A DNA stretch of 32,876 nt from Chroococcidiopsidaceae cyanobacterium CP_BM_ER_R8_30 (GTDB lineage: Bacteria > Cyanobacteriota > Cyanobacteriia > Cyanobacteriales > Chroococcidiopsidaceae), in NCBI GenBank assembly GCA_019244235.1, contig JAFASY010000121.1, positions 1 through 32,876 of the forward strand, in the 5' to 3' direction. Made by a program: the position numbers and the translations under genes. The notes under the pieces were generated by a model, which made no database searches, was not told the origin of the DNA, and saw only the letters and a list, made by a program, of their open reading frames with translations. This document shows positions 1 to 32,876 of the stretch, in pieces. How positions within the stretch are numbered: position 1 is the first letter of the stretch; each line of letters starts with the position of its first letter.

Positions 1-103
1 CTTTCTGACTTATATCTCCTTCGTCATTGTCTGAACAGTCGAAAAGTGATAGTTGCTTTGGGAAGGTCTTAGACTTCTTAGGTTTTACAGGCTTCTTGCT
101 CAT
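1..103 (-). CDS. Partial hypothetical protein, N-terminus only (cut by the left window edge)
   Basis: An ATG on the minus strand at 103 opens a frame that stays free of stops to the window edge (34 codons). The visible N-terminus is very basic (Lys-rich, starting MSKKPVKPKK), followed by a KQLSLFD segment and an acidic stretch. It lies 63 bases downstream of the small gene at 167-394 in the same direction, so the two could be co-transcribed. No strong ribosome binding site precedes the ATG. A KQLSLFD-like start is familiar from some integrase-type proteins, but too little is visible to assign a function. Confidence 0.4.
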   Translation of the reverse strand, partial: MSKKPVKPKKSKTFPKQLSLFDCSDNDEGDISQK

Positions 104-166
104 GTAGTGTTTTGAAGGCTCGTGCAGTTATGAGAACCTACTAAAAAAAACGAAAGCATGATTTAA

Positions 167-394
167 TTAATCTAATCCTTTTTGCCAAAATGAGTCGCAC
201 AGTGGCTCACCGTCTTGAGAGTACGGATCTACGCGGCATTCTAGTTCAGCAATCAAGCCAGCTTGACTTTTAATAACCGTTTCTAAATAAAGAATGTTAG
301 CTTCCAGTTCCCTAATTCGCCTATACGTCACGTTATTGTGCTGCAGTTCTGCCTCAGTGCCGAGAAAGTACTGAGCTATATTCTGTTTGGGCAT
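167..394 (-). CDS. Small hypothetical protein (75 aa) with a central coiled-coil-like segment
   Basis: I do not recognise this protein. The start is well supported: AGGAG lies seven bases before the ATG at 394. Residues about 25-52 form a heptad-like run (RRIRELEANILYLE followed by VIKSQAGLIAELE), consistent with a short coiled coil or a dimerising helix. The C-terminus is acidic and contains two of the protein's cysteines' neighbourhoods (ECR and LCD). There is no signal peptide or membrane segment. A small helical DNA-binding or partner protein is possible but not shown. The next gene downstream on the same strand is the partial basic protein at the window edge. Confidence 0.55.
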   Translation of the reverse strand: MPKQNIAQYFLGTEAELQHNNVTYRRIRELEANILYLETVIKSQAGLIAELECRVDPYSQDGEPLCDSFWQKGLD

Positions 395-546
395 TGAGCA
401 TCTCCTCTGATGTAGCAGTTTTTGTGCTTAGTTTGCAGGAATTGCCTGACATGAATCAATTTGCCAGCTCACTAGCAGCCCAGGTAATTGAGTGAGCTAC
501 CAGCTTAATAAAAGCATTATTATAATTTTATAATCCTTTAAAAGGG

Positions 547-576
547 ATCTTATTTACATTTCGCTCTATTTGTCAA
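547..576 (-). promoter_or_regulatory. Putative sigma70-type promoter for the 75-aa gene
   Basis: On the minus strand a TTGACA box (576-571) is followed after 18 bases by TAAGAT (552-547). It reads toward the small gene starting at 394, leaving a leader of about 150 bases. It lies in the 478-base gap 395-872, whose only other recognisable item is the tRNA-Ser-like fragment at 723-747. The call rests on box similarity alone. Confidence 0.3.
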
Positions 577-722
577 TAGGTATGATAAAAGTTAGAAATT
601 TTTGCTAACCTAGGCAGCTCAAACTGGGTAATAGTACTCAAGCTGTGTCAAGATATCAAAGAAGCAATATGTTTCTGACCGTTCTGATTCTCGTCCTGAA
701 ATCGGATAAAGGGAAAACTTCC

Positions 723-747
723 AGGAGTTTGAATCTCTCCCTCTCCG
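723..747 (+). other. tRNA-Ser 3'-end-like fragment (possible attachment-site scar)
   Basis: The segment has a T-loop-like TTTGAATC followed by CTCTC and then CCTCTCCG. The last eight bases equal the acceptor 3' strand plus discriminator base typical of bacterial tRNA-Ser(GGA). The canonical T-loop would read TTCGAATC, so one loop base is altered. I could not find the matching 5' half, D-arm or anticodon arm upstream, so it is not a functional tRNA gene. Such 3'-end fragments are what integration at a tRNA gene leaves behind, but chance similarity over 25 bases cannot be excluded. Confidence 0.25.
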
Positions 748-872
748 TTCAAGAAACACTGGCTAATCCAGAAGTCCAAACTCTCTAACCCATGCAATTG
801 CTCAGTTCGGATGAGAGGCTAAGGGTATCATCGTACATTTATAGTACAGGGACATTTTCACCAGCTAGACCA

Positions 873-1502
873 ATGGTTCAAACAATCCAAGCCCAAAACA
901 TCAGCCTGTACGACTTAAAAACTAAATTCAACCTTCATCTGGCTGAAGATGACCTATTCTTTTCGGAGTGGATGGATGATTTGCCTCTACTAACAGATGC
1001 AGAGAAGCAATCTTTGGATAGGGTTAAGAGCAACTATCTTAACTTAACCCAGCGCCGCTCTATGATAGAAAGCCTTGTTCAGATGGTAGTACTATCTCCA
1101 TTGCTCGATCTAGCAGGCTTTTATCAGCCACCCTTTGAAATTGAAGCTGAAACGCCTGTACAGATTTCTGCTGAGAATGAGGCAGGAGAAATTGTACAGG
1201 GTCGCATAGATTTCCTTGTCTTGCGACATCAACTTTGGATATTGGTCGTTGAATCCAAACGTAACAGCTTCTCTGTTGAGCCAGCCATACCGCAGGCACT
1301 AGCTTATATGCTGGCTAACCCTCATCCTGAAAAACCTACATTTGGATTAGTTACGAATGGCTTTAATTTTATATTCATCAAACTAGTCAAGCAAGGAACG
1401 CCACAGTACGCCTTATCCAACCAGTTCTCGCTCATCAATCGCGGTAACGATTTGCACAATGTCCTGCGCATACTAAAGCGACTTGTCCAATTGTTGGGCT
1501 GA
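873..1502 (+). CDS. PD-(D/E)xK nuclease-fold protein, related to type I restriction subunit R N-terminal domain
   Basis: This is a 209-residue protein. The core looks like the HSDR_N / type I restriction nuclease fold: an Asp in GRIDFLVL (about D113), then a strand ending in VESKR (E127-S-K129), which together form the D...ExK catalytic signature. A later TNG-containing strand resembles the end of the fold. No helicase or other restriction domain is attached, and no methylase is nearby, so it is probably not part of a classical restriction system. Such stand-alone proteins are common in cyanobacteria. The frame is open from an ATG at 792, but I chose 873 because the extra 27 residues look non-conserved and the family usually begins just before the SLYDLKTKF helix. 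The exact substrate is unknown. Confidence 0.65.
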   Translation: MVQTIQAQNISLYDLKTKFNLHLAEDDLFFSEWMDDLPLLTDAEKQSLDRVKSNYLNLTQRRSMIESLVQMVVLSPLLDLAGFYQPPFEIEAETPVQISAENEAGEIVQGRIDFLVLRHQLWILVVESKRNSFSVEPAIPQALAYMLANPHPEKPTFGLVTNGFNFIFIKLVKQGTPQYALSNQFSLINRGNDLHNVLRILKRLVQLLG

Positions 1503-1676
1503 AGGCTGCTCATCTTCATCAGCTTGGATTGTGAACCCTAACTCTACCGACTGCTAGCTTCAAACAATTGCTACTTAAGTTCGCTAAGAACAAGCAATTG
1601 CTATACTAAACTAGCGCTGAAACGCTTCAATCATTTTAGGCAGGATTAACGTTCACGCTCCTGATAGCAGTTTTCT

Positions 1677-2231
1677 ATGACAATAAAGCTGAAAGAGCAA
1701 CCAACCCACGAGCATTGCATAACCTTACAAGGTGTGAGCTGGGACCAATTTGAAACCATAGAATCAGCCTTGGAGGGAATTGCTGGGGTGCGGCTAACTT
1801 ACTTAGATAGCATCCTCGACATTATGGCTCCGCTTTCACCTGAGCATGAAGATGCTGAAAGTACGATTAGTTTGCTATTAGAAACCTACTTCCGCAAGCG
1901 CGGAATTCGGTTTTACGTTCGAGGCGGTCCTACTTTAGGCAATCGAGCGGTAGGAGCTAGAGGAGAACCCGCTGAGTCCTACAACCTAGAAGTTAAGAAA
2001 GATGTTCCTGCTATTGCGATTGAAGTGGTGGTTACCAACCGCGGGGTGGACAAGTTGGAGAAGTACAAGCGTTGGCGTGTTCCTGAAGTATGGTTCTGGG
2101 AACAAGGACAGCTTTCGCTCTATCACTTAAAAGAACAGGAGTATGAGAAAATCACTCGCAGTGAGTTTTTCCCAGAACTAGACTTGGCGTTATTAGTTGT
2201 GCCAGTATGGGAGATCAATATGACGCGGTGA
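1677..2231 (+). CDS. Uma2 family (DUF820) putative endonuclease
   Basis: This is a 184-residue protein of the Uma2/DUF820 family, which is greatly expanded in cyanobacteria and has a restriction-endonuclease-like fold. Visible family features are the SPEHEDAES helix start, the strand RFYVRGGPTLG, the PAIAIEVVV strand with its Glu, and the K-x-x-K-Y-K-R-W motif before VPEVWFWE. In family terms the Glu of IEV and the Lys of the following helix belong to the nuclease-like active site. The usual Asp in the central PD(L/I) position is replaced here by the VPAIAIE sequence, so activity is uncertain. The biological role of Uma2 proteins is not established. The gene stands alone, 174 bases after the PD-(D/E)xK gene. 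Confidence 0.8.
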   Translation: MTIKLKEQPTHEHCITLQGVSWDQFETIESALEGIAGVRLTYLDSILDIMAPLSPEHEDAESTISLLLETYFRKRGIRFYVRGGPTLGNRAVGARGEPAESYNLEVKKDVPAIAIEVVVTNRGVDKLEKYKRWRVPEVWFWEQGQLSLYHLKEQEYEKITRSEFFPELDLALLVVPVWEINMTR

Positions 2232-2513
2232 ATAAATTCGCTCAAGCTATTGGGAGCTAACTGCACCGAAGTTTTTGGTGCTGGAAGCCTAGATAGAGCG
2301 CGATCGCATACAATCGCGGCTAATCTCCAAAAATTGTTGAGCAATTATTACGGCAAATAAACCGTGATGAACTTTAGTAACTTCAGAGATTCTTGCTAGT
2401 AAGCCGATGCTAATTTAAAGCGAGGCGCAAACAAGCTACAGCTTCCTTGTCAGCTAGGTTGCAAGTTTAGTTAAGCTCTCTAAGTTAAATTTGTCTAGCT
2501 CTATTGAATCATT

Positions 2514-2567
2514 ACCCGCCCGCCAGAAGCTGCTAGTTCTTCACCCTTGTAGCAAGCTATGGCGGGT
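2514..2567. repeat. Hairpin element with 7-bp outer stem
   Basis: ACCCGCC (2514-2520) pairs perfectly with GGCGGGT (2561-2567). Inside it, AGC-TGCTA pairs with TAGCA-GCT around one bulged base. The whole is flanked by direct repeats TATTGAAT at 2502-2509 and 2580-2587. It could be a small palindromic mobile element with a target duplication, or a structured transcript end. There is no nearby upstream gene that would clearly need a terminator. Confidence 0.4.
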
Positions 2568-2913
2568 TTAGTGTTGCTTTATTGAATAGTGCAAGGGACC
2601 TGGACATATAAAGAAACATACGGTCAACCATACCCTAGTTTTGCCTCCTACTTAAGAGTCAGCAATAGGGTAGTAGACATGTTTGAGTGAAGATAACACT
2701 GAGGGAAATGACTACCTAGACTTATTGCTTGCCATAGCTAAAGCCTGTGTTGAAAGCCATTGAACCGGAAATGAAGAGCAGGAGATTGGTTCATGCCCTA
2801 AGGGAGCTACTCTTGCAACACAGTATATTAATGAACTCCATTTTCAAAGAGAGGGTCTCTCCTGAGCTGTCAACAATCATAGTGAGATTGCCAACGCTGA
2901 AAGGAAATTTGTC

Positions 2914-2934
2914 CTCTAGCTACGAGAGCTAGAG
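2914..2934. repeat. Short perfect hairpin
   Basis: CTCTAGCT (2914-2921) and AGCTAGAG (2927-2934) form an 8-bp perfect stem with a 5-base loop. No T-run follows on either strand, so it is not a classical intrinsic terminator. It sits at the end of the decayed coding-like stretch. Confidence 0.4.
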
Positions 2935-3137
2935 CGCGAGACTTAAACACCTCAGTTATGATGAAGGACTTTAATAGGAAGGTATTTCCTACCCATGAGT
3001 AACATCATCCACACTACCAAAAAAAATATTACCCAGTAAATAGATATCACTTCTCTTCCCTCTATTGATTTCAAGCAACCTAACGCTAAGATATAAAATA
3101 GTTAACCACTTGCTTCATTCATTCTAGAGCTAAAGCG

Positions 3138-3551
3138 ATGTCCAAACAGAAAAAAATTGAGCCGCTAACAGGTGAAGAACTCATCCACAAGGTAAAAGAC
3201 TTGGGAAATCTCAGCAAGGAAGAAAAAGCTAAGATGTGTGGCTACTACACCGTTACCAAAAACGGTATCGAGCGTGTCAACATGATGCAATTTCTGAATG
3301 CCTTGATTGAAGCTGAAGGAATTGACCTAGACAGCAAACAAAATGCCAACGGACGTGGGGGACGTAGTGCCAGCTATCGGATTACAGTGCAGTCCAATGG
3401 CAACTTACTGATAGGTTCGGCTTATACAAAACAATTAGGTCTCCACCCAGGGGATGAGTTTGAAATTACCTTGGGTCGGAAACACATTCATCTAAAGCAA
3501 CTGGATCAAAAAGGAGATGTTGATGCTGATGCAGTAGAAGCAGCATCCTGA
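3138..3551 (+). CDS. Cyanobacterial AbrB-like transcriptional regulator (cyAbrB)
   Basis: This is a 137-residue protein. The N-terminal half (residues about 1-60) carries the cyanobacterial-specific region, including GELIHKV-like and CGYY segments. The C-terminal half (about 75-125) is the SpoVT/AbrB-type DNA-binding domain placed at the C-terminus, as is characteristic for cyAbrB proteins (YRITVQSNGNLLIGSAYTKQ, then GDEFEITLGRKHIHL). cyAbrB proteins are abundant nucleoid-associated regulators that affect carbon and nitrogen metabolism genes and hydrogenase genes. Cyanobacteria usually have two paralogues; I cannot tell which this is. A TATAAAAT box at 3092-3099 is a plausible -10 element. 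The tail is acidic (DVDADAVEAA). Confidence 0.9.
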   Translation: MSKQKKIEPLTGEELIHKVKDLGNLSKEEKAKMCGYYTVTKNGIERVNMMQFLNALIEAEGIDLDSKQNANGRGGRSASYRITVQSNGNLLIGSAYTKQLGLHPGDEFEITLGRKHIHLKQLDQKGDVDADAVEAAS

Positions 3552-3623
3552 GCAACAAGCAGTCAGGCACAACAAAATGATGCTAGCCCCATTCATTCAC
3601 ATGCAACTGGGGTTGACCAAAAT

Positions 3624-3663
3624 TAGGAGCAGCTTACCGAAAAACCATGTCTGGCTGCTCCTA
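3624..3663. terminator. Stem-loop downstream of cyAbrB
   Basis: TAGGAGCAGC (3624-3633) and GCTGCTCCTA (3654-3663) form a perfect 10-bp stem with a 20-base loop, about 70 bases after the AbrB stop. No U-run follows, so it may be a processing or stability hairpin rather than an intrinsic terminator. The rest of the 379-base gap 3552-3930 shows only the presumed promoter region of the next gene. Confidence 0.4.
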
Positions 3664-3930
3664 GCAGATTCTATGTTGTCTCAGTAAGCTGAAGCAGCTC
3701 AGCTAGGATTAACTTTAATGACTTGGTTCTTTTTCTGATCCGACCTTATGTAAATTCTTGACTCATTCACTATGTTTACGTAGAAAGAGAAATAGTGTAA
3801 CTACTGAGCTAGTTGTCTATCCTTTGGTAGGACAATCCGTCGCCTCTAGTTCGGTCGTACTCACTTGAGAGTAGGGCTAAGCTTGCTAGATTATCTATAT
3901 AGAGCATTTTTTACAAGATAAAGATTGTAG

Positions 3931-4281
3931 GTGAATACTGTGAGTAATCTGTCAAATCGAGCTTCAGAGTTTTTTGGCAGCGAATCCGAAGGTGGAAACT
4001 TGCTATGGCAATATGTCCAATCCATGAGTCCAGATCTAGTGACTCAACTATCTCAACCGTCTTCTAACGAAGTGTTTCAAATTATGGAACGTACCGTGGT
4101 TGGAATGTTGGGACACCTGCCATCAGGCCAGTTTGGTGTATCTATTACTACAAATCGCGAACATTTGGGTCGGTTGTTGGCTTCTGCTATGGTTAATGGC
4201 TACTTCCTACGCAACGTTGAGCAGAGAATGGCGTTTGAGAAATCTTTGCAAACGGCAGAACCTGATTCAAGTGCTAGCTAA
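3931..4281 (+). CDS. DUF760 domain protein
   Basis: This is a 116-residue soluble protein of the DUF760 family, conserved in cyanobacteria and plastids. Family features include LLWQYVQSMSP near residue 25, the helix VFQIMERTVVGMLGHLP, and the REHLGRLLASAMVNGYFLRNVEQRM region, where the last helix is highly conserved. No enzymatic function is established for the family. The frame begins with GTG at 3931; a second GTG at 3940 is an equally possible start, and no strong ribosome site decides between them. The 99-residue gene at 4341 follows 59 bases later. Confidence 0.85.
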   Translation: MNTVSNLSNRASEFFGSESEGGNLLWQYVQSMSPDLVTQLSQPSSNEVFQIMERTVVGMLGHLPSGQFGVSITTNREHLGRLLASAMVNGYFLRNVEQRMAFEKSLQTAEPDSSAS

Positions 4282-4340
4282 TTCTTCTTCTGAAGGTTGA
4301 CTCACCAAATGACTGTAGATCAACACTGGGAGGAGAAATG

Positions 4341-4637
4341 ATGAAGATCGATGAAGTCACACAGTTGATAGAAAAACAGGAAAAATGTCCTGAGTCTTGG
4401 TCTAAAGCACTACAGGCATTATGGTACGACAAAAAAGGGAATTGGGATAAAGCTCATAGGATTGTTCAAAGTGCCAATGATGCTGATAGCGGCTGGGTTC
4501 ATGCCTACCTGCATCGAAAAGAGGGTGATAATGAGAATGCTCGTTATTGGTATAACCGCAGTGGACATCCAGAATTCACAGCAGAGCTAAACCAAGAATG
4601 GGAGCAGATTGCTTTGACGTTACTTAAAAGAATTTAG
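4341..4637 (+). CDS. Small conserved hypothetical protein (98-99 aa)
   Basis: This is a small acidic-basic mixed soluble protein. It has the conserved core ALWYDKKGNWDKAHRIVQS...WVHAYLHRKEGDNENARYWY, which I recognise as a widely distributed uncharacterised family with a helical-hairpin, TPR-like look. No catalytic motif is visible. Two adjacent ATG codons occur at 4338 and 4341; the AGGAG at 4331-4335 gives a better spacing (5 bases) to the second, so I use 4341. It follows the DUF760 gene closely on the same strand and may share its transcript. Confidence 0.75.
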   Translation: MKIDEVTQLIEKQEKCPESWSKALQALWYDKKGNWDKAHRIVQSANDADSGWVHAYLHRKEGDNENARYWYNRSGHPEFTAELNQEWEQIALTLLKRI

Positions 4638-4747
4638 AGTTAGTTCATTGCGATCGGAGCAAGCGCTATACAATAGCTCCCCATTGCCAAGATAAAACTC
4701 TTATGCCCTTTTATCCCTAGCTTCTGATGGATCGAGAGTAGAAAAAT

Positions 4748-5116
4748 ATGGAAGCTGATGAGCTGATAAGGCGTTATGCCGCTGGGGAGAGAAACTTTAC
4801 AGGAGCAGACTTAACTAGAGCCAAGCTAATTGGAGCTAATCTAGCAGGAATTAATCTTTGGGGAGCTAATTTGACTCATGCTAACCTAGCCAAAGCTAAG
4901 CTCTGGGGAGCTAATTTGACTCATGCTAACCTCGTAGGAGCGAACTTAACCAGAGCTAACCTCTGCGGAGCGAAACTGAACGACGCTAATCTACGGCAAG
5001 CTAGACTCAATAGAACTAAACTGTATGGAGCAAATTTTAGCGGAGCTTACTACGATCGCAGCACCCGATTTTCTATTGGTTTTGACCCAATCAGTCAAAA
5101 CATGCGAAAAGTCTAA
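4748..5116 (+). CDS. Pentapeptide-repeat protein
   Basis: This 122-residue protein has about 17 consecutive A(N/D/K)LxxA-type pentapeptides from residue 17 to about 104 (for example GANLAGINLWGANLTHANLA). They should fold into a right-handed quadrilateral beta-helix. The first 15 residues (MEADELIRRYAAGER) form the short capping helix commonly seen in cyanobacterial members. There is no signal peptide and no fused enzyme domain. Functions of such proteins are mostly unknown. The coding sequence contains an exact 45-bp-offset duplication (see the repeat at 4859-4932). It converges on the GGCT-like gene, with a single base between the two stops. Confidence 0.9.
   Translation: MEADELIRRYAAGERNFTGADLTRAKLIGANLAGINLWGANLTHANLAKAKLWGANLTHANLVGANLTRANLCGAKLNDANLRQARLNRTKLYGANFSGAYYDRSTRFSIGFDPISQNMRKV
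4859..4932 (+). repeat. In-frame 45-bp-offset DNA repeat inside the pentapeptide gene
   Basis: The 29 bases at 4859-4887 recur identically at 4904-4932. An offset of 45 bp equals three pentapeptides, so the repeat adds most of one beta-helix turn while keeping the frame. Identity at DNA level, including third codon positions, indicates a recent tandem duplication or gene-conversion event rather than ancient repeat growth. Confidence 0.8.
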
Positions 5117-5117
5117 G

Positions 5118-5618
5118 CTAAGCTGCTTGTAAAGACTGGTCTTTTTGATGGTGCTGTTGCAGGTGGTACATGTGGTTAAATAATTTCCAGCAATATTGCT
5201 CTGGCAATCCGCAAGTCACAGCTCCTCTAAAGACAACGTCAAAGTACCAGTCGCTAGGTGCAAGTTCTTCTGCCAGTTTATCCACAACTACATAGGTACG
5301 AACGTCCTGATACAGTTGACCTTGGCTGTAAATATCTACCAGTTCGTGCCGATAACCACCGCGAGGAACATCTTCGCGTTCATCAAGGGCAGCACTCAGT
5401 CTCCAGGGTAGCCGATAGAGAACCCCTTCCACGCTTGCATTTGGATCTTTGATGACATCAAGTACCCCACACTGGCGCAGAGAGGAATAGCAATAAAAAC
5501 CCAGTCGATAGCCTTTGAGCGTAGCAGGACCGATAACATAGATGTGCGTCTTCTCACCGAGCGATCGCTTCAAATCCACAGGACACATGCAAGATCCATA
5601 AGCAAAGTAGTAGAACAT
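5118..5618 (-). CDS. Gamma-glutamylcyclotransferase-like (GGCT/AIG2) protein
   Basis: This is a 166-residue GGCT-fold protein. The N-terminal MFYYFAYGSCM matches the YGSN-type substrate-binding loop, though the usual Asn is Cys here. LPWRLSAALDEREDV contains the conserved region with the catalytic Glu position (LDxxE/DE) of the family. YRHELVDI and the V-x-x-Y-V strand follow. GGCT proteins release 5-oxoproline from gamma-glutamyl compounds, but many bacterial members have unknown substrates. The frame extends upstream to 5693; I chose 5618 because family members begin right at the FYFAYGS strand and the 25 upstream residues are low-complexity. Its stop lies next to the stop of the convergent pentapeptide gene. 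Confidence 0.75.
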   Translation of the reverse strand: MFYYFAYGSCMCPVDLKRSLGEKTHIYVIGPATLKGYRLGFYCYSSLRQCGVLDVIKDPNASVEGVLYRLPWRLSAALDEREDVPRGGYRHELVDIYSQGQLYQDVRTYVVVDKLAEELAPSDWYFDVVFRGAVTCGLPEQYCWKLFNHMYHLQQHHQKDQSLQAA

Positions 5619-5845
5619 TGTCTCTTGCTGTTTTCGCTCTTTGGGATGAGAGGAAACCCACGAGTGTTGCAACTGTCTTGGCTGAACGCTCATATACTAC
5701 TAGATATACTTACTATTCACCAGATTCTAGCAGAGCTGTTGATATAAATACAGACGTAATTCAATAGAGAAATCGCAGATTAAGAAAAGGAAGAGCAGTA
5801 GTTCTTCATCAGTTAGTCATTTCTCTAACAAGCAAAATCGTTCAT

Positions 5846-6316
5846 CTACGTTGTTTCTAGCTTGTACCTGCATTTTTGGCGCACGCCGTGTTGATACATC
5901 TCCTCATCAGGTGGAACATCAATGATTTCTACTAATTCAGCCCCAACAAGCTCACAGGTGCGTCGCGAGGCGAAGTTATCGGGGTCACAGGTGATCCATA
6001 AGGGATTAAGCTGATGTTTGGCTGCTAGCGGCAGCAATAATCTGACGCTTCTAGCCGCATAGCGATGACCCCGAAATTCAGGTTTCACGCCATAGCCAAT
6101 ATGACCTCGATACAACACTAATCTATCCGTATTACCGATTCTTAGATTGATGCTGCCCACAATCATTCGGCTTTGCTGGTGTACCATGCTGAAATGGTAA
6201 GCGGGTACCCATTCTCTCCGCTGGTCAGCAGCAAGATATTGGTTGAGGACTAGCTGCAGCTCGTTTTCCTGCAATTGATCGGGCTTGATAAATGGGACTC
6301 GATCTGGATAATTCAT
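5846..6316 (-). CDS. GNAT family N-acetyltransferase
   Basis: This 156-residue protein has the arrangement of RimJ/RimL-type GNAT enzymes. There is a central strand with ARMIVGSINLRI-like sequence, then GHIGYGVKPEFRGHRYAARSV, in which the R/GxxGxG/A acetyl-CoA loop appears as RGHRYA. Next come LLPLAAKHQLNPLWITCDPDN and ASRRTCELVGAELVE, the conserved DNxAS..xxE helix of the family. It probably acetylates a small molecule or a protein N-terminus; the acceptor is unknown. AGGAG six bases before the ATG supports the start. The gene lies downstream of the secreted protein at 6349-6726, with 33 bases between them. Confidence 0.85.
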   Translation of the reverse strand: MNYPDRVPFIKPDQLQENELQLVLNQYLAADQRREWVPAYHFSMVHQQSRMIVGSINLRIGNTDRLVLYRGHIGYGVKPEFRGHRYAARSVRLLLPLAAKHQLNPLWITCDPDNFASRRTCELVGAELVEIIDVPPDEEMYQHGVRQKCRYKLETT

Positions 6317-6348
6317 TGTGCACTCCTCAAGGGTTTCTCAGAGCTGGC

Positions 6349-6726
6349 TCAACGTTCCGCTTCCAAACGCAATACCCTCCCTACTTGGTCAGTGCGGTAA
6401 ACCCAAATGTGACGACCACCAGACAAAGTAATGCGCCAACCATGAACTAAAGCTTGGGTACAGAATTCATTGGGTTGAGGAAGTCCTAGACAGCCGTCGG
6501 ACCAAATTTTAGGAGTATAATCTGTAATCTTCAACTTCATAACCGGAATTTTGGCTTTGTGAGACAAATCCTTTAGCACAGCATTAGCCAGTTGAGGAGA
6601 TAGGCGATCGCTTTGGGATTGGTGAGATTCAGCGGCTGTGACTGTAGGTGTCAGTATCAAAGCACTACCTAAAAACAAGATGGCAATTAAAACTAGGGTC
6701 GAGAAAATTCGCTGGAGCATACCCAT
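6349..6726 (-). CDS. Conserved secreted/periplasmic hypothetical protein
   Basis: This 125-residue protein has a clear signal peptide (about residues 1-32, ending TVTAAES). The mature part is a cyanobacterial family I recognise by WSDGCLGLPQPNEFCTQALVHGWRITL, with two conserved cysteines that likely form a disulfide, followed by IWVYRTDQVGRVLRLE. Function is unknown. The frame runs to 6837, but the extra 37 residues are encoded by repeat-like DNA and by the divergent gene, so I start at the Met codon at 6726 (a second Met at 6720 is possible). Its 5' end overlaps the annotated 5' end of the divergent glycosidase gene. Confidence 0.75.
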   Translation of the reverse strand: MGMLQRIFSTLVLIAILFLGSALILTPTVTAAESHQSQSDRLSPQLANAVLKDLSHKAKIPVMKLKITDYTPKIWSDGCLGLPQPNEFCTQALVHGWRITLSGGRHIWVYRTDQVGRVLRLEAER

Positions 6727-8017
6727 TTTAGATTGTAGATTTTGGATTCCTGAAAGCAGTAACCAAACTCTTCGAGGGTGTTGGTTTGCTTTATTGATTG
6801 CCTTGAGCACAACAGTTGTTATAACTCTAACTACCACAGTTTCTGGGGTTGGAACGACAGTGGCTAACAGCAGCTCCAGCGGCTTCCTCTCGCAAGCTGA
6901 GTTACGAGGAGTCTGGTTGACAAATGTTGATAGTGATGTGCTGTTTGAGCGTCATCGTCTGACTAAGGCCATACAACGTCTACAAGAGCTGAACTTTAAC
7001 AGTCTCTATCCTACTGTTTGGAATTGGGGATATACACTTTACCCAAGCGCAGTTGCCAAACGGGAGATTGGGCGATCACTCGACCCAACACCTGGATTAC
7101 AGGGGCGAGATATCCTCAAAGAAATTGTTAAGCAGGGACATCAAAAAAAGATGAGTGTCATCCCCTGGTTTGAATTTGGCTTCATGGCACCAGCTGATTC
7201 CGCACTGGCAAACCGTCACCTAGACTGGCTGACTAGTCGCCGCAACGGCACCCAGATTTGGCAAGAAGGACGCCACCAGCGAGTTTGGCTCAATCCGCTG
7301 CATCCAGAAGTCCAGCAATTTATCCAAGATTTAGTTATTGAGATAGTCAGCAACTACGATGTGGATGGAATTCAATTCGACGACCATTTCGGCTTGCCTT
7401 CCGATTTTGGCTACGACGCCTTGACAGTTAATTTATATCAACAAGAACATGCTGGTCAGTCTCCCCCAGCCAACCCTCATGATCCCGTTTGGGTGCGCTG
7501 GCGAACAGACAAAGTGACTGATGTGATGAGACGATTATTTGCGGCTATCAAAGACATCAAACCAGAATGTATTGTCTCCGTAGCACCCAATCCTCTGGAA
7601 TTTTCCTACAGCAACTCGCTAGCAGACTGGAAGAGTTGGGAACGGGAGGGGTTAATTGAGGAACTTGTCTTGCAAGTGTATCGCAATGACGAGAGCCGCT
7701 TCATTGCCGAACTAGAGCAACCAGAAGTTCAAGTAGCACGGAGTCACATTCCAGTGAGCATCGGCATTCTGACTGGATTGAAACACGAGATGATTCCGAT
7801 TAGACAAATTCAGAATCAAGTCACATCTGTTCGCCAGCAGGGCTTAGCTGGGGTGTCGTTTTTCCACTACGAAACTTTGTGGAACGTTGCCCAGGAGAAG
7901 CCAGCTGAACGCCAGTTTGCCTTCCAGACATTATTTCCAGCGCCAATGGAGCGACCAAACATTTTTACTGGGTGGGTATCACCACGTTTAACCCCCAATG
8001 CCCAAACGTCCCGCTAG
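6680..8017 (+). CDS. Glycosidase-like protein, GHL10/DUF187 family (family 10 glycoside hydrolase-like)
   Basis: This is a secreted or membrane-anchored TIM-barrel protein of the DUF187/GHL10 type. An uncharged hydrophobic segment (FALLIALSTTVVITL) is followed by a Ser-rich linker. The barrel starts at ELRGVWLTN and contains LNFNSLYPTVWNWGY, VIPWFEFGF, WLNPLHPEVQQF and the hallmark DGIQFDDHFGLP with acidic residues at the strand end, then VSVAPNP and ELVLQVYR. Family members are thought to act on glycans, possibly peptidoglycan-like, but activity is not established here. The start is unclear: GTG 6638 and ATG 6680 lie inside the divergent gene and a repeat, and TTG 6794 would leave only a short signal segment. 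I use 6680 as a compromise. Its end overlaps the convergent EGY gene by 30 bp. Confidence 0.8.
   Translation: MAIKTRVEKIRWSIPILDCRFWIPESSNQTLRGCWFALLIALSTTVVITLTTTVSGVGTTVANSSSSGFLSQAELRGVWLTNVDSDVLFERHRLTKAIQRLQELNFNSLYPTVWNWGYTLYPSAVAKREIGRSLDPTPGLQGRDILKEIVKQGHQKKMSVIPWFEFGFMAPADSALANRHLDWLTSRRNGTQIWQEGRHQRVWLNPLHPEVQQFIQDLVIEIVSNYDVDGIQFDDHFGLPSDFGYDALTVNLYQQEHAGQSPPANPHDPVWVRWRTDKVTDVMRRLFAAIKDIKPECIVSVAPNPLEFSYSNSLADWKSWEREGLIEELVLQVYRNDESRFIAELEQPEVQVARSHIPVSIGILTGLKHEMIPIRQIQNQVTSVRQQGLAGVSFFHYETLWNVAQEKPAERQFAFQTLFPAPMERPNIFTGWVSPRLTPNAQTSR
6727..6752. repeat. Remnant of an AT-rich dispersed cyanobacterial repeat
   Basis: The segment consists of TTTAGATTGTAGATTTTGGATT-type units, here within 6727-6752. 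Alternating TTTTAGATT and TTTTGGATT units are a dispersed non-coding repeat in cyanobacterial genomes that I recall from general knowledge. It sits exactly between the two divergent genes and would be translated (ILDCRFWIP) if the glycosidase began at its longest frame, which argues for a later start. Confidence 0.4.
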
Positions 8018-9511
8018 CGCTGGTGTGATTGGGAGAAGAGTTGCGATCGCCAGAAATAAAACTAAAAGTCCTAAAGCAGCTCGGGCATCATCAGGTTCAG
8101 TCAGCTCATTGAGGCTAGGACGTTCCAAATCCCTTTGCAATAACAGAATGACCAGCGCCCAGTACATAGCCAGAGGATTGGCAAGAGAGGCAAGTGCCAG
8201 TACAATTAACGTTGCTACTGTTGCCCGTCCTGCTGTTTTACGTCCGTAAATTGCCTGTACAACCCGACCCCCGTCCAGTTGTCCGGCTGGCATTAAGTTC
8301 AATGCCGTAATCACTAAACCCAGCCAACCAATCACCGTCAGTGGGTGAACATTGACAAGGGGTGCGTGGACAGTACTACCCAAAACCACCCGTGCCAGCG
8401 TCCCAACTAAAATCGATCCCTGGAAAAACTCAGATGGCACTTGAAATACACCAGGGTTAAAACCCCAGGTTATGCCCTGCTGGGAAAGCAGCAAGCCCAC
8501 CACCAGCATCAACAGGGAAACAATACCCCCAATAGCTGGTCCGGCAACTGCCACATCAAATAAAACTTTACGATTCGGCACTAATGACTCAAACCGAGTA
8601 ATGGCACCAAAAGCACCTATTTGTAAAGTTGGCAGAAAAAAGGGTGGGCTAAGACGCACCTGGTGACGACGAGCCACCAACCGATGACCAATTTCGTGAG
8701 CTGCCAAAACTGCCAAGATTCCAGCAGCGATGGGTAATGGTTGCTGGAATTGCCCTAAATTGGTGAAAAAATCAAAGCCCAGTAGGAGTCCAGCAGTTTC
8801 TAGACTCGTGGCAATCGTTGCTGCTAAAAGGATAACCGCTAAGATTTTTTGCGGTAATGTCGTTGGCTGCGGATCGTTGCGGCTAGGAAGGATAATGACA
8901 ACAGGCTTCCCTTCAGGACTCTCGATTGAGAAAAGGCGATAACGATCGCCAAGTCGCTCTTGTAAATTGGCAGTCAAACGTGCATGTACTGCTTCTGGTT
9001 CTCCCCGCAGATTGCCCTTGAAAATCGCCCCTTCTTGATAGGGAATTGTCTGTGTGACAAAAAACGTATCAATCCCAAAAATTCCGCGAATCGCGCTTAG
9101 ATCTTCATTATTGATTGATATGACATCTACGTTCGTTAGCTGTTGATCTGGCTTCGCCGCACCATCTGACCGAGCGATTGGCTCGGCTTCTTGAGTGGAA
9201 TGGTTCAACTTATCTACAGCTTTTGAGCGCAGTATCGCATCTTGACCAGCAGCTCTAATTCGATTTCCCAGCCAGATATATATCCCGGCAGAAGCTACTA
9301 ACAAAAATAAGACGCCCACAATGTTGATGTATATCCCCGTTGCTAATAAGCCAAATAACAGCAGCCAGGGAGCCATTAACACTACGGATTGCAACCAAGC
9401 GAATATTCCTAGTTTGCCAAAAGGTCTGGCTCGATAAAAGCCCCAACCTAGTATCGCAACCGCAGCCAATACAGTCAGCCCAATAACAGAGGTTTCTGAA
9501 GCCGTGAACAT
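7988..9511 (-). CDS. EGY-type site-2 protease family intramembrane metalloprotease (M50)
   Basis: This is a 507-residue multi-spanning protein. N-terminal membrane segments (residues about 8-27, 42-80) are followed by a soluble linker, the GNLRG motif (166-170) typical of the plant/cyanobacterial EGY group, and an alpha-beta domain. The zinc site HEIGH (272-276) lies in a membrane segment. A second metal-ligand motif, NLMPAGQLDGG (405-415), corresponds to the family NPDG region. EGY proteins are intramembrane proteases linked in plants to chloroplast development; cyanobacterial substrates are largely unknown. All catalytic residues appear intact. The gene stands alone on the minus strand. Confidence 0.92.
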   Translation of the reverse strand: MFTASETSVIGLTVLAAVAILGWGFYRARPFGKLGIFAWLQSVVLMAPWLLLFGLLATGIYINIVGVLFLLVASAGIYIWLGNRIRAAGQDAILRSKAVDKLNHSTQEAEPIARSDGAAKPDQQLTNVDVISINNEDLSAIRGIFGIDTFFVTQTIPYQEGAIFKGNLRGEPEAVHARLTANLQERLGDRYRLFSIESPEGKPVVIILPSRNDPQPTTLPQKILAVILLAATIATSLETAGLLLGFDFFTNLGQFQQPLPIAAGILAVLAAHEIGHRLVARRHQVRLSPPFFLPTLQIGAFGAITRFESLVPNRKVLFDVAVAGPAIGGIVSLLMLVVGLLLSQQGITWGFNPGVFQVPSEFFQGSILVGTLARVVLGSTVHAPLVNVHPLTVIGWLGLVITALNLMPAGQLDGGRVVQAIYGRKTAGRATVATLIVLALASLANPLAMYWALVILLLQRDLERPSLNELTEPDDARAALGLLVLFLAIATLLPITPALAGRLGIGG

Positions 9512-9642
9512 TTTGATCGAACCGTAGCAGCTAGCACTATCTCTACTCTACCTGAGTACCTTGCTTACAATGCCCTTTGGTTAGGGGAGAAGTGTGTGTC
9601 AATAAATCATCGTTTCGGTCATTGTAAAGATACGATGTTAAT

Positions 9643-10572
9643 ATGGCAACCATTGACATCCTAGGAGTGCGGCACGCCTACGAGCTAACGCCTCCAACTA
9701 CGAGTCCCCATACTCTAGTATTTATCCACGGTTGGCTTTTGAGCCGTGGTTACTGGCAGCCTTTGGCTGAGAGATTGGCACCGAATTACCAGTGCCTAAC
9801 TTACGATTTGCGCGGTTTTGGTCAGTCACAAGCTCAACCTTCTACCAAGGGCGACTCTGGCAGCACGCCCGTGCCAGCTCAACCTAGATCGTCTGGCGAT
9901 CCAACAACCCTAAATTCCGTAGTGACCACCCGCTATACTCCAATAGCATATGCTCAGGATTTGGCAGTCCTACTGCAACAGTTAAATATTACTAGTGCTT
10001 GGCTAATTGGGCATTCACTAGGAGGCACCATTGCTCTATGGGGAGCTGACTACTTACCTCAACATGTCAAGGGGGTGATCTGTATTAATGCTGGTGGTGG
10101 TATTTATCTTAAGGAAGCTTTTGAGCAGTTTCGCCTGGTTGGTCAGCGACTGCTAAAACTTCGTCCTCGCTGGCTGTGCCAACTACCTTTAATTGATTTA
10201 GCGTTGACTCGTACCAGTGTAGCGAGTCCAATTGCTCGCTGTTGGGGTCGTCAACGATTAATTGATTTTGTCCAGGCTGCCCAAGAAGCGGCTTTGGGAA
10301 CGTTACTAGACTCCACAACTGAGGAAGAAGTTAACCGCCTACCGCAGGTCGTATCCCAGCTTAAGCAGCCAGTTTATTTCCTGGCTGGTGCCCTAGACCC
10401 AATTATGGAACCTAAGTATGTCCGTCATTTAGCAAGCTTTCACCCGTTGTTTCAAGCTGCTTGTGGGGCTAATGTAATCGAAATCCCCCAGTGCGGGCAC
10501 TTAGCAATGGTAGAACAACCAGATGTCGTCGCTCGTCAAATCTGCTCTATCTTGGCTATGCATAAAGGATAG
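9643..10572 (+). CDS. Alpha/beta hydrolase
   Basis: This is a 309-residue alpha/beta-hydrolase-fold protein. It has the oxyanion HGW motif (29-31) and the nucleophile elbow GHSLGG with Ser125. A late GALDPIM strand carries the likely acid Asp252, and CGHLAMVEQP carries His286. The catalytic triad is therefore complete. Residues about 66-98 form an unusual low-complexity insert (Pro/Ser/Thr-rich) between the DLRGFGQS strand and the next helix. The substrate cannot be predicted. It converges with tsaD, with 12 bases between the stop codons. Confidence 0.88.
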   Translation: MATIDILGVRHAYELTPPTTSPHTLVFIHGWLLSRGYWQPLAERLAPNYQCLTYDLRGFGQSQAQPSTKGDSGSTPVPAQPRSSGDPTTLNSVVTTRYTPIAYAQDLAVLLQQLNITSAWLIGHSLGGTIALWGADYLPQHVKGVICINAGGGIYLKEAFEQFRLVGQRLLKLRPRWLCQLPLIDLALTRTSVASPIARCWGRQRLIDFVQAAQEAALGTLLDSTTEEEVNRLPQVVSQLKQPVYFLAGALDPIMEPKYVRHLASFHPLFQAACGANVIEIPQCGHLAMVEQPDVVARQICSILAMHKG

Positions 10573-10584
10573 ATGGGGTGTTCA

Positions 10585-11625
10585 TTACTGATACAACTGC
10601 ATCACATCAGTAATGGATAGTCTAGACTGGACACCAAGCGTTAGTGGGGAAGTATGACCTCGATTGAGATGCTCGGCTGCGGCACAGCCAATCATGGCAG
10701 CATTGTCTGTACAGAATTTAAGTGAGGGAAATAGCACTCTCAGGTTGTGAGCGGCACCAGCAGCTTGGAGGTGCTTTCTTAACCCACTGTTAGCTGCTAC
10801 GCCTCCACCAACGGTAATCGTGTTGAGACGATAGTCAAGGGCACAGGCAATCGCTCGTTTAGCCAGTGAGCGTGCCACAGTCTCCTGAAAACTGGCTGCT
10901 AAATCCTGTATGGAGAATGGTTGTTCATCCTGCTGCAATTGTTGTACTAACCGTAGAACCGCTGTTTTTAAACCACTAAAACTCGAATCATAGGGATGAT
11001 ACCCACCACCTGGTCGGGAAACATTCCCCTCTGGCAGCACAAAAGCTTGCGGATTCCCCAGAGCTGCTAACTTGTCGATGACTGGACCGCCAGGATACCC
11101 TAGTTGCAACAACCTTGCTACCTTATCAAAGGCTTCACCAGCTGCATCATCGCGGGTTTGTCCTAAAGTTTCGTAGCAGCCACAAGCCTTAACATAGATC
11201 AAGCTTGTATGACCGCCAGAAACCAACAAGTTGAGGAACGGTGGTTCCAACTCCGGCTCGTCTAAGTAACTGGCATAGATGTGACCTTCTAGATGATGAA
11301 CCCCCAAAAAAGGCTTTTGATGCACCAGAGCTAAAGTCTTCGCTGCGGTCAATCCTACCAATAGCGCTCCTACTAATCCAGGCGCACAGGTAACTGCAAT
11401 ACCATCAAGACTCGAAATAGGCAGCTGCGCTTGCTCAAGAGCGCAAGCGATCGCTTGATTAATCGTTTCCAAATGTCGGCGCGATGCTACTTCTGGCACC
11501 ACCCCACCATACGGCTGGTGAACGGAAATTTGCGAATAGACGACATTACTACAGACTTGCCTGTCTTGAACAACTGCCACTGATGTTTCATCACAACTTG
11601 TTTCGATCGCTAAAATGCTTGCCAT
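10585..11625 (-). CDS. tsaD: tRNA N6-adenosine threonylcarbamoyltransferase TsaD
   Basis: TsaD transfers the threonylcarbamoyl group from TC-AMP to A37 of tRNAs that read ANN codons, working with TsaB and TsaE. This 346-residue protein has the family length. It shows the ASKHA-fold start [16 protein letters not shown], the metal-binding HxxxH (H111 and H115 in HHLEGH), [26 protein letters not shown] and CTDNAAMIG with the third metal ligand Asp307. All key residues are present. It diverges from psaF, with 237 bases between the start codons. Confidence 0.97.
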
Positions 11626-11711
11626 CTGGTTTAAGAAATTTAAACTTTTATTTACCTAAACTATCTTGGGATCTCCAAAGAAGAGTATGATGACTTACAA
11701 GTTCAAGAGAG

Positions 11712-11792
11712 CAAGTTGGTAAGCCAAACTGCGAACGGCTGTGCTTTTCGCAAAGTTGGTGCAGTGGAGTTCTGCTTCAAGCCAAACTCGCG
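11712..11792. repeat. Imperfect direct repeats in the psaF upstream region
   Basis: CAAGTTGGT (11712-11720) followed by AAGCCAAACTGCG (11721-11733) recurs as CAAAGTTGGT (11751-11760) and AAGCCAAACTCGCG (11779-11792), with an insert of 18 bases in the second copy. They lie 70-150 bases before the psaF start, where promoter and regulator sites are expected. They could be regulator sites or a simple tandem duplication. Confidence 0.45.
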
Positions 11793-11862
11793 TTAAAAAC
11801 TTGTACAAGCCGCTTCGTTTTGTACAGCGAACTTTTTGTTTTGTAATAAGGGTAACAATTTC

Positions 11863-12369
11863 ATGGCTCGACGATTGTTTGCTCTGATTCTTGTGATTGG
11901 TATCTGGTTCAATTTTGCCCCAGCAGCATTAGCGATTGGGGCTGGCCTTGTACCTTGCAGTGAGTCACCTGAATTTCTCCAACGGGCAGCTAATGCCCGT
12001 GCAACGACAGACACGACAGGGGCACAAGATCGATTTAAACGTTACGCTGATTCAGGTGCACTTTGCGGACCAGAGGGTCTACCGCATCTGATCGTGGATG
12101 GTCGCCTCAATCACGCAGGCGACTTCCTGATTCCTAGCATCCTCTTTCTCTATATTGCCGGATGGATTGGTTGGGCAGGTCGTGGCTATCTTAGAGCAAC
12201 CAAAAAAGCCGCAGGAGGTTCTGCTGAAGCGAAAGAAATCAAGATTGATTTGCCTTTAGCTTTACCAATTGCCCTGTCAGGCTTTGCTTGGCCTGTAGCA
12301 GCACTGCAAGAATTTCTGTCTGGGGATCTATTTGCAAAAGATGAAGAAATTCCTGTTTCCCCGCGCTAG
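11863..12369 (+). CDS. psaF: Photosystem I subunit III PsaF
   Basis: PsaF is the 168-residue photosystem I subunit that lies on the lumenal side with one membrane helix; in algae and plants it docks plastocyanin or cytochrome c6. The first 24 residues are a thylakoid-lumen signal peptide (MARRLF...AALA). The mature start is [14 protein letters not shown], with the conserved cysteines of CSES and [11 protein letters not shown]. The trans-membrane part [18 protein letters not shown] and the ending [14 protein letters not shown] are classical PsaF. An in-frame ATG at 11836 would add nine residues before the signal peptide and is unlikely. It is followed by psaJ and then psaL on the same strand. 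Confidence 0.97.
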
Positions 12370-12409
12370 CTTAGCTTAACTGGTTAATTTGTATCGGAGA
12401 ATAATCCAC

Positions 12410-12565
12410 ATGGCGCAGCAAAACAAAGAAGACCAAAAATCTTATTTCCTTCAGTATCTTTCTCTCGCACCAGTTCTTGCCGTTGTTTCGGTGTCAGTTG
12501 CCTTCAGTACCTGGGCTGTATTTAACTACTTTTTCCCCGATCTCCTCTTCCATCCAATGCCATAA
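12410..12565 (+). CDS. psaJ: Photosystem I subunit IX PsaJ
   Basis: This 51-residue gene encodes a single-helix protein: a polar N-terminus (MAQQNKEDQKSYF), then LQYLSLAPVLAVVSVSVAF and a C-terminus of NYFFPDLLFHPMP. The LSLAPVL start of the helix and the FFPDLLFHP ending are diagnostic of PsaJ, which sits next to PsaF and binds chlorophylls and carotenoids. The N-terminal extension is slightly longer than in the 41-43 residue proteins of many species. A GGAGA sits ten bases before the ATG. It starts 40 bases after the psaF stop, so the two are surely one operon. Confidence 0.95.
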   Translation: MAQQNKEDQKSYFLQYLSLAPVLAVVSVSVAFSTWAVFNYFFPDLLFHPMP

Positions 12566-12605
12566 AAGGGTTTTTAAGCGATGTAGCGCTCACTTTCAAA
12601 CTAGA

Positions 12606-12665
12606 AAAATAGGCTTTGAAACTCGTTATCTAATTAACATGAATGTGAGCTTCAAAGCCTATTTT
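12606..12665. repeat. 15-bp perfect inverted repeat between psaJ and psaL
   Basis: AAAATAGGCTTTGAA (12606-12620) and its exact reverse complement at 12651-12665 enclose a 30-base loop. It begins 41 bases after the psaJ stop. It could act as a transcription-attenuating or mRNA-stabilising hairpin separating psaFJ from psaL; the loop is long and no U-run follows directly, so it is not a textbook terminator. Confidence 0.55.
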
Positions 12666-12848
12666 AGCTGTCAATGCATCCACAGATAGATATTGATTTG
12701 ATTAATGTAAAAAATTTGTCTTTTAACTCTTCACTTTATGTTCAATTCAATTAATTTTTCTAAAGTTCGTTACTAAGACTGAAATTCGTACCCATTTGTT
12801 CACTTAAAATGATCCCACAACTGTCATTACTAGATACCAACAAGAAAT

Positions 12849-13376
12849 ATGGCGCAGGCAGTCAACGCATCAAAAGATCGCCCTAGCGATCCCAGGAATC
12901 GAGAAGTCGTCTTTCCGGCATATGGAGATCCACAAATTGGTAACCTAGAAACTCCGATTAACGATTCTAGTCTGAGCAAGTGGTTCATTAATAACTTACC
13001 CGCCTACCGCAAGGGTCTAACTTTGCAGAGGAGAGGCTTGGAAATCGGCATGGCTCATGGCTATTGGCTGTTCGGTCCCTTTGCCAAACTTGGTCCACTT
13101 CGCGATACAGACATTGCTAATCTAGCTGGGTTACTATCAACCATAGGGCTAGTCGTCATCTCGGCTGCTAGTATTGCTCTCTATGCCAATAGCAATCCAC
13201 CTAAACCTGTTGCTACTGTGACAACACCCAACCCTCCCAATGAACTTGTAAGCAAAACAACGGAGGGCTGGAACGAATGGGCTACTGGTTTCCTACTTGG
13301 TGGCCTTGGCGGTGCGGTAGTTGCCTACCTGTTGAATGATTATTTACCAGTCATTCAAAAAGTTTTCGGCCATTAG
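12849..13376 (+). CDS. psaL: Photosystem I subunit XI PsaL
   Basis: PsaL forms the centre of photosystem I oligomers. This 175-residue protein shows the usual N-terminal part (VVFPAYGDPQIGNLETPIN, WFINNLPAYRKGLTLQRRGLEIGMAHGYWL) and membrane helices at about 90-113 and 146-168. Between the last two helices lies a Pro-rich loop (about 114-133, containing NPPKP and PNPPNE). The C-terminus is short and ends KVFGH. From published work on Chroococcidiopsis TS-821 and relatives, a psaF-psaJ-psaL locus together with such a PsaL loop goes with tetrameric rather than trimeric photosystem I. It has its own 283-base upstream region and converges on gmk, with two bases between the stops. Confidence 0.97.
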   Translation: MAQAVNASKDRPSDPRNREVVFPAYGDPQIGNLETPINDSSLSKWFINNLPAYRKGLTLQRRGLEIGMAHGYWLFGPFAKLGPLRDTDIANLAGLLSTIGLVVISAASIALYANSNPPKPVATVTTPNPPNELVSKTTEGWNEWATGFLLGGLGGAVVAYLLNDYLPVIQKVFGH

Positions 13377-13378
13377 TT

Positions 13379-14029
13379 CTAGGAACAGGGAGTAGGAATT
13401 GGGGTTGGGGGACGCTCCCCTTTCCCTTCCTCCCTGCCAAACAAGGCAGCTTCGACGCGACTTAAAGCGGTTTCAAAATTATCATTAATAATCTGAATAT
13501 CAAATTCACCAGCAGCCTCGATTTCTGCTCTGGCACGATCAAGACGCTGTAAAATCGCCACTTCAGAGTCTTGACCTCGACCGCGTAAACGCTGCTCCAG
13601 TTCTACTAGAGAAGGTGGCAAGATGAAAATGCGGAGCGCTGAGGGAAATTTCTGATGGACCTTTCGTGCCCCTTCTAGCTCAATTTCTAGCAATACCCAC
13701 TTGCCCTGGGCGATTTGCTCCGTCACAGGTTTACGGGGAGTACCGTAGTAGTTTCCAGCAAACTCAGCCCACTCTAGTAGTTCATCCGCATCAATCATTT
13801 GTTCAAACTGGCTGCGGCTAACAAAGTCGTAGTGCTGTCCAGCAATTTCATCTGGACGCGGGGAGCGGGTTGTCATTGAGCGCGAGAGGTACAATTCTGG
13901 ATGGCGCTGCAAGAGCGATCTCACTAGCGTACCTTTGCCAACTCCGCTAGGACCTGTCAGTATAATAAGTCTGCCACTGGGCAGGCTTTCCTTCACTATA
14001 ACAGCTGAGGTAGGCAAAACTCGTGTCAT
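13379..14029 (-). CDS. gmk: Guanylate kinase
   Basis: Guanylate kinase phosphorylates GMP to GDP with ATP. The 216-residue protein has the P-loop GPSGVGKGT (26-34), the GMP-binding SRSMTTRSPRPDE, GQHYDFVS, LLEWAEFAGNYYGTP and the lid region LRGRGQDSEV. All family motifs are intact. The C-terminal tail (REEGKGERPPTPIPTPCS) is encoded by GGGAGTAGG / GGGGTTGGGG-type DNA that resembles short dispersed cyanobacterial repeats, so the tail is probably an accidental extension. It follows remA (80 bases upstream on the same strand), a pairing also seen in Firmicutes, and probably shares its transcript. Confidence 0.96.
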   Translation of the reverse strand: MTRVLPTSAVIVKESLPSGRLIILTGPSGVGKGTLVRSLLQRHPELYLSRSMTTRSPRPDEIAGQHYDFVSRSQFEQMIDADELLEWAEFAGNYYGTPRKPVTEQIAQGKWVLLEIELEGARKVHQKFPSALRIFILPPSLVELEQRLRGRGQDSEVAILQRLDRARAEIEAAGEFDIQIINDNFETALSRVEAALFGREEGKGERPPTPIPTPCS

Positions 14030-14109
14030 CTGGGTCCAACTGAGCAGACGAAAAACATCCCCCTATTCTATTCCACATCCCGTTACTAATTCGGTATTGA
14101 TGACCAAGT

Positions 14110-14373
14110 TTAATTGTTGATATGAGGATCGCGACCAATCACAAAGCGATTTGCCACGGTTTCCGGCTGAATTGCCGAAAGGATAACATGGCTAGAGTCA
14201 GTAATAATCACGGCCCGGGTGCGACGTCCATAGGTTGCGTCTATCAGCTGTCCTCGATCTCGCGCATCGGTAATAATACGCTTAATAGGAGCAGACTCTG
14301 GACTGACAATGGCAACCACTCGGTTGGCAGATACAATGTTGCCAAAACCGATGTTGATTAGCTGAATGTCCAT
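14110..14373 (-). CDS. remA: RemA-like DUF370 protein
   Basis: This is an 87-residue protein of the DUF370/RemA family ([32 protein letters not shown], then [25 protein letters not shown]). In Bacillus subtilis RemA is a ring-forming DNA-binding activator of matrix and osmoprotection genes. Conserved arginines (RDRG, YGRRTR) that contact DNA there are present here. Its placement upstream of gmk is conserved from Firmicutes to cyanobacteria. What it regulates in cyanobacteria is not established. No clear ribosome site precedes the ATG. Confidence 0.93.
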
Positions 14374-14484
14374 GTTTATTGACGCAGAGCGGAGTGTAAG
14401 AAGCTTTTAGCTAGCTACTGTTCATAGTATCTACAAAAATTCCGACTTACAACGCCAAAATCACCCTCAAAACGCCAAAGACAA

Positions 14485-16239
14485 TTGCAACAAGTTGACT
14501 TCACCACACTAAGTGCTGCTTGTAACGAGTTACGCGCCAACTGGCTACCTGCGCGTACCGAACAGGTGTATCAGCGCGATCGCTATCGCATAGCGATTGG
14601 ATTACGCACGCTCAAGGGGCGGGGGTGGCTGGAGATTTCATGGCACCCTCAAGCTGCTCATCTTTGCATCAGCGATCCACCACCTCGTATACCAGATACC
14701 TTCACCTTCAGCCAACAACTGCTACACCAGCTAGGCGGTTTAGCATTGGTAGATTGCCCTAGCGTCGCCCCTTGGGAGCGAGTTGTCGATCTGCAGTTTG
14801 CTCGTCGTCCAGGAGAACCTGCCCTTTGGCATCTATATGTTGAAATTATGGGCAAATATAGCAACGTTATCCTCACTGACTCAAATCAAGAGATTGTCAC
14901 TGCCGCCCATCAAGTCAGCCAGCAGCAATCCAGCGTCCGTCCGATTCAAACTGGACAGCTCTATGAACCACCGCCAGCACTAACCTGGGCAGTTCCTAGC
15001 TTGCATGAATCCCAGGAGCGCTGGCAAGAACGGGTGAGTTTGGTCCCAGGACCCTTGCGCCGCTGTCTTTTAAAGAACTATCGTGGCTTGAGTCCGGCGC
15101 TGGTGCAGTCAATGGCACTTGCGGCTGGACTAGACCCCGATTGCTCAACCGACGCCCTAAAGGTATCTGATTGGCAACAACTCTTTCGTTATTGGCAGGA
15201 ATGGCTACAAGCGCTACAGCAGGGCAAGTTTGAGCCAGGTTGGACCCTAGACGGATACACAGTATTGGGTTGGGGCGTTCTCGAAAAAGTCCCAACAGTT
15301 CAAGAGTTACTCAACCAATACTATATTGCGCAACTGAATCAACAAGAATTTACGCAGTTGCGGCATCAGCTCACGCAGAAACTCAATAGTCTGCTAGAAA
15401 AGTTGCGGCTTAAAGCTCGCACCTTTAAAGGACGGTTACAGCAATCTGACCAAGCCGAGGAGTATCGGCAACAAGCTGATTTACTAATGGCTCACCTCCA
15501 GGACTGGCAACCAGGGATGAAAACAATGACTCTACCCGACTTCGAGGGCGACTGCTCAGTAACAATCTCGTTAGAACCAGAAAAAAATGCGGTGCAAAAT
15601 GCTCAGAGCCTCTACAAGCGTCACCAAAAACTTAAACGCGTTCGGAATGCCGTTGAGCCGTTGCTAGAAGATGTGAATGAGGAGATTCACTATCTGGAGC
15701 AAGTGGAAGATGCGATTGCTCAATTAGAAACTTATCAAACACCAGAAGATTTAGCAGCGCTTAAGGAAATCCGCGAGGAGTTAATTGGGCAACACTATCT
15801 AGAAGATTCAGGATATGAGCGTCGCAGTCCAACTTCTTTGGAGGCATCTAACACAAACTTTCATCGATATCGCACCCCTAACGGTTTTGAAGTCTTGATC
15901 GGTCGTAACAACCGTCAGAATGACCAGCTCAGCTTTCGTCAGGCTGGAGATTATGACCTTTGGTTCCATGCTCAAGAAATTCCTGGTAGCCACCTGCTAC
16001 TGCGTCTAGATCCAGGGGCTGTACCAGAGGAGGCAGATTTACAGTTTGCTGCTGATCTTGCCGCTTACTACAGCCGCTCTCGCCAAAGCGACCAAGTACC
16101 AGTTGTCTACACAGAACCAAAGCATGTCTACAAGCTGAAAGGAGCAAAGCCAGGTATGGCTATCTATAAGCAAGAGCGCGTACTTTGGGGGCAGCCTCAG
16201 CGGGGGCATGGATTTCTCTCGCGGGCAAAAGAAAATTAG
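14485..16239 (+). CDS. rqcH: NFACT family protein, RqcH/Rqc2 homologue
   Basis: This is a 584-residue NFACT protein. The N-terminal NFACT-N part (about 1-165) carries ELRANWLPARTEQVYQ and EIMGKYSNVIL. A coiled-coil middle follows (about 285-450), and the C-terminal NFACT-R domain is at about 458-570 with YDLWFHAQEIPGSHLLLR. RqcH homologues bind obstructed 50S subunits carrying peptidyl-tRNA and direct C-terminal alanine tailing; older names are fibronectin-binding FbpA/YloA. The only start that gives the family N-terminus (MQxVDFTTL) is TTG at 14485, a rare start codon. The 111-base region between it and divergent remA holds both promoters. Confidence 0.92.
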   Translation: MQQVDFTTLSAACNELRANWLPARTEQVYQRDRYRIAIGLRTLKGRGWLEISWHPQAAHLCISDPPPRIPDTFTFSQQLLHQLGGLALVDCPSVAPWERVVDLQFARRPGEPALWHLYVEIMGKYSNVILTDSNQEIVTAAHQVSQQQSSVRPIQTGQLYEPPPALTWAVPSLHESQERWQERVSLVPGPLRRCLLKNYRGLSPALVQSMALAAGLDPDCSTDALKVSDWQQLFRYWQEWLQALQQGKFEPGWTLDGYTVLGWGVLEKVPTVQELLNQYYIAQLNQQEFTQLRHQLTQKLNSLLEKLRLKARTFKGRLQQSDQAEEYRQQADLLMAHLQDWQPGMKTMTLPDFEGDCSVTISLEPEKNAVQNAQSLYKRHQKLKRVRNAVEPLLEDVNEEIHYLEQVEDAIAQLETYQTPEDLAALKEIREELIGQHYLEDSGYERRSPTSLEASNTNFHRYRTPNGFEVLIGRNNRQNDQLSFRQAGDYDLWFHAQEIPGSHLLLRLDPGAVPEEADLQFAADLAAYYSRSRQSDQVPVVYTEPKHVYKLKGAKPGMAIYKQERVLWGQPQRGHGFLSRAKEN

Positions 16240-16372
16240 CTTGGAACTTTCTTTTAAAAAGATCTGTCTTTGGAGTTACAATAATGTTAAGAAAGATTAC
16301 CCGATGTGGCTCTGGAGCGCGCATTTTGGGTTTCCTTGTCTTGAGAGAACAACACAACAAAGATTCTTTTGG

Positions 16373-16399
16373 CCAGCTGTGGTAGGCTGGTTTTTTTTT
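16373..16399 (+). terminator. Rho-independent terminator after rqcH
   Basis: CCAGC (16373-16377) and GCTGG (16386-16390) form a stem with an 8-base loop, followed directly by nine T residues (16391-16399). It ends transcription coming from the rqcH side, about 130 bases after its stop codon, and abuts the end of the convergent PEP-CTERM pseudogene. Confidence 0.7.
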
Positions 16400-16403
16400 C
16401 AAA

Positions 16404-17193
16404 TTAATGTTTACGGCTGTGAGACAACTGGTTGATACCGATTAAGCCGAATCCCAACAGTATTGTTATGCTGGAATCTGGTTCCGGCACTGCTATGAGT
16501 TGAGCTGTATTCGCAGGCACACCAGGAGTAAAATCCTCATCGTAGTTGCCTAGCGTGAGGAGATAGGCATTGTCCGCAGCATTAGTTAAGGGAATCGGAA
16601 CTACTGTGGGGTTGTTATTGGCATCATTGGGACCAGACCCGTAGCCGACACCCACATAGTTCGTGAAAGTCGTTGTTACAAGATGCGTGGCGCTGAAATT
16701 CGGCGAGGCAGACAGCCAATCTCCAATAAACCCAGCACCATCTGCTACCGGGTTTTGCAGGAATCCAACAGCGTAATGACCAGGACCGTAAGGCGTGCTC
16801 TGATCGAAAACTGCTACTGTAATTCCGCGCACCGGATCTTGATTGTAAGTGGCTACATTGTAGGTGCTTCCTCCTACTGTCAGGGTTACTAAGAGCGGCG
16901 AATAGGCGACGAACCCAGAAGCTTCCAACAGGAGCAGCTAGATTCGGGCTGGTGTCGTCGAAAAGGGCAGTGGCGGTAAATGGGGTCAAGCTAGAGAAAT
17001 TTTCGGGTGGCAAACCTTCGAGATTTAGTGAGTCGGAGCTATTAAACGAACCGTTGTAGACTAACTCGAAAGTAGCTGCATTTGCAGGCATGGCAATCAG
17101 CGTGCCAACACCCAGTAGCGCTAACGTAATAGAACGGACGGTAGAGTGGAAAAGAGTTGGCATATTCTTGGCTACTAGTACGGTTTTTTGCAT
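16404..17193 (-). pseudogene. PEP-CTERM sorting domain protein, split by one frameshift
   Basis: Two overlapping minus-strand frames together form one protein. The first begins at an ATG at 17193 with a signal peptide (ending AMPANAATF) and runs through TATALFDDTSPNLAAPV. The second continues from EASGFVAYSPLLVTLTVGG to a PEP-CTERM tail (AVPEPDSSITILLGFGLIG followed by SRKH). The break is near 16930, where one extra base (GG instead of G after PV) would explain the shift. PEP-CTERM proteins are exported and processed by an exosortase; the function of this one is unknown. It may be a recent pseudogene, a programmed shift, or a sequencing error. It lies ten bases downstream of the FMN reductase gene. 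Confidence 0.75.
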
Positions 17194-17203
17194 GAGCTTA
17201 GGT

Positions 17204-17752
17204 TCACGATATAGTGTGAGGCGCAGCAATTGCTTGCGCTAGGGCATCGACAACCGATTTTAGCGATTGCACCGTTGCCGAGTCTGTTACCTCACCGTCA
17301 GAATTCATTTTTGTACGAATGGCTGCGATCATTAGCTTTCCTGACTCCAAGATATTTGCTCCTAATGCAGTTAGCGTTAGTAGAAGAGATGCGTGTGCTT
17401 TATCTCCACCCATATAGGTGGAGGAGGCGCTAATGGCTGCTACTGGTTTGTTGGAAAAGGTGCAGGTAGACACGGTCCAGTCGAGTGCATTTTTAAGCGA
17501 CCCTGGCACTCCAAAAGCATACTCTGGCGTGCAGATAAGTATGCCATCTGCTGCTTGGAGCAATTCGCGTAAATGAATAACAGATGCAGGTGGGTTGTCG
17601 CCGTCAAGTTCAGGGCTGAAATGGGGAAGATCTGCCAACCCATCATAAAACGTGAAATTCATGTTCTCAGGAGCCAAACATGCCGCCGCGCGAAGGAGAT
17701 GAGAGTTGGTTGAACCAGCGCGAAGGCTGCCGGAAATGGCGAGGATTTGCAT
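17204..17752 (-). CDS. NADPH-dependent FMN reductase (flavodoxin-fold)
   Basis: This is a 182-residue flavodoxin-like reductase. ILAISGSLRAGSTNSHLL is the phosphate-binding loop for FMN. TPEYAFGVPGSLKNALDW is the hallmark PEYxxxxPGxLKNAxDW motif of the NADPH-dependent FMN reductase / ChrR / azoreductase group. ASSTYMGG forms the next FMN loop. Members reduce FMN, quinones, azo dyes or chromate; the physiological substrate is unclear. The frame extends to 17785, but 17752 puts the Met directly before the first strand, as in the family. It precedes the PEP-CTERM pseudogene on the same strand. Confidence 0.88.
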   Translation of the reverse strand: MQILAISGSLRAGSTNSHLLRAAACLAPENMNFTFYDGLADLPHFSPELDGDNPPASVIHLRELLQAADGILICTPEYAFGVPGSLKNALDWTVSTCTFSNKPVAAISASSTYMGGDKAHASLLLTLTALGANILESGKLMIAAIRTKMNSDGEVTDSATVQSLKSVVDALAQAIAAPHTIS

Positions 17753-17856
17753 GATATTTTCTTTACCTGGTATAACTGCAACCAAGTATAGATTTTAGAA
17801 AATGTGATAAAACTCTGTTGCTACCTCTATGAAAGTGTTACTGTTAGGAGATTGTG

Positions 17857-18852
17857 ATGGAACCAGGAGCAATTGGCATCATTTTATCAATCCTCTCAGC
17901 TACTGCTACAGCAGGCTGGACTGTTTGGACCTGGAATGAACAACAATCAGCAGAAAAAGAGCGGCAGCGAGACCAGGTGGAAGCACTGTATGTCAATCCG
18001 TTCCTGATAGCCTGTGAGGTCTTGCAAAAGCGGCTTTATGGCATTATTAACGAAAACGAATTGGAATTCTTTAAACAGGAGTGTCCAGAAGTCTATGATT
18101 TAGGTTCTCCAGAAGCAATAGAACTTTTGTATGTCATAGTAATTTATTTTGGCTGGGCGAAGGCTGTGTATCGTTACGGTCCCTATATTAGCGATCGCCA
18201 AGCCATCGAGCTTAACCAAAAGATTTCCAATACCTTCTCGAATTTCAGAGACTTTAGCAGTCAAGCTTTCTATTTCTCTTCTTCGGAGCAGAGATCGCTT
18301 GGTCTAGCTTTTGTGCGTTCTGTGAGACGAGTAGACTCGATTCATCCCGAATTTAAAACTGTCTCATTATATAAATTTGCAGAAGAGCTAAGCAACGATA
18401 TTAATCGATGCAGTCCTTTGTATCAAAATATTTGTAAGACTATTAACGCAATTGACTGTGCTAATCACATAAACGAGTTAGAAGGACGAGAGCGTTTAGT
18501 AGCAGTACAGAATTATTTGGTTGATTTGCTCAATTATATAGAAAGTAAAGAAGGCTTTTCTGTTTCTAGCCAGGTACGTCAGAAAGCATCATTAGGGGGC
18601 AGTATTAGTCAATCCAATACTGACCTGGAATTCGTTCATGACATAGATGGTCGAGTCCGATTACGCATTCCTCAGCTGTGCCAAGATAAATCATATGCTG
18701 AATATCTGCTCTCACGCCTTCAATCTTTAACTGGCGTACAAGCAATTAAAATTAATTCAGCTGCCGCTTCAATAACTATCAATTATAGTCTTGCGATCCC
18801 TAAAACTGAATTTAAGCAGAAAATTATTGAGATGATTGGACAGGCAGGGTAA
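17857..18852 (+). CDS. Membrane-anchored protein with C-terminal HMA_2-like domain
   Basis: This is a 331-residue protein. It starts with one hydrophobic anchor (residues about 3-25, GIILSILSATATAGWTVWTW) and a charged QQSAEKERQRDQ turn. A helical middle region follows (VEALYVNPFLIACEVLQKRLYGII and onward) that I know only as an uncharacterised family. The C-terminus (about 268-325; EFVHDIDGRVRLRIP..., SLTGVQAIKINSAAASITINY) resembles the HMA_2 ferredoxin-like domain, which lacks the metal-binding CxxC of true HMA domains. The combination suggests a cytoplasmic-side regulator or chaperone at the membrane, but no function is known. AGGAG six bases before the ATG at 17857 decides the start over the overlapping GTG at 17854. 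Confidence 0.7.
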   Translation: MEPGAIGIILSILSATATAGWTVWTWNEQQSAEKERQRDQVEALYVNPFLIACEVLQKRLYGIINENELEFFKQECPEVYDLGSPEAIELLYVIVIYFGWAKAVYRYGPYISDRQAIELNQKISNTFSNFRDFSSQAFYFSSSEQRSLGLAFVRSVRRVDSIHPEFKTVSLYKFAEELSNDINRCSPLYQNICKTINAIDCANHINELEGRERLVAVQNYLVDLLNYIESKEGFSVSSQVRQKASLGGSISQSNTDLEFVHDIDGRVRLRIPQLCQDKSYAEYLLSRLQSLTGVQAIKINSAAASITINYSLAIPKTEFKQKIIEMIGQAG

Positions 18853-18901
18853 GAGCTGTATTCTTATCTCATGAGAAATCTAGAACTTAAAAACTATAAG
18901 A

Positions 18902-18939
18902 ATAAGAACCTTCTTATCGTTGTCTCATCTCCTTCTTAA
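18902..18939 (+). promoter_or_regulatory. Repeated promoter-like element, copy 1 (upstream of COG4705 gene)
   Basis: ATAAGAA-CC-TTCTTAT (18902-18917) is a near-perfect palindrome. Its second arm starts a series of direct half sites exactly 11 bp apart: TCTTAT (18912), TCTCAT (18923) and TCTTAA (18934). Direct repeats with 11-bp phasing are typical of OmpR/PhoB-family response regulators. It reads toward the COG4705 gene, whose chosen start is at 19165, in a 312-base gap (18853-19164) that holds no gene. The same architecture recurs at 20.6 and 28.5 kb. Confidence 0.55.
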
Positions 18940-19164
18940 TTTGTGATTTTAGCCTGGAAATGGTGGTTTGTATCTAAAGCACGCCATGAAAATCCACTGA
19001 TGTCATCGACCGATGGAGAGCCCGCGGTATGAATAGATCTTCTCAAATTCGTTTAAGCAAGGTTAATGACCGTCAAGAAACAAGAAAGAGCATCTTTTCG
19101 AGTTCTTACTATATTCCTCGATAAGCTATCGGTTGTAAAAAAACTTCAAGGGAAGCCAAACATC

Positions 19165-19941
19165 ATGAACTTAGATAGCCGCAATTCGGTTAATGTCCGC
19201 CATAGGATTAGCAAGGTTCCAGCAGTTACCCTTGGCTTTTGGATCATAAAAATATTTGCAACAACCCTTGGAGAAACAGGGGGCGACGCAGTATCGATGT
19301 CCATGAAGCTTGGCTACTTGGCGAGTACAGGAATTTTTGCTGCTATATTCATTGCTGCCGTCATAGCACAAATATTCGCCAAAAAATTTCACCCATTTCT
19401 TTACTGGCTGACAATCATTGCATCGACAACTGTCGGCACCACGCTGGCAGATTTTGCAGATCGCTCTCTTGGTATTGGTTACACAGGCGGTTCAGCTCTT
19501 TTATTTACCCTACTCATGGGATCGCTATTTGTTTGGTATCGGTCATTAGGCACTATAAATGTAAGCTCTGTTAGCTCACCAAAAGCGGAATTCTTCTATT
19601 GGCTGACAATTGCGTTTTCACAAACCCTCGGAACGGCGTTGGGTGATTGGACTGCTGACACAGCCGGTCTTGGCTATCTTGGTGGCGCAGTAATCTTCAG
19701 TGGACTTTTACTGGCTGTTATGCTTGCGTACTTCTACACAAAAATTTCTCATACGCTTCTTTTCTGGATTGCATTCGTCCTGACGAGACCTCTGGGTGCT
19801 GTTGTTGGTGACTTCTTAGATAAGCCCCATGCAAAAGGAGGGCTGGAGCTAAGTCGTTACTCTGCTTCTGCAACAATCCTTGTGTTAATTGTGGTTTGCA
19901 TTTTAGTGATTCCGCAACGTGCTGCTAGAAAGGCGCATTAG
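19165..19941 (+). CDS. COG4705-family multi-spanning membrane protein
   Basis: This is a 258-residue integral membrane protein of COG4705 (uncharacterised membrane-anchored protein). It contains internal repeats with the recurring pattern KVPxVTxxFWIIKIxATTLGExxGD, FYWLTIxxSTTVGTTLAD, FYWLTIAFSQTLGTALGDW and FWIAFVLTRPLGAVVGDFL. Each repeat pairs a membrane helix with an acidic Gly-Asp ending, so it looks like a four-repeat, roughly eight-helix protein. The function is unknown; acidic residues in the membrane suggest ion or metal transport. The frame is open from 19066, but 19165 (MNLDSRNSV) starts close to the conserved part. It follows the promoter element at 18902 and precedes a small gene by 30 bases. 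A truncated second copy lies at 22014-22400. Confidence 0.8.
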   Translation: MNLDSRNSVNVRHRISKVPAVTLGFWIIKIFATTLGETGGDAVSMSMKLGYLASTGIFAAIFIAAVIAQIFAKKFHPFLYWLTIIASTTVGTTLADFADRSLGIGYTGGSALLFTLLMGSLFVWYRSLGTINVSSVSSPKAEFFYWLTIAFSQTLGTALGDWTADTAGLGYLGGAVIFSGLLLAVMLAYFYTKISHTLLFWIAFVLTRPLGAVVGDFLDKPHAKGGLELSRYSASATILVLIVVCILVIPQRAARKAH

Positions 19942-19971
19942 TAATTAGTATAAAAAACACAGGAGCAGAAG

Positions 19972-20340
19972 ATGAGTAATTGGTTGAAAGCGATGAGAAC
20001 AGTGGTAGGGATCGTGCTTGCAAGCTTTTCTATGGCTACAGTAACTACTTTGCTAGATGAAGTGCTCAATGTGCAAAGGCAGGTGATACCAGATCTTGAT
20101 TTAAGTCGAGAATCGTCTCTTTCGGCCCAAACTATTACTACTGGTCGCACTATTGCTTTCAAAAGAGCGGAAATTGATCTTAAACAAGCAATGGAATTAA
20201 TGACAATTCCTAATCCTGCAAGATGTCATGGTCAAATATTTTCTACCAAATCTCCGTTTAGCCAATTTCTGGATGAACGTGAAGTTGCTTTTGACTCATT
20301 TCATTCTCTTCACAGTTTGTCTAAAGTGCAACCTCAATGA
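19972..20340 (+). CDS. Hypothetical protein with N-terminal hydrophobic segment
   Basis: I do not recognise this 122-residue protein. An N-terminal hydrophobic segment (VVGIVLASFSMATVTTLL) after two positive charges may be a signal peptide or an anchor. The remainder is soluble, with one Cys in ARCHGQ and several His/Asp residues near the end. AGGAG six bases before the ATG strongly supports translation. The 30-base gap after the COG4705 gene suggests co-transcription and possibly a shared task. Codon use looks like that of its neighbours. Confidence 0.6.
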   Translation: MSNWLKAMRTVVGIVLASFSMATVTTLLDEVLNVQRQVIPDLDLSRESSLSAQTITTGRTIAFKRAEIDLKQAMELMTIPNPARCHGQIFSTKSPFSQFLDEREVAFDSFHSLHSLSKVQPQ

Positions 20341-20843
20341 ATTGAGACCGTGCGCAGATCGCCGGGGAGTGTCAAATGACTACACTCATAGCTAAGCCGT
20401 TAAATGCTGTGGACTGGCAACTTATCGAGTGTCGGCGGGCTAATTAATGGTCACACTTAATGCTCTCGATAAACGGAAGTAGATTGGAACAGGTGACGGA
20501 TTTGAATCAACTGCTAGGGTGAAAAGGCTCTTTTGACCACGGAAGGCTGTTATCGCAGGCACCGCTTTTGCACGGCGGTGTACTGTTGACTTCAATATAC
20601 ACTAGCGTTGAATTCTATGAAGATAGAAAGACAGCAATAAGAATATTCTTATCTTAAAGTAGTTAAGTTTTAAAAAACTAGAGAGAATAGAGATATGAAC
20701 AATCCATACATTCTCTTAGGAAGTAAAAATGAAATCAAAGTGAAAATTCCCCAATCCTTAAGTTATAAATCATGTTTTTACCGTTAGAAATATGCCTAAT
20801 TATAAAACCTTTTGAAGAAATTTGACAAGCAGGAACAACCTTA
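20341..20843. other. About 500 bases without a convincing gene; possible IS200/IS605-type end remnant
   Basis: I find no supported gene. On the minus strand TTTGACACTCCCCGGC (about 20361-20376) resembles the sequence often seen at the right end of cyanobacterial IS200/IS605 elements, but no transposase remains and no opposite end was found. Short hairpins occur: GAGTGT/ACACTC near 20370-20390 and CACCGC/GCGGTG near 20560-20580. A promoter-like element (20615-20652) reads leftward into this empty region. A 30-codon open frame at 20695-20787 lacks a good ribosome site. Confidence 0.35.
20615..20652 (-). promoter_or_regulatory. Repeated promoter-like element, copy 2 (no gene downstream)
   Basis: ATAAGAATATTCTTAT (20637-20652) is a perfect 16-bp palindrome. 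On the minus strand its arm begins 11-bp-phased half sites TCTTAT (20642-20637), TCTTTC (20631-20626) and TCATAG (20620-20615). The arrangement matches copy 3 at 28477-28514 closely, including the spacing to CATA. It reads leftward into 20341-20614, which holds no gene, so it may serve an unrecognised RNA or be left over from a lost gene. Confidence 0.5.
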
Positions 20844-21251
20844 ATGAAGTTAGGAAGGTTTCCTATAACAAATACTAAAATGCTTGATGGAGCTAAACAG
20901 ATGCAAAGCAATTGCCCCTCATACTGTCAACTTTGTTGCTTCTACCATGGAGCTGATGGAATTGTGTGTGCCATTTATCCCTACGGTCCAGTCAGCGAAA
21001 CTTGTAGTGATTTTGACCCAAGCAGCGGACCAGCTCAGACCAAAATTGTAAAATCCCGTTTGACAATAAACCCATTCTGTAACCGCAATGGCTGGATAAA
21101 GGTGCTGCTTATGAGTCTGCTTCTCTCTTTTGTTGGCTCCTGTTTCTTGGTTTGGAGAATAAGAGTCTATTCACTGACTGTCTTAACTACCAAGACTGAA
21201 TTGCATAGTGAGAGAGCTGTAAATCTTCCACAGCACCAAATTAGTATTTAG
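20844..21251 (+). CDS. Cys-rich protein with C-terminal membrane anchor
   Basis: This 135-residue protein has a cysteine cluster near its N-terminus (C24, C28, C31, C32, C42 and C54) in the pattern CPSYCQLCCFYHGADGIVCAIYPYGP followed by ETCSDF. This resembles a small cyanobacterial family that reads CxxCxxY...CAVHPYG...CxDF and may bind zinc or an Fe-S centre. A membrane helix follows at about 85-107 and then a basic cytoplasmic-type tail. The family function is unknown. The start ATG is preceded by AGGA with fair spacing. Gene neighbours are the empty stretch upstream and the convergent PepSY gene. Confidence 0.65.
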   Translation: MKLGRFPITNTKMLDGAKQMQSNCPSYCQLCCFYHGADGIVCAIYPYGPVSETCSDFDPSSGPAQTKIVKSRLTINPFCNRNGWIKVLLMSLLLSFVGSCFLVWRIRVYSLTVLTTKTELHSERAVNLPQHQISI

Positions 21252-21326
21252 ATTTTATTAGCCACTAGTTATTTGGGCAAGTTGAAAAAACTTTACCACC
21301 CTATTAGCCATCAGTTTTTGACCTTA

Positions 21327-21818
21327 CTATTTTTCTCTACTATCGTTATTTTCGCTATCTCTGCGACTAGAATTTGGTACTTGAATACTGCTACGAGTCT
21401 GGATACCCTCGTTTTGCTCAGTGTTTGGGTTGCTGCTGGAAAGAACTCGACCGTTGCCAGCATCCACTAGCAGCTCTTGCTGACCAATGGTGACTGCATA
21501 AACCAAATTGCCATTTTCATCTTCTAGCTTTACACGACTAGCTCTGCCTCCTTGGGCAGTTTCGGCAGATTGCTGGGCCTGCTGAGGCGTGATTTTAGCT
21601 AGCGATTGCAATTTAGTTGCCTCTGTCTGCTCTTTGGCAGAATTGTTAGCCTCCCCGTCACCATCGCTAGCTTCAGCAATTTGGGTATAGCTTTGAGGTT
21701 GGGACACCATTGTCGCTTGAGGTGATGATTGTGCTGCTTGTACAGTTTGCGCTATTACGACAAACCATAAACTACCTATATAAGCAGCTGCTACAGCTAA
21801 TTTCGCGGAAGTCTTCAT
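21327..21818 (-). CDS. Exported PepSY-like domain protein
   Basis: This is a 163-residue exported protein. The signal peptide is residues 1-28 (ending TVQAAQS). A Gln/Ser/Glu-rich spacer is followed by a single PepSY-like domain: ITPQQAQQSAETAQGG, VKLEDENGNLVYAVTIGQQELLVDAGNGRVLSS. PepSY domains are thought to inhibit or bind proteases or act near the cell surface. The C-terminal tail is Ser/Asn/Arg-rich and disordered-looking. It is convergent with the Cys-rich gene, and a good promoter lies just upstream (21845-21874). A second PepSY gene is at 24873-25187, next to the RND pump. Confidence 0.8.
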   Translation of the reverse strand: MKTSAKLAVAAAYIGSLWFVVIAQTVQAAQSSPQATMVSQPQSYTQIAEASDGDGEANNSAKEQTEATKLQSLAKITPQQAQQSAETAQGGRASRVKLEDENGNLVYAVTIGQQELLVDAGNGRVLSSSNPNTEQNEGIQTRSSIQVPNSSRRDSENNDSREK

Positions 21819-21844
21819 GGCGTAAAATACCTTTGAGCTAAATT

Positions 21845-21874
21845 TATATCCTTACACTAGGTGACAAATGTCAA
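21845..21874 (-). promoter_or_regulatory. Putative sigma70-type promoter of the PepSY gene, with a palindrome over -35
   Basis: On the minus strand TTGACA (21874-21869) is followed after 18 bases by GATATA (21850-21845), ending 26 bases before the ATG. The -35 box is part of the palindrome TGACA-TT-TGTCA, which could be an operator. Confidence 0.45.
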
Positions 21875-22013
21875 GAACTCGAAAAGTTTTCCCAAAAACT
21901 GAAAATTTTCTACCGAGAAGATTGTTAGCCCAGCACATTTGGCAACCCTAATCACTTAGATGTTAGTGTCAGAGAGTTGACCAGAAAACATAATTAAGCA
22001 AGTCTAATAACTA

Positions 22014-22400
22014 GAAAAAGATATCTTTTTTCTTCAATCAAAAATCTTTTTCACCTTTGCACTAGGGACTGCAACCGGTGGTCTCGCATCGGAGGCACTC
22101 AACCTGGGTTATCCGCTATCAGTCCTGCTGTTTGGTTCTGTGATCGCCTTTATTACAATCAGTTACTACTACTTTAAAATGAATGGCATTCTGGCGTTCT
22201 GGTTAGCCTATATTTTGACGCGCCCTATAGGAGCCTCTATTGGCGATTTGCTTTCCCAACCAACTAAGGATGGCGGTTTTGGTTACGGTACAGTTGGAAA
22301 CAGTATACTGTTTATCTCCATCATTCTGAGCCTAGTCATTTACCTCAGTCTGAAACAAAGAAGAGTTGCGTCTTCACTATCTGGCAAGATAGATGAGTAA
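22014..22400 (+). pseudogene. 5'-truncated second copy of the COG4705 membrane protein
   Basis: From a stop at 22008 the frame reads KIFFTFALGTATGGLASEALNLGYPLSVLLFGS and continues through FWLAYILTRPIGASIGDLLSQP to a normal C-terminus. It aligns with the second half of the intact protein at 19165-19941 (FSQTLGTALGDW...LGYLGG and FWIAFVLTRPLGAVVGDFLDKP). The first half, about two repeats, is missing, and no start codon lies near the fragment's beginning; the first in-frame GTG is at 22140, inside a helix. I therefore read it as a decayed paralogue rather than a short gene. It is followed 52 bases later by the fragmented two-component genes on the same strand, suggesting one former operon. Confidence 0.7.
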
Positions 22401-22452
22401 CAACAGAAATACAGTAGCCGTAATGCACTCCGGCTCTTTCAATTAGATACCC

Positions 22453-22590
22453 ATGAGAATTTTGCTGATAGAAGACGATGACCGCATCGCCCGTCCAATA
22501 ATCGAAGATTTGCGGTATCAAAAGCACAGCGTTGACTATGCAACTGATGGTATTGAGGGATTGGAATTTGCTCAGGCGATCACCTACGAT
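22453..22590 (+). pseudogene. Response regulator fragment (OmpR family, RppA-like), first 46 residues
   Basis: The frame starts with MRILLIEDDDRIARPIIEDLRYQKHSVDYATDGIEGLEFA and reaches AITYD, the start of strand 3 of a receiver domain. It stops there before the phospho-acceptor Asp, which should appear a few residues later. The frame then jumps without a stop into the sensor part of a histidine kinase. The rest of the receiver and the whole DNA-binding domain are therefore deleted. The Asp cluster EDDD is preserved. It resembles the RppA type of regulators in cyanobacteria and differs in sequence from the intact regulator at 29907-30587. Confidence 0.75.
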
Positions 22591-23340
22591 TTTGCTCATA
22601 GCCTCAGTCAGGAGTTGACCGCTAGATTAATTACGCTAGGACAGGGTGCTTCTAACAGCGTGGAATTAGAGCAGGGACAACTAACCAGCAAGACTGATTT
22701 TCCCACCGAGAATTTGCTGGTACGGGATCAGGCACTGGAATGGTTTGACCTTCAGGGGCGGACGCTTGCTCGTCAGGGACGCTATGTGCTGAACCTGCCG
22801 TTTGCAGGATAAAGATGCAGTGCAGATTCAGGCGGGCAATCCCCGCCTTCAGGGGGTCACGTTGCCTGTGACGAACAGCGACAATAAGCAGTTAGTCGGC
22901 TATGTCCGCGCCAGCCAATCTCTAGAAGAATTTGATGAAGCAATGCGCTACCTTGATTGGGGCATGATAGGCGGCATTGCGATCGCCTTGGGATTGAGTG
23001 GTGTAGGTGGCATACTGCTGACGCGGCAGGCAATGCAGCCCATCGAACACAGCTTTATCCAACTGAAGCAATTTACCGCCGACGCATCCCACGAGCTACG
23101 CCCCCTGATGGCAATCGCTAGCAATGCTCAGGTAGCGCTGCGGTATCCAGAGGGCATACGTCCCAAAGATATCGCTTCTAGAGAGCTGAATCCTCCCGCC
23201 ACTACCAATCCGGTGGGTCAGGTTTGGGATTGGCGATTGCCCAGGCAATTGTTCTGCTACACCAGGGAACAATTTCCGTCACTAGTGAACTCGGCGTGGG
23301 AAGCTGCTTTAGCGTTCGTTTGCCGCCGAGCCAAAGGCAC
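22591..23340 (+). pseudogene. Histidine kinase remnant (RppB-like) with deletions and frameshifts
   Basis: Three frames continue one kinase. The first (to 22812) gives the periplasmic sensor part (FAHSLSQELTARLITLGQG...ALEWFDLQGRTLARQG). The second gives the rest of the sensor, a membrane helix (GMIGGIAIALGLSGVGGILL) and FTADASHELRPLMAIAS. The third gives GGSGLGLAIAQAIVLLHQGTISVTSELGVGSCFSVRLP. The first membrane helix is missing, about 90 residues including the N-box and G1 box are deleted between YPEG and the G2 box, and the H-box lacks one residue (SHELR-PL instead of SHELRxPL). A kinase in this state cannot be functional. Confidence 0.8.
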
Positions 23341-23538
23341 CATCCAACACGTGTTTGCCGAGAAATCCCTGCTGATCGCAGTTTTCATATCGGCTGTATT
23401 CTGTTGATACCCCAGAGAGCTGGCGGATATCCGGGGGGGCTTAGGCAGAGCCCGTGAGACCCTGAAGCGTTAACCTGTGGCAACCGAACAGTACGTAGAG
23501 GCTCTCACCGCAGCTCGTCTAATAGTTTTTTAAAACTT

Positions 23539-23555
23539 TCTTATCTTTTTCTTAA
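23539..23555 (+). promoter_or_regulatory. Partial copy of the repeated promoter-like element (upstream of PEP-CTERM gene)
   Basis: TCTTAT (23539-23544) and TCTTAA (23550-23555) are again 11 bp apart. The opposite palindrome arm is missing. A CATAGA box follows at 23565. It reads toward the PEP-CTERM gene starting at 23605, about 50 bases downstream of the second half site. It is weaker evidence than the other three copies. Confidence 0.35.
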
Positions 23556-23604
23556 ACTGCTAGTCATAGACTTCAAGGGTTGGGTTTTAAATTCAAAGGA
23601 TTCT

Positions 23605-24738
23605 ATGAACAAAGAATCAGCTGGTAAGCTATCCAAAGTTATAATAACCAGCTCCGCACTCGTTGCCATCTTAGGATGGTCTTCCCAAAAAGCCGTAGCT
23701 GCGCCCTTATCTGTACAACCGGGTTACAATGTTTCGGTATTTGCTCCAAATCCTGCTGGTAGTTCAGCCCCTGACTCGATTACCGTTTCTGGCAACAATG
23801 TCTTTATCGGTTATGGTGACTTTCATGCGCCCGATGGTTCAGATAGCTTGAACAGCACGGTAGTTGAATATTCAACTAGTGGACAGTTATTGAACTCCTT
23901 TACTGTTCCAGGTCACAATGATGGTCTTCGCGTTAACCCCACTGATGGTCAACTGTGGGCATTATCTAATGAAGACGCTAACCCCATATTGACAATTATC
24001 AATCCCTCGACAGGTGGACAAACACAATACACTTTTCCATCACCCACACCTCATGGTGGTGGCTATGACGACTTGGCTTTTCTGAATGGTCAGGTCTTCA
24101 TTAGTGCCTCAAATCCAGCTTCAGACCCTAACACAGCTCCAGCCGTAGCTAGTTTGACACTGCCATCCTCAGGTAACACCGTGCAACTAACTCCGGTTTT
24201 GGCTGGTAACGCTCAGTCCTTTGACAAAACTACTAATCAAACTGTATCGCTTAACTTGCAAGATCCTGATTCGTTGGGAATCACTCCTCAAGGAGCTTTG
24301 ACCCTAGATGGTCAGAGCGATCAGCAGCTAGTCTTTATTCAAAACCCAGGCACTACTCAACAGCAGGTGAGCAACATTGATCTAACCGCACAAGTAGATG
24401 ACACAGTGAATGCTCCCACAGCTAATAGTTTTCTTCTAGTTGCCGATACTGGCAAGAGTTCTCAACCAGAAAATGGAGCTGTTTACAAAATAAGTGGTAA
24501 CTTTACTCCTGGTACTACTTATGCGGCAGAAAACCAGACAGGTCAAGTTGGGATTCTAGACCCAGGGACTGGTCAGCTTACACCCCTAGCAACTGGTTTT
24601 GTATCTCCGCATGGTGCAGGTTTTGTGTCCACTACTCAATCGGTTCCTGAACCTGATTCAGTTTTAGGGATGTTAGTCTTCGGTGGTGTACTTGCCTGCT
24701 TCAAACTTAGCTCTAGTTGGTGCAAACGCTACAACTAA
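23605..24738 (+). CDS. PEP-CTERM sorting domain protein, beta-propeller-like
   Basis: This is a 377-residue exported protein. The signal peptide (about 1-33, KSVIITSSALVAILGW-like, ending VAAP) is followed by repeated strand-turn units (for example NPTDGQLWALSNEDANPILTI, LAFLNGQVFIS, GALTLDGQSDQQLVFI) that look like a beta-propeller. The C-terminus has VPEPDSVLGMLVFGGVLACF and a basic tail, the PEP-CTERM sorting signal. Such proteins are recognised by an exosortase and reach the cell envelope or extracellular matrix; no exosortase gene is in the window. The specific function is unknown. A partial regulatory element (23539-23555) lies upstream. Confidence 0.85.
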   Translation: MNKESAGKLSKVIITSSALVAILGWSSQKAVAAPLSVQPGYNVSVFAPNPAGSSAPDSITVSGNNVFIGYGDFHAPDGSDSLNSTVVEYSTSGQLLNSFTVPGHNDGLRVNPTDGQLWALSNEDANPILTIINPSTGGQTQYTFPSPTPHGGGYDDLAFLNGQVFISASNPASDPNTAPAVASLTLPSSGNTVQLTPVLAGNAQSFDKTTNQTVSLNLQDPDSLGITPQGALTLDGQSDQQLVFIQNPGTTQQQVSNIDLTAQVDDTVNAPTANSFLLVADTGKSSQPENGAVYKISGNFTPGTTYAAENQTGQVGILDPGTGQLTPLATGFVSPHGAGFVSTTQSVPEPDSVLGMLVFGGVLACFKLSSSWCKRYN

Positions 24739-24803
24739 GTGAAAACTTAGGATTCAGACATTGTAATTCTCATCGCCCGATAATTTTTGCAATAGATGCT
24801 ACG

Positions 24804-24841
24804 ATTGTTTGCCCTTAAGTTATTTTTGTAGGGCAAATAAT
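24804..24841. terminator. Stem-loop between convergent PEP-CTERM and PepSY genes
   Basis: ATTGTTTGCCCT (24804-24815) and AGGGCAAATAAT (24830-24841) form a 12-bp stem with one G-T pair and a 14-base loop. It is located between two converging genes, where a bidirectional terminator is expected. A run of T follows on neither strand, so efficiency as an intrinsic terminator is uncertain. Confidence 0.55.
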
Positions 24842-24872
24842 CATTGTAATCAAGATATTAAAGATTGGGTTA

Positions 24873-25187
24873 TTAGTCATGCCCTGTTTTAGCTGCCTCC
24901 GCTCTCTCCTCTGCTGGGGTTGTCCGCTCGGAATCCATAACGCGTCCGTTTTGGGCGTTCACCTCAACCTCATATAGGGCACCACCTTGCTGGACTAGGA
25001 CTGCATACTGCCAACGACCGTCTTCAAACTCGTACTTAGCCGATAATGCTTTGCCAGGGATACGACCAAGGGCAGCAGCCTCAGCTTGGGCAGCAGTAAT
25101 GCGAGCAGCCGCAAAGCTGGCAGTTGGTAGAAGTAGTGTGCTTACTGCAGCGATCGCGATTGCTACGAAAGTTTTTGAGAATGCCAT
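24873..25187 (-). CDS. Exported PepSY domain protein
   Basis: This is a 104-residue periplasmic protein. The signal peptide is residues 1-26 (ending ASFAAARI). A single PepSY domain follows: ITAAQAEAAALGRIPGKALSAKYEFEDGRWQYAVLVQQGGALYEVEVNAQNGRVMDSE. PepSY proteins near two-component systems or efflux pumps are thought to modulate envelope proteins. AGAGG eight bases before the ATG supports the start at 25187 rather than the longer frame at 25244. It begins 60 bases after the RND pump stop on the same strand, so it is probably part of that operon. Confidence 0.88.
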   Translation of the reverse strand: MAFSKTFVAIAIAAVSTLLLPTASFAAARITAAQAEAAALGRIPGKALSAKYEFEDGRWQYAVLVQQGGALYEVEVNAQNGRVMDSERTTPAEERAEAAKTGHD

Positions 25188-25247
25188 ACGATTTACCTCT
25201 AGTAGAAAATGGTGTGATTGAGAAACTGAAAGACCCCTTGGCATCTA

Positions 25248-28200
25248 TCACCCCCTGATTCTGGGCTTACCAACCCGAAATTGGGAGATGACTCGAAAGA
25301 CAACTGGCACAAATAGCAGGGTGAAAATGGCAGAGAGAGAAAGTCCACCAATGACTGCTACCGCCAAAGGTTTTTGCAACCCTGACCCTGCACCTATACC
25401 TAGAGCGAGGGGCAACAGACCTAGGATGGCGCAGAGCGTTGTCATGAGAATCGGTCGTAAACGGACTTCACCCGCTTTGACCAGTGCATCTTCTAGTGGC
25501 ACGCCTTCTGAGCGTAGATCGTTGGTATATTGCAGCAGGATAATGCCGTTTTTGACCACCAACCCGACCAGCAGAATAATTCCCATAAATGAGGAAATGT
25601 TTAGGGGAATGTGAGTTGACCACAGAGCCACTACGACCCCAAGTAGAGCCAGAGGCAAAGCTGTGAGGATGGCTAGGGGTTGGGTGAAGGAGCGGAACTG
25701 GATGACGAGTACCAGATAGACGAGCAAGATCCCAAGTGCTAAGACAAGCAGCAATTGCTTAAATGATTGCTGCTGGCTTTTAGAGAGCCCCGCCTCTACC
25801 AAGGAGTAGCTGGGGGGTAGCTGTAAGCCCTTTAGCCGTTTCTGAATACCCTGAACCACTGCGCTCAGGCTGCTGCCCTGCAAATTAGCGTGAACAGAGA
25901 CATATCGCTGTTGATTCTCTCGTAAGATCTGCTCTTCGGAGGTGCTAGGGGTAATCCGAGCCACAGCAGCGAGAGGCAGCACTTGACCGCTCGTACCAAC
26001 AATCGGCAGTTGGGCAAGCTGCTGAGGATTATAGCGCAAGCTGTTCAAAAAGTGGACTCGCACACCCACTAAGTGATCGCCTTGGCGGAGCTGGGTAGCC
26101 ACATTACCCAGTAGTGCTGTCTGGACCTGTAGCGACACATCCTCCGGCATTAGACCTAACTGTCCCGCCTGCGTTGGGTCAACATGTACGTCTATTTGCG
26201 GTACTACTAAGGTTCCATCGCTTGCTATGTCCACTAGCCCAGGGACATTCTGGATCAGCTTCTGTGCCTGGTTTGCAAGGGAACGCAGCACTGCTGGATC
26301 TTGACCATAAATGTGTTCATCAATCGGATTTGGTGAACCGGACAGGTCGTTGAGTTCGTCTTGCAGCAGTTGGTGGAAATCCGTCTGCAATTGCGGCACT
26401 TGCTGATTGGTCTGTTGGCGCTGCTCCTCAAAGATTTGGAAGATGCTTTTAGATCGCTGCCCCTGAGGTTTGAGGATGACCAGAATGTCCCCCCTGTTAG
26501 GTACGGTGACCGAGGGACCACTTTGTGCACCAGTACGCCTGGTCCAAGTCACAGCCTCAGGGGTTTTAGCCAGAATCGCTTCTAGCTTACTTGCTAGAAC
26601 ATTAGTCTCAGCTAAGGAGGTGCCCGGTGGAGCCAAGTAATCAAGGACATAGCTGCCTTCATCGAAGCTCGGCAAAAAGTCTGAACCCAGATGAGTAAAC
26701 AGACCCACTCCAATTCCCAACAGGACGAGGGCAGTCAGACCCACCCAAAGCGGCTTTCTTAGAACCCGACGCAACAGGCGAGCATACCAGGCATCAAGAT
26801 GGGCAATGATGGTGAGTGTGTTGTGGGATTTAGTTTCTCTCAGCCACTGAGCAGCTAGTAATGGTGTCAGGGTTAGTGCCAAAACTAGTGAGAAAATCAC
26901 TGCTGCTGCTAGGGAGATCGTTAGACTCGTAAAAAATTGACCTGCTACTCCCGACAAGAAACCCAAAGGTAAAAAAACGGCTACAGTCGTGGCTGTAGAG
27001 CTGGTGACTGGAGCTACCAACTCCTTCATAGCTTCTGCCACCGCCTCGCTGGACTTGAGCTGCTTTTTGAGCTGCCGATCAACGTTTTCAATCACCACAA
27101 TGGCATCGTCAATCACCAAGCCAATTGCCACAGCTAGCCCTCCCAAAGACATGAGGTTGAGATTCTGGTGTGTCAGATGTAGCACCACAAAGGCAGCCAG
27201 CGCCGATAGAGGGATAGTTAAAGCTGCGATCACCGTGCTACGCCATTCACGTAGGAAGAAATACAGGACAATAACAACAAGGATGATGCCAATGATAATA
27301 GAATCGCGCACGTTGGCAATGGCATCAAGCACCAGACCTGATTCGTTGTAGGCTGGTTGGATTCGAATTCCAGGAGGCAGTTTCGGCTGTAGGGTCTTCA
27401 GTCCTTGACGCACGGCAGCAGCAACGGAGACGACATTGCTGTTAGGTTGGCGAAAGATGTTGACTGACAGTCCAGGTTTGCCACGAGCACTAACGATCTG
27501 TGTCTGGACTGCATGTGAGACCGAAACCTGCCCCAGATCCCGCAGGAAGATTGGTTTTCCTAGTCCAAGAGTCGCTACCACAATGTCCTCTAATGCTGCT
27601 GGGTCGGGTGCTCGGTTAGAGGCAATTACTAAATTCTGCTGGTAAAGCTTGTCAATCCTACCAACCGCTAGCTCCTGATTAGAGCGCTTTAGGGCATCAA
27701 CCACCTGGGTGAGTGATAGACCATAGCTCTTAAGCAACCTTGGATCTATCTGGACTTCCACTTGAGAGGCATATCCTCCCTGAATTTGGACGTTAGCTAC
27801 CCCCGCTACCCCAGTTAAACTTGGTCGGATTTGGTATTGAGCAATGTCATGGAGATCCGCTAGGGTAAGAGTGTCTGAGGTAACGTTAAAGGTCAGTACT
27901 GAAGAAAAAGTGGCCGGGGTAACTCGCTCAACGTTAAGATTTACCCCAGTAGGCAAAGTATTGTGTACCTCGGCAATCCGGGCTTGTAGTTGCTGTAGGG
28001 CGTTCAGGATATTAGTTTTTTCCTGAAACTCTATCGAGAGTTCTGTTGCGCCCCGGATGGTTGTAGAGCGTACCCAGCGTACTCCATAGACTCGACTAGC
28101 AGCTTCCTCTAAGGGACGAGTCAGTGTTAGCACCAGCTCTTCGGGCGAAGTGTCGCCCGTCTCGGCGGTTACAGAAATCCGAGGGAAAGATAGTTCTGGA

Positions 28201-28313
28201 TACACACCGCTCGGCAAGTTTAGAAAGGCCAAAACACCCGCTAAGGCAATCAAGATAAACACTAGATAGATAGCTTTCGCCTGGGATCGCAGGAGTTGGG
28301 TGTAACGAATCAC
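25248..28313 (-). CDS. RND-family efflux pump inner-membrane permease (AcrB-type, HAE-like)
   Basis: This is a 1021-residue RND permease. It has twelve predicted membrane helices in two halves: TM1 (AIYLVFILIALAGVL), large periplasmic porter loops, TM4 with the paired Asp of the proton relay (GLVIDDAIVVIEN), and TM10 with the matching Lys (GLVVKNGIILL). The DD motif fits the drug/hydrophobe (HAE) type rather than the metal type. ETGDTSPEELV and YGVRWVRS are standard N-terminal motifs. I start at GTG 28313 because GGAGG lies seven bases before it; the frame's first GTG at 28367 would add 18 residues and lacks such a site. Unusually, no membrane-fusion protein or outer-membrane channel gene lies next to it. 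Confidence 0.93.
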   Translation of the reverse strand: MIRYTQLLRSQAKAIYLVFILIALAGVLAFLNLPSGVYPELSFPRISVTAETGDTSPEELVLTLTRPLEEAASRVYGVRWVRSTTIRGATELSIEFQEKTNILNALQQLQARIAEVHNTLPTGVNLNVERVTPATFSSVLTFNVTSDTLTLADLHDIAQYQIRPSLTGVAGVANVQIQGGYASQVEVQIDPRLLKSYGLSLTQVVDALKRSNQELAVGRIDKLYQQNLVIASNRAPDPAALEDIVVATLGLGKPIFLRDLGQVSVSHAVQTQIVSARGKPGLSVNIFRQPNSNVVSVAAAVRQGLKTLQPKLPPGIRIQPAYNESGLVLDAIANVRDSIIIGIILVVIVLYFFLREWRSTVIAALTIPLSALAAFVVLHLTHQNLNLMSLGGLAVAIGLVIDDAIVVIENVDRQLKKQLKSSEAVAEAMKELVAPVTSSTATTVAVFLPLGFLSGVAGQFFTSLTISLAAAVIFSLVLALTLTPLLAAQWLRETKSHNTLTIIAHLDAWYARLLRRVLRKPLWVGLTALVLLGIGVGLFTHLGSDFLPSFDEGSYVLDYLAPPGTSLAETNVLASKLEAILAKTPEAVTWTRRTGAQSGPSVTVPNRGDILVILKPQGQRSKSIFQIFEEQRQQTNQQVPQLQTDFHQLLQDELNDLSGSPNPIDEHIYGQDPAVLRSLANQAQKLIQNVPGLVDIASDGTLVVPQIDVHVDPTQAGQLGLMPEDVSLQVQTALLGNVATQLRQGDHLVGVRVHFLNSLRYNPQQLAQLPIVGTSGQVLPLAAVARITPSTSEEQILRENQQRYVSVHANLQGSSLSAVVQGIQKRLKGLQLPPSYSLVEAGLSKSQQQSFKQLLLVLALGILLVYLVLVIQFRSFTQPLAILTALPLALLGVVVALWSTHIPLNISSFMGIILLVGLVVKNGIILLQYTNDLRSEGVPLEDALVKAGEVRLRPILMTTLCAILGLLPLALGIGAGSGLQKPLAVAVIGGLSLSAIFTLLFVPVVFRVISQFRVGKPRIRG

Positions 28314-28476
28314 TCTCTTGCCTCCGCCACAGCTTCTGGCGTTAGAAATGGTCTTTAGCTGCGGCACCTACAAATCCCGCCATCCATCTGTTGAGATTCA
28401 TATTTATCTCTACTATCGCTGAGTTTCAATTTTGTAAAGTGACTAAGTCTCACTACTTCCAGGATGCGCTCCTAGA

Positions 28477-28514
28477 TTATGAAGACAGTGAGAGAGGAAT
28501 AAGAATATTCTTAT
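28477..28514 (-). promoter_or_regulatory. Repeated promoter-like element, copy 3 (upstream of RND pump)
   Basis: The perfect palindrome ATAAGAATATTCTTAT (28499-28514) overlaps the last codon of the kinase gene. On the minus strand it begins 11-bp-phased half sites TCTTAT (28504-28499), TCTCAC (28493-28488) and TCATAA (28482-28477). The last part contains CATAAT, a plausible -10 box. It faces the RND gene start 164 bases away. This suggests that the RND-PepSY unit has its own promoter, possibly controlled by the adjacent OmpR-type regulator. Confidence 0.6.
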
Positions 28515-29914
28515 CCGTCAACAGGCAGGCGAACAGTGAAAGTTGTACCCGCTCCTAGCTGACTCTGGACTGACAAAGTGCCGCCATGAGCGTAAGCAAT
28601 CTCCCAAGCGATCGCGAGTCCCAGTCCAGCACCACCTGTGCTGCGAGAGCGGTCAGCCTCCACGCGGTAAAAGCGCTCGAATAGATGCGGCAAATGCTCT
28701 GGTGAAATACCTGGTCCAGTATCACTGATTGCTACGCATATGTTAGATCCCTGAGCTGTTGCTTGTACAGTGATTTCACCTCCTACTGGCGTATATTTGA
28801 TAGCATTATCTAGCAGGTTCAGAAACAGCCGGATCAGACAATCCAGGTCGCCATAAATAGATAAACCTGATGCAATGTCTTCAATTAGGGTAATATGGCG
28901 CATCTCAGCTAAGGGTTGTGCTTGCTCTAAGATTGTGTCGAGTAGGTCACTGAGAACTAGGGTTGAACGTGAAAAGCGGAGGAAACCTTGCTCCAGTCGG
29001 GCGAGAAATAGCAAATCAGTACTCAGACGGATCAGCCGATCTACCTCATGTTCTAGGGCCAAGAGCGTATTTTCGTACTCTAAAGCTGTACGCGCTCGGC
29101 TCAAGGTCACACTGATGCGACCTTTAATTGCCGTTAATGGCGTGCGCAATTCGTGGGAAGCATCGGCAGTAAAACGTCGTTCTCGGTTAAAAGCAGCTTG
29201 TAGACGGTTCAGCATCCGGTCAAAGGTGATGGCTAATCTTCCTACTTCGTCGGCTGAACCCTGGTATCCGATGCGTCGAGTCAGATCGTTAGCGCTAATA
29301 GCCTGTGCTGTCTGGGTAATTCTGTTTATTGGACGTAGCGCTCGGCTAGCTAAGAAAAGTCCGCCTAATCCTGTCAGCAACAATACCAACGGCAGACCCA
29401 GAAGAATTTGCTCATATAAGCTTGCCAAAATCTCTTTCACCGATGATAGAGACTGCCCCACCTGTAGCCAGTAAACACTCAAACGATTGCCAGTTTTAAT
29501 CTGGTTGCTATACAGGCGCCAGTCAGTTCTACCTGCTGTGACTGTGGCATAGCCAGACACTTGCGGTACCCAGGTAGGCAGTTCCCTATACTTGCCAAAG
29601 CCATCCACTACCTTGCCCTGTGAGGTGATGATGCGGACACCAAAGCTTGCCTGACTTAAGTGACGAGCTATATTCTGATAGTCCTCGGTATTCGGAAAAC
29701 TCCCAGGGTTATTCCCATCCTCATCTTCTAAGTCAGCGACTGCTTGGGCATATGCTAGTCGCAGTTCAACATCGGTTTGAGCTATCAGACTGCGTTCTAG
29801 TTGCAGGTATAGGTAGCCACTAAATATGAGTAGAGACAGTCCCACGATCAGTACATACCAAAGCGTTAAGCGCAGGCGGAGAGTTCCCCAACCAAGTTGT
29901 CGCAGGCTACGCAT
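28511..29914 (-). CDS. Two-component sensor histidine kinase (HAMP, HisKA, HATPase)
   Basis: This is a 467-residue membrane sensor kinase. TM1 (about 18-37) and TM2 (about 170-190) enclose a periplasmic sensor domain of about 130 residues that I cannot assign. A HAMP domain follows (RALRPINRI...). The H-box is FTADASHELRTPLTAIKG with His254. The ATPase part has NLLDNAIKYTP (N), DTGPGIS (G1), FERFYR (F) and GGAGLGLAIA (G2). All catalytic boxes are intact. It overlaps the response regulator gene by 8 bases and so is translated from one mRNA with it. The signal is unknown; the pump downstream suggests a toxic or envelope stress compound. Confidence 0.95.
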   Translation of the reverse strand: MRSLRQLGWGTLRLRLTLWYVLIVGLSLLIFSGYLYLQLERSLIAQTDVELRLAYAQAVADLEDEDGNNPGSFPNTEDYQNIARHLSQASFGVRIITSQGKVVDGFGKYRELPTWVPQVSGYATVTAGRTDWRLYSNQIKTGNRLSVYWLQVGQSLSSVKEILASLYEQILLGLPLVLLLTGLGGLFLASRALRPINRITQTAQAISANDLTRRIGYQGSADEVGRLAITFDRMLNRLQAAFNRERRFTADASHELRTPLTAIKGRISVTLSRARTALEYENTLLALEHEVDRLIRLSTDLLFLARLEQGFLRFSRSTLVLSDLLDTILEQAQPLAEMRHITLIEDIASGLSIYGDLDCLIRLFLNLLDNAIKYTPVGGEITVQATAQGSNICVAISDTGPGISPEHLPHLFERFYRVEADRSRSTGGAGLGLAIAWEIAYAHGGTLSVQSQLGAGTTFTVRLPVDG

Positions 29915-30587
29915 CTTCCTTGGGGGCTAGCCGATAGCCCACGCCGCGCAAGGTGTGAATCAATGAATGGTCAAACCCTCGGTCTAACTTTCGTCGTAGG
30001 TAGCCGATATAGACATCTACAACATTAGACTCGTTGGCAAAATCGAAGTTCCAAACATGTTCTGCAATTTGGGTACGAGTCAGAACCTGACAAGGATGAC
30101 GCATTAAGTATTCTAAGAGGGCAAACTCGCGCTGACTTAGTTCAATCAGGCGTCCAGCCCGGTGTACTTCCCGGCGGCTAGTGTCCATTTCTAGTTCGCC
30201 TATGCGCAAGACAGTTTCTACTTGTAGGGGCGGACGACGCAGCAGGGCTCGGATGCGAGCCAGCAACTCGGAGAAAGCAAACGGCTTAACAAGGTAGTCG
30301 TCAGCACCAGCATTCAAACCTTTGACGCGGTCCTCTACGGTATCGAGGGCAGTCAGCAGTAGAACTGGGGCTTTAATACGATGCGATCGCAGTTTCTCTA
30401 ACAGTTGTAGACCATCTACCTGTGGTAGCAAGATATCTAGGACAATGACATCGTACTCAGCCGATAAAGCGTAATCCAATCCTTCTACCCCATCGCTAGC
30501 TAGATCCACAGCATAGCTAGCTTCCCTTAACCCTTGGCAGACGAACTGAGCAATACCCGGTTCATCCTCTACCACTAATACACGCAT
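29907..30587 (-). CDS. OmpR/PhoB-family response regulator
   Basis: This is a 226-residue regulator. The receiver domain has the acidic pocket VEDEP near residues 7-9, the phospho-acceptor Asp51 (VIVLDILLPQVDG), a conserved Thr in LLLTALD and Lys in YLVKPF. The C-terminal winged helix (about 128-222) has SQREFALLEYLMRHPCQVLTRTQI and VDVYIGYLRRKLDR, followed by TLRGVGYRL. It is the partner of the overlapping kinase. OmpR-type regulators bind direct half sites about 10-11 bp apart, so the phased TCTTAT elements are candidate targets. Its own 295-base upstream region (30588-30882) shows none of those elements. Confidence 0.96.
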   Translation of the reverse strand: MRVLVVEDEPGIAQFVCQGLREASYAVDLASDGVEGLDYALSAEYDVIVLDILLPQVDGLQLLEKLRSHRIKAPVLLLTALDTVEDRVKGLNAGADDYLVKPFAFSELLARIRALLRRPPLQVETVLRIGELEMDTSRREVHRAGRLIELSQREFALLEYLMRHPCQVLTRTQIAEHVWNFDFANESNVVDVYIGYLRRKLDRGFDHSLIHTLRGVGYRLAPKEDA

Positions 30588-30703
30588 TACCCCATCCCTA
30601 CAGCCATCAACTGCTTACATTAGCGATTTGAGGCTTGATCTCCACTTATGATACCTCTGCAACTGAAAGATGCTACCACTTACCGAAGAAGGAGCTAGAG
30701 GTC

Positions 30704-30746
30704 AGGGGTCTAAAGAAGAATGGACCGTCCCTGAATCCTGACCCCT
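30704..30746. repeat. Short GGGGTCAGG-type dispersed repeat forming a hairpin
   Basis: AGGGGTC (30704-30710) pairs with GACCCCT (30740-30746), followed by TTTT. The arms contain GTCAGG/CCTGAC and CCTGAATCC units, which resemble short tandem repeats known from cyanobacterial intergenic DNA. It lies between two divergent genes, so it is more likely a repeat than a terminator. The rest of this 295-base gap shows only presumed promoter sequence. Confidence 0.4.
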
Positions 30747-30882
30747 TTTAACTAGAAGCTCTGCTCTAGATGAGGTACCTTGCAAAACTTCAGACAAAAA
30801 ATAGAGCTATCTATATGTCGAAAAACTCTGAGGGCTGTATTCTTTTAAAGCTTAACTAAATTATCCTCATAGCTCAAAAGAT

Positions 30883-32217
30883 ATGGTGCTGAAAGTGCGA
30901 TGGCTTCTCCCTAGCTGCTTGAGTATTTTTTTGTTTGCCTCCACTGCCAAGGCTGCGAACTTAGCCTTCTGGCACTTCAATGCTAATCAAAATCGGCTTG
31001 ATTTGACCACAGATGAGGCAGTTCGCCCCCAAGTGGAAGTGATGACTGACCCGAGCAAGCTAGAGATCGATCTGCCAGGAGTCGTTCTGGAATACCCTGA
31101 AACCCGTCAAAGGGTAGGACCAGTTATTCAAGACATTGTGGTGAGCCAACTCGATCCCCAGACAACTCGGATGGCGATCGAATTAGCGCCCGGATACACA
31201 TTAGATCCTCATCAAGTACAACTGCTACAGCAATCTCCCAACCATTGGTTAGTGCAGTTACCAACGCCACAACTGCTCAGGAGTGATTATCTCTTTCTTC
31301 AGGAACCTCTACCAGTGGAGCAAGCACCTAGCATTAACCCTACCTTTGCAGGGGCGATCGCTTTAGGGGGGAAAATGACTAGACCTCGGCAACAAATTGC
31401 ATCCCTGATGACTCGGTACAAATTTCTCCATTCAGGAATGTTTTTCCTGGATTTGGATACAGGCAACTATTTAGACATTAATGGCAGCCGAGTTTTTCCT
31501 GCTGCCAGCACCATTAAATTACCAATCCTCATCGCCTTTTTTCAGGATGTAGATGCAGGTAAGGTGAAGTTGAATGAACGTTTAGTCATGCGACCTGACT
31601 TGAAGACACGTGGCTCTGGCACTATGCAATATAGAGCGGCATGGACTAAATTTTCTGCTTTAGAGACCGTGACCAAGATGATTACTATTAGTGACAATAC
31701 TGCCACCAACATGATTATTGACCGTCTAGGTGGTGCAGCACGGCTAAATCAGCGCTTCCTTAGCTGGGGACTGCAGCACACTGTCATTCGCCATCTTTTA
31801 GGTGATTTTAGGGGCACTAATACGACTAGTCCTAGAGACTTAGTAAAGTTGCTAGCGCTGCTTGTCAGTCACAAGTTGGTTTCTTTAAATAGTCAGGAAC
31901 AGGTTTTGGATCTATTGCGCCGGACTACCGTCCGTACCCTCCTACCTGCTGGTTTAGGGAAAGGGGCAGTCATCGCTGATAAAACCGGAGATATTGGTTT
32001 TCTCATTGGGGATGCTGGCATCATCACTATGCCGAATGGTAAACGTTATTTGGCAGGAATTTTTGTCCGCCGTCCATACGATGACCCACGAGGCAGGAAT
32101 TTTATTCGTCAGGTTTCCCGGCTCATGTACAACTACCTAGACCAGCCTCTCCCTATGTATCCTGTTGCTGCTCCTCCTGATGGTGTTGTTAGCGGTTCAA
32201 CGACTAACAGAAGTTAA
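30883..32217 (+). CDS. AMIN-domain serine hydrolase, class A beta-lactamase-like fold
   Basis: This is a 444-residue exported protein. A signal peptide (about 1-25, ending STAKAA) is followed by an AMIN-type domain (about 26-130; LDLTTDEAVRPQVEVMTDPSKLEIDLPG), which in other proteins targets peptidoglycan or septa. The C-terminal domain (about 170-420) is a penicillin-recognising serine hydrolase with STIK (Ser209, Lys212), SDN (270-272) and KTG (367-369). The general base Glu166 of class A beta-lactamases has no counterpart: the loop reads HLLGDFRGTNTTSP with no Glu. It is therefore more likely a cell-wall peptidase or a non-lactamase hydrolase. It converges on the deacetylase gene, overlapping its stop by four bases. 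Confidence 0.85.
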   Translation: MVLKVRWLLPSCLSIFLFASTAKAANLAFWHFNANQNRLDLTTDEAVRPQVEVMTDPSKLEIDLPGVVLEYPETRQRVGPVIQDIVVSQLDPQTTRMAIELAPGYTLDPHQVQLLQQSPNHWLVQLPTPQLLRSDYLFLQEPLPVEQAPSINPTFAGAIALGGKMTRPRQQIASLMTRYKFLHSGMFFLDLDTGNYLDINGSRVFPAASTIKLPILIAFFQDVDAGKVKLNERLVMRPDLKTRGSGTMQYRAAWTKFSALETVTKMITISDNTATNMIIDRLGGAARLNQRFLSWGLQHTVIRHLLGDFRGTNTTSPRDLVKLLALLVSHKLVSLNSQEQVLDLLRRTTVRTLLPAGLGKGAVIADKTGDIGFLIGDAGIITMPNGKRYLAGIFVRRPYDDPRGRNFIRQVSRLMYNYLDQPLPMYPVAAPPDGVVSGSTTNRS

Positions 32218-32876
32218 CCCTCTAGTAGCTTCTTTAGGTGTTTATTCTGTGCTTTCTGTGATTTGCGAGCAGCCCTCTCTGTGGTGTTAGATGGTGCCAA
32301 TTTGAGCTTGGGCTCTTGAGCTTGCGATTTTAGGTCGCTGGAGCTTTCATAGGCGTTGCCTGTAGTTGCCGGAGCCACTACAGGCATTCCCTTGAGTTCT
32401 TTATCTCTCAGAGCTAGCAGTTCAGGTACGGTCACAAATTTGTACCCACGCTTTCGCAGGTCGCTAATAATTTGTGGTAAAGCCTTTACAGTCTTCGAGC
32501 GATTGCCGCCACCATCATGCATCAACACAATTCCCCCCGGCTGTGCCTCCTTGAGGACATTTCTGATCAGGACTTGCGGCGACTCAAAGTGCCAGTCCCT
32601 AGAATCAGCTGACCACATCATCACAGCATAATTCCGCTTTTCGGCGTAGCCAGCAGGACCATTTTTCAGGAAGCCACCAGGGGGACGGAACAATTCTGTT
32701 CTAACTCCCACTGTCTCGTAGATCTGAGCCGCTGTATCTTCTATCTCATGAGCGGCGGTGGTGGCATCCATCTGCTTGTACCAGTGGTGCCAGGTATGGT
32801 TACCAATAACGTGACCAGCATCCACTACAAGCTTGGCAATTTCAGGAAAATTTTTCACATTTCTGCCGATCCAGAA
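32214..32876 (-). CDS. Polysaccharide deacetylase (NodB-like), 5' end cut by the window edge
   Basis: This is a partial carbohydrate esterase family 4 protein. The frame continues without a stop beyond the right edge (FWIGRN before the first internal start), so the first part, with the catalytic Asp-Asp motif, is outside. Visible are GNHTWHH (metal-binding HxxxH-type), LFRPPGG (motif 3), WSADSRDW (motif 4) and IVLMHDGGG (motif 5). It probably removes acetyl groups from peptidoglycan or a related glycan outside the cytoplasmic membrane. The C-terminal tail (about 50 residues) is Lys/Ala/Ser-rich and ends in KHLKKLLEG. It converges with the AMIN-serine hydrolase; both probably act on the cell wall. 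Confidence 0.92.
   Translation of the reverse strand, partial: FWIGRNVKNFPEIAKLVVDAGHVIGNHTWHHWYKQMDATTAAHEIEDTAAQIYETVGVRTELFRPPGGFLKNGPAGYAEKRNYAVMMWSADSRDWHFESPQVLIRNVLKEAQPGGIVLMHDGGGNRSKTVKALPQIISDLRKRGYKFVTVPELLALRDKELKGMPVVAPATTGNAYESSSDLKSQAQEPKLKLAPSNTTERAARKSQKAQNKHLKKLLEG

Follow-up and report, generated by a model that had tools for sequence, protein, structure and literature searches.

Tetrameric photosystem I (PSI) is described for most, if not all, HCR members in a study that prints the code 6QWJ for the tetramer of strain TS-821, and that names 6jeo and 6k61 as tetramers and 1jb0 and 5oy0 as trimers (PMC8760143). In Anabaena, Trp45 of the PsaL subunit contacts the PsaB chlorophyll CLA811 across the dimer-dimer (Type 2) interface, an interface that exists only in the tetramer and an association described as weaker, while the PsaL residues T58, F60, R61, N140 and S144 are said to be conserved only in tetramer formers (PMC6821847). 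A multiproline motif (NPPxP...PNPP) between TM2 and TM3 of PsaL has also been described (PMC8827656, citing Li et al. 2019). White-light membranes of C. thermalis PCC 7203 were reported to be incompatible with homogeneous tetramers, and substantial monomer or dimer was inferred (PMC8827656).

Among trimers, Cyanobacterium aponinum (6vpv) has a large stromal PsaL loop, and the structure that Cao et al. 2020 obtained from Synechococcus, cited there without a PDB code, is also trimeric (PMC8428864). Trimer-forming Prochlorococcus belong to a group with a TV/T/APNPP motif (PMC8760143). Tetrameric PSI in the lineage considered here is already published, and the prediction made below is well-founded, not new; the window extends the tetramer group by one case, from a separate genus within a known family.

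Genomic context of psaF, psaJ and psaL

The window, i.e. the whole stretch of 32,876 nucleotides analysed here, corresponds to contig C151 of a genome of 5.5 Mb in 328 contigs that is 97% complete. The preliminary description had placed psaF, psaJ (51 codons) and psaL consecutively on one strand, which coordinates and Pfam matches confirm, with intergenic gaps of 40 nt between psaF and psaJ and 283 nt between psaJ and psaL. These are ordinary PSI genes, correctly read, with the following features in and around them:

10585..11625, minus strand: tsaD, divergent, upstream (PF00814, 317 bits)
11863..12369, plus strand: psaF (PSI subunit III), 168 aa (PF02507, 168 bits)
12410..12565, plus strand: psaJ (PSI subunit IX), 51 aa (PF01701, 47.9 bits)
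12606..12665, plus strand: stem-loop in the psaJ-psaL gap, 19-nt arms, 95% complementary (z -3.0)
12849..13376, plus strand: psaL (PSI subunit XI), 175 aa, of tetramer-clade type (PF02605, 203.5 bits; top PDB match 7qco_L, 276.9 bits)
12981..12983, plus strand: codon of PsaL Trp45 (PsaL alignments; contact from PMC6821847)
13185..13268, plus strand: Pro-rich loop of PsaL, residues 113-140, between TM helices 2 and 3 (alignment, predicted helices, motif scan)
13379..14029, minus strand: gmk (guanylate kinase), convergent, downstream (PF00625, 165 bits)
14110..14373, minus strand: remA-like gene, beyond gmk (PF04025, 130 bits)

The N-terminal hydrophobic stretch of PsaF looks like a signal peptide.

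For the neighbourhood, we used 80 named loci, chosen from 144 relatives as those most similar to the window and hence biased towards it. The tree described below includes 18 of these loci, all in the HCR clade; the remaining 62 were assigned to HCR from name and similarity alone. The order psaF-psaJ-psaL recurred in 79 of these best 80 of 144, which argues that the arrangement is not due to chance, and in the 80th (L062) the contig begins just 5' of psaJ. On the matching side and strand, tsaD was present in 79 of the 80 and gmk and remA in 75 each, and no psaI match was found in the flanks of any of them. Only the 80 named loci entered the flank-gene counts; an additional flank set of 87 'other' loci was discarded given the HCR duplicates inside it (at least L084, L109, L184, L185, L189, L199 and L200).

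The absence of psaI from the window, also noted in the preliminary description, was confirmed. The sole match in the source genome (PF00796, E up to 10) encodes a 39-aa PsaI at positions 3996-4070 of contig C119, so that psaI is unlinked rather than missing. PsaB of the source genome keeps F151, L155, Q158 and F161 (counted on the motif GWLHLQPKFRPS); since we take these partner residues to be conserved in trimer formers too, they do not discriminate. The psaA and psaB genes were located on contigs C162 and C328, and an extra N-terminal PsaB piece ends C84 while a C-terminal piece ends C54 (L201-L205), which suggests a second psaB copy split by assembly.

PsaL phylogeny

We divided the 132 rows of our PsaL tree into three sets: 41 in the HCR clade, 12 sister rows closest to it, and a rest of 79, for 75 of which a locus was available. 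Solved PsaLs served as anchors, two from tetramers (7qco, 6jeo) and four from trimers (6kif, 6vpv, 1jb0, 4l6v). We take chain 7qco_L to be from the PSI tetramer of Chroococcidiopsis sp. TS-821 and 6kif to be the PSI-IsiA trimer of S. elongatus PCC 7942; 4l6v was labelled a trimer via the same row as 5oy0 in the PDB match list. The tree left out 62 named loci, ORFs longer than 300 aa that are apparent IsiA-PsaL fusions, identical sequences (140 reduced to 132 rows), the duplicates L199 and L200, and second or weaker PsaL matches of some genomes. The relatives search covered 39 genomes besides that of the source organism, none of which shared its genus code.

The window PsaL fell within the 41-row clade (SH-aLRT 97), inside which were both tetramer anchors and none of the four trimer anchors, and a careful 49-row tree recovered a clade of 20 rows including the window and the tetramer anchors with support of 100/98. 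Given that the trimer anchors do not form one clade, an initial AU test that placed the window with all four was loose and was replaced by separate tests, one per trimer clade. Membership of the window in the elongatus/aponinum trimer clade was rejected (p 0.0004), as was membership in the T. elongatus/Synechocystis trimer clade (p 0.04), and placement with four sister-group rows gave p 0.04. Positions beside Aliterella/Chlorogloea (p 0.55), beside TS-821/Gloeocapsopsis (p 0.34) or outside the other 19 HCR rows of the 49-row tree (p 0.53) were not rejected, so that the window may lie inside the clade or at its base. The trees and AU tests thus did not group this PsaL with those of trimer formers, a grouping that the preliminary description had named as evidence against tetramers.

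Matches to solved chains were highest for the tetramers (7qco_L 277 bits, 6jeo 251 bits) and lower for the trimer chains (6kif 170, 6vpv 165, 1jb0 142 and 4l6v 130 bits), a ranking that is not decisive given that a sister-group PsaL without Trp45 (L114) likewise has 7qco as its best PDB match, at 268 bits.

Interface residues

In Anabaena numbering, Trp45 was present in 41/41 HCR rows, 0/12 sister rows and 2/79 of the rest (L135 and L180, the latter placed close to trimer anchors, in the small-genome group), and in 80/80 named loci (best 80 of 144 relatives); position 45 is Thr in three of the four trimer PsaLs compared and Ala in the other. Four of the five 'bulky' Type 1 residues vary within the tetramer clade, in which Trp45 is invariant. 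Counted over HCR, sister and remaining rows, the Asn140 equivalent occurred in 39/41, 10/12 and 0/79, Thr58 in 36/41, 2/12 and 0/79, Arg61 in 41/41, 11/12 and 40/79, Ser144 in 32/41, 6/12 and 19/79, and Phe60 in 15/41, 2/12 and 2/79. The combination T-F-R at 58/60/61 was found in 40/80 named loci (best 80 of 144). The N-terminal extension, the Pro-rich loop and Asn140 are all three present in the sister group too, in which PsaLs of the L088/L114 type have Ala45.

The window PsaL keeps W45, T58, R61 and N140 and is changed to Q60, T144 and Leu148, and so has three of the five residues in the set T58/F60/R61/N140/S144 (F60Q, S144T), of which F60 itself is found in only the 15/41 clade rows given above. 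It has a 28-residue loop and Arg61 in place of the trimer-type short loop and Leu61, and the C-terminal trimer tail is absent. Gln60 was detected in 7/41 HCR rows, i.e. the window and six Aliterella/Chlorogloea-type rows, and all seven carry T144, a residue present in 8/41 HCR rows. With this paired change in the Type 1 core, the window and these relatives would have a more polar variant interface. Gln60 also occurred in 21/79 'other' PsaLs.

Phe60 was rejected as a tetramer marker, being variable in the clade and present in all six psaI-linked, far-red-looking PsaL paralogs. Two same-family genomes (G001, G012) have a second, psaI-linked PsaL that looks like a far-red paralog and carries A45, T58, F60, M61, Y140 and G144, against W45, T58, M60, R61, N140 and S144 in their primary PsaL. 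For C. thermalis 7203, trimeric PSI is reported under far-red but not under white light (PMC8827656), in line with this residue split between primary and second PsaL.

Because the HCR clade has one origin, these residue counts represent a correlation with no independent events, and given this single origin and the two outside rows with Trp45, this residue is a marker for which cause is not established. Judged from the alignments, Trp45, proposed here as a marker, is sharper than the loop or gene order and testable, being a single residue at an interface said to be tetramer-only (PMC6821847). In the literature covered on PsaL, W45 and the tetramer (subscription papers on the Anabaena tetramer not covered), Trp45 was nowhere presented as diagnostic of the tetramer clade; mentions that resemble W45 elsewhere concern other residues, W454 of IsiA2 (PMC9938196) and PsaA-W455 (PMC8428864).

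Comparison with solved photosystems

The TS-821 tetramer (PMC8760143) shares with the window an HCR-clade PsaL with N-terminal PSDPRN, Trp45, T58/R61/N140, a KPVATVTxPNPP loop and a short C-terminus, but its loop has 26 residues rather than 28, and residues 60, 144 and 148 are Leu, Ser and Ile where the window has Gln, Thr and Leu. The Anabaena sp. PCC 7120 tetramer (PDB 6jeo, 6k61, 6tcl; PMC6821847) is alike in PsaL clade, T58, R61, N140 and Trp45, and differs from the window at F60 (Gln in the window), S144 (Thr), N141 (Glu) and P55 (Lys). The tetramer of Cyanophora paradoxa is of a different kind, with PsaK-PsaL contacts and shorter PsaL ends (PMC8967866).

S. elongatus PSI (6kif) has a 28-residue loop with TTPNPP and Arg61 like the window, but no N-terminal extension, and Thr45, Ser58 and Ser140. 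Similarly, the C. aponinum trimer (6vpv; PMC8428864) resembles the window in its long stromal PsaL loop (26 residues) and Arg61, but is trimeric and has Ala45, Ser58, Ser140 and no N-terminal extension. The Thermosynechococcus and Synechocystis trimers (1jb0; 4l6v/5oy0) share the PsaL family and differ in a 20-residue loop, Leu61, Thr45, Ser140 and the trimer C-terminal tail. PsaLs of the Aliterella/Chlorogloea CCALA 695 type (L003, L005, L112) are alike in family, Gln60, Thr144, ~74-77% identity and psaF-J-L order, and unlike in their loops, which have TTANRVP or TTANKVP and no PNPP. We know of no structure for PSI of this type.

Gene order and the Pro-rich loop

The preliminary description had based its tetramer prediction on locus order and on the PsaL loop. 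For gene order across the tree, flanks of ~0.3 to 3 kb were read, and psaI and psaJ were queried with the short proteins of the window genome; given the varying flank lengths and these queries, bare psaL calls (9/75 other loci, 4/12 nearest kin) may hide misses. The 38 HCR loci comprised 31 with psaF-J-L, five with J-L and two with F-J-J-L. The J-L rows reflect a contig end in L062 and the 1.5-kb flank limit in L096 and L101 (two rows each), and the wider loci L199 and L200 do show psaF. Among the 12 sister loci, seven had psaF-J-L, four psaL alone and one F-L. The remaining 75 had psaL-psaI (24), psaI-psaL (19), psaI upstream on the opposite strand (6), psaF-J-L (16), F-J-L-I (1) or psaL alone (9), so that psaL was linked to psaI, on either side or strand, in 50/75, counting F-J-L-I.

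The locus-order claim thus stands in one part, as absence of psaI linkage tracks HCR, and not in the other, as the psaF-J-L order occurs in 17/75 outside loci and in 7/12 of the nearest kin. Given that it is common to several outside groups, this order looks older than the HCR clade, and gene order was rejected as a predictor of oligomeric state. In the single F-J-L-I locus (L166, in G044), psaF-psaJ-psaL-psaI stand in succession and the PsaL belongs to the T. elongatus/Synechocystis clade; the arrangement may be ancestral or a product of merging.

The presence of a Pro-rich loop between the last two PsaL helices was borne out, with 28 residues, six of them Pro, between Tyr112 and Trp141 (ANSNPPKPVATVTTPNPPNELVSKTTEG). 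The loop sits between predicted helices 90-115 and 138-172 of a fold model (mean pLDDT 54.8) that is too weak for anything except helix positions. Both halves of the NPPxP...PNPP motif are present, a double motif found in 10/41 HCR rows, 2/12 sister rows and 0/79 of the rest in the 132-row set, and therefore specific but insensitive for the tetramer clade. Loops with at least four Pro were far more widespread (41/41 HCR, 12/12 sister rows, 35/79 rest), occurring also in 9/17 outside rows with psaF-J-L order; chain 6kif, from a trimer former, has a TVTTPNPPQEL loop of 28 residues, equal in length to that of the window. As a sign of tetramers, the loop is consequently weak, and it was rejected as an oligomer predictor. 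The Pro-rich loop and psaF-J-L order alone do not predict the PSI oligomer.

Predicted oligomeric state

The tetramer prediction itself is supported by the PsaL clade and the interface residues, while the gene order and loop on which it had been grounded are weak. We consider it probable (roughly three in four) that the window PsaL is of the tetramer type, forming a Type 1 dimer without trimer closure, with dimers joined through the Type 2 interface. According to the mechanism proposed for Anabaena (PMC6821847), two PSI monomers would be held together by the stromal and lumenal faces of PsaL (Type 1). The N-terminal extension, Arg61, the Asn140 equivalent and the short C-terminus would impede ring closure by a third monomer, so that dimers form; two dimers would then associate via weaker Type 2 contacts including Trp45 and the PsaB chlorophyll CLA811. 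Given HCR membership and the published HCR tetramers (PMC8760143), we infer that PSI in the source organism is present as dimers and tetramers in white light. That a gain of Trp45, pinning the dimer-dimer interface to the PsaB chlorophyll, and not the Pro-rich loop, turned the PSI trimer into a tetramer in this lineage is a speculative proposal, to which we give perhaps one chance in four.

Formation of the Type 1 dimer with failure of the weak Type 2 contact, leaving PSI mainly as dimer and monomer in the membrane, is an unlikely outcome. It is in keeping with the white-light membranes of C. thermalis 7203, which lack a homogeneous tetramer population (PMC8827656), and with the weaker Type 2 association (PMC6821847), and Gln60 and Thr144 might make the Type 1 core pack less tightly; however, Trp45 is retained at the Type 2 contact in the window, and TS-821, the nearest solved relative, yields tetramers (PMC8760143). 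A trimeric PSI as in many cyanobacteria, with the Pro-rich loop merely a widespread trait, is very unlikely: while Pro-rich loops (35/79 PsaLs, and chain 6kif), psaF-J-L order (17/75 loci) and Gln at position 60 (21/79) all occur outside the tetramer clade, the clade placement and AU tests argue against it, as do Trp45, the Asn140 equivalent, the N-terminal extension, the lack of a trimer C-terminal tail, and the one PsaL match in the 97% complete assembly, with no trimer-type paralog seen. That the locus is chimerically assembled, or that a trimer-forming genome acquired this PsaL laterally, might be suspected from the 328 contigs but has a negligible chance of being correct, as the flanks fit the HCR neighbourhood (tsaD, gmk and remA in 79, 75 and 75 of the 80 named loci, best 80 of 144) and the genome is classified alongside others of its family that have the same PsaL type.

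Additional PsaL copies in related genomes

A profile search of the whole source genome (97% complete assembly) returned a single PsaL match, whereas seven same-family genomes contained PsaL-ended ORFs of 485-498 aa (L208-L214). These IsiA-PsaL-like ORFs, with the PsaL-like domain at their end, are apparent IsiA-PsaL fusions, the PsaL-like end being the part searched. Two same-family genomes (G010, G004) carry two tandem, diverged psaL genes 3' of psaF-psaJ (L199, L200; also L064, L096, L101). A public MAG labelled Tatlockia sp. (L004) contains an Aliterella-type psaL locus; Tatlockia is a relative of Legionella, and the record is therefore probably mislabelled or mixed.

Stem-loop between psaJ and psaL

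A scan for promoters and terminators gave no excess over shuffles (2 vs. 2.4; 4 vs. 2.2, sd 1.9), and the terminator scan did not list the psaJ-psaL stem-loop, whose loop is too long for that scan. The stem-loop was rejected as a dispersed repeat, as the search gave nothing outside its own arms but partial matches of 19-21 nt. Hairpins with perfect arms (at least 9) were present in 68/80 psaJ-psaL gaps and in 6/80 base-shuffled gaps (one shuffle each), counted in the window and 79 of the named loci L002-L081 (best 80 of 144), L064 being omitted for its overly long gap. GAAACTC or its complement occurred in 42/80 gaps of the same set. The stem-loop might serve to terminate or process psaFJ transcripts, and psaL may thus form a transcription unit of its own.
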